A DNA stretch of 64,000 nt, from the NCBI GenBank assembly GCA_017502915.1, contig JAFVUB010000003.1, positions 124,001-188,000 of the forward strand. Reading direction: 5' to 3'. Under the pieces are notes generated by a model that saw only the letters and a program-made list of their open reading frames with translations, was not told where the DNA came from and ran no database searches. Origin of the DNA: Clostridia bacterium (GTDB taxonomy: Bacteria; Bacillota; Clostridia; Oscillospirales; CAG-272). The first letter of the stretch is position 1; every line of letters begins with the position of its first letter. Shown piece after piece: positions 1 to 64,000 of the stretch. Position numbers and translations under genes: made by a program.

Positions 1-204
1 TTGGCACATGCTTCGTTTGATCTGCTGGCGTCAGGTCGTTACCATATATATTATGGTGTGCTAAATCCTATGCGATGCTCTTCGTGCCTAATGGCTGTTT
101 ATAACGGATCAATGATGTGGGCAGTAAATAAAGGACTTATTGATGAAAACACACGTAAAGAGCAATATAGTTATTTAATTAAGTGTATCGGTGAAGTAGG
201 ATAA
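1..204 (+). CDS. Unknown small protein, 5' end cut off by window
   Basis: The frame is open from base 1 and ends with TAA at 202-204, giving at least 67 residues; no Shine-Dalgarno site is visible, so the true start is probably upstream of the window. The product is soluble, with a CSSC pair and an aromatic stretch GRYHIYYG. I do not recognise the family. It lies on the same strand as the two membrane proteins and recombinase that follow, so it is probably part of the same integrated element. Real coding is likely, function unknown. Confidence 0.55.
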   Translation: MAHASFDLLASGRYHIYYGVLNPMRCSSCLMAVYNGSMMWAVNKGLIDENTRKEQYSYLIKCIGEVG

Positions 205-232
205 ATTGAAAAAACGCAAAGGAGAAAATGTT

Positions 233-1228
233 ATGTCCAGAGAACTCGATTTTATCAATTTTATCGATGATTTGGCGGAAAGCGAGGGGCGCGATATAGC
301 ACAAGAGGTGAAGCTACCATCAAACCGCGACCTTATCACAAACGCAATAGCTAATATCGACGATTATCCCAACGAGAAAGATGTTCTGTTAAAATACAAA
401 AACACTATGCTGAAATTATCACAATCATCAGGAACAGTACAAACAGAAAACCTCGAAAACGAACTGCAAAAGCTTGAAGAAAAGCTACAAGACGTAATCG
501 CGGCTGAAAATCGTAAAGCCTTTTCTGTCGCTGTAAAAAAAGGGCTGAAAGAGATCGAAAGACTTAGAGCGATTTACGATAGCCAAAAAAACAATTGCAG
601 TGTCAATCCCGAAAGCCTTGAACGCGCCATAAACAGTTCTGCGGAAAACGAAGCGAAGAAATCAGAACGAGCCTACATATATGCAACCGCCGCCAACGGC
701 ATGGAGGTAAGGATTCCGACTGATAGATATGAACAGTGGAAAGCGGCACAGGACCGTATACGGCAAGGTCAAACGGATAATTCTACCTCGGACACCGCAA
801 AGTGTTTGGCAGAGCTTATGAAAGGCAAAAAAGACGATACCTCCGGATCGCAGTCAACCCCGGCCCGCCCGGCGATGAATAACGTTCCCGCACCACTGCT
901 ATTTTGTGTCATAGCCTCGGTTGTTACAGCTGCACTATACTTTATTGGAATGGCCGACCTTGCCTATGGTTATTATACATTTCTGCGTGTGTTTTCTTTG
1001 ATTTCACTACCTATCATAGTATTGGTATATATAATCACAACCGGCAAAATAAATACGCCCATGACTTACGTCCCGTCCGTAATTTGGATTTTGTTTAATC
1101 CGATCTTCCCGATATATTTGGATAAGGATACGTGGGTAGTGTTGGATCTGATTTGCGGCATCGCAATGATTGCCTGCGCAATATATGTATTGATCGCCCA
1201 CGCAATATCGAATCATACAAAGCAGTAA
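233..1228 (+). CDS. Unknown protein: coiled-coil-like N-half, C-terminal membrane domain
   Basis: The start is ATG 233 with GGAG at 221-224, preferred to an upstream TTG at 206. The product has 331 residues. Residues ~1-200 are hydrophilic and charged, with a Glu/Lys-rich probable coiled coil at ~65-110. About four hydrophobic segments follow from ~220 to the end, with a motif LFNPIFPIYLDKDTW between the third and fourth. That motif resembles small membrane domains of unknown function in Firmicutes (possibly DUF6804, from memory). It is AT-richer than the genes after 3000 and sits in the mobile element. No function is assigned. Confidence 0.7.
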   Translation: MSRELDFINFIDDLAESEGRDIAQEVKLPSNRDLITNAIANIDDYPNEKDVLLKYKNTMLKLSQSSGTVQTENLENELQKLEEKLQDVIAAENRKAFSVAVKKGLKEIERLRAIYDSQKNNCSVNPESLERAINSSAENEAKKSERAYIYATAANGMEVRIPTDRYEQWKAAQDRIRQGQTDNSTSDTAKCLAELMKGKKDDTSGSQSTPARPAMNNVPAPLLFCVIASVVTAALYFIGMADLAYGYYTFLRVFSLISLPIIVLVYIITTGKINTPMTYVPSVIWILFNPIFPIYLDKDTWVVLDLICGIAMIACAIYVLIAHAISNHTKQ

Positions 1229-1261
1229 AAAGCAAAAAACAAGTAAGAAGGAGTTATAATT

Positions 1262-1711
1262 ATGAATAACAATCAAAAAGACCCATTATCAGCTCAGACA
1301 CACAAACAACGCCCTAACGTGCTGCTGGCTATTATCTTTGCCATATTAGCAATCATTATTGTTTATAGTTGTTCCGCTATAATACTTACGCTGGCTTTGT
1401 TGGTGGTTCGCGCAATAACTTCAATTCCGTTATTTAGTTTTTTAACAAATGTTTTTTCAAATAGCTTTTTAATCGAAATCCTCTATGGAATCTGTGCATA
1501 TCTTGCTTGTTACACAGTTGTTTTTGTATTTGAAAAAGCAATAAAGAAAAAGCCTACAAAGAACTTAAGCTTAATGATTGCAGGCATAGCTTTAATAGCA
1601 ATAAATGTACTGTTCTTAATCGTCAACTTGATATTCGGAGCTTCAATTCTTACAAATATTGCATTGGGAACCGCCGGATTTGTATTGATTTGTGGCGGAA
1701 TGGACAAATGA
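1262..1711 (+). CDS. Unknown four-helix membrane protein of the integrated element
   Basis: This 149-residue protein has a clear Shine-Dalgarno site (AAGGAG, ~8 nt before ATG 1262). After a ~20-residue polar N-terminus there are about four hydrophobic segments, ending in a short polar tail. Its TGA stop (1709-1711) overlaps the recombinase ATG (1708-1710) in an ATGA junction, so the two genes are probably translationally coupled. I do not recognise the family. A small membrane protein coupled to an integrase could be an element maintenance or exclusion factor, but that is speculation. Confidence 0.7.
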   Translation: MNNNQKDPLSAQTHKQRPNVLLAIIFAILAIIIVYSCSAIILTLALLVVRAITSIPLFSFLTNVFSNSFLIEILYGICAYLACYTVVFVFEKAIKKKPTKNLSLMIAGIALIAINVLFLIVNLIFGASILTNIALGTAGFVLICGGMDK

Positions 1712-2877
1712 CCTGCATCAAATGTAAAAAAGAGATAGAAGACGGTAGTATCTACTGCCGATTTTGCGGGAAGAAGCAAACGGAAACGCCAAAGCCAAAG
1801 GCGCTCAAGCGTGCCAACGGTACGGGAACTATAACCAAGCTCTCGGGCAGAAGAAAAAAGCCTTGGTGCGTAAGGGTAACGATAGAGAGTAACGGTGTCC
1901 GCAAAAGAGTTGTTGCCGGGTGTTATGAGCGCAAGACCGATGCGCTGATCGAGCTTGAAAGAATAAACAACCTTGGCGGTCTGCCCGAATTCCATAACAT
2001 CAGCGTTACCGCCGCTCGCGATCTTTGGATGGAAAAGCATTATGACAGCTTAAGTGAAAGCGGACGGACGAATTACAATACGGCTTGGGGTCACTTCCCC
2101 GACCATATAAAAAAGATGAAGATCTCCGAGATAAAAGCCTATCATATTCAAAGCATAATCGATGCCGCAGAAAAGAAAGGCTTGTCCTGTTCGTCTTGCC
2201 AAAAGATCAAGCAGCTCGCCTCTCAGCTCTGCCAATGGGCAATGCAAAACGACGTTATTGATAAGAACTACGCGCAGTTTGTAGAGATCAATGCCCCGGC
2301 TTCAACTCCGCGAGAACCGTTCACAGGCGAGGAGCTTAATAAGATATGGACATATTACAAGCACTCGGGTGACCTGACAGCGGGCATTATACTTCTCCTT
2401 TGTCATACAGGTTTGAGAATGGATGAGCTTCTTTCGATGAAAAAGACCGACTATTTCAACGGTTGTCTGCACGGCGGAAGCAAGACCGAAAAAGGCATGA
2501 ACAGATCCGTGCCGGTTCCCGACGTCATGCTCCCGATAGTCGATGCCATACTCGCCGAAGAGGGCGAGTATTTTGTAAGCAACGCTGACGGAAATAAGTA
2601 TGACCCCAAGAATTGGCGCAATAGACGCTATTATAAAGCCCTTGAGGCGGCAGGGTTTGACGAGGAACTTATTAAACGCCGCACCCCTCATAGTTGTCGG
2701 CATACATACGCAACGCTCTGTGCAAGGCAAAAAATGGACGATAAGGCATTGCAGGATATTCTCGGTCACGAAGATATATCAACGACAAAAAATATCTATA
2801 CACACACCGACGAGGAATACCTCAAAGCTGCGGCAAAAGACCTCTGTTTTATCGACGTAAAAGCTTGCGGTTGGTAA
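1708..2877 (+). CDS. Tyrosine recombinase/integrase with N-terminal zinc ribbon
   Basis: This is a site-specific recombinase of the phage-integrase (tyrosine recombinase) family, 389 residues. A zinc ribbon (C3, C6, C17, C20) comes first, then an AP2-type arm-binding region (~40-95, with GTGTITK and KPWCVRV), a SAM-like core-binding domain (~100-190) and the catalytic domain. The active-site set is visible: R237 (HTGLR), H328-x-x-R331 (HSCRH), H354 (GHED) and nucleophile Y364. I chose ATG 1708 over a TTG at 1690 because it forms the ATGA overlap with the gene before. It lies 65 bp from the tmRNA-end attachment site, as expected for an integrase at the edge of its element. Confidence 0.93.
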   Translation: MTCIKCKKEIEDGSIYCRFCGKKQTETPKPKALKRANGTGTITKLSGRRKKPWCVRVTIESNGVRKRVVAGCYERKTDALIELERINNLGGLPEFHNISVTAARDLWMEKHYDSLSESGRTNYNTAWGHFPDHIKKMKISEIKAYHIQSIIDAAEKKGLSCSSCQKIKQLASQLCQWAMQNDVIDKNYAQFVEINAPASTPREPFTGEELNKIWTYYKHSGDLTAGIILLLCHTGLRMDELLSMKKTDYFNGCLHGGSKTEKGMNRSVPVPDVMLPIVDAILAEEGEYFVSNADGNKYDPKNWRNRRYYKALEAAGFDEELIKRRTPHSCRHTYATLCARQKMDDKALQDILGHEDISTTKNIYTHTDEEYLKAAAKDLCFIDVKACGW

Positions 2878-2942
2878 CAGGTAGACAACAAATCACCTAA
2901 AAAACCTTATTTTATAAGACCTTTATCCCACTTGACATGCAT

Positions 2943-2976
2943 GGGGTCATTGGTTCGATTCCAATTGTCTCCACCA
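2943..2976 (+). other. Attachment site: displaced 3' end of tmRNA (ssrA)
   Basis: The sequence folds as a T-arm (ATTGG, loop TTCGATT, CCAAT) followed by the acceptor strand TGTCTCC and ACCA. It matches the general shape of tmRNA 3' ends (GGAC..GGTTCGA..CTCCACCA), and no tRNA body lies upstream. A Rho-independent terminator follows directly. Next to an integrase, this reads as the right attachment site of an element inserted in the ssrA 3' end. The intact gene should be at the far end of the element, outside this window. A tRNA 3' end is the alternative. Confidence 0.7.
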
Positions 2977-2980
2977 AAAA

Positions 2981-3012
2981 AACAAGCAACCCAATCGGGT
3001 TGCTTGTTTTTT
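2981..3012 (+). terminator. Rho-independent terminator after the tmRNA 3' end
   Basis: A 12-bp perfect stem (2981-2992 with 2997-3008), loop AATC and a T-run follow. This is the native ssrA terminator left behind by the insertion. Confidence 0.85.
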
Positions 3013-3028
3013 ATCCGATTTATCGAAA

Positions 3029-3062
3029 ATAATAAGCACCGCGCGTCTGCGCGGTGCTTATT
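3029..3062 (-). terminator. Terminator of the rplU-prp-rpmA operon
   Basis: The stem AAGCACCGCGC/GCGCGGTGCTT has loop GTCT, with A/T-rich flanks on both sides. It lies just past the rpmA stop and may work in both directions. Confidence 0.8.
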
Positions 3063-3073
3063 TTTCTTTAAGC

Positions 3074-3352
3074 TTACTCAGCGATAACGCTGACCTGCTT
3101 CTTGTCCTTTGTCTTATAGCTGAACTTGACCTTACCGTCGGTCAGTGCAAACAGGGTATAGTCCTTACCCATGCCAACACCCTCTCCGGCGACAATAGTC
3201 GAGCCACGCTGTCTGAGGATAATGTTTCCGGCAATGACGTGCGCACCGTCAGACTTCTTAACGCCCAGGCGCTTCGATTCACTGTCGCGTCCGTTCTTGG
3301 TCGAACCAACACCCTTTTTATGTGCAAAGAACTGTAAACCGAGTCTCAACAT
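3074..3352 (-). CDS. rpmA: 50S ribosomal protein L27, with cleavable N-terminal extension
   Basis: L27 sits near the peptidyl-transferase centre. The 92-residue protein starts at ATG 3352, with GGAGG 10 nt upstream; an ATG at 3370 would overlap that Shine-Dalgarno site. It begins [10 protein letters not shown] and continues HKKG. This is the Firmicutes extension whose removal after LQFF by protease Prp exposes the functional N-terminus. [15 protein letters not shown] is typical of the family. It is the last gene of rplU-prp-rpmA, and the protease gene lies directly upstream. Confidence 0.98.
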
Positions 3353-3383
3353 CGTGTGTGTTACCTCCATAATAATTTGCGGA

Positions 3384-3743
3384 TCACTCGTAATCTACGT
3401 CGATTACCTCGACCTCAAGGTTGTCATAATACTCTTCAAGCAGATCGTTCAGCTGATAATAATATCCGCAGAACAGGCCGGACACCGCATATCTCTTGCG
3501 TTCGTCGCTCTCGTATTCGGCAAGCGCCGCCTTGGAGCGAACCTTTATCTCGGTTGCACCCTCGTTGACCTCATATTCAACGTCCGATGCATACGCGACC
3601 TCGATAGTATTAACTATCAGCATCGTCATAGACGACAGCGCCGCGCAGAGAATGTCCTCCCCTGCCTCACCGTATCCGGTGTGTCCCTTTTCCTCAAAGC
3701 CGTAGAAGCTTCCGCCGCTTCTGTAAAATTTGATCTTAGTCAT
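3384..3743 (-). CDS. prp: Ribosomal-processing cysteine protease Prp
   Basis: Prp (YsxB family) trims the N-terminal extension of L27 in Firmicutes. This 119-residue protein has the catalytic pair at the usual spacing: H21 in GHTGY and C33 in DILCAALS. The acidic C-terminus ([10 protein letters not shown]) is also common in the family. The start codon shares one base with the rplU stop (TAATG), so translation is probably coupled. Its position between L21 and L27 is the conserved Firmicutes order, and the substrate L27 encoded next door carries the matching cleavage site. Confidence 0.95.
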
Positions 3744-4054
3744 TATGCTTCGATGGTAGCAATCTGGACCTTAGTGTAAGGCTGTCTGTGACCCATCTTC
3801 TTCTTCTCGTTCTTCTTGGGCTTGTACTTAAGAACGTAGATCTTCTTGCCCTTGCCGTTCTTCAGAACGTTGGCAGTGACCTTTGCACCCTCGACAACGG
3901 GAGTTCCGATCTTCAGACCGTCATTTGCGGAAACAGCCATAACGCGGTCAAAAGTTACGGTTTCACCCTCGGCAACATCAAGCTTCTCGATGAAGATAAT
4001 GTCACCCTCGTTGACCTTGTACTGCTTTCCGCCGGTTTCGATAATAGCAAACAC
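3743..4054 (-). CDS. rplU: 50S ribosomal protein L21
   Basis: This 103-residue protein starts with GTG at 4054, giving (M)[13 protein letters not shown], which matches the conserved L21 N-terminus. A longer upstream frame exists but has no family match. AGAGAGG lies ~9 nt upstream. The conserved C-terminal stretch [15 protein letters not shown] is present. It is the first gene of rplU-prp-rpmA and is transcribed from the promoter at 4144-4173 behind an ~80-nt leader that may be a ribosomal-protein autoregulatory element. Confidence 0.97.
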
Positions 4055-4137
4055 GGAAATGTACCTCTCTTTCTCAAAGTCTCGCTGAGTACGGTGGCGG
4101 AAATTTCCGCGCTTAGAGGAACCGAACAATCATGCGG
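4055..4137 (-). promoter_or_regulatory. Possible L21 ribosomal-protein leader
   Basis: This ~80-nt 5' untranslated region contains a self-complementary block (GCGGAAATTTCCGC, + strand 4096-4109 region). Firmicutes rplU genes commonly carry an autoregulatory L21 leader. I cannot confirm the consensus fold by eye, so this is a candidate only. Confidence 0.35.
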
Positions 4138-4143
4138 CAGTAT

Positions 4144-4173
4144 ATTATATCACGATTCACTTGACATTGTCAA
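4144..4173 (-). promoter_or_regulatory. Sigma-A promoter for rplU operon
   Basis: On the minus strand it reads TTGACA, 18-bp spacer, TATAAT. Both boxes are perfect. Confidence 0.85.
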
Positions 4174-4300
4174 GCGTTTTCTTACTTATTTTTCATCTTT
4201 TTTCGAGATTTTTTATTCTGTGGAAGAATAAATCTCGGCAAGGCTACACTTTGTGTAAAATACGGGGTCGCAAAAACAGGTTTTTTATCAAAAATTACGC

Positions 4301-4329
4301 TTGAAATGCACTGCCCCGTGTGGTATAAT
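4301..4329 (+). promoter_or_regulatory. Sigma-A promoter for PTS gene
   Basis: It reads TTGAAA, 17 bp, TATAAT, about 50 bp before the start codon. Between this and the rplU promoter (4174-4300) I see nothing else except AT-rich DNA. Confidence 0.8.
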
Positions 4330-4376
4330 GTTTCCAATATAATTCCGTGAGTAGAATTAAGGAAAGGAAAATCACC

Positions 4377-5507
4377 ATGAAAAGATCCATCAAAGAAGCT
4401 TTCAACTCTCGAATGAAGCTATACTTCATCGACGCTATGGGCGCTATGGCGCTCGGTCTGTTCGCGTCCTTGCTGATCGGAACCATCTTTGGAACGCTTG
4501 CGACCTACACCAAGCTTGAGTTTCTGAATACGATAGCCGGATACGCGAAGGCGGCAACCGGTATGGCGATCGGTGTTGCTATCGCGTATAAGCTTTCGGC
4601 TCACCCTCTGGTCATCTTCTCTTGCGCGGCGGTCGGCGCTATGTCAAACGCTATGGGCGCTATCATCGCAAGCAACGGCGGCACGATCGTCAAGTGGGCG
4701 GCTACCGCCTCCGACGGATCGGGCATCTTCTACGCCGCAGGTCCTGCCGGTGCCTTCTTCGCCGTTATAATCGCCACTGAGATCGGTATGCTGGTCTCGA
4801 AAAAGACCAAGGTCGACATACTCGTCACTCCGGTCGTCACTCTTATTGCGGGATTTGCCGCGAGCTGGCTGCTCTGCCCGCTGGTCTCGTACGTTATGTT
4901 CTATCTCGGCAACTTTATCGCCCTTGCAACCACCTTCCAGCCCATTCTTATGGGAATCGTTATCTCGGTGGTAATGGGAATAATACTTACACTTCCTATC
5001 TCAAGCGCTGCCATTTGCAGCATGATTTTCTCTGCCGACGCTCTCGTTGCGGCGGCTCTCAACGGAACTGCCGAGGGTCTGCTTCTCGCAGGCGGCGCGG
5101 CAGCGGTCGGTTGCTGTGCACAGATGGTTGGCTTTGCTGTCATCTCCTTCCGCGAAAACAAATGGGGCGGCATCGTTTCGCAGGGACTCGGAACCTCTAT
5201 GCTCCAGATGGGTAACATCTGCAAGAATCCCCGCATCTGGCTTCCTCCGATCATCGCCTCGGCGATAACCGGTCCTCTTGCAACCACCGTTTTCAGCCTT
5301 AAATGCTCGGGTGTTGCCGCCGGTATGGGTACTTGCGGTCTCGTCGGTCCCATCGGCATCATCGACGCAACCGGAACCGGCGCGACTATGTGGGTAGGTC
5401 TCGTGCTGCTCTGCGTCGTTGCCCCCGCCCTTCTCTCGCTTGTCTTCAGCGAGCTGCTTCGCAAGCTCGGCTGGATCAAAGAAGGAGATCTCAAGCTCGA
5501 AAACTGA
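4377..5507 (+). CDS. PTS-type membrane permease EIIC (PfoR-like)
   Basis: This 376-residue, very hydrophobic protein has about ten membrane segments, and Gly/Ala-rich loops such as GTGATMWVGLVLL near the C-terminus. It resembles the PTS_EIIC_2/PfoR group of sugar-permease-like proteins, which occur without linked EIIA/EIIB domains. I chose ATG 4377 because GGAAAGG lies just upstream; a frame open from 4347 lacks one. It is monocistronic, with its own promoter and terminator. The substrate is unknown, and whether it takes part in PEP-dependent transport is not shown. The only other PTS-like gene here is the histidine-less HPr homologue at 62713. Confidence 0.8.
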   Translation: MKRSIKEAFNSRMKLYFIDAMGAMALGLFASLLIGTIFGTLATYTKLEFLNTIAGYAKAATGMAIGVAIAYKLSAHPLVIFSCAAVGAMSNAMGAIIASNGGTIVKWAATASDGSGIFYAAGPAGAFFAVIIATEIGMLVSKKTKVDILVTPVVTLIAGFAASWLLCPLVSYVMFYLGNFIALATTFQPILMGIVISVVMGIILTLPISSAAICSMIFSADALVAAALNGTAEGLLLAGGAAAVGCCAQMVGFAVISFRENKWGGIVSQGLGTSMLQMGNICKNPRIWLPPIIASAITGPLATTVFSLKCSGVAAGMGTCGLVGPIGIIDATGTGATMWVGLVLLCVVAPALLSLVFSELLRKLGWIKEGDLKLEN

Positions 5508-5513
5508 ACCGAA

Positions 5514-5545
5514 CGGAACGCGTTTTCACGACGCGTTCCGTTTTT
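5514..5545 (+). terminator. Terminator of PTS EIIC gene
   Basis: The 9-bp stem CGGAACGCG/CGCGTTCCG is followed by TTTTT. Confidence 0.9.
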
Positions 5546-5590
5546 ACTACAAAAATATTATATATTGCCAAAATATTTTTTGAAAAACCC

Positions 5591-5619
5591 TTTACATACA
5601 GAAAATAGTGTGCTATAAT
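5591..5619 (+). promoter_or_regulatory. Sigma-A promoter for rpsO-pnp
   Basis: It reads TTTACA, 17 bp, TATAAT. The ~100-nt leader that follows (5626-5728) holds a short hairpin (CCGA/TCGG near 5663-5674) and could be an S15 autoregulatory leader, but no consensus could be checked. Confidence 0.8.
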
Positions 5620-5728
5620 ACATTCTGTATGACGCTGACCCGGACTGCGGATATAATGCCGAGATATCGGTACTTCACCCACCGCCGCCTGAGATTGCGC
5701 CAAATAAAAAAAGAAAGGTGAAAAACCA

Positions 5729-5992
5729 ATGCTTAAGGATCAGAAGCAGGCAATTATTGACCAGTACAAGACTCACGAGGGCGACACCGGCTCGCCTGAG
5801 GTTCAGATCGCGATACTCACCTATCGCATCAACAGCCTCACCGAGCACCTCAAGGTGAACCACAAGGATCACCACAGCCGTCGCGGACTTCTCAAGATGG
5901 TCGGTCACAGAAGAAACCTCCTTGCATATCTGCAGAAGGTTGACATCGAGCGTTACCGTTCCATCATCGAAAAGCTCGGAATCAGAAAGTAA
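5729..5992 (+). CDS. rpsO: 30S ribosomal protein S15
   Basis: This 87-residue protein is the usual S15 length. Typical features are [14 protein letters not shown], the rRNA-binding [15 protein letters not shown] stretch and the ending [13 protein letters not shown]15 binds 16S rRNA early in 30S assembly. AAAGGTG precedes the ATG. It is the first gene of the conserved rpsO-pnp pair, separated from pnp by 167 bp of strongly structured sequence. Confidence 0.98.
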
Positions 5993-5999
5993 TTGCTTC

Positions 6000-6034
6000 G
6001 GAGTGAGTGGTGGTTTTTTCCTACCCCTCACTCC
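6000..6034 (+). other. Hairpin after rpsO (partial terminator or processing site)
   Basis: GGAGTGAG pairs with CTCACTCC, extended by GGTGG/CCTACC with a bulge; the loop is T-rich. The U-tract after it is interrupted (AAAATCTTATTTTT), so read-through into pnp is likely. Confidence 0.5.
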
Positions 6035-6054
6035 AAAATCTTATTTTTACAATC

Positions 6055-6133
6055 TACCCACGCCGATTAGCAGTTACTCATGCGTCGGACAAGCAGTTTC
6101 CGATGTTTGAGTAAGTGCTAAACTCCGTGGGTA
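6055..6133 (+). promoter_or_regulatory. Long multi-stem RNA element in the pnp leader
   Basis: Three nested stems are visible: TACCCACG (6055-6062) with CGTGGGTA (6126-6133); AGCA-TTACTCA (6069-6080) with TGAGTAA-TGCT (6108-6119); and CGTCGGA with TCCGATG around a 9-nt loop. It ends ~18 nt before the pnp Shine-Dalgarno site. In Escherichia coli an RNase III-cleaved stem in the same place mediates PNPase autoregulation; the same role here is inference. Confidence 0.65.
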
Positions 6134-6159
6134 AGAAAATATATTACGGAGGAACAGAA

Positions 6160-8343
6160 ATGTTCGAGAATTACAAGAAGTTCACTTATGAATTTGCCGG
6201 CCGCCCTCTCGTTGTCGAGACCGGTAAAATGGCTCAGCTTGCAAACGGCTCCTGCCTCGTTCGCTACGGCGACACCTCTCTGCTCTGCTGTGCAACCGCA
6301 TCGTCCAAGTCCCGTGACGGAATCGATTTTCTCCCCCTGTCGGTTGACTTTGAAGAGAGAATGTACGCCGCCGGTAAGATCCCGGGTGGTTACTTCCGCC
6401 GTGAAGGCAAGCCCTCCGAGAAGGCTATTCTGACCTCGCGCGTCATCGACCGCCCCGTCCGTCCTCTCTTCCCGAAGGACCTTCGCAACGACGTTGCCCT
6501 TTCGCTGACCGTTATGTCGGTCGACCCCGACTGCTCGCCTGAAATCACCGCTATGGTTGGTGCTTCTATCGCCCTTTCTATCTCGGATATTCCGTGGAAC
6601 GGCCCGATCGGTGGCGTTTTCATGGGTCTTTGCGACGGAGAGCTGGTCGTTAACCCCACCGCCGCTCAGCGCGCCGTTTCCGACCTTGAGCTGACCGTTG
6701 CCGCCTCTTCCGAGAAGGTCGTTATGATCGAGGCAGGTGCTAACGAGGTTGACGACGAGACTATGTTCGCGGCTATCATGAAGGCCCACGAGGAGATCAA
6801 GGACCTGCTCGTCTTCATCAACGGCATCGTCGCCGAGATCGGCAAGCCCAAGTTCAGCTATCCCTCGGGAGAGCTTGATCACGATATGTTCGACAAGATC
6901 TTCGCTTTCTGCGAGAAGGATCTTATGTTCGCTCTCGACACCGACGACAAGACCGTTCGTGACGCCCGTATGGTTCCGATCACCGACGCGATCGTTGAGA
7001 ACTTCGGTGAGGAGTATCCCGACCTTGACGTCATGATGCCCGAGCTTATCTACAAGCTCCAGAAGAAGATCGTTCGCCGTTGGCTCATCGACGACGGTAA
7101 GCGCGTTGACGGTCGTGCTATCGACCAGATGAGACCCCTTGCCGCCGAGGTTGGTATCCTGCCTCGCGTTCACGGTTCGGGTATGTTCACTCGCGGACAG
7201 ACTCAGGTCATCACATTTGCAACTCTCGGAACTCTCAAGGAGTCCCAGGAGCTTGACGGCATCGATGACGACAAAGAAAAGAGATATATGCATCACTACA
7301 ATATGCCCGGATACTCGGTCGGTGAAGCAAAGCCTACCAGAAGCCCCGGCAGACGTGAGATCGGTCACGGCGCACTTGCAGAGCGCGCTCTCGTTCCGGT
7401 CCTCCCCTCCGAGAAGGAGTTCCCCTATGCTATCCGCCTCGTTTCCGAGGTCATCTCGTCGAACGGCTCGACCTCGCAGGCTTCTATCTGCGGCTCGACC
7501 CTCGCTCTTATGGACGCCGGCGTTCCGATCAAGGCTCCGGTTGCAGGTATCTCCTGCGGTCTTATCACCCGTGACGACGGAAGCTTCATGACCATGGTCG
7601 ATATCCAGGGTGTTGAGGACTTCTACGGCGATATGGACTTCAAGGTTGCCGGAACTCACAAGGGTATCACTGCTATCCAGATGGACCTTAAGGTCGACGG
7701 TCTTACTCCCGAGATCATTAAAGAAGCTCTCCACAAGACCCACGTTGCCCGTGACTATATACTCGACGAGATCATGCTCCCCGCAATCCCCGCTCCCCGC
7801 GAGGACGTTTCGGAGTGGGCTCCCAAGATGATCTCGATGACCATCAAGCCCGAGAAGATCCGTGAGGTCATCGGTAAGGGCGGCGAGGTAATTCAGAAGA
7901 TCTGCGCCGATACCAACTCCAAGATCGACATTCAGGACGACGGCTCGATCTTCATCGCTGCCGTTAACCGCGACGATGCTTACGCCGCCAAGGCACGCAT
8001 CGACGCTATCGTCTTCGAGCCTGTTGAGGGTGCTATCTACACCGGTACCGTTACCAACATCAAGGAGTTCGGTTGCTTCGTTGAGTACGCTCCCGGCCGC
8101 GAGGGAATGGTCCACATCTCGAGAATCACCGACCACAGAATCGACAAGGTTGAGGACGTTCTCAAGCTTGGCGACGTTGTTAACGTAAAGTATATCGGTC
8201 TCGACTCCAAGGGCAGAATGGACTTCTCTATCCGCGATGCAATGCCCGGCGCTCCCGAGCGTCCCGAGAAAAGCGAGCGTTCCGAGAAGAGCGACCGCCC
8301 GAGAAAGAGATTTGACAGAAAAGACAGAAAGTCTGACAAATAA
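6160..8343 (+). CDS. pnp: Polyribonucleotide nucleotidyltransferase (PNPase)
   Basis: PNPase is the phosphorolytic 3'-5' exoribonuclease of mRNA decay. This 727-residue protein has the full architecture: two RNase PH domains joined by a helical linker, a KH domain (IGKGGEVIQKI, ~570) and an S1 domain (YTGTVTNIKEFGCFVEY, ~630-695), plus a short charged Glu/Arg/Lys-rich tail. FTRGQTQ and GRREIGHGALAERAL mark the second PH core. The start at ATG 6160 is set by GGAGG 9 nt upstream; the longer frame from 6115 lies inside the leader hairpin. It is probably autoregulated through that hairpin. Confidence 0.98.
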   Translation: MFENYKKFTYEFAGRPLVVETGKMAQLANGSCLVRYGDTSLLCCATASSKSRDGIDFLPLSVDFEERMYAAGKIPGGYFRREGKPSEKAILTSRVIDRPVRPLFPKDLRNDVALSLTVMSVDPDCSPEITAMVGASIALSISDIPWNGPIGGVFMGLCDGELVVNPTAAQRAVSDLELTVAASSEKVVMIEAGANEVDDETMFAAIMKAHEEIKDLLVFINGIVAEIGKPKFSYPSGELDHDMFDKIFAFCEKDLMFALDTDDKTVRDARMVPITDAIVENFGEEYPDLDVMMPELIYKLQKKIVRRWLIDDGKRVDGRAIDQMRPLAAEVGILPRVHGSGMFTRGQTQVITFATLGTLKESQELDGIDDDKEKRYMHHYNMPGYSVGEAKPTRSPGRREIGHGALAERALVPVLPSEKEFPYAIRLVSEVISSNGSTSQASICGSTLALMDAGVPIKAPVAGISCGLITRDDGSFMTMVDIQGVEDFYGDMDFKVAGTHKGITAIQMDLKVDGLTPEIIKEALHKTHVARDYILDEIMLPAIPAPREDVSEWAPKMISMTIKPEKIREVIGKGGEVIQKICADTNSKIDIQDDGSIFIAAVNRDDAYAAKARIDAIVFEPVEGAIYTGTVTNIKEFGCFVEYAPGREGMVHISRITDHRIDKVEDVLKLGDVVNVKYIGLDSKGRMDFSIRDAMPGAPERPEKSERSEKSDRPRKRFDRKDRKSDK

Positions 8344-8385
8344 GTAATATAAAAGCTTAAACTTTGATCCGAAGGAGGAAACACG

Positions 8386-9357
8386 ATGAACGAAAACGAC
8401 GGAACCCGTAGCTTCGACACACTGCGCCCTGAACCCAAAAAGCCGACGCAGAGTCTGAAGAAGGCACCGGATCTCAAAAAGATCATTACCATATCTATTT
8501 TTGCGGTATTGACGGCAATAATTCTGCTTTTCTGCGGAATCATTATCGCAGAGGTTGCTTATAAGTTCGGGGCCGACGTCAAGTACACCACCATCTCCGT
8601 TCCCTCCTCGGATATCAAAAAGGGCGACCTCTTGATAGTTAACAAGGCGAACGGACTCGACGCGTCGGTTGCTTCGTCGGTTAACGGAAAGCTTGAAAAC
8701 GTTTACCGCTACAATTCGGAGCTCAAGAAGGAAAATCTCGACCTCGTTATTCATTACGGTTACCGTGACACCGGTGCGATATCTCTGTTGCCCGAGGTCA
8801 TCGAGGCCTTCAACAGAATGACGACCGACCTTTATAACGAGACCGGCTGCGACGACATTCTTCTCGCATACGGACACCTCACGCCGAAGGCAAACACGCT
8901 TGAGGTCGATTATCCGCATCAGCTGGGAACGACGCTTGACATTAAGCTTTCGGTTGACGGAGAGACCTTGAGACTTTCAAAGAACGCGACCGTTTACACC
9001 TGGTTGCTCAACAATGCACACAAGTACGGCTTCGTTAACTCCGACCCGAATGAAACGGTACACGGCACCGACGAGCTCGTGCCCTCCACTCAGTTCAGAT
9101 ACATTGGTATTCCACACGCGACATACATTGCCGAAAGCGAAACGATCAGCAATTTTGAGCAGTACGTTGCCGAGCTGAGAAACACTTACAACTCCCCCTC
9201 AAAGCCTCTCATAGTTGAGTCGGGTTCGAACACCTACTCGGTCTACTACGTTACGGCAGCCGAGGGAGACACGGTAAGCATTCAGATCCCCGAAAACTAC
9301 GAGTATAGCCTTTCGGGCGACAACTCGAACGGATTTATTGTCACCGTGCACAGATAA
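8386..9357 (+). CDS. VanY-like D,D-carboxypeptidase (peptidase M15B), membrane-anchored
   Basis: This 323-residue protein has a ~32-residue cytoplasmic tail, one membrane helix (~33-57) and an extracellular M15B domain. The zinc ligands fit the family: H178 and D185 (HQLGTTLDI, H-x6-D) and H244 (IPHA after FRYIG). The family removes the terminal D-Ala from peptidoglycan stem peptides. A C-terminal beta-rich stretch (~280-323) is extra. GGAGG precedes the ATG, and the gene lies 42 bp after pnp without a clear terminator between. A housekeeping wall-remodelling role is more likely than vancomycin resistance, because no van partners are present. Confidence 0.85.
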   Translation: MNENDGTRSFDTLRPEPKKPTQSLKKAPDLKKIITISIFAVLTAIILLFCGIIIAEVAYKFGADVKYTTISVPSSDIKKGDLLIVNKANGLDASVASSVNGKLENVYRYNSELKKENLDLVIHYGYRDTGAISLLPEVIEAFNRMTTDLYNETGCDDILLAYGHLTPKANTLEVDYPHQLGTTLDIKLSVDGETLRLSKNATVYTWLLNNAHKYGFVNSDPNETVHGTDELVPSTQFRYIGIPHATYIAESETISNFEQYVAELRNTYNSPSKPLIVESGSNTYSVYYVTAAEGDTVSIQIPENYEYSLSGDNSNGFIVTVHR

Positions 9358-9372
9358 TTGCATAAAAAAGCC

Positions 9373-9410
9373 AATAACGGACACCCTAACGGTGTCCGTT
9401 ATTTTTATTA
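9373..9410 (+). terminator. Terminator after VanY-like gene
   Basis: A 13-bp perfect stem (9373-9385 with 9391-9403) with loop CTAAC is followed by a T-rich tract. Confidence 0.9.
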
Positions 9411-9422
9411 TTCGGAGGCAAT

Positions 9423-10553
9423 ATGTCAAAACAAAATCGCGCCGACACCGAAGCTGAACAGTTTTTTATAATTCGCGAGCGCCTTTCGGTCTCGTCAAAC
9501 CACCGTGCAGCGCAACTGACTCTTGCTGCTTTTTTAGCCTGCTTCATCACGGTCTTCGGCGTTCTTATATATCTGCTGCCGCAAAAAAGCTTTTCGGCAA
9601 ATGAAAACCGCCTGCTTTCCAAGCTTCCCTCACCCGAGCTTCAAAGCATAACGAGCGGTAGCTACACAAGCCGACTTGCCGAATTTTATTCCGATCAGTT
9701 CCCTCTTCGCGATGCTTTTATCTCCGTGGCATCTTACGGGGACGTCCTGCTCGGACGAAGAGAGGCAAACAACGTCGTTCTTCTTGAGAACGGTGCTCTC
9801 GCCGAACGAAAGCCCCTGACCGTCAGCGGCCAGCGAAACCTAAACTCTGCGCTCGATGCCATAGAGCGATTAAAGAACGGCTTTACGGTCGACTCGGTCG
9901 TTGCAATAGTACCCGACGCGCTCTCGGCAAGCTCAAGCGCCGTTGCGAGCTATTCGGTGGCGGAAAACGCTAATGTTTTGTGCCTTTCGACCCATATTGA
10001 CGGAGCATATTTTAAGACCGATCATCACCTCACCGCATACGGTGCTTACAAGGTTTATTCCGTGCTCGGTGACGTGTTGGGGTACGAGCCATATGCCGAA
10101 GAAGAGTTCACTCGAGAAACGGTATCAACCGAGTTTCTCGGTACGGCGTGGTCGCGCTCCGGTCTTTATCTGCATCCCGCCGAAGAGCTGGAGCTTTGGA
10201 GATACGAGGGCGACGAAGCCTTTTCCGTGTCCGGAGACCTTGATCAAAAGGGCTTTTACGATTTTTCAAAGCTCGAGCAAAAGGATAAATATGCGGTTTT
10301 TTTCGGCGGAAATCACGGATATATGGAAATATCGAACGGCGGCGAAAAGCCGTGTCTTTTAGTTATCAAGGATAGCTTTGCAAACGCCTTGCTTCCCTTT
10401 TTGGCTCGACATTTCGAGCTTTGTGTTGTCGATCCTCGGTATTTCAACGGCGATCTGACCGAAATTGCCGATCATTGCGACGGCGTTCTTTTCTTTTACG
10501 GTATCAACTCCTTGGTCAGTGATCGCGATCTGGTCAGACTTACACTTCGATAA
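9423..10553 (+). CDS. DHHW/SGNH-like exported protein
   Basis: This 376-residue protein has a ~28-residue polar N-terminus, then one membrane segment (~30-53), so the rest is outside the cell. NENRLLSKLP, YSDQFPLRDAF and TDHHLTAYGAYKVY are typical of the DHHW family (AlgX/AlgJ-like SGNH acyl-esterase fold found in Firmicutes wall or exopolysaccharide loci). The name motif reads DHHL here instead of DHHW. KDSFANALLPFLARHF, the usual Asp-Ser block, is present. An O-acetylation or deacetylation role in the envelope is inference. It is followed by a terminator shared with the convergent gene. Confidence 0.75.
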   Translation: MSKQNRADTEAEQFFIIRERLSVSSNHRAAQLTLAAFLACFITVFGVLIYLLPQKSFSANENRLLSKLPSPELQSITSGSYTSRLAEFYSDQFPLRDAFISVASYGDVLLGRREANNVVLLENGALAERKPLTVSGQRNLNSALDAIERLKNGFTVDSVVAIVPDALSASSSAVASYSVAENANVLCLSTHIDGAYFKTDHHLTAYGAYKVYSVLGDVLGYEPYAEEEFTRETVSTEFLGTAWSRSGLYLHPAEELELWRYEGDEAFSVSGDLDQKGFYDFSKLEQKDKYAVFFGGNHGYMEISNGGEKPCLLVIKDSFANALLPFLARHFELCVVDPRYFNGDLTEIADHCDGVLFFYGINSLVSDRDLVRLTLR

Positions 10554-10555
10554 AA

Positions 10556-10584
10556 AAAGCAGACCGGCTGTGTCGGTCTGCTTT
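10556..10584. terminator. Bidirectional terminator
   Basis: AAAGCAGACCG pairs with CGGTCTGCTTT. A-runs and T-runs on both sides let it serve both convergent genes. Confidence 0.85.
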
Positions 10585-10587
10585 ATG

Positions 10588-11676
10588 TTACCATTTATCG
10601 CTTTCGTCGTCGGGAATAACGGCTTTAAGAGCGGCAATCGCGCACTCGATCATACCGTCATCCGGTTCTTTAGTGGTGATTCTCTGCATCCAAAGCCCGG
10701 GTGCGGAAAGTATTCTCGTAAAGAGATTATCGTGTCGTCCGGCAAGTCTTATACACTCGTATCCGACTCCCGCCATAAGGGGCAACAGGATTATGGCAAT
10801 TACGGTTCTTATAAGCGTGAACAGTGCCTTTGAAGCAAGTATCGCCTCAGGAAGCACGGCGCGGAGCAATATACCGATCGGTATCATTATCACCACGCTG
10901 ACGATGATAGTGACAAACAAAAACGATGTTCCGCAACGGGGATGATAGCGACGCTGTTCTCTGACGTTCTCAACCGTCAGCTCAAGTCCCTTTTCATAGC
11001 AGAAAATGGATTTATGCTCGGCGCCGTGGTACATAAAGGTTCGTTTGATGTCCTTCATGAGCATAACGGCTGACATATACGCCACCAGGATGACGACCTT
11101 GATCGCGCCCGAGATAACTGTCAATAGTATCGGATGGTCTATCGCGGCGTTCTTTCCGAGGATCAGCGTGCTCAAAAAGGTGGGCAGATAGATAAAGAGC
11201 AAAACGGCAAGAGCCACGCCCAAAACCATACTGATAGCCATAACTCCGTTGGTAAACGCCGAGCTTCCCTTCTTTTCTTCGTCCTTTTCTTCTACCGCCT
11301 CGGTATCCTGCGGCAGGGTCATTCCCTTTTTAGCGGCTTTTTTCTCCGCCTTCTTGCGCTTCTTTTCCGCCTTTTCGCGAGCAAGCTCCGCCTCCGCCTC
11401 TTCAAGTCCGGATATCTCTGCCGAGCGCATCAGGCATTTATAGCCGAGCCCCATAGAATCGATAAGATTAAATATTCCGCGGAAAAAGGGCAGCTTCGTT
11501 ATCTTAGCTCTCTGCTTAGTAACGTTATCCCAATCCTCAAGAACGATTTCTCCTTCGGGATTTCTGACAGCCATAGCCGTCTTTTTCGGGCCTCGCATCA
11601 TGATTCCCTCAAGTAGTGCCTGCCCCCCTATAGACGTCTTTTTGCAGGGCGAGCAATTTTTGTTTTCGTTATTCAA
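10588..11676 (-). CDS. DUF1385 membrane protein
   Basis: The start TTG 11676 is placed 8 nt after GGAGG; the longer frame from 11697 would include the Shine-Dalgarno site. The product has 362 residues. IGGQALLEGIMMRGP, the DUF1385 hallmark, is near the N-terminus. A long Lys/Glu/Ala coiled stretch (~115-150) follows, then four to five membrane helices with MYHGAEHKSIFCYE and RYHPRCGTSFLF between them. The conserved His/Cys residues suggest a metal site, but the family function is unknown. It is common in Firmicutes. It is monocistronic here. Confidence 0.9.
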   Translation of the reverse strand: MNNENKNCSPCKKTSIGGQALLEGIMMRGPKKTAMAVRNPEGEIVLEDWDNVTKQRAKITKLPFFRGIFNLIDSMGLGYKCLMRSAEISGLEEAEAELAREKAEKKRKKAEKKAAKKGMTLPQDTEAVEEKDEEKKGSSAFTNGVMAISMVLGVALAVLLFIYLPTFLSTLILGKNAAIDHPILLTVISGAIKVVILVAYMSAVMLMKDIKRTFMYHGAEHKSIFCYEKGLELTVENVREQRRYHPRCGTSFLFVTIIVSVVIMIPIGILLRAVLPEAILASKALFTLIRTVIAIILLPLMAGVGYECIRLAGRHDNLFTRILSAPGLWMQRITTKEPDDGMIECAIAALKAVIPDDESDKW

Positions 11677-11740
11677 AAGATTTGCCTCCAAATACAATAT
11701 ATAGATATTATAGCTCGCAATTATTAACTCTGCATGAATA

Positions 11741-12010
11741 TCACGAATTATTTTTTACAATATAATCAATAAACATCGCTCCGCCGAGCAAAATCGCAAG
11801 GCTTATCATTATGTATTCGAACATCGGCGGGTAAACCGATAGCACGTAGCCGGGAGAGCTTTGAATATCGGGAAGTAGACGCGCGAGCAAAACGAGCGCC
11901 TCTACAATGATAACCGGCAATCCACCAAGCAGAAGTAATACCGACGGCTTCGAAAGCTCGAGAACACACCTTTTGAAACTGTATTTCTTTCTTTTTCGAT
12001 TTCTTTTCAC
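11741..12010 (-). CDS. Small two-helix membrane protein, unknown
   Basis: This 89-residue protein starts with GTG and has AGGTAGGTG just upstream. A strongly basic N-terminus (KRNRKRKKYSFKR) is followed by two hydrophobic segments (~22-45 and ~62-82), so it is probably a double-spanning membrane protein with the tail inside. I do not recognise a family. It is followed 64 bp later by the DUF1385 gene on the same strand, and the two may be cotranscribed. Confidence 0.6.
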   Translation of the reverse strand: MKRNRKRKKYSFKRCVLELSKPSVLLLLGGLPVIIVEALVLLARLLPDIQSSPGYVLSVYPPMFEYIMISLAILLGGAMFIDYIVKNNS

Positions 12011-12166
12011 GGCGTCACCTACCTTTCTCTCTTATTTTATCATATATCTGCGCCGCAGTCCAGCGGTAATATCTGCCTTATTTCGCGTTTTTTCTTAATC
12101 GAACGCACTTTTTGTTTGTATTATAATGGTTATAGACCAAAATTCGACAAACAAGGAGACTTTGTT

Positions 12167-12448
12167 ATGATTTCAGACAAAAATTTTTCCATAACGTCGG
12201 TGATCCGTTTAGAGCGTCGCGTCTATTCGGTCGGCAAGCTTCGACTTATATCGGGACTGTATATGATAAAGCTTGACGACGGGCAAAGGTTTGCCGTCGC
12301 TTTGTCGGACGGCGACGACGTCGTACACCGTGTCCTCACTTCATATAGCGATGCGAGCTGTCTCTTTGAAACGGTATGTGATGCTGAAGTTGACACAGCA
12401 TCCTTCGACGGCGTCGCTGACGACCTTCTATACAACAATATCTTGTGA
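12167..12448 (+). CDS. Unknown 93-residue protein
   Basis: ATG 12167 is chosen because AAGGAG lies 9 nt upstream; the frame is open from 12116 but without a ribosome binding site. A TATAAT at 12122-12127 with only a weak -35 may be its promoter. The product is small, soluble, acidic and beta-rich by pattern (YMIKLDDGQRFAVALSDGDD). I do not recognise the family. It is followed by the nrdR promoter. Confidence 0.6.
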   Translation: MISDKNFSITSVIRLERRVYSVGKLRLISGLYMIKLDDGQRFAVALSDGDDVVHRVLTSYSDASCLFETVCDAEVDTASFDGVADDLLYNNIL

Positions 12449-12487
12449 AATGATTTATATTTACGGCTATATATTGTAGCAAACCCC

Positions 12488-12516
12488 TTTACAATCGTTG
12501 AGTTTTGTGATATAAT
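12488..12516 (+). promoter_or_regulatory. Sigma-A promoter for nrdR
   Basis: It reads TTTACA, 17 bp, TATAAT, giving a leader of ~28 nt. Confidence 0.85.
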
Positions 12517-12550
12517 GCTGTCAGTAGATATGGAAGGAGTTTCTCAACTC

Positions 12551-13018
12551 ATGAAGTGCCCATTTTGTAATTCCCCTGACAGTAAAGTAATAGATTCTCG
12601 CCCGGTTTCCGAAGGATCGAGCATTCGCCGTCGCCGCGAGTGTCTTGAATGTCAAAAGCGTTTTACGACCTTTGAAATGCTTGAATCAATGCAAATAATG
12701 GTTGTAAAAAAGGACGGATCAAAGGAGCTTTTTGACAAGCAAAAGCTGCTTTCCGGTCTTCTCAAGGCTTGCCAGAAGCGCCCCATAAATCCCGAACAGA
12801 TCGCAGATGAGGTTGAATCCGAGTTGCTCAACAGTCTGGTTGGAGAGGTCACCACCTCGCACATCGGTGAGATGGCAATGGAAAAGCTCAAGCAGCGTGA
12901 CGACGTTGCCTACGTGCGCTTTGCATCGGTATACCGTGAGTTCAAGGACGTAAACACCTTCCTTGACGAGCTGAAGAGTCTGCGCAAAAAATCCCCGTCA
13001 AAGAAAAAGAACAAATAG
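12551..13018 (+). CDS. nrdR: Transcriptional repressor NrdR
   Basis: NrdR represses ribonucleotide reductase genes in response to ATP/dATP. This 155-residue protein has the zinc ribbon C3, C6, C31, C34 with [11 protein letters not shown], then an ATP-cone (~48-138, with [16 protein letters not shown] and [16 protein letters not shown]). ATG 12551 gives the canonical MKCPFC start; an upstream ATG at 12515 lies in the -10 box. No nrd genes are in the window, so its targets are elsewhere. The lysine-rich tail is ordinary. Confidence 0.97.
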
Positions 13019-13024
13019 GATCAT

Positions 13025-13058
13025 AAAAGGACATCACCTGAGTGATGTCCTTTTATTT
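13025..13058. terminator. Bidirectional terminator between nrdR and the ABC operon
   Basis: AAAAGGACATCAC pairs with GTGATGTCCTTTT around loop CTGA, with a T-run on the plus strand and T-rich sequence on the minus strand. Confidence 0.9.
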
Positions 13059-13063
13059 TTATA

Positions 13064-14068
13064 CTACCGTTCTTCTCGGAAATACGAAAGTCCGAGTGAG
13101 GCAGGCGGCTGATGCTCGCGCTTCTTTCTCGCGCTGACGAACACCAGAACGATTATCGTTACGATGTAGGGGAGCATCTTGATGATCTCCTTCTCGCTTC
13201 CGGAAAGACCCATAATATAGGAGCTCGCAACGTAAAGTCCGCCGAAAATATACGAGCTGAGAATAGCCGTATTAGGTCTCCACAAAGCAAAGATAACAAT
13301 AGCGATAGCCAACCAACCGCGGTCTCCAAAGCCACCGTTGGTCCAACCTCCAACCGAATAGTCCATTACGAAGTAAAGACCGCCAAGACCGGCGATGGCT
13401 CCGCCGATACAGGTTGCAAGATACTTATAAAGATTGACGTTGATTCCTGCAGCATCTGCCGTTGCGGGGTTTTCACCAACAGCACGCAGATTAAGTCCGA
13501 CTCTCGTTTTCTTCAGGAAGAAGTGAACAATGACCGCAATTATAACCGCAACGTATACCAAAAAACCAAACGAGAAGAAGGTCTGACCGAAAAGCCCGAG
13601 GCTGTCAGAGAGGAATGGTATTTTTTCCTTGAACGCCTTTGAGGTGGCTTCGAGATAGATCGAGCCGTCCTTGCCGAAAAAGCTCAAGAGTGAGCCGCCG
13701 TAGAAATCTCCAAGGCCTACGCCAAGCGTTGTCAGCGCAAGTCCGACGACGTTCTGATTTGCCTTAAGGGTTATGGTCAAGAAGCTATAAACCAACGCGA
13801 TCAGCGTCGATCCAAGCAGCGATGCAAGCAAAGCAACAATGATGCAAAGGATCGGTATGGGAGTGATCCCCGCCGTTTCACAAGCGTGCTCATACAAAAA
13901 TCCGCCGATAATTCCCGAGATACCGCCAATATACATAATGCCGGGTATACCGAGGTTAAGATTTCCGCTTTTTTCGGTCAAGATCTCACCAACAGCACCA
14001 AAAAGCAACGGCGTTCCATTGATGATAGCAGTGGCAACAAAGCCCATGAGGTATTCAAGCGTGAACAT
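13064..14068 (-). CDS. ABC transporter permease, BMP/nucleoside type (second permease)
   Basis: This 334-residue protein has about nine hydrophobic segments. It has GAVGEILTEKSGNLNLGIPGIMYIGG near the start and LRAVGENPATADAAGINV as coupling loop, both typical of NupQ/YufQ-type permeases of basic-membrane-protein importers. It overlaps the preceding permease gene by 14 bp. Together with the ATPase (15199) and lipoprotein (16885) it forms a complete importer, most likely for nucleosides; the substrate is inferred from family only. It is the last gene of the operon. Confidence 0.92.
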   Translation of the reverse strand: MFTLEYLMGFVATAIINGTPLLFGAVGEILTEKSGNLNLGIPGIMYIGGISGIIGGFLYEHACETAGITPIPILCIIVALLASLLGSTLIALVYSFLTITLKANQNVVGLALTTLGVGLGDFYGGSLLSFFGKDGSIYLEATSKAFKEKIPFLSDSLGLFGQTFFSFGFLVYVAVIIAVIVHFFLKKTRVGLNLRAVGENPATADAAGINVNLYKYLATCIGGAIAGLGGLYFVMDYSVGGWTNGGFGDRGWLAIAIVIFALWRPNTAILSSYIFGGLYVASSYIMGLSGSEKEIIKMLPYIVTIIVLVFVSARKKREHQPPASLGLSYFREER

Positions 14069-15206
14069 TCTTTTCTACCTCCTTGTCTGCCTTTTCCGTT
14101 CTGCGGCGGAAATGAACGTCATAGCTGACGAAGAACTCACTTGCTACAACGAAAAGTATCATAATACCTGTCAAAACGTCTCCGATGTTTGAAGCTCCGG
14201 GCATTTCCGTTCCCAGGTCAGAAGCGATCTGTCCGGCTCCGCGCTGCAAGAAGCAGACGAGAAGCGACGAAAATACCATTATTATCGGATTGAACTTAGA
14301 CATCCACGAGACCATGATCGCAGTAAATCCGTTTCCTCCAACCAGCGTGGTGGATACCGTATGGCTGTTTCCCGAAACGAGCAGCCAACCCATAACTCCG
14401 CACAGAGCGCCGGAGATAAGAACCGTTCTGATTACTACCTTCTTTACGTTTATTCCGATATATCTCGCCGTGTTCTCGCTCTCTCCAACGACCGATATCT
14501 CGTATCCCTGCTTACTGCGCTTGAGATAAACGTAAACCAAAGCCGTGATAACAGCAACGATAAGAATAATGATCAGCTGCTTCCTTCCAAAAAGCGTGGG
14601 AAGCCAACCGTTCTTAGTGTCCGAGTTAAGCGGATTCAGATATCCGTGGCTGGGGTCCCAGAACAGGAGGAAGAAGCTAACGAGCTGCATTGCAACGTAG
14701 TTCATCATAAGGGTGAAGAGCGTTTCGTTAGTGTTCCAGATCGCCTTAAAAAATCCGGGAATACCCGCCCAAAGCGCACCCGCAACCGTACTTGCGACAA
14801 GCATTATGATTATCGTCACAAACGACGGCATCGAATCCTTAAGATAGAACATACACGCAACGCTGGCAAGCATTCCGATAAGAACCTGTCCTTCAGCGCC
14901 AGTATTCCAGAATCTCATCTTAAACGCCGGAGTGACGGCAACCGAAATACCCAACAGTATCGCCGCTGCCTGGAGCAAATTCCAAAGCTTTCCGGGAGTT
15001 CCGAAGCTACCGTTTATGATCGATCCGAAAACGTTGATCGGGTTAACACCGGTGAGCAGCATCGTTATAATTGCACAACACAGTATTCCGCCCAAAATAA
15101 CTGCGGCTCTGATCAGAAGTGATTTTTTGAGAGAAAGATCCGAGCGCTTCGTTATGTATATAAGCGGCTCACGCTTTGTGCGAGGCTTTTTTTCAGCGTT
15201 ATTCAT
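14055..15206 (-). CDS. ABC transporter permease, BMP/nucleoside type (first permease)
   Basis: This 383-residue protein has a ~30-residue basic cytoplasmic N-terminus and about nine to ten membrane helices. FKMRFWNTGAEGQVLIG and SVVGESENTARYIGINV mark it as a NupP/YufP-type permease, slightly longer than its partner because of the charged C-terminus (FRRRTEKADKEVEK). It overlaps the ATPase gene by 8 bp and the second permease by 14 bp, so translation is probably coupled. It forms the membrane channel with the 13064 product. Confidence 0.92.
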   Translation of the reverse strand: MNNAEKKPRTKREPLIYITKRSDLSLKKSLLIRAAVILGGILCCAIITMLLTGVNPINVFGSIINGSFGTPGKLWNLLQAAAILLGISVAVTPAFKMRFWNTGAEGQVLIGMLASVACMFYLKDSMPSFVTIIIMLVASTVAGALWAGIPGFFKAIWNTNETLFTLMMNYVAMQLVSFFLLFWDPSHGYLNPLNSDTKNGWLPTLFGRKQLIIILIVAVITALVYVYLKRSKQGYEISVVGESENTARYIGINVKKVVIRTVLISGALCGVMGWLLVSGNSHTVSTTLVGGNGFTAIMVSWMSKFNPIIMVFSSLLVCFLQRGAGQIASDLGTEMPGASNIGDVLTGIMILFVVASEFFVSYDVHFRRRTEKADKEVEKNVHA

Positions 15207-16740
15207 CGCTCGCTCTCCTTCCCTTTTTAGTGTTGGTCATAAGATATCCTATCTCGTTTTTCGTGGTGCTTCTCGCGTCTATAACGTCGCTGACGCAGCC
15301 GCCGCCGATGACGAGGATCTTATCGCAAAGATCTATCAGAACATCAAGATCCTCTCCGACGAAGATGACCGCAACGCCCTTCTTTTTCTGCTCATTGAGC
15401 AGGTCGTAGATAAGATACGACGAGTTTATATCAAGTCCGCGAACGGGATATGCCGCCATAAGAAGAGTTGGTGACGACGAGATCTCGCGTCCGAGCAGAA
15501 CCTTCTGGACGTTTCCTCCCGAAAGACGTCTGACCGGAGTCTCGGCGCTGGGCGTCACGACCTCAAGCTCCTGTATTATACGGTTTGCAAGCTCCGTCGG
15601 TCCTTTTCTTTCAAGGAATATGGATTTTCCGCGACGGTAGCTACGGAGCATCATATTGTCAACAACGCCCATATTTCCGACAAGACCCATTCCGAGTCTA
15701 TCCTCGGGAACAAAGGAAAGTCTGACGCCGAGCTCCCTGATCTGAAGCGGAGATTTGTCTCTCAGCTCCTCCTCAGCACCTGTCTTGGGATTGTTGTATA
15801 TTATGCTTCCGCTGTCCAGCTTCTGAAGTCCTGCAATGGCCTCGAGCAGCTCTCGCTGGCCGCTTCCCGCGATTCCGGCGATTCCGAGTATCTCTCCGGC
15901 ATTGACAGAGAAGCTTACGTTATCAAGAAGCTTAACTCCGTCTCGATTCTTGCAGTCAATATTCATAACACGAAGTCTCTCGGTGGGGTTGACGGGTTCG
16001 GGACGGTTGATATTAAGCTCAACCTTTTTACCCACCATCATTTCGGTCAGGCTCTCCTCGGTTGCTTCTGCCGTATTGACAGTTCCGATATACTCTCCGC
16101 GACGAAGAACTGCGACCTTATCCGAAAGCTCCAAAACCTCGTGCAACTTATGGGTTATGATAATGATAGCCTTTCCGTCGGCTCTCATACGGCGCAGAAT
16201 ATCAAAAAGCTTCTGCGTTTCCTGGGGAGTCAATACGGCGGTCGGCTCGTCGAGTATCAGAATATCAGCTCCGCGATAAAGCACCTTAATGATCTCAACC
16301 GTCTGCTTTTCGGATACCGACATATCGTATATCTTCTTTTTGGGATCAATATTAAATCCGTATTTATTGCTGATCTCGAGAACCTGCTTTTCAATCTCGT
16401 CAAGCTTGAAGCGACCCTCGCCATCAAGTCCCAAAACGACGTTCTCTGCGGCGCTGAAAAGATCCACCAGCTTGAAATGCTGATGTATCATTCCGATCTT
16501 ATATTCAAAAGCATCGTGAGGTGAGTTTATGACTACCTCCTTGCCGTTGACCAAAATATGACCTTGATCGGGATGGTAAATACCCGAGATCATATTCATA
16601 AGCGTTGTTTTTCCGCTTCCGTTCTCGCCGAGCAGTGAAAGGATTTCTCCCTTGTAGACCTTGAGGTTAACGTTTGAGTTGGCAACAACCGACCCAAAGC
16701 ACTTCGTTATTCCTCTCAGCTCAATCGCTACATTATTCAT
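15199..16740 (-). CDS. Duplicated ATPase of BMP/nucleoside ABC importer
   Basis: This 513-residue protein contains two fused ABC domains, as in NupO/YufO and RbsA. Domain 1 has Walker A GENGSGKTT (~40), a signature replaced by SVSEKQTVEI, and LDEPTAVLTP. Domain 2 has a weaker P-loop GIAGSGQRE (~293), signature LSGGNVQK and the unusual Walker B stretch MAAYPVRGLD. The asymmetric second site is normal for the family. It is separated from the upstream lipoprotein gene by 144 bp containing a terminator, so it is probably expressed at a lower level than the binding protein. Confidence 0.94.
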   Translation of the reverse strand: MNNVAIELRGITKCFGSVVANSNVNLKVYKGEILSLLGENGSGKTTLMNMISGIYHPDQGHILVNGKEVVINSPHDAFEYKIGMIHQHFKLVDLFSAAENVVLGLDGEGRFKLDEIEKQVLEISNKYGFNIDPKKKIYDMSVSEKQTVEIIKVLYRGADILILDEPTAVLTPQETQKLFDILRRMRADGKAIIIITHKLHEVLELSDKVAVLRRGEYIGTVNTAEATEESLTEMMVGKKVELNINRPEPVNPTERLRVMNIDCKNRDGVKLLDNVSFSVNAGEILGIAGIAGSGQRELLEAIAGLQKLDSGSIIYNNPKTGAEEELRDKSPLQIRELGVRLSFVPEDRLGMGLVGNMGVVDNMMLRSYRRGKSIFLERKGPTELANRIIQELEVVTPSAETPVRRLSGGNVQKVLLGREISSSPTLLMAAYPVRGLDINSSYLIYDLLNEQKKKGVAVIFVGEDLDVLIDLCDKILVIGGGCVSDVIDARSTTKNEIGYLMTNTKKGRRASDE

Positions 16741-16835
16741 ATCCGCATATTACCTTTCATAAGCGAATTTTTTATAAGAAAGCAAAGCCCCTTTGCTCTC
16801 TTATAAAAGATCCGCAAAAACAACAAAAACCCGAC

Positions 16836-16859
16836 GGGATGCCGCTTACGCGGCATCCC
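16836..16859 (-). terminator. Intra-operon attenuating terminator
   Basis: GGGATGCCGC pairs with GCGGCATCCC (loop GTAA on the minus strand), then GTCGGGTTTTTG. The U-tract starts 5 nt after the stem, so termination is probably partial. It lies between the binding-protein gene and the ATPase gene. Confidence 0.75.
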
Positions 16860-16884
16860 TTAGGGCTATCAAAATTTATCGTTC

Positions 16885-18096
16885 TTAGTTAGCGGCAGGA
16901 ACGGTAATGCCGTCGATGATGATATCGAAGTAAGGAGCCGAACGCTTGTCCGAAGCAGACTCATCAAAGTAACCGTCGTGGATAACGTTGGTATCCTTGG
17001 TGAAGTTAGCATCGGTGTCAACGTCTGCAAGATACTCGGTCAGAGTCTGACCGCCGACGGTAAACTTCGAGGTGTCAAACACCTTGATCTCACCTGCCTT
17101 GAAGGCAGCGATAGCAGCATCGATAGCTTCCTGAGTTCCCTCTGCAGCAACGGCGGTGTTGAGCTCGGTCAGGGCAACTGCACCCTCGTTGAATCCGCCG
17201 CACCAGTCGTAGGGGATCTCATTGCCCTTACCTGCCATAGTCTTCTCAATGATCATGGTCATATAAGGGACCCAGTTGATCTTCGAGGAGATCAGAGCGG
17301 TGTTAGGAGCGATGCTCGAGGTGTTGATATTGTAAGCAACGTTCGGAACACCTGCAGTTTCACAAGCCTTGGGAGCACCCTCGGAGTCGGCGTGCTGGCT
17401 TATCAGCTTGCAGTTCGCAGCGATAAGGGTCTCGGCAGCGGTCTTCTCGAGAGCGATGTCGAACCAAGAGTTGGTGTACTCAACCTGCATGGTTGCGGTA
17501 GGAACGATCGAACGAACGCCAAGGAAGAAGGAGGTGTATCCCGAGATAACCTCTGCATAGGGCCAAGCGGCAACATAGCCGATCTTAGCCTCTTCAGCGG
17601 TAAACTCGCCGGCGTCGATCATTTCCTTCAACTTCATACCGGCAGCGATACCGGCAATGTAACGACCCTCGTAGATCGAAGCGAAAGCATTGTGGAAGTT
17701 GGGAAGCTTCTTGGTGTGAGCCTTAGTTCCGGTTGCATGGCAGAACTGAACCGCAGGATACTCCTCAGCAGCCTGGATTATGAAGTCCTCATGACCGAAA
17801 GAATCGGCGAAGATAAGATCGCAGCCTTCCTCGACAAGCTCGACCGCCGCGTCGTAGCACTCGGGACCTTCGTCGATGTCGACCTTCATGATGACCTGAT
17901 CCTTGGTAAGACCAAGAGCAGCTGCGGCAGCGTTTGCGGCATCAATGAAGTTCTTGTCGTAGGTCGAGTTTTCATCGTGCAGGAAGATAAAGCCTACCTT
18001 GAAATCTTCGTTTCCTCCCGAGCAGGACGTGAATCCGATCATAAGACCGGAGACCATCAGAACTGCGAGAGACAGAGCAAGAATTTTCTTGAACAT
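16885..18096 (-). CDS. BMP-family substrate-binding lipoprotein
   Basis: This 403-residue protein has a lipoprotein signal peptide (KK, hydrophobic stretch, then FTSC with C25 as lipidation site; the -3 Phe is a mild departure). The mature part matches the basic membrane protein family (Bmp/Med): FKVGFIFLHDENSTYDKNF, CDLIFADSFGHEDF and YEGRYIAGIAAGMK. These proteins bind nucleosides for the partner importer. It is the first gene of a four-gene operon, with a strong promoter 134 bp upstream. The ligand is inferred. Confidence 0.93.
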   Translation of the reverse strand: MFKKILALSLAVLMVSGLMIGFTSCSGGNEDFKVGFIFLHDENSTYDKNFIDAANAAAAALGLTKDQVIMKVDIDEGPECYDAAVELVEEGCDLIFADSFGHEDFIIQAAEEYPAVQFCHATGTKAHTKKLPNFHNAFASIYEGRYIAGIAAGMKLKEMIDAGEFTAEEAKIGYVAAWPYAEVISGYTSFFLGVRSIVPTATMQVEYTNSWFDIALEKTAAETLIAANCKLISQHADSEGAPKACETAGVPNVAYNINTSSIAPNTALISSKINWVPYMTMIIEKTMAGKGNEIPYDWCGGFNEGAVALTELNTAVAAEGTQEAIDAAIAAFKAGEIKVFDTSKFTVGGQTLTEYLADVDTDANFTKDTNVIHDGYFDESASDKRSAPYFDIIIDGITVPAAN

Positions 18097-18217
18097 TGCT
18101 GTTCCTCCAAAATAAAATATTATTTTCAGAGATTTCTCTCTGATTTACACGAATAAGTGCAGACAAGTACAAAGTCAGGCCGATTTTCAGCACAAAACTC
18201 CACTTTCCACCGTCCAC

Positions 18218-18258
18218 TAACATATGTTCATTATAACAAACATTTTTTAAATTGTCAA
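18218..18258 (-). promoter_or_regulatory. Sigma-A promoter of the importer operon with palindrome at +1
   Basis: On the minus strand it reads TTGACA, 17 bp, TATAAT (18230-18258). The perfect 10-bp palindrome AACATATGTT (18219-18228) lies directly downstream of the -10 box. The extended form GAACATATGTTA resembles Gram-positive SOS boxes and is well placed for an operator. Confidence 0.75.
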
Positions 18259-18314
18259 CGACAATTTTATTTATTGTCACAATTTTGTGCTTCAAGGCGA
18301 TATGTGGCGAAGTC

Positions 18315-20618
18315 TTACCGTCCGTACCAAAGTCGTATGCGTTTATACTCGCTGCCCACCGTCGTGTCGCTTGGAAACGCTTGGTCAGGCGAGGCAAGCG
18401 CGAGCAGCTCCTCATCGGCAAAGACCACCGTTTTCGTGCGAGGCGACAGCCCGATCACGTACTCCGCTTTTGGATTGGGCCCGTGCGTTCCCAATATCAT
18501 CGCGTCGAAATCGCCCGAAAGCTCGCGGTCCTCAAGATATGACGACCCGACGTAAACGGCTCGACTCATACCGTACTCTATCCCAAGCGACAGCTGCGGT
18601 TGACTTGATCTGTCTATATGCCCGACCTCGTTGAGCATCAGCTTACCGGTTTCAAACACTGTCAAGTCGTCACACGGCAAATATATCTCAACACAAACGC
18701 CGTGCGCTTCGGCTATTTTCAAAAGCTCGCTCACAATATAGAATTCCTGCTCGTTAGTTGGCTCGGGCAACCATATCGAGCGAAGCTTTACGGTCGACAT
18801 AAGACGCTCAACCGAGCTTCGGTGTCGGTCGTGATAATGCGTCAGCATAAGCACCTCGATCTCGGTTGCCGCCTCCCGCTCCTTTGCCACGTCAACGGCG
18901 CTTATATAGTTTGAATACGAGCCGTCGGTGAAGTCGCAAAGTACTACAGTGCCGTTTTGAGAGATCAAAAGCATTTCTCTTTCGCCCCGACGCAGATAAG
19001 AAAGTGAAAGCTCGTCGGCACCTCCCGCGTTGGTAACGGCAAGGCAGACCGCAAAGGCTATAGCAGCAATAACGGGTGGAACAAGCGCAAAGATTTTACG
19101 CTTAAGCTTTACCGTAACAACTATTGCCATAGAAATAGAAAGCAGCACAACGATGACCGCAGCGAAGTCATGCTCCAACGAAACGGTCACTCCTCTGAGA
19201 TCGGAAAGGCGATACGTCAGATCTATCATCGTATTCCCGATCGCGCCCGCGACGGACGACAGAGCATCTCCGACAAACGGAACTCCGCCGAAAGCAAGAC
19301 CCGCCAGCGAAATTGTCATAAATGCACTCGTCATAGGCGAGGCGTACAGGTTTGCAAGCGGCGCGACCAAAGACAGCTCACCAAAGCAGAGCCAGCTCAA
19401 AAACACTATTGAAAGCACCGCCGCAAGCGTCACGGCGAGCGAAGTGGTTATCCATCGCAAAACGGTCTTAAAGAGCGAGACCGAGCGGCGATCCTTCTGC
19501 CTTCTTCTGAATAGCAGCTTGACGTAAGGCAAAGAAACGATGATCCCCAAAGTGGCAAGGAATGACATCCAAAACCCTACGTCGGCGGCAGATGACGGCA
19601 TCACAGCCACAATCCCGGCGCAGGTAGCAAAAAGCACCGTTATAGGATCTGAAGGTGACGATGCGATAAAGGATATATATACCACGGTCAGCATAATAGC
19701 GGCGCGAAGCGCCGAGATCTGAAATCCGGTCAACATCAGATATCCGAGCATAACTGCCGGTGTAATACAGCACCTCACAGTTTTAGGAATACGTATCAAG
19801 CGCAATAAAAGCTCAAAGATCCCCGCGAGCATCGCCATATGGAGTCCGCTGATGGAAAGCAGGTGCGAAAGACCCGCTCGGGAAAAGTCTCGGTATGTCT
19901 CGCTTGAAAGTCCGCTTCGTCTTCCCAGTATCATTGCCGATGCCAGCTTACCCGCTTCGCCACCGATCAGCTTTTCAAGGCGGTAAGTAAGCGTTAGATT
20001 AAGCTCCAGAAAAGCTCCCTCGAAAAGCTCGGTCTTGTCCAAAAGTTGAACGTCGGTCGTTTCACTGTTACTGACCGAAAAAGCCGCGTTTATATTTCCG
20101 TCGGCAAGCAGTGCAAGCCGACCGTCGGCGTCGTACGAAAGCTCAGCGGGCTCAACGCAGCTTGCTGTGAGCAGTAGCACCTCTCCGCGAGAGAGCCCCA
20201 TAGGGCTATCAAAGTACAGTATCGAGCGTCCCTGCACTTCCTGTCCGTCAATGCGCTGAAGTTCCACCGTATATTCGGATTCATAAAAGCTTGACCGTCT
20301 CTCCTCGACGACCATCAGCTGAAGCGTGCATTCCTTGCCGATATATTCATCGGCTCGGGTTGCATAAAGACCAAAATACGCCCACGATTCAACCGTTGAA
20401 AGCACCGCCAAGAAAAGCGCTATTGCCGCCACGGCAAGCTTTATACGTACGTTCCGTCTCTTGCAGAGCGCTATGATCAAAAGGGCGATCAGAGCAAGAG
20501 CTGCAAACGACACCGCTAAAATCTGCTTGACAAATCCCGTAACGCAAAAAGCTATCGCCGACGTTGCAAGGAATAAGGCGCAACAGACCATAAGCGGACG
20601 ACGGTAAAATATATTCAT
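18315..20618 (-). CDS. comEC: ComEC/Rec2 family DNA-uptake channel protein
   Basis: This 767-residue protein has N-terminal membrane helices and an OB-like ComEC_N region. The Competence domain follows (~220-490, ten-odd helices; RAGLSHLLSISGLHMAML is diagnostic). The C-terminal metallo-beta-lactamase domain (from ~545) has THYHDRH as the HxHxDH-like metal motif. ComEC carries single-stranded DNA across the membrane in natural transformation. No comEA or other com gene is nearby. It is monocistronic with a promoter at 20660-20688; no terminator was seen after the stop. Competence itself is not shown by one gene. Confidence 0.93.
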   Translation of the reverse strand: MNIFYRRPLMVCCALFLATSAIAFCVTGFVKQILAVSFAALALIALLIIALCKRRNVRIKLAVAAIALFLAVLSTVESWAYFGLYATRADEYIGKECTLQLMVVEERRSSFYESEYTVELQRIDGQEVQGRSILYFDSPMGLSRGEVLLLTASCVEPAELSYDADGRLALLADGNINAAFSVSNSETTDVQLLDKTELFEGAFLELNLTLTYRLEKLIGGEAGKLASAMILGRRSGLSSETYRDFSRAGLSHLLSISGLHMAMLAGIFELLLRLIRIPKTVRCCITPAVMLGYLMLTGFQISALRAAIMLTVVYISFIASSPSDPITVLFATCAGIVAVMPSSAADVGFWMSFLATLGIIVSLPYVKLLFRRRQKDRRSVSLFKTVLRWITTSLAVTLAAVLSIVFLSWLCFGELSLVAPLANLYASPMTSAFMTISLAGLAFGGVPFVGDALSSVAGAIGNTMIDLTYRLSDLRGVTVSLEHDFAAVIVVLLSISMAIVVTVKLKRKIFALVPPVIAAIAFAVCLAVTNAGGADELSLSYLRRGEREMLLISQNGTVVLCDFTDGSYSNYISAVDVAKEREAATEIEVLMLTHYHDRHRSSVERLMSTVKLRSIWLPEPTNEQEFYIVSELLKIAEAHGVCVEIYLPCDDLTVFETGKLMLNEVGHIDRSSQPQLSLGIEYGMSRAVYVGSSYLEDRELSGDFDAMILGTHGPNPKAEYVIGLSPRTKTVVFADEELLALASPDQAFPSDTTVGSEYKRIRLWYGR

Positions 20619-20659
20619 GCAGTCCGTCCTTTTTTTGCAGAAAAATAGATTTTTTCTTT

Positions 20660-20688
20660 ATTTTATAGCAACTTGAAGATTTTTTCAA
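20660..20688 (-). promoter_or_regulatory. Sigma-A-like promoter for comEC
   Basis: On the minus strand it reads TTGAAA, 17 bp, TAAAAT. It is back to back with the acyl carrier protein promoter. Confidence 0.6.
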
Positions 20689-20706
20689 TATATTTTGCGA
20701 ATATTG

Positions 20707-20735
20707 TTGACAAAACCGAAATTATTATATATAAT
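20707..20735 (+). promoter_or_regulatory. Sigma-A promoter for acyl carrier protein
   Basis: It reads TTGACA, 17 bp, TATAAT. Both boxes are perfect. Confidence 0.85.
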
Positions 20736-20801
20736 ATGTTATGATGCGGTTTAAGCGGCCGTACGAAACACCACGTAAAACATTTTCGGAGGATATATCA
20801 A

Positions 20802-21029
20802 ATGTTTGAACAACTGAAAGAGTTACTCGTTTCCGAGTTACTTATCGACCCCGCCGACATTACCCCCGAGGCCGAGCTGTCTTCGGATCTGGGAATCAGT
20901 TCGGTTGATCTTGCCGATCTCGTTTGCCACTGCGAAGAGAAGTTCAACATCGAGATCGACGATTCCGACATGGGTAGATTCATCACCATCAAGGACGTCG
21001 TTGATTATCTTGAGTCTCACAGAAGCTAA
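20802..21029 (+). CDS. Acyl carrier protein (variant motif)
   Basis: This 75-residue acidic helical protein has the carrier-protein fold pattern (AELSSDLGISSVDLADLVCHCEEKFNIEI). The phosphopantetheine serine should be S34. The residue before it is Ser rather than the Asp of the canonical DSL motif of fatty-acid AcpP, and a Cys-rich helix II (CHCEE) is also unusual. It stands alone with its own promoter and terminator, not in a fab cluster. It may be a secondary carrier rather than the main fatty-acid AcpP. GGAGG precedes the ATG. Confidence 0.88.
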   Translation: MFEQLKELLVSELLIDPADITPEAELSSDLGISSVDLADLVCHCEEKFNIEIDDSDMGRFITIKDVVDYLESHRS

Positions 21030-21040
21030 TAATGGCAGAG

Positions 21041-21069
21041 GGTCGTTTCCAAAAGGAAACGACCTTTTT
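21041..21069 (+). terminator. Terminator of acyl carrier protein gene
   Basis: GGTCGTTTCC pairs with GGAAACGACC around an AAAA loop, followed by TTTTTATTTTT. Confidence 0.92.
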
Positions 21070-21073
21070 ATTT

Positions 21074-21102
21074 TTGCATATCCGTCGTATTCGGTATATA
21101 TA
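21074..21102 (+). promoter_or_regulatory. Weak promoter candidate for cwlD
   Basis: TTGCAT, 17 bp, TATATA (or TATAAT with a 19-bp spacer) lies right after the previous terminator. Sporulation sigma factors often drive cwlD, but I see no clear sigma-E or sigma-G boxes. Confidence 0.4.
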
Positions 21103-21132
21103 ATGTAGTAATCACACCGAAAAGGATATGCA

Positions 21133-21873
21133 ATGAAGCAAAGCAGACCTCTCGGCGGTTCAACAGCCGCCTATCTTTTTAAGTTCATTTTGTTCTCTCT
21201 CATATTTGTTTTCATAGGCGGCGCGATCTGCGCTCTTTGGGAATATCTTGGCGAGAGCACGGCAAAGCCCACCGCATCCGACATAAGACCAACCGTGATC
21301 CTCGACCCCGGTCACGGAGGACCTGACGGCGGCGCGACCGGACTTTGCTCGATCTCCGAAAAGGAGCTGAACCTCTCTGTGGCTCTGACCGTTCGCGATA
21401 TACTTACGGCGGCAGGAGTTGACGTCGTTATGACACGAAGCGAGGATGTCACGCTGAGCGACCCCGACGGAGGCTCGCGCAAAAGCCAAGATCTACGTGC
21501 GCGAAAAAGGATAGCCGAGTCAACACCTAATGCTATTTTTGTCAGCATACATATGAACGCCTTTCCTATTGAGAAATACAGCGGTCTGCAGGTCTATTTT
21601 TCGAGAAACGACCCAAAAAGTCAAGCTATTGCGTCAGCAGTACAGTCCTCGGTCGCCTCCTCCCTTCAACCGGACAACGACCGAAAGATCAAAGCCGCCG
21701 GCGAAAACATTTATCTTCTCCACGAGCTTGACTGCCCCGCCGTTTTAATTGAGTGCGGCTTTCTTTCAAACCGCGCCGAGGCGGAACGGCTAAGCTCGCC
21801 CGAATACCGCAAGGCACTGGCGCTCGTTATTGCAAATTCGCTACTTGGAACGATTTATCAAAACGCCTCTTGA
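21133..21873 (+). CDS. cwlD: N-acetylmuramoyl-L-alanine amidase, CwlD-like
   Basis: This 246-residue protein has an N-terminal membrane anchor (~15-38) followed by an Amidase_3 domain. The zinc ligands and catalytic residues are visible: H61 (DPGHGG), E76 (SISEKELN), the later SIHMNAF histidine and the LIECGFLSN glutamate. In spore formers CwlD removes stem peptides from muramic acid during cortex synthesis, producing muramic-delta-lactam. Size and single-domain layout fit CwlD better than vegetative amidases, which carry binding repeats. AAAGGA precedes the ATG. Confidence 0.85.
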   Translation: MKQSRPLGGSTAAYLFKFILFSLIFVFIGGAICALWEYLGESTAKPTASDIRPTVILDPGHGGPDGGATGLCSISEKELNLSVALTVRDILTAAGVDVVMTRSEDVTLSDPDGGSRKSQDLRARKRIAESTPNAIFVSIHMNAFPIEKYSGLQVYFSRNDPKSQAIASAVQSSVASSLQPDNDRKIKAAGENIYLLHELDCPAVLIECGFLSNRAEAERLSSPEYRKALALVIANSLLGTIYQNAS

Positions 21874-21898
21874 TTTTCAAAGACTTTCATAGTATAAT
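21870..21898 (+). promoter_or_regulatory. Sigma-A promoter for radA
   Basis: It reads TTGATT, 17 bp, TATAAT. The -35 box overlaps the cwlD stop codon, and the start point would fall at the first bases of the following hairpin. Confidence 0.65.
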
Positions 21899-21900
21899 TT

Positions 21901-21927
21901 AAGGAGACAGCCCGTCTCCTTATTTGT
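21901..21927 (+). terminator. Hairpin terminator of cwlD inside the radA leader
   Basis: AAGGAGAC pairs with GTCTCCTT (loop AGCCC), then ATTTGTTTTTT. Because the radA promoter lies immediately before it, transcripts from that promoter may also meet it. Confidence 0.7.
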
Positions 21928-21946
21928 TTTTTGAAAGGAAACTCGA

Positions 21947-23332
21947 ATGAAAGCTCAAAAAAGCGTTTATATCTGCTCCGAATGTGAATATACGAGTCCG
22001 AAATGGTTGGGTAAATGTCCCTCTTGCGGCGCGTGGAACACCTTTGACGAGCAGGTGCTTGCCCCCGCCGCTACCGCGGCGAAGAACCCCCGTGCCGCCC
22101 ACCGTGACACAGGACACGCCGTTCGCTTCAGCGAGCTCGATTCTCCCGAATATATGCGCTCGTCCACCGGACTTTCCGAGCTTGACCGAGTTCTCGGCGG
22201 CGGTATCGTTTCGGGGTCTGTCGTACTGCTCTCAGGTGAGCCCGGCATCGGTAAGTCGACCCTGCTTATGCAGATCTCCGATTCCTTGGGAGACGGCAAG
22301 CGAGTTTTGTACGTCTCGGGCGAGGAGTCGGGCGGACAGCTCAAGCTCCGCGCCGAAAGACTCGGCATCGGCGGGGATAATCTTCACATTCTGACCGAGA
22401 CAAACATTGAAAGCATACTCGACGAAGCATCAAAGCTGAAACCCGACATAATAATCGCCGATTCTATACAAACGATATACAGCGACGGCTCTGCGTCCTC
22501 TCCCGGAAGCGTCACGCAGGTTCGCGAGTGCGCCTTCGCCTTTATCGAAAGGGCAAAATCGCAGGGCATCTCGGTGCTGTTGGTCGGTCACGTCAACAAA
22601 GAGGGCGGTATTGCGGGACCGAAGGTGCTTGAGCATATGGTTGACGCCGTGCTTTACTTTGAGGGTGATCGCCGCCAATCCTACCGCATAATCCGCGCGG
22701 TAAAGAACCGTTACGGCTCGACCAACGAGATCGGCGTTTTTGAGATGACCGACAGGGGCTTGCTTGAAGTACCAAACCCCTCTGAAATGCTGCTCGCAGG
22801 TCGCCCCAAGAACGTTTCGGGCAACTGCGCCGTTTGTACTGTTGAGGGCACGCGACCCATGATCGCCGAGATACAGGCGCTAGTTTCTCAAAGTCCCTAC
22901 CCCGCCCCCAGACGTACCGCTAACGGTCTTGACTACAACCGCATGTGCCTCATCCTTGCAGTGCTTGAAAAGAGACTCGGTCTTCGTTTCTCGGCGGCAG
23001 ACGTTTATATGAACGTCATAGGAGGACTTCACCTCGACGAGCCCGCCGTTGACCTTGCAGCCGCGCTCTCTCTCATTTCGAGCCTTACGAACAAGGTCGT
23101 TCCCGACGAGCTGATCGCCATTGGAGAGCTTGGTCTTTCGGGCGAGTGCCGTGCCGTATCCGATCTTGAGAACCGCGTTCGCGAGGCGGCTCGCCTCGGA
23201 TTCACGACGGCGATAGTTCCCTATCGCAATCTTGAAAAGCGCAAGCTCGAGCTTGACGGCATCAAGCTCATTCCGATAAAAACCGTTTACGAAGCCCTCA
23301 AGGTGCTTCGCGAAGAAAGACCCAACGAATAA
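21947..23332 (+). CDS. radA: DNA repair protein RadA (Sms)
   Basis: RadA is a RecA-like branch-migration helicase. This 461-residue protein has the N-terminal zinc finger C10, C13, C24, C27, Walker A GEPGIGKST (~97-105), the RadA-specific KNRYGSTNEIG (KNRFG motif, with Tyr for Phe) and a C-terminal Lon-like domain (GLHLDEPAVDLAAALSL, ELGLSGECRAV). The Phe-to-Tyr change in KNRFG is the only deviation noticed. GAAAGGAAA precedes the ATG. cwlD lies upstream on the same strand. Confidence 0.97.
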   Translation: MKAQKSVYICSECEYTSPKWLGKCPSCGAWNTFDEQVLAPAATAAKNPRAAHRDTGHAVRFSELDSPEYMRSSTGLSELDRVLGGGIVSGSVVLLSGEPGIGKSTLLMQISDSLGDGKRVLYVSGEESGGQLKLRAERLGIGGDNLHILTETNIESILDEASKLKPDIIIADSIQTIYSDGSASSPGSVTQVRECAFAFIERAKSQGISVLLVGHVNKEGGIAGPKVLEHMVDAVLYFEGDRRQSYRIIRAVKNRYGSTNEIGVFEMTDRGLLEVPNPSEMLLAGRPKNVSGNCAVCTVEGTRPMIAEIQALVSQSPYPAPRRTANGLDYNRMCLILAVLEKRLGLRFSAADVYMNVIGGLHLDEPAVDLAAALSLISSLTNKVVPDELIAIGELGLSGECRAVSDLENRVREAARLGFTTAIVPYRNLEKRKLELDGIKLIPIKTVYEALKVLREERPNE

Positions 23333-23371
23333 AAAAAGCCGTACAGAATCGAGATTCTGTACGGCTTTTTT
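23333..23371. terminator. Bidirectional terminator between radA and ABC exporter
   Basis: A 17-bp stem of AAAAAGCCGTACAGAAT type with its complement surrounds loop CGAG. Poly-A and poly-T ends serve both convergent genes. Confidence 0.92.
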
Positions 23372-23377
23372 TAGCAT

Positions 23378-25108
23378 TTAAGACTGAAATACGTTATAAA
23401 GCGAATAGAAATATCCCTTTTGCTCCATAAGGTCGTTGAAGTGTCCCTGCTCTACGATGCGTCCACCCTGAATGACGATTATCTCGTCGTAGCGCAGAAG
23501 CAACGATTCCTCGAGCCCGTGAGTGACGATTATCCGGGTCAAGCCGTCGATGCCAAGTATCTCGTTGGTTACCGAGAAGGCAGTTTCGGAGTCAAGTGCC
23601 GCAGTGGCTTCGTCCATAAGCAGAACGGGCGTTTCGCGAACGAGGCAACGTGCGATCGAAACTCTCTGCTTCTCGCCTCCCGAGAGATGCTTTCCGCATT
23701 CTCCGCAGGGATAGTCGTCTCCCTTTTCGGCAATAAGGCTCGAAAGTCCCGCGCGTTCTATAGCGCTCTTCAGCTTATCGGCGTCAAAATCACGGAACAT
23801 CGTGATGTTGTTCTGTATCGTACTGTCAAAGAGGAAAACGTCCTGCTGAATGACCGAAACGTGCTCGTAAAGGCTGTCAAGACTGAGATTTTTGATCTCC
23901 TTACCGTCGATCGTTATAGATCCATCGTAGTTCGGCATATGACCGAGGATCAGCTTTAGCAGAGTGGATTTTCCGCTACCCGAGCTGCCGACGATGGCAT
24001 AGCTCTTGCCCTTTTCAAACTTTATGTTGATATTTTTAAGTATGTTCTTGGTATCGTCCTCGTATCCGAAGTTGACGTTCTTAAACTCAATACCGCCGTC
24101 AACACCGGTGAGCTCTTCCTTCTCGGTCTCAACGTAGGTGGGGTCCTCCTCGATCGCTTCGGAGATGCGGTCGATAAGCGCCTGTGCCGCGCGACGGTTC
24201 GATATACCCGATCCGATCTTACGAACCGGAACGAGCATATAGTTGAGCAGCTGAATAAAGACCATCAGAAGTGCCGCGCCCGTTCCGGCGTCGTCACCAA
24301 ATCCGATTCCGAGAGCGAAGACTGCCGAGAACAGTATACTGTTAAGAAGAAGTCCGGCAAGGTCACCAAAAATAGTTACCGTTTCGGAGGTTGCGCGACG
24401 GCTCTGCTTGGTTGATTCAAGTTCAACGTTTCTCTCGTTGAATATCTGAAGAACCTCTTTTTCGGCGCGGAAGCTCTTGATAACGATAAAGCCGTTGAGC
24501 AGGTCCTTGACCTGATCAATAAAGCCCATATTTTCGTTTGCCGTTTTGCTCTCTTTCTTAACAAGGCGTCTTCCGTACTTCATGGAAAGGAAGGAGCAGA
24601 CCATAGCGGCAACTATCATAGCAAGACCTATGCGCCAATCAAAGAACAGCATTGCAATGCCCGATGCCACGAAGGTGAAGACAGAGCCCATAATGTCGAT
24701 CGAGCCGACCAAATAGTTAAGCTCGATCGAGTTTAAGTCGTTCGAAAACGCCGAGATGAACTTTGCCGAGCTTTCTCTGCGATATTCGGAAATGCTCTTT
24801 GAAAGTATCTTACTGAAAACGTATCCCTTGAACTGCGAAAGCGCCGTTTTCAGATACTTATTCATAAAGCTGCGCTTTATTATCTTACAAAGCACGTACA
24901 ATGCGCAGAAAACTCCGCCGGCGATCGTTCCGATGAACAGCGTCTGGTTATCTCCCGTAGTTGCTGCAACAAAGAAGAAATACAGCATAATGGCAAGTGC
25001 CACGTCCATACAAGCCGAGATGACCAGCGAGAGCAGAGTCATCGAATAATTGAATTTATTATTTTTCAGGAACTGCTTTTCGCATTCCGTCTTAACTCTT
25101 ATTTTCAT
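23378..25108 (-). CDS. ABC transporter, fused membrane and ATPase domains
   Basis: This is a half-transporter of exporter type, 576 residues from ATG 25108. Six membrane helices occupy ~15-310, and the ATPase domain follows from ~330. It shows Walker A VGSSGSGKST, Q-loop VIQQDVFLF, signature LSGGEKQR, Walker B VLLMDEATAALD and the His switch VTHGLEE. The substrate is unknown, and no partner half-transporter is adjacent, so it may be a homodimer. The start is uncertain: neither ATG 25108 nor TTG 25129 has a well-spaced Shine-Dalgarno site, and the upstream in-frame codons look protein-coding (see findings). Confidence 0.88.
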   Translation of the reverse strand: MKIRVKTECEKQFLKNNKFNYSMTLLSLVISACMDVALAIMLYFFFVAATTGDNQTLFIGTIAGGVFCALYVLCKIIKRSFMNKYLKTALSQFKGYVFSKILSKSISEYRRESSAKFISAFSNDLNSIELNYLVGSIDIMGSVFTFVASGIAMLFFDWRIGLAMIVAAMVCSFLSMKYGRRLVKKESKTANENMGFIDQVKDLLNGFIVIKSFRAEKEVLQIFNERNVELESTKQSRRATSETVTIFGDLAGLLLNSILFSAVFALGIGFGDDAGTGAALLMVFIQLLNYMLVPVRKIGSGISNRRAAQALIDRISEAIEEDPTYVETEKEELTGVDGGIEFKNVNFGYEDDTKNILKNINIKFEKGKSYAIVGSSGSGKSTLLKLILGHMPNYDGSITIDGKEIKNLSLDSLYEHVSVIQQDVFLFDSTIQNNITMFRDFDADKLKSAIERAGLSSLIAEKGDDYPCGECGKHLSGGEKQRVSIARCLVRETPVLLMDEATAALDSETAFSVTNEILGIDGLTRIIVTHGLEESLLLRYDEIIVIQGGRIVEQGHFNDLMEQKGYFYSLYNVFQS

Positions 25109-25246
25109 TTTGTCCTTTTCCCATTCCAAATACTCCTCAATTCGAGGGTTGAAGTTATCGTCAAACCGACGCTCGTCTGCCGAGACGTCATCATTTTCCG
25201 ATAGGAAACCTTTAAAACTTTATGCTTAGTCTACAAACTTATATTC

Positions 25247-25275
25247 ATTATACTATCATTTCGTCATTTTGTCAA
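25247..25275 (-). promoter_or_regulatory. Sigma-A promoter for ABC exporter
   Basis: On the minus strand it reads TTGACA, 17 bp, TATAAT, giving a leader of ~130 nt. Confidence 0.85.
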
Positions 25276-25320
25276 GTGAAACATTAATTACCTAAGAAGG
25301 TTTTCCTTGCGCGCAACAAA

Positions 25321-25358
25321 AAAACTATCCGATCTGCTTGATCGGATAGTTTTTTTAT
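25321..25358. terminator. Terminator after the 97-residue unknown gene
   Basis: A 14-bp stem (25321-25334 with 25340-25353) has loop TGCTT and A- and T-runs on both sides. It lies directly after the minus-strand gene ending at 25355. Confidence 0.88.
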
Positions 25359-25648
25359 TTTTTGAGAGCCTGATCGAGCCAAACACAACCGAGCGTGAAC
25401 GCTTCGTAAAGCCCTTCCTTTGAGCCCTGCTTTATGATCTTTCCGGGATCCTTCGAATCGATGATCTGGATAAGGATCTTATCGGGAACTTCGTTCGCGT
25501 CGACCTTTTTATACGACATTATCTCAAGTATCAAAATGCACTTTTCATTCATGTCGCCGTAACAGATAGTATCTCCCTCGCGGACCAGCGGCTTACCCTT
25601 ATATTCAAGATATTTGCCCTCAACGAGAGCTCTTTCGTCTATTGCCAT
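25355..25648 (-). CDS. Unknown 97-residue soluble protein
   Basis: This small acidic/amphipathic protein has GAGGTG 9 nt before the ATG and its own terminator, so it is a real gene. It has an N-terminal beta-rich half (EGKYLEYKGKPLVREGDTICYGD) and a C-terminal helix (EAFTLGCVWLDQALKK). The pattern looks like a conserved Clostridia protein, but I cannot name a family or function. No membrane segment or signal peptide. Confidence 0.7.
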   Translation of the reverse strand: MAIDERALVEGKYLEYKGKPLVREGDTICYGDMNEKCILILEIMSYKKVDANEVPDKILIQIIDSKDPGKIIKQGSKEGLYEAFTLGCVWLDQALKK

Positions 25649-25700
25649 ATCAAAACACCTCTTTACTTTTTATATAGTTTACCACAAACTCTCAAATAAG

Positions 25701-26888
25701 TCAATCACTTTCCGAAATTTTGGGAGAGCATCTGAAAAACGCATCTGCAGCAATCTGTTTCGGCAGCGTTTGAACAAAAAGCGAATCCAGCTTTTCGGAG
25801 AGCTGTCTTTGACGGCAGGCGGGGGCATCTGCCGGCTTTGTTACGATTTTTATTCCGCAATTCCTTCGGCTCGACAAAAACTCTCTACCCCGTCGGTTCG
25901 CCGCCAACAGTGTGGTATAGCTCGGCGTTGAACGAAGATCGTCGGGCGTTACACCAAGCAGGCAGAAGAGCATCGCTCGGCGAAGCCGAGCATCTGTATA
26001 TCTCTTGGTTGCGGTACGCGAGAGCATCTCGTCAACGCTGACCGACTCTCTTGCGGCAGACGAAAGCCTTGCTGCAACTCCGCCTCCCGCCTCGGCAAAG
26101 CCTTCGAGCTCGCCCGGCTCGCAAAGCCTGAAAAAGGACAGGATCGCCGCGTCAAGCCTTGATGCGTCGGCAGGAAATACGCCCTGCTCCGCCGCGCGTC
26201 GGTACACCTGAGCCGAGCCCTTAGGCATAAAGGAGAACGCTCTTTCAAAATCCTTTTCGGCAAGAGCCCGTCTTATTGCGGTTGCAGACGGGAACTCGTT
26301 TTCGGTCAATTGGGTTTCCGAAAAACCGCTTCCAACCCGTTTGGTAGTCGTAAGCTGTATCTCGGATTGCGATCGCATTGCCGCCTTAATATAGTTAAGT
26401 GCCAATATATCGTTAGGTCCGCCGGTCAGCGCTCTGCCTGCTATAGCGAGATAGGTCTCGGCGTAGGCTCGTGCCGTACCACAGGACGAGTCTTTATCAA
26501 GTCGAGCAACGTATTGTGCTTCAAACGACGGATCGAGCAAGATCTCGGCAGCCCGACACAGCTCTTCGATATCTCCCGACTCACTGCCGAAATTCAGCTC
26601 GTCGATCTCAAGCGCGTCAAGCAGACAAACCGACGCCGCGGCAAAAAACTCCGCCGAGCCCGACGAATACGGGAACGGAAGCTCAAGCACGGCATCGGCT
26701 CCCGAGGCGAGCGCGGCTTCGGCTCTCGTATATTTATCGGCGACGGCAAACCCGCCGCGCTGAGTTGCATTTCCGCTCATAAGGCAGACGACCGCAGCGC
26801 TATCATCCCGTTCACGAACTATTTTTATCTGGCGCTCGTGCCCGAGGTGAAAGGGATCGTATTCGCAAATTATTCCAACGCTCTTCAC
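25701..26888 (-). CDS. tmcAL: tRNA(Met) cytidine acetate ligase TmcAL
   Basis: TmcAL (YlbM, DUF795) makes N4-acetylcytidine at the wobble base of elongator tRNA-Met from acetate and ATP. GTG 26888 with AAAGGAG 8 nt upstream gives (M)KSVGIICEYDPFHLGH, the nucleotidyltransferase HxGH motif with D for the usual N before PFH. LMSGNATQRGG, ALASGADAVLELPFPYSSGSAEFF and a C-terminal stretch ending in SPKISESD also match. At 395 residues the length is normal. A longer frame from 26963 crosses the promoter and is not used. Confidence 0.93.
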   Translation of the reverse strand: MKSVGIICEYDPFHLGHERQIKIVRERDDSAAVVCLMSGNATQRGGFAVADKYTRAEAALASGADAVLELPFPYSSGSAEFFAAASVCLLDALEIDELNFGSESGDIEELCRAAEILLDPSFEAQYVARLDKDSSCGTARAYAETYLAIAGRALTGGPNDILALNYIKAAMRSQSEIQLTTTKRVGSGFSETQLTENEFPSATAIRRALAEKDFERAFSFMPKGSAQVYRRAAEQGVFPADASRLDAAILSFFRLCEPGELEGFAEAGGGVAARLSSAARESVSVDEMLSRTATKRYTDARLRRAMLFCLLGVTPDDLRSTPSYTTLLAANRRGREFLSSRRNCGIKIVTKPADAPACRQRQLSEKLDSLFVQTLPKQIAADAFFRCSPKISESD

Positions 26889-26917
26889 TTGGTCGTCTCC
26901 TTTCGTTGCTTTTCTAT

Positions 26918-26946
26918 ATTGTACCACAAAATTATAAATATTGCAA
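26918..26946 (-). promoter_or_regulatory. Sigma-A promoter for tmcAL
   Basis: On the minus strand it reads TTGCAA, 17 bp, TACAAT. Confidence 0.65.
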
Positions 26947-27042
26947 CCGCAATAATCTGTCACATTCCGACCTCCCTCGTCATATTATGCTATCGAGAAG
27001 CGCAAAGAACGGCTTCTTGACTGCATGAAGGGAGGATTTACC

Positions 27043-27138
27043 ATGAACGGAAATTGCCTTTGCAATATCTTCGATAACGACAACATCATCTGGTTGGTCA
27101 TCATCGCACTTCTGATCTGGTGCTGCAGCTGCAACTAA
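27043..27138 (+). CDS. 31-residue cysteine-rich membrane peptide
   Basis: ATG 27043 follows GGGAGGATTTACC, an excellent Shine-Dalgarno site, and the frame ends at TAA 27136-27138; a terminator follows at 27173. The peptide starts MNGNCLCNIF, has a DND turn, a ~14-residue hydrophobic helix (IIWLVIIALLIW) and ends CCSCN. Such short Cys/Gly-rich one-helix peptides are common in Clostridia and bacilli; some are spore-associated (YjcZ-like), but the similarity is only general. CATATTATG at 26979-26987 could be part of a sporulation-type -10. Function unknown. Confidence 0.7.
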   Translation: MNGNCLCNIFDNDNIIWLVIIALLIWCCSCN

Positions 27139-27172
27139 CGCCTTGCCGCGTTAACGCACCACCGACGGAAAG

Positions 27173-27207
27173 GGGCTGTGGGGGTTTCCCACAGCCCTGA
27201 TATTTTT
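27173..27207 (+). terminator. Terminator of the 31-residue peptide gene
   Basis: GGGCTGTGGG pairs with CCCACAGCCC, then TGATATTTTTTATTTT on the plus strand. It may also weakly terminate folD from the other side. Confidence 0.85.
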
Positions 27208-28055
27208 TATTTTCTGTTGTTCTCGGCAGCGTAAAGGGTGTTTCTCATGAGCATCGTGATGGTCATGGGGCCGACTCCTCCCGGAACGGGGGTTATATAC
27301 GAGCACTTTGGGGCAACCTCGTCAAAGGCTACGTCGCCGCAAAGCTTTCCGTCTGCATTTCTGTTCATACCGACGTCGATAACAACGGCGCCCTCCGAAA
27401 CCATATCTGCAGTTACGAAATCTGCCTTACCGACCGCGCTGACGAGTATTTCAGCCGAACGGGTCACCTCTGCGAGGTTGCGAGTCTTACTGTGGCAGAC
27501 TGTAACGGTTCCTCCGGCGTTGAGCAACAGCATAGCCATAGGCTTTCCAACGATATTGGAGCGTCCTATAACAACGCATTTCTTGCCCTCGATCTCAATT
27601 CCGCTGCGAGTGATCAGCTCCATAACGCCTGCCGGCGTGCAGGGCAAAAAGCCGTAATCTCCGGTCGAGATCCTTCCGACATTATAGGGATGGAAGGCGT
27701 CAACGTCCTTATCGGGCGAGATGCGAAGCAAGAGCGGCTTGGCATCAAGACCCTTCGGAAGCGGAAGCTGAACGAGTATTCCGTCCACCTTTTCATCGGC
27801 GTTAAGACGGTCTATGACCGCTTCAAGCTCCTCTTGCTTGGTGTCTGCCGGGAGTCTTATGACTTCAGAGGCAAATCCCAGCTCGTCGCAGGCGCGAGCC
27901 TTGTTTCTAACGTATATTGCCGACGCGGGATCGTCGCCCACGATTATTACCGTCAGTCCCGGAACTATTCCGCGCTCGGACTTCAGGGCGTTTGTTCTTT
28001 CTGTCAGCTCGGCTCTGATCTGCGCCGATATTGCTTTTCCGTCAATCAACTTCAT
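27207..28055 (-). CDS. folD: Bifunctional methylene-THF dehydrogenase/cyclohydrolase FolD
   Basis: FolD interconverts 5,10-methylene-, methenyl- and 10-formyl-tetrahydrofolate. From ATG 28055 (GAGGAGG upstream) it has 282 residues, the standard length; the much longer frame upstream runs through the lgt end. SAIYVRNKARACDELGF holds the catalytic Tyr-x4-Lys, VDGILVQLPLP is diagnostic, and GRSNIVGKP begins the NADP site. It overlaps the lgt 3' end by 14 bp and closes the mrp-to-folD operon. Confidence 0.97.
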   Translation of the reverse strand: MKLIDGKAISAQIRAELTERTNALKSERGIVPGLTVIIVGDDPASAIYVRNKARACDELGFASEVIRLPADTKQEELEAVIDRLNADEKVDGILVQLPLPKGLDAKPLLLRISPDKDVDAFHPYNVGRISTGDYGFLPCTPAGVMELITRSGIEIEGKKCVVIGRSNIVGKPMAMLLLNAGGTVTVCHSKTRNLAEVTRSAEILVSAVGKADFVTADMVSEGAVVIDVGMNRNADGKLCGDVAFDEVAPKCSYITPVPGGVGPMTITMLMRNTLYAAENNRK

Positions 28056-29172
28056 CGTTCTTTTCCTCCTCGACCTTCTCTTCTTCGGTCTCTTCTGTTT
28101 TTTGCGCTTCGGCACCGTCGATCTCCTCGGTCGTCGAGCTTGCGGTTCTAAAAAGCGGATAAACGCTTTCGTAGCTCTCGGTCGCAAGTCTTGCCTTTTT
28201 ACCTCTGATCGAGAACCAAATGAACATCGCAGTTCCCGCAAAGAAGCAGAGCGCGCCGACCAGCGACGAAATGCGGATAGTTCCCGTCAGATACAGACTA
28301 TCCTGGCGGAGCAGCTCGATAAACGTGCGCCCAAATCCGTACCACGCGATATAGGCGAAAAACACCTGTCCGTCAAACTTCTTCTTTCTGACGAAGAATA
28401 CGTTTATCAAAACGAATCCTATAAGATTCCATAGAGACTCGTAAAGGAAGGTCGGGTGAACGTAGATGATACCCGATTTTCCCAACTGCCTTGTGGCATC
28501 GCTGTAAACGCCCATTCTGATGAAATAGAGCGGGTCTCCATCTCGAAGCTCGTATCCAAAAGCTTCGCCGTTCATAAAATTACCCCAGCGTCCGATGATC
28601 TGACCGATCATAACGGCGGGCGCTATGGTGTCGTACGCCTTAAGTATCTTGATCTTTTTGATGAGGCACACGATGGCGATCGCGGCAGCTCCGCCGATTA
28701 TTGCACCGTAGATGGCGATTCCGCCCTCCCATATCTTGAAAACGTCCCAGAATCTGTCCTTATACTTATCAAGCGAGGTAAGGACGTAGTAAAGTCTTGC
28801 GCCGACAACGGCGCAAATTACCGCCCAGATGCCCATATCGAGCAGATCGTCCACCTTTATTCCCTCTCGCTTCGAAACGAAATAAGAATACAAGAACGCG
28901 AGAACGATGCCGAGCGTGATCAGTATTCCGTACCAATAAACGGTGACGCCTCCGATCCGTATTGCCTCACTGTTTATCATAGACGCTCCGATCCCGAGCC
29001 CCGGGAAGGAAACGAGGATATATTCTCCCGTTCCGGTTGCGTTCTGCTTATCTATTGCCTGCTTTAAGTCGTAGTCGCTGTAGCTACTGTCGATCACGCA
29101 GGAGGTAACGGAAAGCACGATCAGTATCACGCAAAAGATCGCGCAAAGCAATTTAAGTGATTTTGTTTTCAT
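28042..29172 (-). CDS. lgt: Prolipoprotein diacylglyceryl transferase, with lipobox and acidic tail
   Basis: Lgt transfers diacylglycerol from phosphatidylglycerol to the lipobox cysteine of prolipoproteins. Membrane helices and core motifs are present: WYGILI, VGARLYYV, GGIAIYGAIIGG, and the Lgt signature GRWGNFMNGEAFG. At 376 residues it is ~100 longer than usual. The N-terminus adds a signal-peptide-like segment ending VTSC (C25) and ~45 residues before the first family helix. The C-terminus adds a Glu-rich tail (EETEEEKVEEEKNDEVD). It overlaps folD and follows an M16 peptidase gene by 17 bp. Confidence 0.95.
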   Translation of the reverse strand: MKTKSLKLLCAIFCVILIVLSVTSCVIDSSYSDYDLKQAIDKQNATGTGEYILVSFPGLGIGASMINSEAIRIGGVTVYWYGILITLGIVLAFLYSYFVSKREGIKVDDLLDMGIWAVICAVVGARLYYVLTSLDKYKDRFWDVFKIWEGGIAIYGAIIGGAAAIAIVCLIKKIKILKAYDTIAPAVMIGQIIGRWGNFMNGEAFGYELRDGDPLYFIRMGVYSDATRQLGKSGIIYVHPTFLYESLWNLIGFVLINVFFVRKKKFDGQVFFAYIAWYGFGRTFIELLRQDSLYLTGTIRISSLVGALCFFAGTAMFIWFSIRGKKARLATESYESVYPLFRTASSTTEEIDGAEAQKTEETEEEKVEEEKNDEVD

Positions 29173-29188
29173 GGCTTTTCCCTTTCTT

Positions 29189-30472
29189 TCAAGACATAGG
29201 CAGCAGCAGAGACAAGGCTATCTTATCCGGGTCTCCAAAAACTGCCGCAGCGGTGTCTGCAGTTTCCTCAAAGCTTATACTTTCTATAATATCCGGCACG
29301 ACAAACGGGTCGGTGTTTGAGCTGACGTATGAGTACATAATATCGTCGGCAATAACGGCGCTTGAATCGAATGCTCGGTAATATGACGCCAGAAGGCTTC
29401 GGCGGCAACGGACAAAGTCATCTCTCGAAAGCTTCCCGAGAGATGCATCCCTCATCTCGTTGCGAAGTCTTTCGGCAACCGTGTCGGGCTCGTCCGAGCT
29501 TCCCGAAAAGTAATTCATAGAGCCCAGTCTGCCGGACGAATATCCAAACGAAAACGATGGCGTTATAAGCCTTTCGTCGATCAATCGGTTGTAAAGCTCA
29601 CTCGTTCCCGAAAACAGCATATTGTTCAGAACCGTCATAACGAGCGAACGGCGAACGCTCTCTGTTCCCGTGGGAACGATCTTATCCTTAACTCCCATAA
29701 AGAATATCGGGCGTGCAACGTTCATTCTCTGCTCAACACGTTGAGTTATAACTCGGTCGGGCTCGCTGAAGGGTATCCCGCTTGCACATACGGGAAAGCT
29801 TTTTCCGCCGAGCTCGCGGTCAACCGTTCTTAGTATCTGATCCGGAGTTACGTCTCCGCAGACCGAAAGTATCATATTCTGCGGATGATAGAACGCCGAA
29901 TAGGCTTGATACAAAACGTCAGCGTTTATTTTTGCTATCGACTCGGCACTGCCGCAAATGCTCTCGCGTATACCGCTTTGAGAGTACATCGCACCAAGGC
30001 AGCTCTCCATGACCCGTTCGTATGGGTCGTCGTCGTACATAGCGATCTCCTGCTCGATGATCCCCTTCTCCTTTTGCACGCTTTCCTTGGTGAAATAGGG
30101 GTTGAAAACCATACTCAACAGCTCGGCAAGGCACTCGTCAAAGCACTTGGTTGCCGAGAACAGATATCTCGTGGTAGCGTAGGAGGTATAGGCGTTTGCC
30201 TCGGCGCCCATCGCCGAAAAGCGCTCCTCGGAATTGGTTCCGTCCTCGCTGTCAAAAAGCTTATGCTCAAGAAAATGTGCCGTTCCCGTCGGAAGCATGA
30301 CCTTTTTTCCGTTTTGAACGAAGGAAAGGTCGCCCGAGCCAAAATCAACGCCTAAAATGGCGTGAAAGGTTGTCAGCTTTTTGGGGAAGACGAGCACGGT
30401 CAAGCCGCTTTCGTGCTTGATCTTATAGTATCTTTCACGCAAGCGCGTACTGACGTGAGCGGCGTTATTCAT
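29189..30472 (-). CDS. M16 family zinc peptidase, catalytically intact (YmfH-like)
   Basis: This 427-residue protein starts at ATG 30472 (GAGGAGG upstream), overlapping the preceding gene by 8 bp. The inverted zinc motif HxxEH is present (H66-FLE-H70), and a glutamate-rich stretch follows ~75 residues later (EKGIIEQEIAMYDDDPYE) as third-ligand region. C-terminal inactive-half repeat features are also seen (RRSLLASYYRAFDS). In Firmicutes it pairs with an HxxEH-less partner, here the gene directly upstream. The natural substrate is unknown. Confidence 0.9.
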   Translation of the reverse strand: MNNAAHVSTRLRERYYKIKHESGLTVLVFPKKLTTFHAILGVDFGSGDLSFVQNGKKVMLPTGTAHFLEHKLFDSEDGTNSEERFSAMGAEANAYTSYATTRYLFSATKCFDECLAELLSMVFNPYFTKESVQKEKGIIEQEIAMYDDDPYERVMESCLGAMYSQSGIRESICGSAESIAKINADVLYQAYSAFYHPQNMILSVCGDVTPDQILRTVDRELGGKSFPVCASGIPFSEPDRVITQRVEQRMNVARPIFFMGVKDKIVPTGTESVRRSLVMTVLNNMLFSGTSELYNRLIDERLITPSFSFGYSSGRLGSMNYFSGSSDEPDTVAERLRNEMRDASLGKLSRDDFVRCRRSLLASYYRAFDSSAVIADDIMYSYVSSNTDPFVVPDIIESISFEETADTAAAVFGDPDKIALSLLLPMS

Positions 30473-31760
30473 AATCGTCCTCCTCGCCGTCTGCAAGCGT
30501 GCCCTTCAAAAAATAAACGGTGTCAAGCGTGATCCTGCGCGCCGCCTCGGCTATCTGCTCTCGCGTTACCGACAGAACTCCCCGACGGTACTCCTCAATG
30601 GTTCGAGGTCCGCCGAAAAGCCTTTCGATGCGGGCAAAATCCTCGTAATCGCTGGGATGATCCTCTGCGGCGCGGCAATCGTTTTCTATTGACTCGCGGG
30701 CAGCTTCAAGCTCAGCGTCGGTTATATTCCCTCGCCTTATCTCGTCAAGCTGGCGAAGTATCTCCTCAACGGCGGCGGTGCGGTCATCGTTATCAATACC
30801 TGCGCCGACGACGATAACTCCACGCTCCTCGTCATAGCTCGACGCGCAAAAATAGCAAAGCGATTTCTTCTCACGAACGTTGGCAAAAAGCTTGGACGAC
30901 GTGCCGTCACCAAAAATATGGTTCATAAGCTCGACAGCGTAAAACTCCGGGTCGTCCAACACGACGCCGGTTCTGAATCCCATCAAAAGATTTCCCTGAC
31001 GGTATACTCCGCTCTCCTCGATCTCTTTGACCGAATCGGCACGGCGCTTGACGAACTGCTCACGCGTATCGCTTGCCTGTTCAAAGCAAGCTCCAAAGCT
31101 CTCTTTTATGAGAGAAGCTATCCTTTCGGCGTCCTCGGTTCCGCAATAGAAAAATTCGGCTCGGGACACACGGCAAAGCTCCTCACGTCCTGCAACGAGG
31201 TCTTCACGGCATATGCTTTCGAGTTGGCCGAGCTCACCGTTGAGAGTTTGTTCGCTCGGCTCACCTTCAAACATTTTCTTATTAAAACGAAGCTTGGCAT
31301 ACCCAAAGGCGTTGTTCTTTCTCGCCTTTATTCGGTTCATTCGGTTTATCTTTTCGGTCTCAACGTCGCTCTCTCGGTAAAGGGGGCGCAGAACTATCTC
31401 GGAAAACAGCTCGAAAACACCCGAAAGGATCGAAAAATCGTTCTTGCGATCCTCTTCTGTCATATAATCCTCACCGAGCATAGTCGCCGTCAGTCCGAGT
31501 ATCTGCAGGTCTCCCCGCATAAGATTGAAATCCGAGACGTCGACGGCGTAAAGCTCCTCGGCACGACTGCAGACCGATCGAAAATCGGGGTATCTTTCAG
31601 TCCCGAGAAAGCCGGTCGACATAAGCATCGAGCGCACCGGCGTCTTATCCCTGTCAAGCGGCAAAGTCAAGGACAGAGTCAACCTCGCGCTCTTGAAGCG
31701 CTCGGTCTTGATATGGACGAGAGAGAGACCGTTACCGATCTCGTATCTTTTACAGTTCAA
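30465..31760 (-). CDS. M16 family protein, inactive partner (YmfF-like)
   Basis: This 431-residue protein has the M16 fold pattern (GNGLSLVHIKTERFKSARLTL, FFYCGTED, LMNHIFGDGTSSKLFANVREKKSLCY), but no HxxEH motif at the place where the partner has HFLEH (here LMSTGFLGTER). It should therefore be the non-catalytic half of a heterodimer, as in YmfF/YmfH and other paired bacterial M16 enzymes. It ends by overlapping the active subunit gene and starts 4 bp after the DUF218 gene. Confidence 0.88.
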   Translation of the reverse strand: MNCKRYEIGNGLSLVHIKTERFKSARLTLSLTLPLDRDKTPVRSMLMSTGFLGTERYPDFRSVCSRAEELYAVDVSDFNLMRGDLQILGLTATMLGEDYMTEEDRKNDFSILSGVFELFSEIVLRPLYRESDVETEKINRMNRIKARKNNAFGYAKLRFNKKMFEGEPSEQTLNGELGQLESICREDLVAGREELCRVSRAEFFYCGTEDAERIASLIKESFGACFEQASDTREQFVKRRADSVKEIEESGVYRQGNLLMGFRTGVVLDDPEFYAVELMNHIFGDGTSSKLFANVREKKSLCYFCASSYDEERGVIVVGAGIDNDDRTAAVEEILRQLDEIRRGNITDAELEAARESIENDCRAAEDHPSDYEDFARIERLFGGPRTIEEYRRGVLSVTREQIAEAARRITLDTVYFLKGTLADGEEDDYE

Positions 31761-31763
31761 TTA

Positions 31764-32447
31764 TTACTCCGTATAGCTCGGCGCTTTTCCGAGCTGAACA
31801 TAATAGAAATCTTTGAAGCGGGCGGCTATCTCACGAACGTCTCGCAAAAACTGACCGCCGTAGCTTCTCAGGTCTGACGGAACTCCGCAGACCCGAATGC
31901 CGTTTTTATCGGCAATATATATCGCGCGGCTGAGGTGATATTCCTGTGTTACCGCAACTATGCTTCTCATTTTGAAGACTTTTTTAGCACGAACGATACT
32001 GTCATAGGTAGAAAGACCGTAGGGATCCTCGAGTATATCCTCACGCGGAACGCCCGCGTCGATCGCATACTGCACCATGACCGAGACCTCGTCGTAGTCG
32101 TCGTGTTCACCGTCTCCGCTCATAAGGATCTTGGGCGCAATACCGGCAAAATAGAGGTCGATACCCGTCTCAAGTCTGTCCTCGAGCATATCGCTGGGAA
32201 CGCCGTCACGAACCTTAGCTCCGAAAACGACGATACAGTCGTACTTTCCCGACGGCGCGTCGGTTATCTTATCTGCCGAATAAGCCTTGACCGAGCAGCT
32301 GACGGCGAACACTCCGACAGCGAAAAGAAGCACCGCCGTGCAAAGCACCAGCGCCGTTCTTGTTAAAACGGTGACGACCGTCTCTCGGCTCGGCTTTTTG
32401 AAGCGCTCCCTTAGCAGTTCAACGAATTTAGACCAATATTCTTTCAT
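31764..32447 (-). CDS. DUF218 (YdcF/SanA/ElyC-like) membrane-anchored protein
   Basis: This 227-residue protein has a ~28-residue cytoplasmic tail, one membrane helix (~29-53) and a DUF218 domain. YDCIVVFGAKVRDGVPSDMLEDRLETGIDLY, SGDGEHDDYDEV, YGLSTYDSIVRAKKVF and VTQEYHLSRAIYIA parts match SanA/YdcF proteins. These are linked to envelope integrity; the biochemical activity is not settled. ATGA overlap with mrp upstream. Confidence 0.9.
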   Translation of the reverse strand: MKEYWSKFVELLRERFKKPSRETVVTVLTRTALVLCTAVLLFAVGVFAVSCSVKAYSADKITDAPSGKYDCIVVFGAKVRDGVPSDMLEDRLETGIDLYFAGIAPKILMSGDGEHDDYDEVSVMVQYAIDAGVPREDILEDPYGLSTYDSIVRAKKVFKMRSIVAVTQEYHLSRAIYIADKNGIRVCGVPSDLRSYGGQFLRDVREIAARFKDFYYVQLGKAPSYTE

Positions 32448-33274
32448 TTCGAGGTCTTTTCGAGGATCTTATCAACCGCCGCGTCAAGATAATCGTTTTC
32501 CATAAGCTCTATCATGCCGCGGTCAACGAGGGCGGCGAGCTTGGGATCGATGGTAAGTCTTCCGAGCAGATCGTAGCCAAATCTCTCGGCAACCTCCTCG
32601 ATGTGGCTGTCTCCGTAGATCTTATATTCCTTGCCGCAATCGGGGCACTTGAAATAGCTCATATTCTCAACCAGACCGAGAACCGGAACGTTCATCATCT
32701 GAGCCATATTCGCCGCCTTTTCGACTATCATCGAAACGAGCTCCTGCGGGCTTGCAACGATGATTATTCCATCGAGCGGAATGGTCTGGAAAACGGTCAG
32801 CGGAACGTCGCCCGTTCCGGGGGGGCAGTCGACGAACATATACTCAACGCCGTCCCAGATGACGTTCTGCCAGAACTGCTTGACCGTTCCGGCGATGACC
32901 GGTCCGCGCCAGATGACGGGGGTCGTCTCGTTCGGGAGAAGCAGGTTGGTTGACATAATATCTATTCCCGTCGTGCTTCTCGCCGGGAACATTCCGCGCT
33001 CGTCGCCCTCAACGCCCGACGAGATTCCGAACGCCTTGGGAATGGACGGTCCGGTTATATCGGCGTCAAGTATTGCGGCGTGCTTTTCTCGTCTCTGCAT
33101 AAGAACTGCCAGCATAGAGGTGACCAGCGATTTACCTACGCCTCCCTTTCCGCTGACAACGCCAATGACGTGCTTGACGCTGCTGAATTCATTTAAGGGC
33201 TCGATGAGGCTCTCGGGCTTTCTCGATGCGCAATCCGACTTACAAGTCGAACAGTTGTGTGTACATTCTGACAT
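32444..33274 (-). CDS. mrp: Mrp/NBP35-type P-loop ATPase (Fe-S carrier)
   Basis: The start is ATG 33274 (AAAGGAG upstream), giving 276 residues. An N-terminal Cys-rich stretch (CTHNCSTCKSDC) precedes the deviant Walker A GKGGVGKS, then DADITGPSIPKAFG, DCPPGTGD and the CPDC pair near residue 210 that binds a bridging Fe-S cluster in the family. It is first in the operon, behind a promoter at 33316-33344. Role: Fe-S cluster delivery; the clients could include the Fe-S-rich oxidoreductases at 56352-60700 (inference). Confidence 0.95.
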   Translation of the reverse strand: MSECTHNCSTCKSDCASRKPESLIEPLNEFSSVKHVIGVVSGKGGVGKSLVTSMLAVLMQRREKHAAILDADITGPSIPKAFGISSGVEGDERGMFPARSTTGIDIMSTNLLLPNETTPVIWRGPVIAGTVKQFWQNVIWDGVEYMFVDCPPGTGDVPLTVFQTIPLDGIIIVASPQELVSMIVEKAANMAQMMNVPVLGLVENMSYFKCPDCGKEYKIYGDSHIEEVAERFGYDLLGRLTIDPKLAALVDRGMIELMENDYLDAAVDKILEKTSK

Positions 33275-33315
33275 TTTTATATCTCCTTTTAACATTTGAG
33301 CAAATTAGCCATATT

Positions 33316-33344
33316 ATTATACACCTTTACACACTATTTTTCAA
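33316..33344 (-). promoter_or_regulatory. Sigma-A promoter of the mrp-to-folD operon
   Basis: On the minus strand it reads TTGAAA, 17 bp, TATAAT. No internal terminator was seen down to folD. Confidence 0.8.
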
Positions 33345-33399
33345 GCGATTTGAGAAAATTCAGTAAATGTTCAATTATTTAACCGTTACCCCTTGAAAT

Positions 33400-33428
33400 T
33401 TGACAAAAATCGGTTTATACTATATGCT
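33400..33428 (+). promoter_or_regulatory. Sigma-A promoter for gpmI
   Basis: It reads TTGACA, 17 bp, TATGCT. It diverges from the mrp promoter. Confidence 0.65.
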
Positions 33429-33470
33429 GTATGATTATGTCAAATTATTTCTCAAGAGAGGTAACTTATT

Positions 33471-35117
33471 ATGGTTAAGAAACTCGAAAATCTCAAAGGG
33501 TTCGCCGGTGTTGAAGGTCCGGTGCTTACTATCGTTATGGACGGCGTCGGACTCGCTCCCGCCGGTGAGGGCAACGCCGTTGAGCGCGCCGTCACTCCCA
33601 CTCTCGATATGCTTATGAAAAACTATCCCACCGTCAGCCTCAAGGCTCACGGAACTGCCGTAGGTCTCCCCTCGGACGACGATATGGGTAACTCCGAGGT
33701 CGGTCACAACGCCCTCGGCGCAGGACAGGTCTTCGCTCAGGGCGCAAAGCTCGTTTCTCAGTCGATCGAGAACGGCAGTATGTTCGCCTCCGAGACCTGG
33801 AAGGCTCTGACCGAAAACGTCAAGACCTCGGGAACGCTTCACTTCCTCGGACTTTTCTCGGACGGTAACGTTCACTCTCACATAGATCACCTCAAGGCAA
33901 TGATCGTAAAGGCAAAGGACGAGGGCGTCAAGTGCGTTCGCGTTCATATCCTGCTTGACGGCCGTGACGTTGGCGAGACCTCGGCTCTCGATTACATCCT
34001 TCCCTTCGAGGACTTTATGTCAGAGCTTCGCTCGGACGATTTCGATATCAAGATCGCATCGGGCGGCGGACGCATGAAGATCACTATGGACCGTTACGAG
34101 GCTGACTGGAGCATGGTCGAGCGCGGCTGGCACACCCACGTTCTCGGAAACGGAGAGCAGTTTGCATCGGCTGCCGAGGCAGTACAATCCTATCGTGACC
34201 GCTTCCACGTTATAGATCAGGACCTTCCCCCCTTCGTTATTGCCGAGAACGGCGAGCCGATCGGTAAGATCGTTGACGGCGACAGCGTTATCTTCTTCAA
34301 CTTCCGCGGCGACCGCTCTATCGAGATATCGAAGACGTTTGACAGCGAGGAGTTCACTCAGTTTGACCGTGTTGTAGCTCCCAAGGTCGTTTACGCCGGT
34401 ATGCTTGAGTACGACGGCGATACTCACATCCCCTCGCGCTTCCTCGTTTCTCCCCCCACCATCAGCAACACTATGAGCGAATATCTCTGCGCCAGCGGAG
34501 TTGCCGAGCTTGCTATCTCCGAGACCCAGAAGTACGGTCACGTCACCTATTTCTGGAACGGAAACAACTCGGGCAAGTTCTCGGAGGAGCTTGAGACCTA
34601 TATCGAGATCAAATCGGACGTCGTTCCCTTCGAGCAACGCCCCTGGATGAAGTGCGCCGACATCACCGACAAACTGATCGAATGCCTGCGCTCCGGCAAG
34701 TACCGCTATCTGCGCGTCAACTTCCCGAACGGAGACATGGTCGGTCACACCGGCAACCTCTGCGCCACCATCTGCTCGATGGAGGCTCTTGATCTTCAGC
34801 TCTCGCGCATCCTTCCCGTCATAGACGAGCTTCACGGCGCCGCCATTATAACGGCAGACCACGGTAACGCCGACGAGATGTACGAGACCGACAAGAAGAC
34901 CGGCGCCCCCAAGGCAAACAAGGACGGCTCCTTCAAGTCCAAGACCAGCCACACCCTTAACCCCGTTCCCTGCATCATTTACGATAACTTCAGTGCCGAT
35001 AAGTACAGCGTCAAGTCGGGAAGCTTCGGCCTTTCCAACGTTGCCGCGACCACCGTTAACCTTCTCGGATACGAAGCCCCCGAAATGTGGGACGAGTCTG
35101 TAATTGAGGTAGAATAA
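33471..35117 (+). CDS. gpmI: 2,3-bisphosphoglycerate-independent phosphoglycerate mutase
   Basis: GpmI interconverts 3- and 2-phosphoglycerate in glycolysis, using a Mn-dependent phosphoserine intermediate. This 548-residue protein has the metal-binding MDGVG start, the catalytic serine motif DMGNSEVGHNALGAG, DGRDVGETSAL, the metal block ITADHGNADEM and NPVPCIIYD near the end. It is ~35 residues longer than usual because of an N-terminal extension and small insertions. AGAGAGG precedes the ATG. The PHP gene follows after 1 bp. Confidence 0.97.
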   Translation: MVKKLENLKGFAGVEGPVLTIVMDGVGLAPAGEGNAVERAVTPTLDMLMKNYPTVSLKAHGTAVGLPSDDDMGNSEVGHNALGAGQVFAQGAKLVSQSIENGSMFASETWKALTENVKTSGTLHFLGLFSDGNVHSHIDHLKAMIVKAKDEGVKCVRVHILLDGRDVGETSALDYILPFEDFMSELRSDDFDIKIASGGGRMKITMDRYEADWSMVERGWHTHVLGNGEQFASAAEAVQSYRDRFHVIDQDLPPFVIAENGEPIGKIVDGDSVIFFNFRGDRSIEISKTFDSEEFTQFDRVVAPKVVYAGMLEYDGDTHIPSRFLVSPPTISNTMSEYLCASGVAELAISETQKYGHVTYFWNGNNSGKFSEELETYIEIKSDVVPFEQRPWMKCADITDKLIECLRSGKYRYLRVNFPNGDMVGHTGNLCATICSMEALDLQLSRILPVIDELHGAAIITADHGNADEMYETDKKTGAPKANKDGSFKSKTSHTLNPVPCIIYDNFSADKYSVKSGSFGLSNVAATTVNLLGYEAPEMWDESVIEVE

Positions 35118-35118
35118 A

Positions 35119-35826
35119 TTGTCATATTTAACCGAGCTCCACTGTCACACCGGCGAGGTTAGCAACTGCGCCGGTGCGACGGCGGAGTTTGTCGTCGATA
35201 AATACGTCGAGTCGGGTTACGACACGCTGGTCATAACAAACCATCTCAGCAGATATACCTTTAACGGATACCGCAAAAAATATCGCGGAGGCCCGTCCTG
35301 GGACGAGAAGCTCGACTTTTATATGAACGGCTTTAACGCTGTCTGTCGCTTGGGCAAGCGTCGTATAAACGTCATCTTGGGAGTTGAGCTCCGCCTCAAC
35401 ACCGATGAAAACGACTATCTCATTTACGGAGTTGACGAGGTGTTTTTGCGCTCAAACCCCGATATTCTGGACATCAGTCTCAAAGAACTCGGCGAGCGCG
35501 TTCACGGTGTGGGCGGTATGCTTTTTCAGGCGCACCCCTTCCGCAACGATATGAAGGTCGTTCGTCCCGAGTATCTTGACGGAATTGAGACCTTTAACGG
35601 TCACAACACGCAGCTTTCTCGCAACGAGATCGCCCTGTCTTGGGCAGAGATGTTCGGACTGCAGGAGGTATCGGGCAGTGATTTCCACGATCCTCACCAT
35701 ATCCCACTTGGCGGCATTCTGACCGATGAGCCGATAACCGATATGAACAGTCTTATGTCCGCGCTCAAAAGCGGTAATTATACCCCTATGCATCGAGGAA
35801 AAGACCCGAAATCGCTGTTAGGATAA
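35119..35826 (+). CDS. PHP-domain phosphoesterase
   Basis: This 235-residue protein starts with TTG 35119; GAGGT lies 8 nt upstream inside the gpmI end, and the first residues give the essential PHP motif ELHCHTGE. Later metal-site motifs are ITNHLS, GVELRLN, QAHPFR and GSDFHDPHH. Such stand-alone PHP proteins are metal-dependent phosphoesterases; the substrate is unknown. It is cotranscribed with gpmI. Confidence 0.88.
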   Translation: MSYLTELHCHTGEVSNCAGATAEFVVDKYVESGYDTLVITNHLSRYTFNGYRKKYRGGPSWDEKLDFYMNGFNAVCRLGKRRINVILGVELRLNTDENDYLIYGVDEVFLRSNPDILDISLKELGERVHGVGGMLFQAHPFRNDMKVVRPEYLDGIETFNGHNTQLSRNEIALSWAEMFGLQEVSGSDFHDPHHIPLGGILTDEPITDMNSLMSALKSGNYTPMHRGKDPKSLLG

Positions 35827-35856
35827 GTTATATAACACGAAAGGACGTATTTCTCT

Positions 35857-36873
35857 ATGACCATTGACGCCATTAAAAGCGAGATCGCAAAGCGTCTTCG
35901 CGAGGTTCGCTCGGATTCGCTTGAGTTTGCCGACAGTGAGCATTTTTCCGATCTCAGACGCTTGACCGCCGATGCGCTCGGAGACGTATCCGCCGCTATG
36001 ACGGTAGAGGAGCTTGAGGAGATAGACGGACTTTTGGTCAAGATAGAAAAATGCTGGAATCTTTGCAAGGAAGAGACTCTCGGCGAGGGATCGGACGACG
36101 TACTGTTTGATTTCGATTTCGAGCTCGACGATGACGAGTCGCAGGATGATGAGCCCGAAAAAAGCGACGAGCCGTCAGAGCCTCGTCAGGACATATCCTC
36201 GGACGTCAAAAAGCTCGAATCACTTTTCGATAAGCTCGACGGTACGGGCGGTAAGTTCAACGACCTCCGTCTTCGCTCTCTTTTCAAGCGTTCGGTCTCC
36301 GAGCTGGAGAGGGCAAACGACCGTCCGTCCCTCTCGATAGCCAGAAATCGCTATATTCGACGCTTTGAAAAGCTTGATTCGTCTATTCGTCGCCGCAACG
36401 ATAATATTGCGGCAAAGCCCGATTTTGATGCCAAGCATCCTCCGGTAAGTCTCCGTCTACCCAACGTTGCGCGTCTCGTATTCGGAACGGTAGTCTTCGT
36501 CACGGCAGCCGTTTACGGCATCATTACCGCCACATCGAACCAAAACAGCTTTTATCTTTGGGACGAATGGGTATACGGCGTTGCAGGTGCGGGGCTCGTT
36601 TATCTGGTTCTGGGATTGGTTTACCAACTCGTATCCTGCGTAAAAAGCACCGCTGCGGTCCGTCGCATGAGCTTTTTCCGTTTGCTTCTCTCCCCGCTCG
36701 CTCTCGCGGGAGCCATCGCTCTGGGAAGCTTCCTTCCCCAGCTTGGTCTGCTTGGCTCTCTTATCGCGGCGTCTCCCTTGATGCTCGGCGGTATCGGCGT
36801 TTATATCGCCTACCGTTTGAAGCTCAAAATGATAGTTAAACGAAAGCATCGCAAGGTCAAAAAAACCAAATAA
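35857..36873 (+). CDS. Unknown protein: acidic N-half, C-terminal membrane helices
   Basis: This 338-residue protein has GAAAGGA before the ATG and lies 31 bp after the PHP gene. Residues ~1-200 are charged, with a low-complexity acidic region (~85-115, DDDESQDDEPEK). About four membrane helices follow (~205-325), then a basic tail (KRKHRKVKKTK). I recognise no family. The charge asymmetry suggests a cytoplasmic N-half. A strong terminator overlaps the stop codon. Confidence 0.75.
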   Translation: MTIDAIKSEIAKRLREVRSDSLEFADSEHFSDLRRLTADALGDVSAAMTVEELEEIDGLLVKIEKCWNLCKEETLGEGSDDVLFDFDFELDDDESQDDEPEKSDEPSEPRQDISSDVKKLESLFDKLDGTGGKFNDLRLRSLFKRSVSELERANDRPSLSIARNRYIRRFEKLDSSIRRRNDNIAAKPDFDAKHPPVSLRLPNVARLVFGTVVFVTAAVYGIITATSNQNSFYLWDEWVYGVAGAGLVYLVLGLVYQLVSCVKSTAAVRRMSFFRLLLSPLALAGAIALGSFLPQLGLLGSLIAASPLMLGGIGVYIAYRLKLKMIVKRKHRKVKKTK

Positions 36874-36911
36874 AAAACAGTACAGCCACCTCGGTGGCTG
36901 TACTGTTTTTT
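36872..36911. terminator. Bidirectional terminator between the membrane-protein gene and recG
   Basis: A ~19-bp stem AAAAAACAGTACAGCCACC with its complement and a 2-nt centre; T-runs on both strands. Confidence 0.93.
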
Positions 36912-39055
36912 CAGTTGAGCGTATCGTCGTCAAGGCTGAACATCGACTGAACGCGGGATGCAAGCTCGGGATGCGCGCCAAGCTCGGGGTCGTCTTCAAG
37001 CAGCTTCTTTGCCGCCGAAAACGCCGACGAAAGAACTCCGGCGTCATCGCAAAGATCGGCAAGCTTGAATTTAACGCCTCCGCTTTGGCGAATGGTTTCG
37101 TCCTCTCCTCCACGCAAAAAATCTCCGGGGCCGCGCATAGCAAGATCTCTCTCGGCTATGGCAAATCCGTCGTAGCATTCGTGCATCGTGTCAAGTCGCT
37201 GTCTCGCCGTTTCGCCGCACTGAGAGATATCGTCTCCGCCGTATACGAGTATACAGTATGACTTGCGGTTACCGCGCCCCACGCGTCCGCGAAGCTGGTG
37301 AAGCTGTGAAAGTCCGAACCTCTCGGCATTCTCAACTATCATAAGGCAGGCGTTCGGAACGTTGACTCCGACCTCAATAACAGTCGTTGACACAAGTATA
37401 TGCGTTTTCCCCTCCGAGAAGCGCTTCATAACGGCATCCTTTTCCTTGCTCTTCAGCTTGCCGTGAACGAACTCGACCTTGTATTCGGGGAATTTTTGCC
37501 GTATCTCCTCGGCAAACTGAACGGCTGCTTTAAGCGGCGGCGCCGTATCCGGCAGGATACCGTCCTCGGCAAGCGACGAAAGCTCGACCTCATCGGCGGC
37601 GGTCTCTCTTTCCTCAACCGCAGGACAGACGATATATACCTGACCGCCCTCGTCGATATTCTTGCGGATAAATCCGTCAAGCCTTGCTCGATAGCTGCCG
37701 TCGACCGCGAAGGTATCGACTCGCTTACGTCCGGGCGGCATTTCGTCTATGACCGACATATCGAGGTCTCCGTAAAGCGCGAGCGCCAGCGAGCGCGGTA
37801 TCGGCGTTGCACTCATAACGAGCAGATGCGCTCTGCCTCCCTTTCCGGCAAGCGCGGCGCGTTGAAGCACGCCGAAGCGGTGCTGCTCGTCGGTCACGAT
37901 GACTCCGGGCTCGGCAAACTCGACCCCGTCCGAGAGCAGAGCCTGTGTTCCGATAACTATACGCAGCTCGCCCGACGCCAGCGCCGCCTTCAGCTTTTCC
38001 TTTTTGGACGGCGTGGCGGCACCGATCAAAAGGTCGCAGGATATACCAAGTGACTTGAACATCGGCTCAAGGTCGGCAAAATGCTGTCTTGCAAGTATTT
38101 CGGTGGGCGCCATGAACGCCGCCTGACGTCCGCTCTGAACGGCAATAAGCATAGCCGCCGCCGCGCAGACCGTCTTACCGCTTCCAACGTCTCCGACGAC
38201 TATACGGTTCATGGGACAGTCGGTCGCCATATCCCGACGAATGTCGTCTATAACTCGGCTCTGAGCGCCGGTCAAGGGAAACGGCAGCTGTCTGAGGAGC
38301 GGCGTTATATCTCCCTTGTCGCACACAGGTGCGCCCGAGCGGCGAATACGCTTACGTGTCACCGAAATTCCGAGCGCAAAGGTAAAGAACTCGTCAAAAA
38401 TGAGTCGTTTTTTTGCGGCGGCAAGAGAACGGTAGTTTTCGGGGGCGTGTATGTTCTTAAGAGCAAAATTCTTGGTGCAAAGACCGTACTCGATACGTAT
38501 GGCGTTAGGCAGGTCGTCTGGTATCTCGGAGCCGCAAAGCGCCATAGCCTGCTCTATGTTTTCGCTTATCTGCTTCTGGGTGAGCCCCTCCGAAAGTCGA
38601 TAGACGGGCAAGAGGTCTCGCAGGGGTCTGTCGTCATACCACGGCTCGAAGGCGGGCGAGGACATTGCGAAGCGTCTGCCCACTCTCTCGACCTTTCCCC
38701 AGAAACGGAAGGTGGAACCCAGCACAAACTTATCCTTCAGATAGTCCTGATTGAAAAAGGTTATCTCGGCAGTTCCGCTGTCATCGTAGGCTCGAAATTT
38801 AAGCATAGACATATGCCGCGCGCGCAGACGGACACCCTTCGGCTCGGTGGCGACCGTGAGGATAACCGAATGCTTGATATCGGGATCGCTTATTTCGTCG
38901 AGAAGCTCAACGTTTCCTCGGTTCTCGTAGGCTCGGGGGTAATTGCAAAGAAGATCACCGACGTTGGCAATGCCCTGCTTGGCATACGACTGCGCCTTGA
39001 CCGGCCCGACGCCTCTGAGCTTTGTTATCGGAGTCTCAAGAATATTGATCGCCAT
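36911..39055 (-). CDS. recG: ATP-dependent DNA helicase RecG
   Basis: RecG reverses stalled forks and branch-migrates Holliday junctions. This 714-residue protein has an N-terminal HhH-like start (RGVGPVKAQSYAKQGI), an OB wedge domain (~60-150), Walker A GDVGSGKTV, the DEQH box (TDEQHRFGVLQR), SATPIPRSLAL, and helicase C motifs with VIEVGVNVPNA and QLRGRVGRG. GGAGG precedes the ATG. It is separated from the LRR gene by a terminator, with no obvious own promoter seen in the ~70-bp gap. Confidence 0.97.
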   Translation of the reverse strand: MAINILETPITKLRGVGPVKAQSYAKQGIANVGDLLCNYPRAYENRGNVELLDEISDPDIKHSVILTVATEPKGVRLRARHMSMLKFRAYDDSGTAEITFFNQDYLKDKFVLGSTFRFWGKVERVGRRFAMSSPAFEPWYDDRPLRDLLPVYRLSEGLTQKQISENIEQAMALCGSEIPDDLPNAIRIEYGLCTKNFALKNIHAPENYRSLAAAKKRLIFDEFFTFALGISVTRKRIRRSGAPVCDKGDITPLLRQLPFPLTGAQSRVIDDIRRDMATDCPMNRIVVGDVGSGKTVCAAAAMLIAVQSGRQAAFMAPTEILARQHFADLEPMFKSLGISCDLLIGAATPSKKEKLKAALASGELRIVIGTQALLSDGVEFAEPGVIVTDEQHRFGVLQRAALAGKGGRAHLLVMSATPIPRSLALALYGDLDMSVIDEMPPGRKRVDTFAVDGSYRARLDGFIRKNIDEGGQVYIVCPAVEERETAADEVELSSLAEDGILPDTAPPLKAAVQFAEEIRQKFPEYKVEFVHGKLKSKEKDAVMKRFSEGKTHILVSTTVIEVGVNVPNACLMIVENAERFGLSQLHQLRGRVGRGNRKSYCILVYGGDDISQCGETARQRLDTMHECYDGFAIAERDLAMRGPGDFLRGGEDETIRQSGGVKFKLADLCDDAGVLSSAFSAAKKLLEDDPELGAHPELASRVQSMFSLDDDTLN

Positions 39056-39126
39056 ACTGCACCTCCTCTCCCTTTTTTCACTGTTATAATTATACTCCGC
39101 CCCCGTCTCTTTGTCAAGTTAAAAAG

Positions 39127-39153
39127 CCTGCCGCAGACTTTCTCTGCGGCAGG
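39127..39153 (-). terminator. Terminator after the LRR lipoprotein gene
   Basis: CCTGCCGCAGA pairs with TCTGCGGCAGG, followed on the minus strand by CTTTTTAAC. Confidence 0.88.
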
Positions 39154-39158
39154 TGCTT

Positions 39159-39920
39159 TTATTTTGCTGACTGCGAGGCAAAGCTTATCCCGATGGCGGT
39201 AAGCGTTGTGTTGTTCGCGCCGATCTTGACCTTTTCCCATTCGGACGGCGTGCCGTTGAAAACTATCTTTTTCAGGTCGTGGCAGTTGAGAAACGCCGCC
39301 GAGCAGATGCTTGAAATACCGCGACGGATCGTGTAGCTTTCCCCAGATTTTCCGGACGGATAAAGGATCAGAACGCTCTTGTCCTTGTTGAAAAGAACGC
39401 CGTCTATGCTGCAGTAGCTTTCGTTTGCGGGATCGACGTTGACCGCCGTCAGAGAGGCGCAGTTCGCAAAGGCGCACTCCCCGATGCTTTTGACGTCGGC
39501 GGGTATTTCGATGACCGAGACCGACGAGCCGTAAAAGGCGTAATCCCCGATGCGCGTCACAGTTTGCGGTATCTTCGCTCCCGTTAAGCTCTTGACGCCG
39601 ATAAAGGCGGAGTCGCCGATAGCTACCACCCGATCTCCTTCCGGGCTTTCATCGGGGATCAGGATCTCGCTGTCACTACAGCTCCCGAGCCCTATCAGCT
39701 CACAGCTTCCGTCGCCAAGGCTCTTAAATTGCAATCCTTGGGACGACATAGGCAACACGACCTGCACCGACGGATCGGTCGTCTCAACGCCGTCAAGCGC
39801 ACTGTCATTCGGTCCCTTTCCCGCCTGCGCCATACAGGCGGCGAGTGTCACCGCAAGACAGACGGCAAACACGATCGGCAGGCTCAGCAATACCGTCTTT
39901 TTCCAATTCAAATTTTCCAT
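39159..39920 (-). CDS. BspA-like leucine-rich-repeat lipoprotein
   Basis: ATG 39920 follows GGAGG. The 253-residue product has a lipoprotein signal peptide ending LAAC (C29). After ~75 residues comes a run of LRR_5-type repeats: VAIGDSAFIGVKSLTGAKIP, VTRIGDYAFYGSSVSVIEIP, VKSIGECAFANCASLTAVNV, then SSICSAAFLNCHDLKKIVF. Such proteins are surface-exposed and often mediate binding in gut bacteria; this one is short. It is monocistronic with its own promoter. Confidence 0.88.
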   Translation of the reverse strand: MENLNWKKTVLLSLPIVFAVCLAVTLAACMAQAGKGPNDSALDGVETTDPSVQVVLPMSSQGLQFKSLGDGSCELIGLGSCSDSEILIPDESPEGDRVVAIGDSAFIGVKSLTGAKIPQTVTRIGDYAFYGSSVSVIEIPADVKSIGECAFANCASLTAVNVDPANESYCSIDGVLFNKDKSVLILYPSGKSGESYTIRRGISSICSAAFLNCHDLKKIVFNGTPSEWEKVKIGANNTTLTAIGISFASQSAK

Positions 39921-39968
39921 ACTTCCTCCAAAATTCATATCCTAAAGTTTATCTTTCCCTCCGAAGAA

Positions 39969-39997
39969 ATATTACCATATTTTTACAAATATGTCAA
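39969..39997 (-). promoter_or_regulatory. Sigma-A promoter for the LRR lipoprotein
   Basis: On the minus strand it reads TTGACA, 17 bp, TAATAT. Confidence 0.65.
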
Positions 39998-40131
39998 TTA
40001 TATTCATTGGATTCGAGCCAAAAATCGTTCGACCCTTTTCGGGGTCTAACGGCAACGTGGCGCTATTTCCGACGGCAAGTACAAAAAGCTCAAAAATCTC
40101 GACCCGGGTGGCTCTAATTGCATAAAAATTC

Positions 40132-40160
40132 TTGACACTGCACAATAGTAATGATATAAT
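40132..40160 (+). promoter_or_regulatory. Sigma-A promoter for the MFS operon
   Basis: It reads TTGACA, 17 bp, TATAAT, giving a ~100-nt leader. The rest of the 39921-40269 gap holds only the divergent LRR promoter and the inverted repeats listed next. Confidence 0.85.
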
Positions 40161-40208
40161 ACATAAGAGTTTGTATGTTAAACCGTGTTGCAATAAATCG
40201 GCACGTTT

Positions 40209-40252
40209 TTGACATATACTAAAGATATGTCAACTGCGGCTCCTCCGCCGCA
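40209..40252 (+). promoter_or_regulatory. Two inverted repeats in the MFS leader
   Basis: TTGACATAT (40209-40217) and ATATGTCAA (40225-40233) form a perfect 9-bp inverted repeat with a 7-nt spacer. TGCGGC/GCCGCA (40235-40252) follows, with loop TCCTCC, which is complementary to the Shine-Dalgarno core. They could be a DNA operator, RNA hairpins controlling translation, or both. Confidence 0.5.
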
Positions 40253-40269
40253 CAAACGAAAGGAGAGTC

Positions 40270-41814
40270 ATGAAGCTCAATTATAAGCGAGTGTTTTTCG
40301 TCAGCCTTGCCTTCTTCCTCATAACTCTTTTCTGGCAGTGCTACGACACTCTGATACCCAAAATACTGACCGATAAATTCGGAATGTCTCAAACCCTTTC
40401 GGGCATATTCATGGCGTTCGATAACGTCTTAGCTCTCTTTTTGCTTCCCGTTTTCGGAGCGATATCCGACAGAAGCCGTTTCAAGCTCGGAAAAAGGCTG
40501 CCCTTTATTCTGGTTGGAACGATAGTTTCCTGCGTACTCTTCGTTTCGCTGAGCTTTGCCGACTATTGGCAGCTGACGAACATCGAAAAGCTGCGCTCCG
40601 ACGATACGTCGGCCGTAATGTCCGAGCTTTATCGTGCTGATCTCGGCGATATCAGTGACGAGATACGCGAAAAATACGCAACCGAGGAGGATTTTGCCAA
40701 GATAAGCGTTTATCAGCAGGACGATGCCGGAAACAACGTACTCACCAACGAATACAAAAATTACGTTATCCCCGCGCGTCAAGCCTACGCCTGGCAAAAA
40801 ACTCTCCAAAATCCCGCGCCTATGATAGTATTCATCGTGATCCTTCTGTTCACACTGCTGGCGATGAGCGTCTACCGCTCTCCGGCGGTTGCACTTATGC
40901 CCGATATAACGCCAAAGCCGTTGCGCTCTAAGGCAAACGCCGTCGTCAGTATGATGGGCGGTATTGCCGGTGCGCTCGTGCTCTTCCTCGGCATGATATT
41001 CGGAACCGACAAAAATGAGAATGCGCTTATGAGCTATACCGTCTTCTTCTCGGTCATAGCCGGACTTATGATAATTTCTCTCGTTATCCTTCTCTGCACC
41101 GTTAAAGAAAAGGCGTGGGCACAAGAAGCTCACGAGATCAGTCTTGAATACGGAATTGAGGACGAGGAAAAGGAGGAGGCCGCCAAAAACGGCGATCGCC
41201 ACCTCTCTCGCGGTGAGCTTTGCTCGCTCATCCTACTGCTTCTCTCGGTCGCCCTGTGGTGGATTGGCTATAACTCCGTAACCTCGAAGTATTCGGTCTA
41301 CGCTCCTCAAGTACTTGGCGTCGGTTTCAATACGACCTTGCTTGTCGCGTTGTTGGTCGCCTTCGTTGCCTTCGTTCCGGTTGCCGTTCTTTCCTCAAGG
41401 CTCGGAAGACGAAAGACGATCCTCTTCGGCATCACTCTGCTTGCAGCCTCCTTCTTTGCCGCGTCCTTCCTGCGAGCCGGTGCTCCCGAATGGATAATGT
41501 ATCTTCTCTTCGGGTTTGCCGGAATAGGTTGGGCGGCGATCAACGTAAACAGCTTCCCTATGGTCGTTGAGCTTGCCACCGGAAGTGACGTCGGTAAGTA
41601 TACCGGACTCTATTATACCGCAAGCATGGCGGCACAGGCCGTCGCTCCCGTTGTTGGCGGAGTATTCCTCGATTGGATCGGTATGGAGGTCCTCTTCCCC
41701 TTCGGTTTCGTTGCCGTTGCTCTTTCCTTCGTCACTATGCTATTCGTTCGTCACGGAGACGCAAAGCCCTTGATGAAGAAAAACCTGCTCGATAACATGG
41801 AGGAGATCGACTGA
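40270..41814 (+). CDS. MFS transporter, SLC45/GPH sugar-transporter type
   Basis: This 514-residue, 12-helix transporter has the N-terminal motif FWQCYDTLIPKILTDKFG, the MFS loop GAISDRSRFKLGKRLP and MPDITPKPLRSKANAV between helices, all typical of glycoside/sucrose-type symporters in Clostridia. An unusual ~70-residue polar region (~100-170) sits between helices 3 and 4. A substrate such as a disaccharide is inference. It overlaps the next gene by one base (TGATG) and so forms an operon with the glycerophosphodiesterase. AAAGGAG precedes the ATG. Confidence 0.88.
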   Translation: MKLNYKRVFFVSLAFFLITLFWQCYDTLIPKILTDKFGMSQTLSGIFMAFDNVLALFLLPVFGAISDRSRFKLGKRLPFILVGTIVSCVLFVSLSFADYWQLTNIEKLRSDDTSAVMSELYRADLGDISDEIREKYATEEDFAKISVYQQDDAGNNVLTNEYKNYVIPARQAYAWQKTLQNPAPMIVFIVILLFTLLAMSVYRSPAVALMPDITPKPLRSKANAVVSMMGGIAGALVLFLGMIFGTDKNENALMSYTVFFSVIAGLMIISLVILLCTVKEKAWAQEAHEISLEYGIEDEEKEEAAKNGDRHLSRGELCSLILLLLSVALWWIGYNSVTSKYSVYAPQVLGVGFNTTLLVALLVAFVAFVPVAVLSSRLGRRKTILFGITLLAASFFAASFLRAGAPEWIMYLLFGFAGIGWAAINVNSFPMVVELATGSDVGKYTGLYYTASMAAQAVAPVVGGVFLDWIGMEVLFPFGFVAVALSFVTMLFVRHGDAKPLMKKNLLDNMEEID

Positions 41815-42674
41815 TGGACTATTGGTATATCTGGTTTCCATCTGCCCTTTTGATACTGTTTGCCGTCTATCTTTTTCTCATCGTTCCCCGAAGCAAGCGA
41901 GCTCTTTCGCTACCTAAATTCGGATACGCGCACCGCGGTCTTTGGGACGCTGAGCTGCCTGAAAACTCACTGTCGGCGTTTCAAGCCGCCGTCGATTCGG
42001 GCTACGGTATTGAAGCCGACGTTCGCCTGACGCGCGACGGCGTTGCCGTTATGATGCACGACAACGATCTTGCAAGAGTTTCGGGCGCTGCCGGTAAGGT
42101 ATCTGAGCTCACCTATTCCGAGCTGCAAGAGTTTCGCATCGGCGGCAAGGAAAAGATACCGACTCTCGTTGAGATGCTCGAATTGGTTGACGGTCGGGTA
42201 CCGCTTTTGATAGAGCTGAAGGGCGAAACGAAGGACACCTCGATCTGCGACATTGTCGCCCCTATTCTTGATAGCTACAAGGGTGAGTTCGTCGTCGAAT
42301 CGTTTAACCCCGTACTGCTGCAGCGTATGAAAAAGCTTCGCCCCGAGATACGTCGAGGTCAGCTCACGAGCAAGCTACAGGACGGCGAAAAAAAGCGTAC
42401 ACTTGCCGCTATACTTTTTTTGATGCTGACCAACCTGCTTTCCCGCCCCGATTTTATAGCGTACCGTAAAGGCTTTTCAAAAAACCCGTCGCTCGTTTTG
42501 ATATCTTGGATCTTTGGTGTCCGTCGGTGCGTCTGGACCGTCAAGTCGCTTGATGAGTACAACAGCTTAATCGCGCGAGGCGACTGCCCCATCTTCGACA
42601 GTATCCCGCCCGAGGATCGCGCTCGCTTTCAACCCTTGAAAAAACAAAAAATAAAAACATACAAAAACAAATAG
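41814..42674 (+). CDS. Glycerophosphodiester phosphodiesterase, membrane-anchored
   Basis: The enzyme hydrolyses glycerophosphodiesters to glycerol-3-phosphate and an alcohol. This 286-residue protein has one N-terminal membrane helix (~5-25) and then the GDPD core: [16 protein letters not shown] (His and Glu of the active site), [17 protein letters not shown] (second His) and LIELKG. The C-terminal region includes another hydrophobic patch ([12 protein letters not shown], ~196-208), where family members have LW/DxxxPD elements. It starts on the MFS stop codon; glyQS follows 8 bp later. Confidence 0.92.
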
Positions 42675-42682
42675 GAGTAGTT

Positions 42683-44080
42683 ATGAACAATCAGGAAAAG
42701 ACAATGGAAAAGATCGTTGCTCTCTGTAAGGGTCGCGGCATAATTTACGCCGGCTCCGAGATCTACGGCGGTCTTGCCAACTCGTGGGACTACGGTCCTC
42801 TCGGCGTTGAGCTGAAAAACAATATCAAGCGCGCTTGGTGGAAGAAGTTCGTTCAGGAGAACAAGTACAACGTCGGTCTTGACAGCGCGATACTTATGAA
42901 CCCTCAGGCTTGGGTCGCATCAGGTCACGTCGGAGGCTTTTCCGACCCGCTGATCGACTGCAAAGGCTGCAAGATGCGTCATCGAGCAGACAAGCTCATT
43001 GAGGATTTCAATGCAGAGAACGGTATCGAGGTATCGGTCGAGAGCATGTCCAACGAGGAGATGCTCAACTACATCAAGGAAAAAGGAATTACCTGCCCCG
43101 GCTGCGGCAAGGCAGACTTCACCGACATCAGAAAGTTCAATCTGATGTTCAAGACCTTCCAGGGCGTTACCGAGGACAACACCTCCGAGCTCTATCTCCG
43201 CCCCGAGACCGCACAGGGTATATTCGTAAACTTCAAGAACATAGCAAGAAGCAGCCGCAAGAAGATCCCCTTCGGTGTTGGACAGATCGGTAAGTCCTTC
43301 CGTAATGAGATCACCCCCGGAAACTTCATCTTCCGCACCCGTGAGTTCGAGCAGATGGAGCTTGAGTTCTTCTGCAAGCCGGGAACCGATCTTGAATGGT
43401 TTGAGTACTGGCGCGCATACTGCCGTCAGTGGCTGCTTGACCTCGGTATGACCGAGTCCAACCTCAGACTGCGCGACCACAGCCCCGAGGAGCTTTGCTT
43501 CTATTCGAAGGCAACCACCGACTTCGAGTTCCTCTTCCCGTTTGGCTGGGGCGAGCTTTGGGGCGTTGCCGACAGAACCGACTACGACCTCACTCAGCAT
43601 CAGACCCACAGCGGTCAGCCCATGGATTACTTCGATCCCGAGACCAACGAAAAGTACATTCCTTACGTTATCGAGCCGTCGCTGGGAGCCGACCGTGTTC
43701 TGCTTGCCTTCCTGGTCGATGCCTACGACGAGGAGATCGTTGACGAGGCAAAGAACGACGTTCGCACCGTCCTTCGTCTCCACCCTGCCCTCGCTCCCTT
43801 CAAGGCAGCCGTTCTTCCCCTCTCGAAGAAGCTCTCCGAGCAGGCAGGAAAGATCCACGAGGAGCTTTCGAAGTACTTTATGGTCGATTTCGACGACGCC
43901 GGAAGCATCGGTAAGCGTTACCGCCGCGAGGACGAGATCGGAACTCCCTTCTGCATAACATACGACTTCGAGTCGGAGAACGACGGCTGCGTTACCGTTC
44001 GTGACCGCGATACTATGGAGCAGATCAGACTTCCTATCGCAGAGCTCAAGGCTTATATCGAAAGCAAGCTTCAGTTCTGA
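42683..44080 (+). CDS. glyQS: Glycyl-tRNA synthetase, dimeric type
   Basis: This 465-residue class II enzyme is of the alpha2 type (GlyQS), not the alpha2beta2 GlyQ/GlyS pair. [24 protein letters not shown], the motif-2 block [25 protein letters not shown] and [12 protein letters not shown] are present. Two CxxC pairs (CKGC at ~94-97 and CPGC at ~140-143) probably bind zinc. AGGAG precedes the ATG. It is 8 bp after the GDPD gene, so no T-box riboswitch can precede it. Confidence 0.98.
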
Positions 44081-44093
44081 TCGGTTTATCCAC

Positions 44094-44122
44094 GCACCCC
44101 AAATCATCTGACTTTGGGGTGC
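44094..44122 (+). other. Strong hairpin after glyQS
   Basis: GCACCCCAAA pairs with TTTGGGGTGC around a 9-nt loop. There is no U-tract, so it is more likely a 3' stabiliser or processing element than an intrinsic terminator. No promoter is obvious before the next gene. Confidence 0.5.
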
Positions 44123-44174
44123 ATAAACGTATAAATGCATCAAATCATCATTCAAAGAGCACAGGAACACGATC

Positions 44175-45302
44175 ATGATAAAAAAATTCGCAAACGATCA
44201 TAAAGAAATGACGGTGCAGATCGTAAGGGATCTTTGCAAGATCCCTGCCCCCTCCTTCGGCGAGAGAAAAAGAGCTGAGTTTTGCAAGGCTTGGCTGGAA
44301 AACGTTGGTGCTAAGGACGTATATATCGACGAGATCAACAACGTCATCTTCCCTATCGGCTGTGACGGAAGCAACGAGATCACCGTTGTTGCCGCGCATA
44401 CCGACACAGTCTTCCCCGACACAACACCCTATCCCGAATACCGCGAGGACGACGAGAATATCTACTGCCCCAGCGCAGAGGATGACTCCTCCGGAGTTGC
44501 CGTTCTGCTTATGACGGCAAAATATTTTATCGACAACGCGATCGTCCCTGAAAAGGGAGTTATGTTTGTTTGCAACGTCTGCGAGGAGGGACTTGGAAAC
44601 CTTGCCGGCACTCGTCAGCTGATGAAGGACTATTCCGGCAGGATCAAGAGATTCATCACGCTTGACGAATGTATCGGTTATATCGTTACCGACGCCGTCG
44701 GATCTCACCGTTATGAGGTCGAGGTCAAAACAGAGGGAGGACATTCCTTCTCAAAGTTTGGGAATCAAAACGCGATCCACGCTCTTTCAAAGATCGTAAA
44801 CAGGATATACGAGATAGTTCCCTTGCAGAAGGAAGGCTCCAAAAGCACCTACAACGTCGGCACTATTGAGGGCGGAACGAGCGTAAACACCATCGCGCAG
44901 AGCGCGAAGATGCTTTGCGAATACCGCTCGAACGACCGAGAGTGTCTTGAAAGCCTCAGGCAGGAATTTGAAAGGATTTTCGAGGAAGCCAAGAGCGACA
45001 AGGTGGAGGTCATTGTCAACAAGATAGGCGACCGCCCCTGCAAGGGCATCGTCGATCCGTCTCTTGAAAAGGAAATGATCGACGCTTACGCCGCCGCCGT
45101 AAAAGAATTCACCTCAAAGGAGACGTACTCTGACCTCGCTTCTACCGACGCAAACGTGCCGATGTCTCTTAACATACCCGCCGCTTGCATGGGTGTATTT
45201 ATCGGTGAGGGCGCGCACACGCGCGAGGAATTCACAAACAAAGCCGCTCTTACGGACGGTGTTAAAATATCCATAAGAACGATAACAGAGCTTTTGAAAT
45301 AA
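44175..45302 (+). CDS. M20-family zinc peptidase
   Basis: This 375-residue metallopeptidase resembles tripeptidase/dipeptidase PepT-like M20 members. Candidate zinc and catalytic residues are in VAAHTDTVFP (His, Asp), SAEDDSSGVAVLL (bridging Asp), VCEEGLGN (general-base Glu), DECIG (Asp) and AHTREEF (His). A dimerisation-domain stretch (EVEVKTEGGHSFSKFGNQNAIHAL) lies in the middle. It is first in a three-gene operon with a CapA-like protein and a DMT transporter. The substrate is unknown. Confidence 0.9.
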   Translation: MIKKFANDHKEMTVQIVRDLCKIPAPSFGERKRAEFCKAWLENVGAKDVYIDEINNVIFPIGCDGSNEITVVAAHTDTVFPDTTPYPEYREDDENIYCPSAEDDSSGVAVLLMTAKYFIDNAIVPEKGVMFVCNVCEEGLGNLAGTRQLMKDYSGRIKRFITLDECIGYIVTDAVGSHRYEVEVKTEGGHSFSKFGNQNAIHALSKIVNRIYEIVPLQKEGSKSTYNVGTIEGGTSVNTIAQSAKMLCEYRSNDRECLESLRQEFERIFEEAKSDKVEVIVNKIGDRPCKGIVDPSLEKEMIDAYAAAVKEFTSKETYSDLASTDANVPMSLNIPAACMGVFIGEGAHTREEFTNKAALTDGVKISIRTITELLK

Positions 45303-45317
45303 AAAAAGGAGCTACCG

Positions 45318-46613
45318 ATGAAATTTACCGCAGCAGGAGACGTTCTCATTCAACAGCAGATCCCCTTTGAGCCGAAGGATTTTCAAAAAATAAAGGAGTT
45401 CATTGAAAAGGGCGACGGAAGATTTTTCAATCTTGAAACCACTCTCAACTACGAGGGAGAGTGCTGTTCAAATCAGACCTCGGGTGGAACCTACGTTCGC
45501 ACCAACCCGGAAAGCCTTTACGATTTTCTCAAGTACGGCTTTAACGTGACCACCTTCAACAACAACCATATAATGGACTTTTCATACGACGGTCTTCTGA
45601 AGACCATCGAATATGCAAACAAAGCCGGCATCAAGCATTGCGGCGTTGGCAGGAATCTCGGTGAAGCCTCGGCGCCCTGCTATCTCGATACGCCGAACGG
45701 AAGAGTCGCATACATATCCTTCTGTGTTACTACTTATATTGCCAATATGGCAGGCGAGCAAACGCGGCGGGTCAAGGGTCGCCCGGGAATGAATATTCTT
45801 CGCCGAAGTGAAAAGCTGATCGTTCCCGAGGAGGATTTTAACGCTGTCGTACGAATTGCAAAGAAATCGGGAGTAAACGCCCAGAACGACACCATTCGCA
45901 AAGAGGGTTATCTTCCCCCTTTGAAGGAAGGAACGTGTGAGCTTGGCGAAATGGCGTTGTTTGAAAAGGGTGATTGCTATAAATACGTTCTCACTCCTAA
46001 TAAAGACGACCTTGCAAGAGCCGAAAGGGAGATCCACGAGGCAAAGCTCGGAGCGGACTACGTTATCGTGTCCCTGCACTGCCACGATCAGATATCCGAA
46101 GATAAATCCGACGTTCCCGAGTTCCTCGAGGAGGTCAGCCGCTTCTTCATCGATAAGGGTGCTAACGCCGTTATAGGTCACGGTCCTCACCTTCTCCGTG
46201 CGATCGAGGTATATAAGGACAGCCCGATTTTCTACAGTCTCGGCGACTTCGTGCTGCAGCTTTACAGCATTGAGTTTGCTCCCTACGAGTTCTATAACAA
46301 AAACGGTCTTACACCCTACGACACGGTTCACGATATTCTCAAAAAGCGCACCGCAAACTTCACACGTGGCCTCATGGAGGATAAGGCTATGCGAGAGACG
46401 GTCATCCCCTACTGGGAAACAGACGAACAGGGCAAGCTGACTCACCTTGAGCTGCTCCCGATAACCATTATGAAGGAGGGCGTGAACAAATCCCAGCAGG
46501 GACTTCCCGCGCTTTCCGAGGACACCTCGTTTATCGATCATCTCGCAAAGATAAGCCTTCCCTACGGAACGACCATCACGATGAAGGACGGCGTTGCTGT
46601 TTGCAAATGGTGA
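45318..46613 (+). CDS. CapA/PgsA-like metallophosphatase-fold protein
   Basis: This 431-residue protein has the PGA_cap fold signature: FTAAGDVLI, FFNLETTL, VTTFNNNHIMD, VIVSLHCHDQ, VIGHGPHLLRAIEVY and FYSLGDFVLQ. These metal-binding positions match calcineurin-like phosphoesterases and poly-gamma-glutamate capsule protein CapA. It has no signal peptide or membrane helix and no capB/capC genes nearby, so a cytoplasmic enzyme is more likely than a capsule factor. It lies 15 bp after the M20 peptidase gene with AAAGGAG. Confidence 0.88.
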   Translation: MKFTAAGDVLIQQQIPFEPKDFQKIKEFIEKGDGRFFNLETTLNYEGECCSNQTSGGTYVRTNPESLYDFLKYGFNVTTFNNNHIMDFSYDGLLKTIEYANKAGIKHCGVGRNLGEASAPCYLDTPNGRVAYISFCVTTYIANMAGEQTRRVKGRPGMNILRRSEKLIVPEEDFNAVVRIAKKSGVNAQNDTIRKEGYLPPLKEGTCELGEMALFEKGDCYKYVLTPNKDDLARAEREIHEAKLGADYVIVSLHCHDQISEDKSDVPEFLEEVSRFFIDKGANAVIGHGPHLLRAIEVYKDSPIFYSLGDFVLQLYSIEFAPYEFYNKNGLTPYDTVHDILKKRTANFTRGLMEDKAMRETVIPYWETDEQGKLTHLELLPITIMKEGVNKSQQGLPALSEDTSFIDHLAKISLPYGTTITMKDGVAVCKW

Positions 46614-46628
46614 TAAAAGGAACTTGAT

Positions 46629-47579
46629 ATGAACTTTTTGGCATATTTTTGCGCGGTGATGAAGTGCGTCGTTTACGGATCAACCATCTTCTTCACCACT
46701 CAACTGACCGAGAGCGTTGATGTTCTCGACCTGCTTGCCCTGCGATTTCTTCTCAGCTTTGCCATAATGTGGCTCTTGAAGATAACGCGGGTCTGGAAGA
46801 TACAGGTAGGCGTAAAGGACCTTTTCAAGAAGAGCGAAAAGTCTCCGTTTATAAAGAACCTTGTGCTCACCGCAATGTTTGAGCCCGTTCTTTATATGTT
46901 GCTCGAAACGCTCGGCGTTTCTATGACGACAAACGTAACGGCTGCGGTCATCTGCTCTCTTGCTCCGATCTCGAGCTGCATCATAGAAGAAGTGTTTTTA
47001 AAGGAAAAGTCTTCCTTCCTGCAAAAAATATTCCTCGGCTGCGGCATCTTCGGCGTCGTCTATATTGCGCTCAACACTAACACGACCGACGGCAGGGATA
47101 CTCTGGCGGGAATACTTTTCCTTCTCGGCTCGGTTGTTGCCGGCTCCTTCTTCTGCGCCTTTTCGAGAAGATCGTCGTCTCACTTCTCTTCGATCGAGAT
47201 AACGTATTTTTCCTGTATGCTCGGTGCGATCGCCTTTAATGCCGTTAACGTTGTGAGACATCTTTTCAGAGGTGATATACTGCATTACTTCGACCCCTAT
47301 TTCAACCCCGACAACCTTTTGGGATTCTTCTTCTTGAGCGTGGTTTCGTCGATCCTCGCGGTCATGATGAACAATTTCGCGCTTGCAAGGATACAGATCT
47401 CGACTATGGCGGCTTTCGGCGGACTTTCAACCATTGTTACCATAGTTATCGGCATGATGTTCGGAAGCGAGACGCTTCAGCTCTACCACTTCATAGGACT
47501 TCCCTTTATCTTCCTGCGAATGGTTGGTGTCAGCGCCATTTCTATAATCAACGAGAAAAAGAAAGAAGGTCAACCGTAA
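46629..47579 (+). CDS. DMT/EamA-type transporter
   Basis: This 316-residue protein has ten membrane segments in two EamA-like halves: LLALRFLLSFAIMWLLK with TTNVTAAVICSLAPISSCIIEEVFLKEK in the first, and ALARIQISTMAAFGGLSTIVTIVIGMMFGSE in the second. The family exports amino acids, nucleosides or other metabolites. It lies 15 bp after the CapA-like gene, and the terminator overlaps its 3' end. The operon as a whole (peptidase, CapA-like enzyme, exporter) suggests processing and export of a peptide-like compound, which is inference. Confidence 0.88.
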   Translation: MNFLAYFCAVMKCVVYGSTIFFTTQLTESVDVLDLLALRFLLSFAIMWLLKITRVWKIQVGVKDLFKKSEKSPFIKNLVLTAMFEPVLYMLLETLGVSMTTNVTAAVICSLAPISSCIIEEVFLKEKSSFLQKIFLGCGIFGVVYIALNTNTTDGRDTLAGILFLLGSVVAGSFFCAFSRRSSSHFSSIEITYFSCMLGAIAFNAVNVVRHLFRGDILHYFDPYFNPDNLLGFFFLSVVSSILAVMMNNFALARIQISTMAAFGGLSTIVTIVIGMMFGSETLQLYHFIGLPFIFLRMVGVSAISIINEKKKEGQP

Positions 47580-47599
47580 AGGTTGACCTTCTTTCTTTA
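47559..47599. terminator. Bidirectional terminator between DMT transporter and lexA
   Basis: An 18-bp perfect stem (47559-47576 with 47582-47599) with loop GTAAA overlaps both convergent coding ends. Confidence 0.92.
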
Positions 47600-48193
47600 A
47601 TATTCTCTTTGGCAGGCGATGACACGACCGAGAAGCGTCACCTCTTTGAGTATTATCGGTTCAAAATCAGAGTTTTCGGGCTGAAGACGAAAGTGTCCCC
47701 TCTCGCGGTAGAAGGTCTTAACGGTTGCAGCTTCGTTTACGAGCGCCACAACGATATCTCCGTTTTCGGCGTAATCGGTGCGAAGCACTATAACCGTATC
47801 TCCGTGAAGGATGCCTACATCCTTCATACTGTAGCCCCTGACCTTGAGGGCAAAAAGCTCTTCGTTTGCATATTTTTTAGGAATAACAAAGTCGACGTAT
47901 CCGTCAAAATTCTGCTCGGCGCTGATCGGCGCGCCGGCACTGATACTGCCCAGTATCGGCACGCGATGAGGGCGGTGCTCAACGTCGTCCGCGCGAAGCG
48001 TTCGGCTCTTTCCCTGCTCCTTGGTTATGTACCCTGCCTCCTCAAGCCGTTTGAGATATATGTGCACACTTGAGGTGCTTTTTATATCGAGAGCCTTCTG
48101 TATGTCACGGACGCTTGGCGAATACCCCCTGCTCTCCAGCTCGCGGCAGATATACTCGTAAACCCTCTTTTCTTTGACTGAAAGCTCGTTCAT
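47597..48193 (-). CDS. lexA: LexA SOS repressor
   Basis: LexA represses SOS genes and cleaves itself when RecA is activated. This 198-residue protein has a winged-helix N-terminus (SPSVRDIQKALDIKSTSSVHIYLKRLEEAGYI) and a S24 peptidase domain. The cleavage site is A86-G87 (ISAGAP), with catalytic S122 (GYSMKD) and K159 (ATVKTF). GGAGG precedes the ATG. A candidate LexA box overlaps its own -35 region, consistent with autoregulation. Confidence 0.97.
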   Translation of the reverse strand: MNELSVKEKRVYEYICRELESRGYSPSVRDIQKALDIKSTSSVHIYLKRLEEAGYITKEQGKSRTLRADDVEHRPHRVPILGSISAGAPISAEQNFDGYVDFVIPKKYANEELFALKVRGYSMKDVGILHGDTVIVLRTDYAENGDIVVALVNEAATVKTFYRERGHFRLQPENSDFEPIILKEVTLLGRVIACQREY

Positions 48194-48222
48194 AGGCGTC
48201 CTCCGTTTATTTTATCGCATAC

Positions 48223-48262
48223 ATTATACCACACATTTTTCGAAAAAGCAAACAAATGTTCC
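48223..48262 (-). promoter_or_regulatory. lexA promoter with overlapping LexA box
   Basis: On the minus strand the -10 is TATAAT (48223-48228), with a weak -35 (TTGCTT) 17 bp upstream. GGAACATTTGTTTGC (48248-48262) overlaps that -35 and fits the Gram-positive box GAAC-N4-GTTC with one mismatch. Confidence 0.7.
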
Positions 48263-48267
48263 GGTAC

Positions 48268-48304
48268 TAAAAATCCACACCGACAAACGCTCGTCGGTGT
48301 GGAT
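48268..48304 (-). terminator. Terminator of murA
   Basis: ATCCACACCGAC pairs with GTCGGTGTGGAT, followed by TTTTTAG on the minus strand. Confidence 0.88.
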
Positions 48305-48315
48305 CAAATATTATG

Positions 48316-49614
48316 TCAATCCTCTTCGATGAAGATATGCTTTGCGAACTCGATCTCCTCGATATCGGCACCCAGCTCCTTAAAATTGCGAACGATACCC
48401 GAATACCCTCTCTGTATCGACTCGACCTCGGTTATGGAGGTCTCCCCCTCGGCGGCAAGCCCGGCGATTATCATAGCCGCGCCGGCTCGCAGGTCGACCG
48501 CCTTGACCGTAGCTCCTGTCAGCGGCTTTCCTCCGTATATCTGTGCCGTTTTACCGTTGACCTTGATCTCTGCCCCCAGCTTTCTCAGCTCGTCGATATA
48601 TCGGAATCGGTTTGTGAAGATGTTTTCGGTGACCTCGCACATTCCCTCAACCGTGCAGAACAGTGCGCTGAACTGAGGATGCATATCGGTCGGAAAGCCG
48701 GGATACGGTCTTGTGTCAACGTTTATCGGCTTGAGTCGGCGACCCGTCGTGACGGTCACGGCGTCGTCCTCCTCGTCAACTCTGGCGCCCATTGCGCGTA
48801 AAAGGCTCGAGATACAGTCAAGATGCTTGGGAATTATGTTCTCAACCCTGACGCAGCCTCCGGTTGCGGCGACCGCCGCCATATATGTACCCGCTTCGAT
48901 CATATCGGGAATTATCGTATAGCACTCACAGCCGTGAAGCTCCTCAACGCCGTGTATCTTTATCGTCTCGGTTCCCGCGCCGACGATGTTTGCCCCGCAG
49001 GTGTTCAGGAAGTTCGCAACGTCAACGATATGCGGCTCGCGCGCGGCGTGCTCGAGAACGGTCGTTCCCTTGGCGCGAACGGCGGCTATCATGGCGTTTA
49101 TGGTCGCTCCGACCGAAACGACGTCGAAATAAACGCTCGTGCCGCAAAGTCCTCCCTCGGGTGCGCGTGCCGTGACGTGAACGTCATCGCTCTCAACCTC
49201 AGCGCCGAGCGCCGCGAAAGCTTTTTCGTGCTGGTCTATCGGGCGAACTCCGAAGTTACAGCCTCCGGGAAGCGCAACGTCGGTATATCCGAATCTCGAA
49301 AGCTCGGCGCCGGCAAGATATATCGAACCGCGTATACGGCGGACCATATCGCTCGGTGAGCTTCCGGGCTTAATGTTTTTAGGGTTTATACGAACCGTGG
49401 TCTGAAAAATGTCGACAAACTCGACCTCCGCGCCCATTTCGCGAATGATCTCAAGCGCCATCAGGACATCGTTAACCGGCGGAATGTTCTCAATGATACA
49501 TTCCGCACCGGTTGCTATGCTTGCGAAAACTATCGGGAGTGCCGCATTTTTCATTCCGTTTATGCGAACGGTACCGTTCAGCGGCTGACCTCCGCGGACC
49601 ACAATTTTATCCAT
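48316..49614 (-). CDS. murA: UDP-N-acetylglucosamine 1-carboxyvinyltransferase MurA
   Basis: MurA catalyses the first committed step of peptidoglycan synthesis and is the fosfomycin target. This 432-residue protein has GMKNAALPI (Lys/Asn of the substrate site), the catalytic C119 in LPGGCNFGVRPIDQH (Cys, so fosfomycin-sensitive form) and DLRAGAAMIIAGL. ATG 49614 has AAAGGA 7 nt upstream, better than a TTG six bases earlier. A TATAAT at 49674-49679 (minus strand) with a poor -35 is the likely promoter. Confidence 0.97.
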   Translation of the reverse strand: MDKIVVRGGQPLNGTVRINGMKNAALPIVFASIATGAECIIENIPPVNDVLMALEIIREMGAEVEFVDIFQTTVRINPKNIKPGSSPSDMVRRIRGSIYLAGAELSRFGYTDVALPGGCNFGVRPIDQHEKAFAALGAEVESDDVHVTARAPEGGLCGTSVYFDVVSVGATINAMIAAVRAKGTTVLEHAAREPHIVDVANFLNTCGANIVGAGTETIKIHGVEELHGCECYTIIPDMIEAGTYMAAVAATGGCVRVENIIPKHLDCISSLLRAMGARVDEEDDAVTVTTGRRLKPINVDTRPYPGFPTDMHPQFSALFCTVEGMCEVTENIFTNRFRYIDELRKLGAEIKVNGKTAQIYGGKPLTGATVKAVDLRAGAAMIIAGLAAEGETSITEVESIQRGYSGIVRNFKELGADIEEIEFAKHIFIEED

Positions 49615-49780
49615 AAGCAAATCCTTTGCGCATCGATTTCAAAAAAAGCAACGGTTAACCATTGTTTGGTACTATTATACCATATATTAAGACAAAAATA
49701 AACAGTTTTGTGACATATTTTCAAAAAAGTTTTCTATATTTGTTTCACACTGACTATTGTATGCGCGCCACGTAAAAAAG

Positions 49781-51139
49781 TTAACCTTTTTTGAAGTATG
49801 ACACGGCAAGATCGACCACCATTCCGTAGCTCGCAGTTCCGGCAGTGCCCTGCATTTGAAGATAGGTATCGTTAACCGCGCCCGAGATGGTTGCGGCTAT
49901 ATTATGGCGGTACTTTTCGAAGAACTCGTCGTACGCCTTCTGCTCGGCGCGCACCTCCGCGTCAAGCGAGAGGCGAACGCCGTTGTATCTCTCCACCGAT
50001 GCGGCGCGGTGACGGTAAAATCCCAGCGTCTCGGAAAGCTCGGCGTTTTCTTCAACGGCGTTTTTCAACGCCGCGTCGTTTTCAAGAGCCGAAAGAAAGT
50101 CGGTATAGCTCTTTATCTCGCCGTTTTCGGCTTCGTAAGCTGCACGGAGCGATACGATCTCGTCGTATTTGTCGACAAGAGACTTGAAGGTTGCAAAATC
50201 GTAGCACCTATTTGCGTTTACGGCTCGTGCATACGCGTTCGTAACGTATTCAAGCATATTAAGATACCCACTGTACTGAATATAGAGGTCGTCAGACGCC
50301 GTACAGGCAAGAAAGGCAATGAAGTTTGCCTCGTCCTCGCGAGCGATACCGCGCTGATGCGCCAGCTCGTGGGCTGCGGTATACGGTAACGTGTAATCCG
50401 GGAAGGCAACGTTCAGGTTAGCCTCTCCCGTGAAAAAAGAATAGACCCCGGTTATATGGGTATACGACATCAGCTCACTGAGCATGACCGGCTTGACACG
50501 GCTATACATTCTCGGCAAAAAATCATACGTCGCGCAGAGCTCGTCGTAGGCATCGAGCAAAAGGTCGTTCATTTCACCAAGCGAATACGGCATCTGAGAG
50601 AATTCGTCATCGGCGTATTTGACTGCCGAGGCGAGTTGATTGACCTGCTCTGTCAGCAGAACGGTAAGCTCATAAAGATCGTCCTCCGAAACGTCTTTTT
50701 TATCAAGACCGAGACGTCGGTCAAGCGTCGTTCCGTGATATCCCGTGCCAAGCGTCCAGACAAAAAGTATAAGAATGACCAGCGCAACGCTCATTATCTT
50801 GCCCGCAAATATCCAAACGCTTTTCCAGGTCGAGCAGTGGTTTCGGTAAGCAACTATCACGGTAACAACAAGCAGTGGGATCAGCGCAATAAGAAAGACC
50901 TCTCCCAGCGAAAAGGGCAAAATATTGGTCGGTATCGCAAGGGCGTAGCGAACGACAGCACCCACCTTTTCACAAATGAAGTCGGCAACGTCTTGGTTCA
51001 GCACGGCAACGGCGTACGCGATCGCCGAGAGTCCAAACAATATATATATTATCCTCCAGCCCCAACCGAAACGCTCTGTCTTTTCCTGGCAGCGCTCGAC
51101 GGTCTCTTCGTCGCGTGTGTTTCTTTTTATCAATTTCAT
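49781..51139 (-). CDS. DUF3810 membrane metallopeptidase-like protein
   Basis: This 452-residue protein has a basic N-terminus, three membrane helices (~28-48, ~62-100, ~108-132) and a large outside domain. The domain contains the gluzincin motif H257-E-L-A-H261 followed by EDEANF (E268/E270 as third ligand). DUF3810 proteins are predicted zinc peptidases of the envelope; the substrate is unknown. The C-terminal third is helical (EENAELSETLGFYRHRAASVERY). It overlaps the pseudouridine synthase gene by 4 bp (ATGA) and is its operon partner. Confidence 0.88.
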   Translation of the reverse strand: MKLIKRNTRDEETVERCQEKTERFGWGWRIIYILFGLSAIAYAVAVLNQDVADFICEKVGAVVRYALAIPTNILPFSLGEVFLIALIPLLVVTVIVAYRNHCSTWKSVWIFAGKIMSVALVILILFVWTLGTGYHGTTLDRRLGLDKKDVSEDDLYELTVLLTEQVNQLASAVKYADDEFSQMPYSLGEMNDLLLDAYDELCATYDFLPRMYSRVKPVMLSELMSYTHITGVYSFFTGEANLNVAFPDYTLPYTAAHELAHQRGIAREDEANFIAFLACTASDDLYIQYSGYLNMLEYVTNAYARAVNANRCYDFATFKSLVDKYDEIVSLRAAYEAENGEIKSYTDFLSALENDAALKNAVEENAELSETLGFYRHRAASVERYNGVRLSLDAEVRAEQKAYDEFFEKYRHNIAATISGAVNDTYLQMQGTAGTASYGMVVDLAVSYFKKG

Positions 51140-52059
51140 ATCTTTTCTTTCTTAAAATATTCGTTAACGCAGCCATAGCTCTCCAGCACGGCTGCCATAT
51201 CGTCCGGCAACGGAGCCTCAACCGTCACGGTCTCGCCGTCAGACGGACGTCTGAAGGTCAATCGGTAGGCGTGCAGCGCCTGACGGTCTATAACGTCGCT
51301 ATCCCGCCCGTAAAGCCCGTCACCGAGTATCGGGTGGCCGAGATTCGCCATATGAACGCGAAGCTGATGTGTTCGTCCCGTTTTGGGAGAGAGCTCAACG
51401 AGAGAGATGCCGTTTCCCGAATATACGGTTCGGTACTCGGTCAGGGCGCTCTGCGCCCCCTCGGCGTCACTGTCGCACACCTCGCGGACGATAATGCTCT
51501 CGGCACTTCGACGCAGGCTTTTATCAACGATGCCCGCCCCCGTCAGCTCGCCCTCAAGAACGGCAAGATACTCCTTCTCCATTCTTCGATTCAGCATTTC
51601 GGTATACATCATCGAGGCGGCTCGGGCGTGCTTTGCCACCATAACGACGCCGCTGGTGTTTCGGTCGAGTCGGTTCACGGGACGAAAAACGAAGGGTCTT
51701 TCCTGCTTCACATAGTAAAATGCCAGCGCGTTTGCAAGCGTATCGTAGTGATGCCCGTGAGACGGATGAGTCGGCATAAAGGGCGGCTTATTGCAAACCA
51801 CGAGATCGTCGTCCTCGTATATTATCGAAAGAGGAAGCTCGACCGGCTCTGCGGATTCTCCCGACTGAGCATCCTCAATAGCGAGCCCAACAACGTCGCC
51901 CGCCTTGAGCTGATAGCGAACGGTGACCGGCGCGCCGTTTACCGTGATGCCTCCTTCGAGCCTCTTGAGGTGCGCCGACTGCTTTGACGATATCTTGAGC
52001 TTTTTCAGATAGCTTCTCAAAAGAAGACCGTTTCCGTCATCTCCGACGATAAATTCCAT
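51136..52059 (-). CDS. RluA/RluD-family 23S rRNA-type pseudouridine synthase
   Basis: This 307-residue protein has an N-terminal S4-like RNA-binding region (~13-60; HLKRLEGGITVNGAPV) and the catalytic domain with D132 in VNRLDRNTSG, the family nucleophile motif (N instead of the usual H before RLD). LSPKTGRTHQLRVHMANLGHPILGD is diagnostic. The exact target base cannot be read from sequence. GGAGG precedes the ATG, and a promoter lies at 52086-52114. Confidence 0.93.
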   Translation of the reverse strand: MEFIVGDDGNGLLLRSYLKKLKISSKQSAHLKRLEGGITVNGAPVTVRYQLKAGDVVGLAIEDAQSGESAEPVELPLSIIYEDDDLVVCNKPPFMPTHPSHGHHYDTLANALAFYYVKQERPFVFRPVNRLDRNTSGVVMVAKHARAASMMYTEMLNRRMEKEYLAVLEGELTGAGIVDKSLRRSAESIIVREVCDSDAEGAQSALTEYRTVYSGNGISLVELSPKTGRTHQLRVHMANLGHPILGDGLYGRDSDVIDRQALHAYRLTFRRPSDGETVTVEAPLPDDMAAVLESYGCVNEYFKKEKI

Positions 52060-52085
52060 AACGCACCTCCTATTTTGATAACTAT

Positions 52086-52114
52086 ATTATACCACTGTGC
52101 ATCGTTCAATACAA
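52086..52114 (-). promoter_or_regulatory. Sigma-A promoter for the pseudouridine synthase operon
   Basis: On the minus strand it reads TTGTAT, 17 bp, TATAAT. Confidence 0.75.
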
Positions 52115-52135
52115 TGGTTTTTTATTATGGACAAT

Positions 52136-52161
52136 AAAAAAAGCCGTAATTTTTAACGGCT
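52136..52161 (-). terminator. Second (backup) terminator after the candidate small RNA
   Basis: AGCCGT pairs with ACGGCT around an 8-nt A/T loop, followed by TTTTTT on the minus strand. It lies just downstream of the main sRNA terminator. Confidence 0.7.
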
Positions 52162-52171
52162 GAAAATTCAC

Positions 52172-52343
52172 AAAAACAAAAAGGGCGGCTCGGGCGACAA
52201 TGGGGGGATCGCGCCCGAGCCTGGTTCGTCAATTCCGCCAAATCTTTTCGGCAGCAAACGAACAAACTTTAAAGCATCCGGCATAGAGGGGGGCGCCGGA
52301 AGCCAAGAAGTTTCAAAGGTTATTGGGTTTTGGTGACTTTGAC
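52172..52343 (-). ncRNA. Candidate structured small RNA with two C-rich loops
   Basis: A ~170-nt intergenic transcript unit on the minus strand has its own promoter (52347-52375) and a strong terminator. Four hairpins are visible: TCAAAG/CTTTGA at the 5' end; AAACTT/AAGTTT enclosing TCCGGC/GCCGGA, whose loop reads GCCCCCCTCTAT; GTTCGT/ACGAAC (52224-52263) with an inner GCC/GGC stem; and the terminator stem GGCTCGGGCG/CGCCCGAGCC, whose loop also holds six C (52202-52207). C-rich loops are a common targeting device in Firmicutes sRNAs. It lies in the 369-bp gap between sigF and the pseudouridine synthase. I do not recognise a named family. Confidence 0.6.
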
Positions 52344-52346
52344 CAC

Positions 52347-52375
52347 ATTTTAGCACAACTTACAATTTTTTTCAA
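52347..52375 (-). promoter_or_regulatory. Sigma-A promoter for the candidate small RNA
   Basis: On the minus strand it reads TTGAAA, 17 bp, TAAAAT. No terminator separates it from sigF, so the RNA could also be made as the 3' end of the spoIIA transcript. Confidence 0.7.
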
Positions 52376-52428
52376 CCTTTACTGTTGCTGTATTTACATT
52401 TTATTCACCAAAATTTGTCAGTTTGTTG

Positions 52429-53187
52429 TTAAATCAGCTCGCTTTTTAGAAATTCAAGTATCCTTTTTTCCTCTCGCGAGACCTTGACCTGAGATAGACC
52501 AAGCTCATCTGCCGTTTGCTGTTGGGTCATATTCCGGAAATATCGAAGCAAAACTATCCTTCTGTGAAGCTCGGAAAGTCTGTCTATTGCCTGCCCGAGG
52601 GCAACTCGGTCTCTCGTCTTTTCTATGTCGTTTTCGGGGTCGGGCAGACGGCTTTCGAGCGACATCGCGCCTTCTGCATCTCCTCCCTCAGACAATGAAT
52701 ACACCGGTGATATGGAGTCGAGCGCCATCGCCGCCTCCTCGGGAGTCGTTGAGCACAGGCTTGCCAGCTCTCCTATCGTCGGATCTCTCCCCTGCTCGTT
52801 CATAATACGCGTCCTCGCGCCGAGAAGCTCCATTCCAAGCTTCTTCTGCTGACGCCCCACGCGAATGAGTCCGTCGTCCCGAAGGCAACGCTTTATCTCC
52901 CCAACTATAAGGGGCACGGCGTAGGTTGAAAAAGCAAACCCTCGGTCACTGTCAAAGCTTCTCGCCGCCTTGATGAGTCCTATGGTTCCTATTTGGATAA
53001 GGTCTTCAAGCTCGATCCCTCTCCCCCTGAAGCGGACGGCAAGCGAGCGAACAAGACCCGAGTTTGCCTCAACTATCTCGGCTTCGGCATCACGGTCTCC
53101 CGCCTGCGCTCTTTGTATGAGAAGCGCGTTCTTGCCGTATTTTTCGTCCGACGTTCGGTCCGCCGTCAAAGCAAAGGCCACCTCCAT
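52429..53187 (-). CDS. sigF: Sporulation sigma factor SigF (SpoIIAC)
   Basis: SigF directs forespore transcription. This 252-residue sigma-70 protein has region 2 (ELEDLIQIGTIGLIKAARSFDSDRGFAFSTYAVPLIVGEIKR), region 3 and region 4 (MTQQQTADELGLSQVKVSREEKRIL). Its position directly after spoIIAA-spoIIAB identifies it as SigF rather than SigG or SigB. The start shares one base with the spoIIAB stop (TAATG). Confidence 0.96.
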   Translation of the reverse strand: MEVAFALTADRTSDEKYGKNALLIQRAQAGDRDAEAEIVEANSGLVRSLAVRFRGRGIELEDLIQIGTIGLIKAARSFDSDRGFAFSTYAVPLIVGEIKRCLRDDGLIRVGRQQKKLGMELLGARTRIMNEQGRDPTIGELASLCSTTPEEAAMALDSISPVYSLSEGGDAEGAMSLESRLPDPENDIEKTRDRVALGQAIDRLSELHRRIVLLRYFRNMTQQQTADELGLSQVKVSREEKRILEFLKSELI

Positions 53188-53651
53188 TATGCATCTGTCT
53201 TACGTCCGCCAAATCTTTTTATAAGCGTCACCGTAGTTCCGACGCCCATCTTCGAACGAACCTTGACCTTATCGCAAAAGCTTTCCATAACGGTAAAGCC
53301 CAGACCCGAGCGCTCGCTCTCGGCGTCGGTCGTGTACAATGGCTGAAGCGCCTGCTTTACATCCTCAATACCGCATCCGCGGTCGCGTATCTCGATCTTG
53401 GCGTAGCCGTCCGAGCTCAGAGAAACCGTTATGTATATGAGCCCCACACGGTCGCGGTAGGCGTGTACCGTACAGTTTGTGACCGCCTCCGAAACGGCGC
53501 ACTTTATATCCGCAAGCTCGGTCGATGCCGGGTCGAGCTGTGAGCAAAAGGCGGCAACCGCCGCGCGAGCCATGCTCTCATTGACCGAAAGCGACGGTAA
53601 GACCAGCTTCATCGTGTTCTTTATACTGCCCGTCATATCCTTTTTTCTCAT
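53187..53651 (-). CDS. spoIIAB: Anti-sigma F factor SpoIIAB
   Basis: SpoIIAB binds and inhibits SigF and phosphorylates SpoIIAA. This 154-residue GHKL kinase has the N box EAVTNCTVHAY, the G1 box IEIRDRGCGIEDV and the G2 stretch SERSGLGFTVMESF. ATG 53651 overlaps the spoIIAA stop (ATGA), better than the internal ATG at 53636, whose AAAAGG is too close. Second gene of the spoIIA operon. Confidence 0.96.
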   Translation of the reverse strand: MRKKDMTGSIKNTMKLVLPSLSVNESMARAAVAAFCSQLDPASTELADIKCAVSEAVTNCTVHAYRDRVGLIYITVSLSSDGYAKIEIRDRGCGIEDVKQALQPLYTTDAESERSGLGFTVMESFCDKVKVRSKMGVGTTVTLIKRFGGRKTDA

Positions 53652-53983
53652 TTTTTCTCTGTCCTTTCTATTGAAATTATCCTTTCAAGCCCCGCAAGGG
53701 ATATTATCTTCTCCACCCTCTCGTTCGGGTCGAGAAGCACTATCTCTCCCCCGAGCTTTTTCAAAAGAGCGTAACGACCCATTATGAATCCAAGCCCCGA
53801 GCTATCCATAAACTCTATTCCCGAAAGATCGAGCGCGACCGAAGCCGGTCTGTGACGGTATATAAGCTCGTCAGCCGCCCCTCGCAAGGATAGGGCGCTA
53901 TGATGGTCTATCTCTCCCGAAAGACGTATCGTCATTCGCCGGTCCGAGATAGAGTGTGTAAGTATTCCTTCACTTTTTATCAT
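53648..53983 (-). CDS. spoIIAA: Anti-sigma F factor antagonist SpoIIAA
   Basis: SpoIIAA releases SigF from SpoIIAB when unphosphorylated. This 111-residue STAS-domain protein has the phosphorylated serine motif MDSSGLG (S61) and the typical GEIDHHSA N-terminus. GAAAGGA precedes the ATG. A TATAAT lies ~36 bp upstream (minus strand, near 54013) with only a poor -35, and I saw no clear sigma-H boxes, although spoIIA is sigma-H-dependent in Bacillus. Confidence 0.95.
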   Translation of the reverse strand: MIKSEGILTHSISDRRMTIRLSGEIDHHSALSLRGAADELIYRHRPASVALDLSGIEFMDSSGLGFIMGRYALLKKLGGEIVLLDPNERVEKIISLAGLERIISIERTEKK

Positions 53984-54107
53984 TTTGAATGTCCTTTCTT
54001 TTTTTGGTTAATTATACAACCGAAAGCTTGCGAAAGGCGTCGCAAACTGACGGCAAAGCAAAAAAAGTTTGCCTCTCAAGGAGACGTCAATAAAGACGCT
54101 CGGTATA

Positions 54108-54136
54108 TTGACATTTGGTGATTATGTTGGTATAAT
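54108..54136 (+). promoter_or_regulatory. Sigma-A promoter for phosphofructokinase
   Basis: It reads TTGACA, 17 bp, TATAAT. Confidence 0.85.
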
Positions 54137-54168
54137 AAATGCGAAATACGTTTTACGAGGTGACAACC

Positions 54169-55398
54169 ATGTCAATGCTAAAAGGAAACGCTGTAGTCGG
54201 TCAGTCCGGAGGCCCCACTGCCGCTATAAACGCAACCCTTTCGGGCGTCATTCGCGGCGCTCTCGCTCACAGTGACGTCATTCCCACCATCTACGGAATG
54301 AGAAACGGAGTTGACGGTCTTCTGCGCGAGGATCTCATCAATCTTTCCGAAATATTCAACGAGAAAAAGCTCACCGATCTTGAAAACACCCCCGCCGCCG
54401 CTCTCGGCTCCTGCCGCCGCAAGCTCCCGAAGCCCGGCGAGAACGACGCCGTTTACGAAAAGCTGCTTGAAATATTCAAGAAAAACGATATCCGTTATTT
54501 CTTCTACATAGGCGGAAACGACTCTATGGACACCGTTGCCAAGCTCTCGGCGTATACAGCCGAGAACGACTACGAAATGCGCATTATAGGCGTTCCTAAG
54601 ACGATCGACAACGACCTCGTGGTCACCGATCACACCCCCGGCTTCGGCTCGGCGGCTAAGTACATTGCCGTGACGATTCAAGAGATCATCCGCGACTGCG
54701 CGGTATACACCACTCCCGCCGTCACGGTCGTTGAGATCATGGGTCGCGATGCCGGTTGGCTGACCGCCGCCTCGGCTATCGGCCGCGCCGTCAACGGAAT
54801 CTCGCCCGATCTCGTTTATCTGCCCGAAAGAGCCTTTGATATGGACAAGTTCTTCTGCGACGTCAAGGCGTGTCTCGACCGTCACCCGAACGTCGTTATC
54901 GCCGTTTCGGAGGGCGTTCGCTTTGCCGACGGACGCTACGTTGGCGAGGGAACGCAAAGCGGTGTTGCCGACGCGTTCGGACACAAATATCTTTCGGGAA
55001 CAGGCAAAGCGCTTGAGCTTGCCGTTAAGGAAAAATTCGGTTGCAAGGTCCGCTCGGTCGAGCTGAATATCTGCCAGCGCGCCGCGGCACATCTGCAGTC
55101 AAAAACCGACATCGACGAGTCTGTTCGCGTTGGCAAGGGTGCGGTAGACGCCGCTGTCTCGGGCATCACCCGCGAGATGATGACCATTGATCGCGTGTCC
55201 GACGCTCCGTATCGAGCCGAAATAGGACACTCGGACGTATCAAAGATCGCAAACCTCATCAAGAAGGTCAACGACGAGTTCATCAACGCCGAGGGCAACA
55301 ACATCACCGATGCAGGAATAAACTATCTTCTCCCGCTGATAGCAGGCGAGACCGCCCCCGAGTGGAAAGACGGTCTGCCGGTCTATTGCATACTTTGA
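54169..55398 (+). CDS. pfp: 6-phosphofructokinase, probably PPi-dependent
   Basis: This 409-residue enzyme interconverts fructose-6-phosphate and fructose-1,6-bisphosphate. It has the PFK core GQSGGPTAAINATLSGVI, GGNDSMDT (in place of the ATP-type GGDGS), VPKTIDNDL (Lys where ATP enzymes have Gly) and EIMGRDAGWL. These two changes and the length point to pyrophosphate as phosphoryl donor, which allows reversible flux. ATG 54169 follows GAGGTGACAACC; the frame is open from 54139 without a ribosome binding site. The SDR gene follows after 4 bp. Confidence 0.93.
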   Translation: MSMLKGNAVVGQSGGPTAAINATLSGVIRGALAHSDVIPTIYGMRNGVDGLLREDLINLSEIFNEKKLTDLENTPAAALGSCRRKLPKPGENDAVYEKLLEIFKKNDIRYFFYIGGNDSMDTVAKLSAYTAENDYEMRIIGVPKTIDNDLVVTDHTPGFGSAAKYIAVTIQEIIRDCAVYTTPAVTVVEIMGRDAGWLTAASAIGRAVNGISPDLVYLPERAFDMDKFFCDVKACLDRHPNVVIAVSEGVRFADGRYVGEGTQSGVADAFGHKYLSGTGKALELAVKEKFGCKVRSVELNICQRAAAHLQSKTDIDESVRVGKGAVDAAVSGITREMMTIDRVSDAPYRAEIGHSDVSKIANLIKKVNDEFINAEGNNITDAGINYLLPLIAGETAPEWKDGLPVYCIL

Positions 55399-55402
55399 AG
55401 CC

Positions 55403-56161
55403 ATGAAAATAGCAGTTATAACCGGTGCGTCCTCCGGAATGGGACGCGAGTTCGTTCTGCAGCTTGACCGAGATCAGCAGTTCGACGAGATATGGGTTCT
55501 GGCTCGCCGCCGCGAAGTCCTTGAAGCGCTCGGTCAGGAGACCCGCGCCAAGATCCGCGCGATCCCTTGCGATCTGACAAAAACCGAAAGCGTTGACGCC
55601 TATGCATCACTGCTTGAGGAGGTCAAGCCCGAGGTTTCTGTTCTCGTCAACGCCGGAGGCTTTGGTCAATTCGGCGCCTTCGTTGATATTCCGCTTGAAA
55701 CTCAGCTTGAAATGATCGACCTCAACGACAAGGCGCTGGTCGCTATGACCTACCGTACCCTTCCCTATATGACCGACGGCTCGGTCATATATCAGCTCGG
55801 CTCGCTTTCCGCCTTCCAGCCCGTGCCGTACATCGGCGTATACGGCGCCTCCAAGGCGTTCGTTATGAGCTTTTCCCGTTCGCTGAACGTTGAGCTGAAA
55901 AAGCGCGGTATCAAAGTCATGGCGGTCTGCCCCGGTTGGGTTAGGACCGATTTCTTCAACCGTGCCGTCACCGACGATACGATTACCTATTACAACCGTT
56001 ACTACACCGCTGAGGAGGTCGTTCGCCGCGCTCTTCGCGATATGAAGCGAGGTCGCGACGTTTCGGTCTGCGGTAAGCAGATCCGAGCGCAGGTCCTACT
56101 TACAAAGCTTCTGCCGCACAGACTCGTTATGAAGATCTGGTGCAAGCAGCAAAAAAAGTGA
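55403..56161 (+). CDS. Short-chain dehydrogenase/reductase (SDR)
   Basis: This 252-residue classical SDR has a Rossmann start ITGASSGMGREF, LVNAGGFGQFG, the catalytic serine region YQLGSLSAFQP and YGASKAF (Tyr and Lys of the active site), then CPGWVRTDFF. RR at ~37-38 (LARRREVL) suggests NADP(H) preference. The C-terminus is basic. The substrate is unknown. It is cotranscribed with pfp and followed by a terminator. Confidence 0.9.
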   Translation: MKIAVITGASSGMGREFVLQLDRDQQFDEIWVLARRREVLEALGQETRAKIRAIPCDLTKTESVDAYASLLEEVKPEVSVLVNAGGFGQFGAFVDIPLETQLEMIDLNDKALVAMTYRTLPYMTDGSVIYQLGSLSAFQPVPYIGVYGASKAFVMSFSRSLNVELKKRGIKVMAVCPGWVRTDFFNRAVTDDTITYYNRYYTAEEVVRRALRDMKRGRDVSVCGKQIRAQVLLTKLLPHRLVMKIWCKQQKK

Positions 56162-56168
56162 AAAACCC

Positions 56169-56206
56169 ACCGTCCGCGTCGTAAAACGGCGCGGACGGTC
56201 ATTTTT
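56169..56206 (+). terminator. Terminator of pfp-SDR operon
   Basis: ACCGTCCGCG pairs with CGCGGACGGT, then CATTTTTG. Confidence 0.9.
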
Positions 56207-56283
56207 GTTATCAACATCCAAATCGAATGATAAAATAATAACTATTTTGTCAAAAAAATTCATAACAATAATGCGCTTATAAA

Positions 56284-56312
56284 TTGACAAAAGGCGTGTT
56301 TTTTGATATAAT
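56284..56312 (+). promoter_or_regulatory. Sigma-A promoter of the NuoE/NuoF-like operon
   Basis: It reads TTGACA, 17 bp, TATAAT. Confidence 0.85.
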
Positions 56313-56351
56313 ATAGAATTATTAAGCAAGTTTTTTTCCGGAGGTTGCAAA

Positions 56352-56846
56352 ATGAATAAAAATGCAAACATACAAAACGATCTGACAATGCTCGATCCTA
56401 TATTTGAGCGTTATGCAGGACAGTTCGGCTCGCTGATAACCATTCTTCAGGAGGCACAGGATATTTACGGTTACCTGCCCGACGACGTGCTGGCTTGCAT
56501 CGCCGAGCACACCGGCAACAGTCCCGCTCACGTCAGAGGCGTTGCCACCTTCTATACGCAGTTCCGCTTCACGCCTGCGGGCAAGTATCTGATCCAGCTC
56601 TGCAAGGGCACTGCCTGCCACGTTAACGGCGCCGAGCGCCTTGCGACCTCGCTTCGCGAGCTTCTCGGTATCGGGGACGGTGAGACGACCGAGGACGGTC
56701 TCTTCTCGCTGAACTTCGTTGCCTGCCTCGGTTGCTGCTCGCTCTCGCCCGTCATTATGATAAACGGCGAGGCTTACGGCTCAATGACTCCCGCCAAGCT
56801 TTCGGTTCTGATAGCCGATATAAAGGCTAAAGAGCTGCAGAACTGA
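56352..56846 (+). CDS. NuoE/HydC-like [2Fe-2S] thioredoxin-fold subunit
   Basis: This 164-residue protein has the NuoE fold: an N-terminal helical part (RYAGQFGSLITILQEAQDIYGYLPDDVL, then GVATFYTQFRF) and the thioredoxin-like part with four cysteines for one [2Fe-2S] cluster (CKGTAC and CLGCC motifs). It passes electrons to or from the flavin subunit encoded next. First gene of a three-subunit cluster, cytoplasmic, with no quinone-binding or membrane subunit encoded nearby. Confidence 0.93.
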   Translation: MNKNANIQNDLTMLDPIFERYAGQFGSLITILQEAQDIYGYLPDDVLACIAEHTGNSPAHVRGVATFYTQFRFTPAGKYLIQLCKGTACHVNGAERLATSLRELLGIGDGETTEDGLFSLNFVACLGCCSLSPVIMINGEAYGSMTPAKLSVLIADIKAKELQN

Positions 56847-56887
56847 ATCTCTTATATAAAAACATTCCACACGAAAGGTTTAAGCAT

Positions 56888-58639
56888 ATGAAAATAGTTA
56901 TAGGTCAGGGCAGCTGCGGTCTTGCCGCCGGCGCCGGAAAGGTCTTTGACGCCGTAAGTGAGGAGCTCAAGAAATTAAATTCCGATATAGTTCCCGGCGT
57001 TGTCGGTTGTATAGGTATGTGTTATCTCGAGCCTATCGTCGACATTTACGACGATAACGGCGCGCTTCATCGTCTCGTTTGCGTCAAGCCCACCGACGCT
57101 CCGAGCATTGCCGCCGCACTTTGCGGTGATCTTGATGCCGTGAAGTCTCTCGAGATCAGTCCCGAGGATAGCTCCTTCCTCGAAAAGCAGTACCGCATCG
57201 CGCTTCGCAACTGCGGTATCATAGATCCTTGCAGTATAGATGCATACATATCGGTCGGCGGTTATTCGTCGATCACCAAGATACTTTCGTCTATGACTCC
57301 CGAAGCCGTTATAGACGAGATCAAGACCTCGGGTCTTGCCGGACGCGGCGGTGCGGGATTCCCCACTTGGTTCAAGTGGAACGCCGCACGTCAGTCGGTC
57401 AGCGACCACAAATATATGATCTGCAACGCCGACGAGGGCGACCCCGGCGCGTTTATGGACCGTGCCGTTATCGAGTCCGACCCTCATAGCCTTATCGAAG
57501 GCATGCTGATCGGAGCTTACGCCATCGGTGCTGAGGAGATGATCGTTTACGTTCGCGCCGAGTATCCTCTCGCGGTCATTCGACTCAAGGAGGCTATCAA
57601 GCAGGCTCGCGAGCGCGGATACCTCGGCAAGAACATTCTCGGAAGCTCTTTCTCTTGCGATATGAGAATAAAAATGGGTGCCGGAGCCTTCGTTTGCGGA
57701 GAGGAGACCGCTCTTATCGAGTCGCTTGAGGGTAACCGCGGTATGCCGCGTCTCAAGCCCCCTTTCCCGGCTCAGAGCGGATATAAGAGCGAGCCCTCGA
57801 ACATAAACAACGTTGAGACCTTTGCAAATATCGCTTGGATAATTCAGAATGGCGGAGAGAAGTTTGCCGCTCTCGGAACACCCGACAGCCGCGGAACCAA
57901 GGTATTCGCACTGACCGGTAAGATCAAGCGCGGAGGACTCGTTGAGGTTCCCATGGGAATGACCCTGCGCGACGTTATTTTTGACATCGGCGGCGGTCTG
58001 CGCGACGGACGCGAGTTCAAGGCAGTCCAGCTCGGAGGTCCTTCGGGCGGTTGTATTCCCGCATCTCTGATAGATACCGTTATCGACTACAAGAAGCTGG
58101 GTGCAACCGGAGCTATTATGGGCTCGGGCGGAATGGTCGTTATGGACGAGGGAACCTGTATGGTCGGAATGGCGAAGTTCTTCCTTGACTTCACCGCCAA
58201 GGAGTCCTGCGGTAAGTGCGTTCACTGCCGTATCGGCACCAAGCGTATGCAGGAGATCCTGACCCGTATCGTTGAGGGCAACGGACGCGAGGGAGACATT
58301 GATCTGCTGCTCGAGCTCTGCACCGCCATCAAGGACGGCGCGCTCTGCGGTCTCGGTCAGACGGCTCCCAACCCCGTTCTCACCACTATCAAGTATTTCC
58401 GCGACGAATACGAGGCACATATCAACGACAAGAAGTGCCCCGCTCACGAATGTGCCGCGCTTCTGACCTATAAGATCGATGCCGACAAGTGCCGCGGATG
58501 TACCCTTTGCGCCAAGAACTGCCCCGTTGAGGCGATCAACGGTCAGTTGAAGGCGGCACACACCATTGACACCGAGAAATGCATCCGTTGCGGTCAGTGC
58601 GTCAAGCTCTGTAAGTTCGGCGCTATCTCGATCGAGTAA
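56888..58639 (+). CDS. NuoF/HydB-like NAD(P)H:acceptor flavin subunit
   Basis: This 583-residue protein has, in order, an N-terminal thioredoxin-like [2Fe-2S] domain (VGCIGMC), the FMN/NADH domain (GLAGRGGAGFPTWFKW, ICNADEGDPGAFMDR, GAGAFVCGEETALIESLEG), an SLBB domain, the NuoF [4Fe-4S] motif SCGKCVHCRIGTKRM with a distal Cys, and two C-terminal ferredoxin-type [4Fe-4S] motifs (CRGCTLCAKNCP and CIRCGQCVKLC). This is the layout of HydB/HndC of electron-bifurcating hydrogenases and formate dehydrogenases. It is the NAD(H) site of the complex. Confidence 0.94.
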   Translation: MKIVIGQGSCGLAAGAGKVFDAVSEELKKLNSDIVPGVVGCIGMCYLEPIVDIYDDNGALHRLVCVKPTDAPSIAAALCGDLDAVKSLEISPEDSSFLEKQYRIALRNCGIIDPCSIDAYISVGGYSSITKILSSMTPEAVIDEIKTSGLAGRGGAGFPTWFKWNAARQSVSDHKYMICNADEGDPGAFMDRAVIESDPHSLIEGMLIGAYAIGAEEMIVYVRAEYPLAVIRLKEAIKQARERGYLGKNILGSSFSCDMRIKMGAGAFVCGEETALIESLEGNRGMPRLKPPFPAQSGYKSEPSNINNVETFANIAWIIQNGGEKFAALGTPDSRGTKVFALTGKIKRGGLVEVPMGMTLRDVIFDIGGGLRDGREFKAVQLGGPSGGCIPASLIDTVIDYKKLGATGAIMGSGGMVVMDEGTCMVGMAKFFLDFTAKESCGKCVHCRIGTKRMQEILTRIVEGNGREGDIDLLLELCTAIKDGALCGLGQTAPNPVLTTIKYFRDEYEAHINDKKCPAHECAALLTYKIDADKCRGCTLCAKNCPVEAINGQLKAAHTIDTEKCIRCGQCVKLCKFGAISIE

Positions 58640-58657
58640 CAAACGAGGTTATCCATA

Positions 58658-60700
58658 ATGAGCAAGATAAAATTCACACTTAACGGAAAAGAATGCTTTG
58701 CCGAGGAGGGCGAGTTCCTGCTTGGCGCGGCACAGAAAAACGGAATTGAGATTCCCAATCTTTGTAACCATCCGTCGGTCAAGATCTACGGCGCGTGCGG
58801 TCTTTGCACCGTCGAGGTCGCGGGCGTTCCGAAGCTGCTTCGCGCCTGCTCGACCAAGGTCACGGACGGTATGGTCGTCAACAGCGAGACCGATCGTGTT
58901 AAGCATTCGCGCAAGGTCGCGCTCGAGCTGCTTATGAGCGACCACGACGGCGACTGCGTTGGCCCTTGCAGCCTTAACTGCCCTGCGGGAACCGACTGCC
59001 AGGGTTACGTCAAGGCGATCGCCGGCGGAGATTACCACCGTGCCGTCGAGATAATCAAGGATAAGCTTCCCCTCCCCGCCTCGATAGGACGTATCTGTCC
59101 TCATCCCTGCGAGAAGAAGTGCCGCCGTCAGTACGTAGAGTCTCCCATATCTATCGCGGCTCTCAAGGCTTTTGCCGCCGACCGCGACCTTGAGGAGAAC
59201 ACCTACGCCGCAGTCCCCGCCGAGTCGACCGGCAAGAAGGTCTCTATCATTGGTGGCGGCCCTGCCGGACTCACCGCCGCATACTACCTCGCGCTCAAGG
59301 GCCACGCCGTGACCGTTTACGACGCTATGCCCAAGATGGGCGGTATGCTCCGCTACGGAATCCCTGCCTACCGTCTCCCCAAGTCGGTGCTTGACGCCGA
59401 GATCAAGCTGATCGGAGACGCCGGCGTTGAATACAAAAACAACGTCAAGATCGGACGCGACGTAAGCTTTGAAGAGATAAAGGATTCGTCCGACGCAACT
59501 ATCATCGCCGTTGGCGCTTGGAAGTCATCTTCTATGCGCGTTGCGGGCGAGGAGCTCGACGGAGTTGTCGGCGGTATCGACTTTTTGCGTCAGGTCTCGC
59601 TCTATAATTCGGGCGAAGGAGACGCTCCGGTTATCGGTGATCGAGTCGTCATCTGCGGTGGAGGAAACACCGCTATGGACGCCTGCCGCACTGCAGTTCG
59701 CCTTGGAGCAAAGGAGGTCTCGGTCGTCTACCGCCGTACACGCGCCGAAATGCCCGCCGAGATCGAGGAGATCGAGGAAGCCGAGGAAGAGGGAGTCATT
59801 TTCCGCTTCCTGAGGAATCCCGCCGAGTTCGTCGGTGAGAACGGCAAGCTGACCGCCGTTAAGCTTCAGGTCATGGAGCTTGGTGAGCCCGACGCCTCGG
59901 GACGCCGCTCGCCGGTTGCCGTTGAGGGTTGCTTTGAAACTCTTGAGGCAGACACCGTTATCGAGGCCATCGGTCAGTCGCTCGACTTTACCGGAATCAA
60001 CGGTCTTGAATACAACCGCCGCGGAAACATCGTTGCCGACGAGGCAAGCTTTGCGACCTCGATCGAGGGCGTTTTCGCTATCGGTGACGCCACCAACCGC
60101 GGTGCCGGAATCGCTATCGCCGCCATCGGAGAGGCAAACCGTGCCGCAGCCGTCATTGACAGCTTCCTGAACGGTCAGATGGTCTCGTACAAAGCCCCCT
60201 TCGTTTCGGAAAGACGTCTTGACAATATCGATTTTTCGGTATATAATAAAAAGGACAGAGTTTCCATTCCCAAGCGCTCCGCCGAGATTCGCCGCAATGA
60301 TTTTGACGCCGTTAACCTCGAGCTTTGCGAGGACGCCGTAAAATCAGAGGCAGCGCGTTGCCTCGAGTGCGGCTGCCACGACTATTCCGACTGCCGTCTT
60401 ATCAAGACTGCGAACCTGCTCCCCATCGAGCCCGCTCGCTTTGACGGCAAGAAAAATGTTCACAAGACCGAGCAGCGTCTCGTTTCGATCGAGCGCAATA
60501 ACAGCAAGTGTATTCTCTGCTCGCTCTGCGTCAGAACCTGTAACGAGGTTGCAAAGAAATCGATCCTTGGACTCGTTGGACGTGGCTTTGACACCGTTAT
60601 CAAGCCCGAGTTCCATAACGATGAAATAATTGTTGGTTGCCGTGACTGCCATCTGTGCGTTGACGTCTGCCCCACCGGCGCGCTTAAACTGCTGAAGTAA
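58658..60700 (+). CDS. NuoG-like/GltD-like Fe-S flavoprotein, third subunit
   Basis: This 680-residue fusion has five parts: an N-terminal [2Fe-2S] ferredoxin domain (~1-80, GACGLC); the His-Cys cluster of NuoG type (HDGDCVGPCSLNC); the GltD-type Fe-S helix domain (CPAGTDCQG, CPHPCEKKC); two Rossmann domains (IIGGGPAGLTAAYYLALKGH for FAD, ICGGGNTAMDACRTA for NAD(P)H, closing with IGDATNRGAGIAIAAIGEA); and two C-terminal [4Fe-4S] motifs (CILCSLCVRTC, CRDCHLCVDVCP). It replaces the hydrogenase or formate dehydrogenase catalytic subunit that normally follows NuoE/NuoF genes. It may link NADH, NADPH and ferredoxin pools. Confidence 0.9.
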   Translation: MSKIKFTLNGKECFAEEGEFLLGAAQKNGIEIPNLCNHPSVKIYGACGLCTVEVAGVPKLLRACSTKVTDGMVVNSETDRVKHSRKVALELLMSDHDGDCVGPCSLNCPAGTDCQGYVKAIAGGDYHRAVEIIKDKLPLPASIGRICPHPCEKKCRRQYVESPISIAALKAFAADRDLEENTYAAVPAESTGKKVSIIGGGPAGLTAAYYLALKGHAVTVYDAMPKMGGMLRYGIPAYRLPKSVLDAEIKLIGDAGVEYKNNVKIGRDVSFEEIKDSSDATIIAVGAWKSSSMRVAGEELDGVVGGIDFLRQVSLYNSGEGDAPVIGDRVVICGGGNTAMDACRTAVRLGAKEVSVVYRRTRAEMPAEIEEIEEAEEEGVIFRFLRNPAEFVGENGKLTAVKLQVMELGEPDASGRRSPVAVEGCFETLEADTVIEAIGQSLDFTGINGLEYNRRGNIVADEASFATSIEGVFAIGDATNRGAGIAIAAIGEANRAAAVIDSFLNGQMVSYKAPFVSERRLDNIDFSVYNKKDRVSIPKRSAEIRRNDFDAVNLELCEDAVKSEAARCLECGCHDYSDCRLIKTANLLPIEPARFDGKKNVHKTEQRLVSIERNNSKCILCSLCVRTCNEVAKKSILGLVGRGFDTVIKPEFHNDEIIVGCRDCHLCVDVCPTGALKLLK

Positions 60701-60737
60701 TTTTAATTTTATATTATCAGTATAAGGAGACAAAAAA

Positions 60738-60998
60738 ATGAACACTATCAAGAAACTTTTCCCCTTCTCTTTCGGATCCAAGAACGTTGCCTCGCTCATC
60801 ATCAAGATCGTTATCTATCTTGTTGCTGAGATCGTTATCGGCGTTATTGCCGGCATCGTTTCGGGCATTCTTGCACTGATCCCGATCGTTGGTATGATCG
60901 TAGGTATCCTTCTTTGGGGACTTACCTCGATCGTCGGAATCTACGTTATCGCCGGAATCGTTATCGCAATTCTGGACTACTGCAAGGTTCTGAAATAA
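60738..60998 (+). CDS. Small two/three-helix membrane protein, unknown
   Basis: This 86-residue protein has AAGGAG before the ATG. A short polar N-terminus is followed by nearly continuous hydrophobic sequence (~18-82) rich in Ile, Val and Gly, with a break at ALIPIVG. No family is recognised. It lies 37 bp after the oxidoreductase gene with a strong terminator behind it, so it is the last gene of that transcript. Confidence 0.7.
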   Translation: MNTIKKLFPFSFGSKNVASLIIKIVIYLVAEIVIGVIAGIVSGILALIPIVGMIVGILLWGLTSIVGIYVIAGIVIAILDYCKVLK

Positions 60999-61006
60999 TC
61001 AAAACT

Positions 61007-61046
61007 AAAAAACCACCGTATTACGATCGTAATACGGTGGTTTTTT
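61007..61046. terminator. Bidirectional terminator, perfect 40-bp palindrome
   Basis: AAAAAACCACCGTATTACGATC and its reverse complement meet at GATC. It ends with T-runs on both strands and separates convergent genes. Confidence 0.93.
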
Positions 61047-61047
61047 A

Positions 61048-62160
61048 TTAAATACCGTTCGTTATTTTTGAAACCCTCTCGTCAAGGCTGTCGTTCGCAT
61101 CAAGCTCTATATCGCACCACGAGCGGTATGTCTCGGTCAAACCGTTTTCGTTATCGGGCACGAAGACCACGACTCCGTTTCGCTTTATCGGAGAAAGATT
61201 GTCCTCTCTCGCAACGATACCATCTCCCGTCGTGATAACGGCTCCCGCCTGCTTACCAACCCACAGGGCGGCAACGTGCTCTATTCTGCGAAGCTCTGCC
61301 TCGCCGTTCTGACTCACAATATCCTTAATACTCTTGCCGTTAAGGCGTTCTATGATCTGATCGAGGTCGTAATGACGTCTGCCAAGTGCTTCTGCAAGGG
61401 CGTTACCCAGCTCGAGCTTGGCTTGGCGATCAGCTCCGATAAGTATAACGCTGGTTCTGCGGCTTTTTATTTTTCTGATGACCGAGGAAAGCTCTGTATC
61501 GCTTATCTCAACCCCGAGCACTGCCTCGCGCGAATGCTTGACGCCCGCCGCTGCCATAGCGCAGCCGTCTATCGCGGGAATACCGCGAGCCGCCGCTTCC
61601 TGTAGCAAATCCGAGTTAAGCTGATCGCCGCGCACGTCAATAACGGTCTTGACAGAAGTAAAACAGTCAAGTGAGATATGTTCTGCGCTTGCGGTGGCAA
61701 CGACTATCTCGGCGTCGGCGCACTCACGTCCAATTATCGAAGCTTGTCTCTGTTTCAATACGATAGAGACGGCTGCCGAGTCCACGGCGTTACCAAGCAC
61801 CAGGCAACGCTTACCCGCAACGTCTATTCCCGCGCGATCAAGAAGATACGAAAAGCCGTAGATCTCGGTATTGTGTCCGTAAAGCTTTCCGTTTGCCATT
61901 CGCAAAACGAGGTTGACAGAACCGCAAGCGCGCGCCTCGGGCGAATTCTTAGAAAGCAGAGGCATGATCTTTCGTCTGTACACAGGCTCAACGTCAAGCG
62001 CATCAAACTCTGCTCGCTTGATAAATTCAATAATAGCAACGTTATCCTGCGGATCTATCTCAAATTTACGGTAGTCGTTCTCGCCGAAAAGCTCGTGAAG
62101 CTCGGAGATTGTGCTCTTTCCTGCCTTTTGGCAAAGTATACCGAATATCTTATTTTCCAT
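61048..62160 (-). CDS. AroE-AroK fusion, both halves apparently degenerate
   Basis: This 370-residue protein has an N-terminal shikimate dehydrogenase-like half (~1-220; GSVNLVLRMANGKLYGHNTEIYGFSYLL aligns with GAVNT..NTDG.GF) and a C-terminal shikimate kinase-like half (~230-370; GNALAEALGRRHYDLDQIIE, EAELRRIE). Key residues are changed. The AroE lysine block VTIPYK reads VEPVYRR, NTD reads NTE and the NADP glycine motif reads GNAVDSA. The kinase P-loop GxxGxGKT reads GADRQAKLE. It is probably a pseudoenzyme or a protein with a new role. ATG 62160 follows AAGGG; ATG 62181 lacks a ribosome binding site. Confidence 0.8.
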   Translation of the reverse strand: MENKIFGILCQKAGKSTISELHELFGENDYRKFEIDPQDNVAIIEFIKRAEFDALDVEPVYRRKIMPLLSKNSPEARACGSVNLVLRMANGKLYGHNTEIYGFSYLLDRAGIDVAGKRCLVLGNAVDSAAVSIVLKQRQASIIGRECADAEIVVATASAEHISLDCFTSVKTVIDVRGDQLNSDLLQEAAARGIPAIDGCAMAAAGVKHSREAVLGVEISDTELSSVIRKIKSRRTSVILIGADRQAKLELGNALAEALGRRHYDLDQIIERLNGKSIKDIVSQNGEAELRRIEHVAALWVGKQAGAVITTGDGIVAREDNLSPIKRNGVVVFVPDNENGLTETYRSWCDIELDANDSLDERVSKITNGI

Positions 62161-62177
62161 ATTTTTTCCCTTTTCTT

Positions 62178-62549
62178 TCATTTTACAACCGACTCGCAGA
62201 ACTTAAGGTAAAGTTTTTTGGCTTCGTCAAGTCGCCGCCACGCCGTTCTTTCGTCCATTGAGCGCGCGAACGCAAAACGGCGAACGCGATAGCTTATCTC
62301 GTTTTTTCGCGGAGTTCTGCCTCGGTCGGCAAAATATACTGCTTCAACGGCATCGGCACACTCGTCCCTACCCGAAGCTCGCAACCAACGAAGCGTTTCA
62401 AAAACAGCAAGCAGCTCAAGCGCCTCGCGATCGCTTCGACAAGATCCCCGCAGACGGCGGCAAAGATCAAAATATGAAGCGCTTTCGTATTTCGGGCAAA
62501 GTCTTGCAAATCTTCTGAACGCGCGCTGTGCTGTATCTCCGACTCTCAT
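62178..62549 (-). CDS. Unknown basic helical protein, possibly DNA-binding
   Basis: This 123-residue, Arg-rich helical protein has AAGGAG before the ATG. The C-terminal part (RTPRKNEISYRVRRFAFARSMDERTAWRRLDEAKKLYLKF) looks like a helix-turn-helix of the ArpU or sigma-region-4 style, but the match is only general. It is transcribed from the promoter at 62579-62607, and the AroE-AroK-like gene starts within 20 bp of its stop, so both are one operon. Function unknown. Confidence 0.65.
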   Translation of the reverse strand: MRVGDTAQRAFRRFARLCPKYESASYFDLCRRLRGSCRSDREALELLAVFETLRWLRASGRDECADAVEAVYFADRGRTPRKNEISYRVRRFAFARSMDERTAWRRLDEAKKLYLKFCESVVK

Positions 62550-62578
62550 AAGCTCTCCTTAACTTTATACTGCAGTAT

Positions 62579-62607
62579 ATTATGCCTTCGATTTACGTCG
62601 TTGTCAA
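62579..62607 (-). promoter_or_regulatory. Sigma-A promoter for the helical protein/AroE-AroK operon
   Basis: On the minus strand it reads TTGACA, 17 bp, CATAAT. It is divergent from the HPr-like gene promoter 46 bp away. Confidence 0.75.
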
Positions 62608-62652
62608 GAGAAAAAAAGCAAAATTTGCAATAAGTTTACTATCGCTTATGTC

Positions 62653-62681
62653 TTGACAAGAAAGCTCTTGTGTTGTATAAT
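62653..62681 (+). promoter_or_regulatory. Sigma-A promoter for the HPr-like gene
   Basis: It reads TTGACA, 17 bp, TATAAT. Confidence 0.88.
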
Positions 62682-62712
62682 TTTCACAGTTACAAGAAAA
62701 GGAGACAAAACT

Positions 62713-62943
62713 ATGAAATCTATCAAAATTATGCTTTCTACGATCGCTGATGTTCGCGATTTCGTAAACCTCGTTGCCGCTTACGACGGAGATATCGACC
62801 TCATCTCGGGAAGATACATAGTTGACGGTAAATCTATAATGGGTATTTTCAGCCTTAACCTGCTCGACCCGATCACCCTTCAGACCGAAGGACCCGACGC
62901 AGATGAGCTGCTCGAAAAGCTGGCTCGCTTCACCGTAAAATAA
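62713..62943 (+). CDS. HPr-like protein without histidine (Crh-like)
   Basis: From ATG 62713 (GGAGAC upstream) this is a 76-residue HPr-fold protein. DGKSIMGIFSLNL around S41 matches the HPr kinase serine site (Ser46 in HPr), and the C-terminal PDADELLEKLARF helix also fits. The phosphocarrier motif GxHARP is absent, and the protein contains no histidine at all. It therefore cannot carry PEP-derived phosphate, like Crh of Bacillus, which only signals through the serine. Regulation of carbon use is inference. It is monocistronic with a strong promoter and terminator. Confidence 0.88.
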   Translation: MKSIKIMLSTIADVRDFVNLVAAYDGDIDLISGRYIVDGKSIMGIFSLNLLDPITLQTEGPDADELLEKLARFTVK

Positions 62944-62956
62944 ATCAAATTTCATT

Positions 62957-62990
62957 AAAAATTGCCGTGTCGCTCGACACGGCAATTTTT
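62957..62990 (+). terminator. Terminator of HPr-like gene
   Basis: AAAAATTGCCGTGTCG pairs with CGACACGGCAATTTTT with a 2-nt centre. Confidence 0.92.
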
Positions 62991-63047
62991 GTTTGCCGCT
63001 TTTTTCGCTTGTTGGGCGTACTTTTAGTAATTTTTCTCAATTTTCAA

Positions 63048-63076
63048 GATTAAAATTATGGCTGTAGGGGACAATA
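63048..63076 (+). promoter_or_regulatory. Possible SigF/SigG-type promoter for spoIVB
   Basis: GGGGACAATA (63067-63076) fits the sigma-F -10 consensus GGNRANAMTW, with GATTA 14 bp upstream as a partial match to GYWTA. No TATAAT-type promoter was seen in this 220-bp gap. The candidate fits the forespore expression known for spoIVB in Bacillus. Confidence 0.4.
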
Positions 63077-63166
63077 ATTGTTGAGGATTAAGTGCGCGTC
63101 CTCGGGTAGATTATTAAGGCGGTCAAGCGCAGGCTCGCCGCAATTTCAACCATAAGGAATCCGAAA

Positions 63167-64000
63167 ATGAAAAAATTTCTTAAAAATACACGCAGAGCCG
63201 GCTCACTCTCGCTGACTGTTCTGTTGGCGCTTGCGATCCTGCTCGGTGCATACAATTATATAATACCCGACTCGGTCTGTTGTATGAGCGGCGAAGCTCT
63301 GCCCGAATTTGCCGGAGCGATCGCAGATCCGAATATGACGGTCAGCGTTTCGTCGAGTTCCGATACAAGCACGACCTATCAAACCGATTACCTTCTCTTC
63401 GGCGTTCTTCCGGTAAAAACGGTTTCGGTCAACGTTGAAAGCAGAACAAAGCTTTACGTCGGCGGCATGCCCTTTGGCGTTAAGTTCTCAACCGACGGCG
63501 TAATGGTGGTCGGTTACGGTTCGGAGCTTCCAAAGAATATGAATCCGGCATACGTCAGCGGGATCAGACCTGCAGACGTCATAACAGGCATCAACGGCAA
63601 CGCTATACACGACGTAAACGCGCTCTGCAAAGCAATCGAGCAAAGTGCCGGCAAAACTCTTACCGTAAGCTGCCGCCGATCGGGCAAGGAATTTACGGTT
63701 AAGCTGACACCGTATCTTTCAAAAACAGACAATAAATACAAAAGCGGCATGCTGGTTCGCGATAGCGGAGCGGGCATCGGAACTGTGACCTATATTGAAC
63801 CCGAAAGCTGTCTTTTCGGCGGACTGGGACACGGCATCTGTGACGGTGAAACCGGAGCGATCATACCAATGGAGCGCGGAGTGGTGACCGACGTCGCGGT
63901 CAACGGAGTGGTTAAAGGCGTGTGCGGCACGCCGGGAGAGCTTCGCGGAAGCTTCAAGCAAAAAAAGCTCGGTTCTCTGCTCAAAAACAGCTCGTGCGGA
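63167..64000 (+). CDS. spoIVB: SpoIVB peptidase, 3' end beyond window
   Basis: SpoIVB is the forespore-secreted S55 serine peptidase that signals to SpoIVFA to activate pro-sigma-K processing. ATG 63167 has AAGGA 8 nt upstream, and the frame is open to the window end (278 residues). An N-terminal membrane anchor (~14-33) is followed by a PDZ domain (~98-190; GVKFSTDGVMVVGYG, SGIRPADVITGINGN). The peptidase domain then begins with LVRDSGAGIGTVTYIEPESCLFGGLGHGICD, whose GLGHGI histidine is the catalytic His. The catalytic serine would lie beyond base 64000. Confidence 0.93.
   Translation, partial: MKKFLKNTRRAGSLSLTVLLALAILLGAYNYIIPDSVCCMSGEALPEFAGAIADPNMTVSVSSSSDTSTTYQTDYLLFGVLPVKTVSVNVESRTKLYVGGMPFGVKFSTDGVMVVGYGSELPKNMNPAYVSGIRPADVITGINGNAIHDVNALCKAIEQSAGKTLTVSCRRSGKEFTVKLTPYLSKTDNKYKSGMLVRDSGAGIGTVTYIEPESCLFGGLGHGICDGETGAIIPMERGVVTDVAVNGVVKGVCGTPGELRGSFKQKKLGSLLKNSSCG

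Follow-up and report, generated by a model that had tools for sequence, protein, structure and literature searches.

The window, that is, the whole stretch of 64,000 nucleotides analyzed here, contains three genes whose best NCBIfam equivalog matches are SpoIIAA, SpoIIAB and SigF, with only SpoIIAB scoring above its model cut-off. The last gene of this spoIIA group, sigF (52429-53187, minus strand), has TIGR02885 spore_sigF as its best match, at 225 bits against a cut-off of 321. An RluA-family pseudouridine synthase gene lies on the other side (51136-52059, minus strand; TIGR00005, above its cut-off), and the 369-bp gap between the two genes carries an entire predicted small RNA (sRNA) unit on the same strand, with the RNA itself at 52172-52341.

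A promoter scan places a promoter, TGTGCTAAAATG, at 52375-52347 on the minus strand, where the TTGAAA-17-TAAAAT arrangement proposed in the preliminary description is seen, with 10 of 12 consensus matches and a TG ahead of the −10 (extended −10). The surroundings of this −10 are largely shared with a second genome described below, and the 4.5-kb region around it has eight promoter-like sites against 3.2 ± 1.9 in shuffled sequence. From the position of the promoter the transcript would start near 52340, and it would end within the U-tract. About 35 nt downstream of the promoter comes a chain of three strong hairpins, the last of which is an intrinsic terminator. Hairpin 1 (52264-52313) presents the loop CCCCCCTCTA at 52284-52293, including a run of six C (52293-52288). 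The middle hairpin (52224-52263) is followed by the terminator hairpin (stem 52221-52187), which has a second run of six C in its loop (52207-52202), 80 nt from the first, and a U-tract from 52182 to 52172 after the stem. A second terminator lies at 52161-52142. It was the only one listed by the terminator scan, which allows 8 enclosed bases; the unbroken stem of the first terminator encloses more, and this one was recognized from sequence and fold. Terminator-like sites are no commoner in the region than in shuffled sequence (7 vs. 5.7 ± 1.9). The two terminators and both C-rich loops are thus as they had been proposed, and the proposed count of four hairpins holds if the second terminator is included and otherwise becomes three strong hairpins.

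The region 52140-52343 folds at −79 kcal/mol compared with −49.7 ± 4.0 kcal/mol for 200 shuffles, none of which was as good (z −7.3), and the z-score is −6.8 with the second terminator removed. Runs of at least six C are rare, occurring three times per strand in the window, and the sRNA loops account for two of the three minus-strand runs. Reading from a conserved ATG gives, by eye, a peptide of 38 codons in the window's genome and 14 codons in the second genome, unconserved and with no visible ribosome-binding site at either. One copy of the sRNA was found in the available part of the window's own genome (59% complete). A self-standing transcription unit had been suggested here, and the predicted promoter and terminator of its own, together with two conserved C-rich loops, bear this out; judged from these features, the sRNA is probably a real, expressed gene.

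A second copy and the proposed tie to sigF

BLAST of the gap against 59 genomes, including the window's own, gave 13 genomes with a match at E ≤ 0.01. The 12 others were all weak, and one of them was a genome of the same genus, G003, with a 35-base match whose E-value of 0.006, calculated for one genome, is not significant alone. Some matches covered sequence lying upstream of the promoter, and no similar RNA was seen behind any of the five such loci examined. Viewed in full, the G003 locus shows the window's unit part by part: first the element TGTGCTATAATG, next a hairpin bearing CCCCCCCTCTATGCCG and a middle hairpin, and then a terminator hairpin whose loop has CCCCCC, followed by a U-tract and a second terminator. 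To avoid circularity, a covariance model (R2) was made from the window copy alone, and it gives the G003 copy a score of 37.8 bits (E 5.2e-7, in 236 kb from 66 sources; R2 E-values are rough), with the next match at 10.3 bits. The G003 copy also folds better than its shuffles (z −6.8).

When the two copies are aligned, all 29 drawn pairs (58 cells) are possible in both sequences, and seven of the 29 have changed on both sides, including five of the 10 pairs of the terminator stem. In controls with the pairing shifted by 1-3 columns, 29-45% were paired and 0-1 pairs had changed on both sides, and the observed values were reached by 3 of 500 shuffles; the two sequences compared are also those from which the structure was drawn, which favours the pairing result, and covariation from two sequences is thin. 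The stems have changed, while the 15 bases CCCCCCTCTATGCCG of hairpin 1 are identical and CCCCCCAWTGTCG is kept in the terminator loop; the sequence of the middle hairpin is mostly unconserved. Around the −10, 16 of 18 bases are identical. The aligned −35 of G003 is poor (TTGTAT, 3 of 6 bases), and the promoter scan does not list the aligned promoter there, listing instead another −10 located 30 bases downstream, whose start would fall within hairpin 1. Judged by sequence and predicted structure, the G003 locus is a real homologue of the window sRNA. These comparisons directly support the anatomy of the gene, its homology to the G003 locus, the conservation of the loops, the compensatory changes in the stem of the terminator and the difference in genomic location.

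The location is what bears on the neighbouring gene. It had been suggested that the RNA may be released from the 3′ end of the spoIIA mRNA and so be tied to sporulation, and the arrangement in the window agrees with a structured 3′ end of that mRNA, processed or made from an internal promoter, because the sRNA lies on the same strand as sigF and the scan lists no terminator between sigF and the hairpins. The G003 homologue, however, sits behind an unrelated gene for the S component of an ECF-type transporter (PF07155), next to a gene for a small membrane protein, all on one strand, and no SigF was found in the G003 assembly (91% complete), which does have SigG. The small membrane protein has a zinc-ribbon-like tail by eye and a Pfam match below cut-off only. 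The adjoining transporter protein was found in G003 only, hence this locus could not be compared among genomes. Furthermore, the 700 bases 3′ of sigF, inspected by eye and for C runs in the two remaining genomes of the genus (G001 and G002) and at six further loci (L032-L037), contain no such RNA. The order of sigF and an RluA-type pseudouridine synthase gene is kept in no relative examined: in G001 and G002 the genes related to the window's RluA-type gene are on contigs other than that of sigF, and the convergent gene after sigF in G001 resembles, by eye, the gene for TruB, a tRNA pseudouridine synthase distinct from the RluA type. Behind sigF in G002, on the contig used in this comparison, the first 500 bases contain inverted repeats with GAGAACCTTTTTTGCAAAAAAGGTTCTC-like arms that look like a repeat element.

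Since the G003 copy is elsewhere and the sigF genes of relatives have no such RNA in the stretches inspected behind them, the sRNA is not bound to spoIIA, and an origin as the structured end of the sigF mRNA with a function in sporulation is unlikely. A sporulation role is compatible with the data, but the reason for assuming one is removed, also given that the conserved −10 is a vegetative-type element. The case illustrates how misleading an adjacent gene such as sigF can be when a homologue lies elsewhere. With the G003 copy away from sigF, the sRNA is most likely free-standing and trans-acting rather than a by-product of spoIIA.

Distribution and relation to known small RNAs

Within the genus, two of four genomes carry the sRNA; no copy was detectable in the G001 and G002 assemblies, which are 92% and 90% complete, respectively. 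Wider searches used overlapping samples of 395 genomes from the family and 394 from the order with a model of both copies (R1), and no other convincing copy was found in them, though a first look followed by stricter filters may lose diverged copies. In the family sample R1 matched 27 places in 26 genomes at E ≤ 1. The best match besides the two known copies, at 31.9 bits, is a hairpin that resembles a terminator and lacks a C run. The order sample returned the window's own genome and two weak matches (27.8 and 21.8 bits), neither with a run of five C. Retesting the 25 weak places from the family and the two from the order with R2 gave at best 13.2 bits, compared with 37.8 for G003, and a test of the same 27 places for two C runs, each with a stem of at least five pairs, found none besides the G003 locus (L012).

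Searching by motif gave a similar picture. The pattern CCCCCNCTATGCCG occurs at 27 places in 25 of the 395 family genomes, and 21 of the 25 places besides the two known copies are in frames open for at least 91 codons of 300 bases. Four are outside open frames (L120, L123, L131 and L142), and a second C run is nearby only at L130, which is in an open frame. A pattern of the second loop followed by a T run gave 30 rows in the same genomes, representing 25 distinct places, and none of the 23 besides the two known copies has the sRNA fold; the only one with a second C run (L207) has it in a different hairpin. A two-motif pattern had no match in viral contigs, and blastn found no match in plasmids and phages. 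Within the genus, CCCCCCTCTATGCCG with up to two mismatches occurs at 21 places, 10 of which were inspected. One of these in G002 (L090, G002:C160:20603-20617) is hairpin-like with CCCCCCGCTATGTCGG and a single C-rich loop, goes unrecognized by R2, and is a remnant or chance. On the best reading of these searches, the distribution is narrow and the sRNA appears to be lineage-restricted, so far to two species of one clostridial genus.

The RNA had not been assigned to a known family in the preliminary description, and the Rfam scans agree. There was no match at the gathering cut-off across the whole window, nothing useful at E up to 10 in 52000-52480 (the best, at chance level, had 21.2 bits compared with 51.4 needed), and none for the G003 copy at E up to 5. 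By the scans made, the sRNA most likely belongs to no Rfam 15 family and would be new at the level of a sequence family. Among titles and abstracts, no description of a comparable RNA from these bacteria was found, which is weak evidence of absence. The best reading is that it fits the loose functional class of C-rich-region sRNAs of Firmicutes, which is not a homology family: it is a short RNA with a predicted promoter and intrinsic terminator of its own, and it has unpaired C-rich stretches conserved in two genomes. The 6C RNA of actinobacteria resembles the sRNA in having about six C in a row in each of two hairpins, a likeness that was accompanied by no match in the Rfam scans.

Among members of the class, the layout appears most like those of LhrC and IsrR. 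According to passages of one report, hairpin loop A and the terminator loop of LhrC from Listeria monocytogenes are C-rich and both bind a G-rich stretch upstream of the lapB start codon (PMC4132741), so that the two RNAs share C-rich motifs in a hairpin loop and a terminator loop. LhrC is described there as a multicopy RNA in which one of the three UCCC sites lies in single-stranded sequence, whereas the sRNA here was found in one copy and has six-C runs, an extra middle hairpin and no Rfam match. Passages on IsrR of Staphylococcus aureus report that it lowers translation of its target mRNAs and that pairing of its C-rich regions with G-rich ribosome-binding sites was shown (PMC9410917). They describe IsrR as Fur-regulated and staphylococcal, with a terminator poorly conserved in sequence; unlike in IsrR, one C run of the sRNA here is within the terminator loop. 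Several C-rich regions, as in the sRNA here, are also described for RoxS/RsaE of Bacillus and Staphylococcus, and in RoxS these regions are the ones that pair with ribosome-binding sites (PMC4409812, PMC8464778, PMC12871923). FsrA also has several C-rich regions, and its base-pairing confirmed in vivo does not involve them, with C-rich pairing largely predicted (PMC8464778). The sRNA here differs from RoxS/RsaE and FsrA in its layout and has no sensible Rfam match at E up to 10.

A strongly diverged form of CsfG, the Bacillus sporulation sRNA (ylbH element, RF00516), was also considered, given the C-rich stretches and a spore-forming host. Excerpts on CsfG describe conserved CU-rich or C-rich stretches in loops (PMC3574147, PMC4409812), as in the sRNA here, and control by sigma F and sigma G (PMC9147052), whereas the sRNA here has a vegetative-type promoter. 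RF00516 had no match in the window's genome in a search that found the B. subtilis control, nor in the region when Rfam was scanned at E up to 10, making descent from CsfG very improbable.

Candidate targets and possible mode of action

The explanation we favour, and consider reasonably probable, is a stand-alone, vegetatively promoted, trans-acting sRNA of about 170 nt whose two C-rich loops would pair with Shine-Dalgarno regions and repress the genes behind them. By analogy with the RNAs above, it may well act by blocking ribosome-binding sites. Transcription from its own vegetative-type promoter would give an RNA of about 170 nt with the two hairpin loops as conserved contact sites; these would start pairing with G-rich Shine-Dalgarno regions, of the GAGGGGG type rather than plain AGAGG, and the pairing would keep ribosomes from binding and end in degradation of the mRNA. 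Transcription, action on mRNAs and repression are the parts of this scheme that we infer.

Pairing of CCTCT with AGAGG in the ribosome-binding sites of gpmI (33471), rplU (4054) and the 25648 gene had been put forward (the names gpmI and rplU are those of the preliminary description). AGAGG does precede all three, but five bases are unspecific, with 97 occurrences on both strands of the window. Across 60 start regions in the window, the mean for loop 1 was −6.32 kcal/mol, no better than the reversed loop 1 (−6.42), and loop 2 averaged −5.02; three start regions reached −10 kcal/mol or better with loop 1, one with loop 2 and five with the reversed loop 1. C-rich sequences favour start regions generally, and target prediction on the window thus lends no backing to the proposed genes.

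GAGGGGG before an ATG compares with the backwards pattern as 10 to 9 in the window's genome, 17 to 10 in G003 and 20 to 24 in G002, which has no detectable sRNA, so that G-rich sites are present but not clearly in excess. The 27 sites retrieved were those of the window's genome (10) and G003 (17). Thirteen of the 27 give frames of at least 60 codons, and several are implausible as starts. Starts with such a site in the window's genome include those of a PAP2-like membrane protein (L178), two family-less proteins (L182, L186) and a 4Fe-4S protein (L179) related, below model cut-offs, to the sulfhydrogenase beta and AsrA subunits. Loop 1 has predicted duplexes of −16.0 to −20.2 kcal/mol with the sites of the six frames of this genome, energies that follow from the choice of sites. 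The frames at GAGGGGG sites in the two genomes share no orthologue, and their sole match at E < 0.01 is an 18-residue iron-sulphur motif. The GAGGGGG-site genes of the window's genome are candidate targets as leads only. In G001, which lacks the sRNA, GAGGGGG shortly before an ATG is commoner than the backwards pattern (22 vs. 4).

That no target could be supported would suit a tandem terminator region, since a terminator behind the upstream gene needs no further function, or an RNA whose C-rich loops have a protein or nucleic acid as their partner and leave ribosome-binding sites unpaired. We regard this as doubtful: two loops of the same sequence were kept at two unlinked places while the terminator stems changed, and hairpin 1 with its loop would be superfluous in a plain terminator. 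With the trans-acting sRNA as the preferred reading, a further proposal, speculative and rather unlikely to hold, is that this is an undescribed clostridial sRNA family, a promoter-to-terminator cassette at unlinked sites in which two redundant C6 loops are the most strongly fixed parts, controlling genes with GAGGGGG-type ribosome-binding sites. If so, the iron-sulphur candidate in the window's genome (the sulfhydrogenase beta/AsrA-related protein) would place the sRNA alongside FsrA and IsrR, which are iron-sparing. Small RNAs with C-rich loops have been studied thoroughly in Bacillus, Staphylococcus and Listeria, and with the sRNA here the type would also reach uncultured Oscillospiraceae-like clostridia, offering a defined gene, a homologue and two testable loops.

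A minor observation concerns the other side of the spoIIA genes, where a perfect sigma-70 consensus promoter (TTGACA-17-TATAAT, with TG ahead of the −10) lies at 54108-54136 on the plus strand, preceding a phosphofructokinase-like gene (54139-55398; named by eye) divergent from spoIIA.
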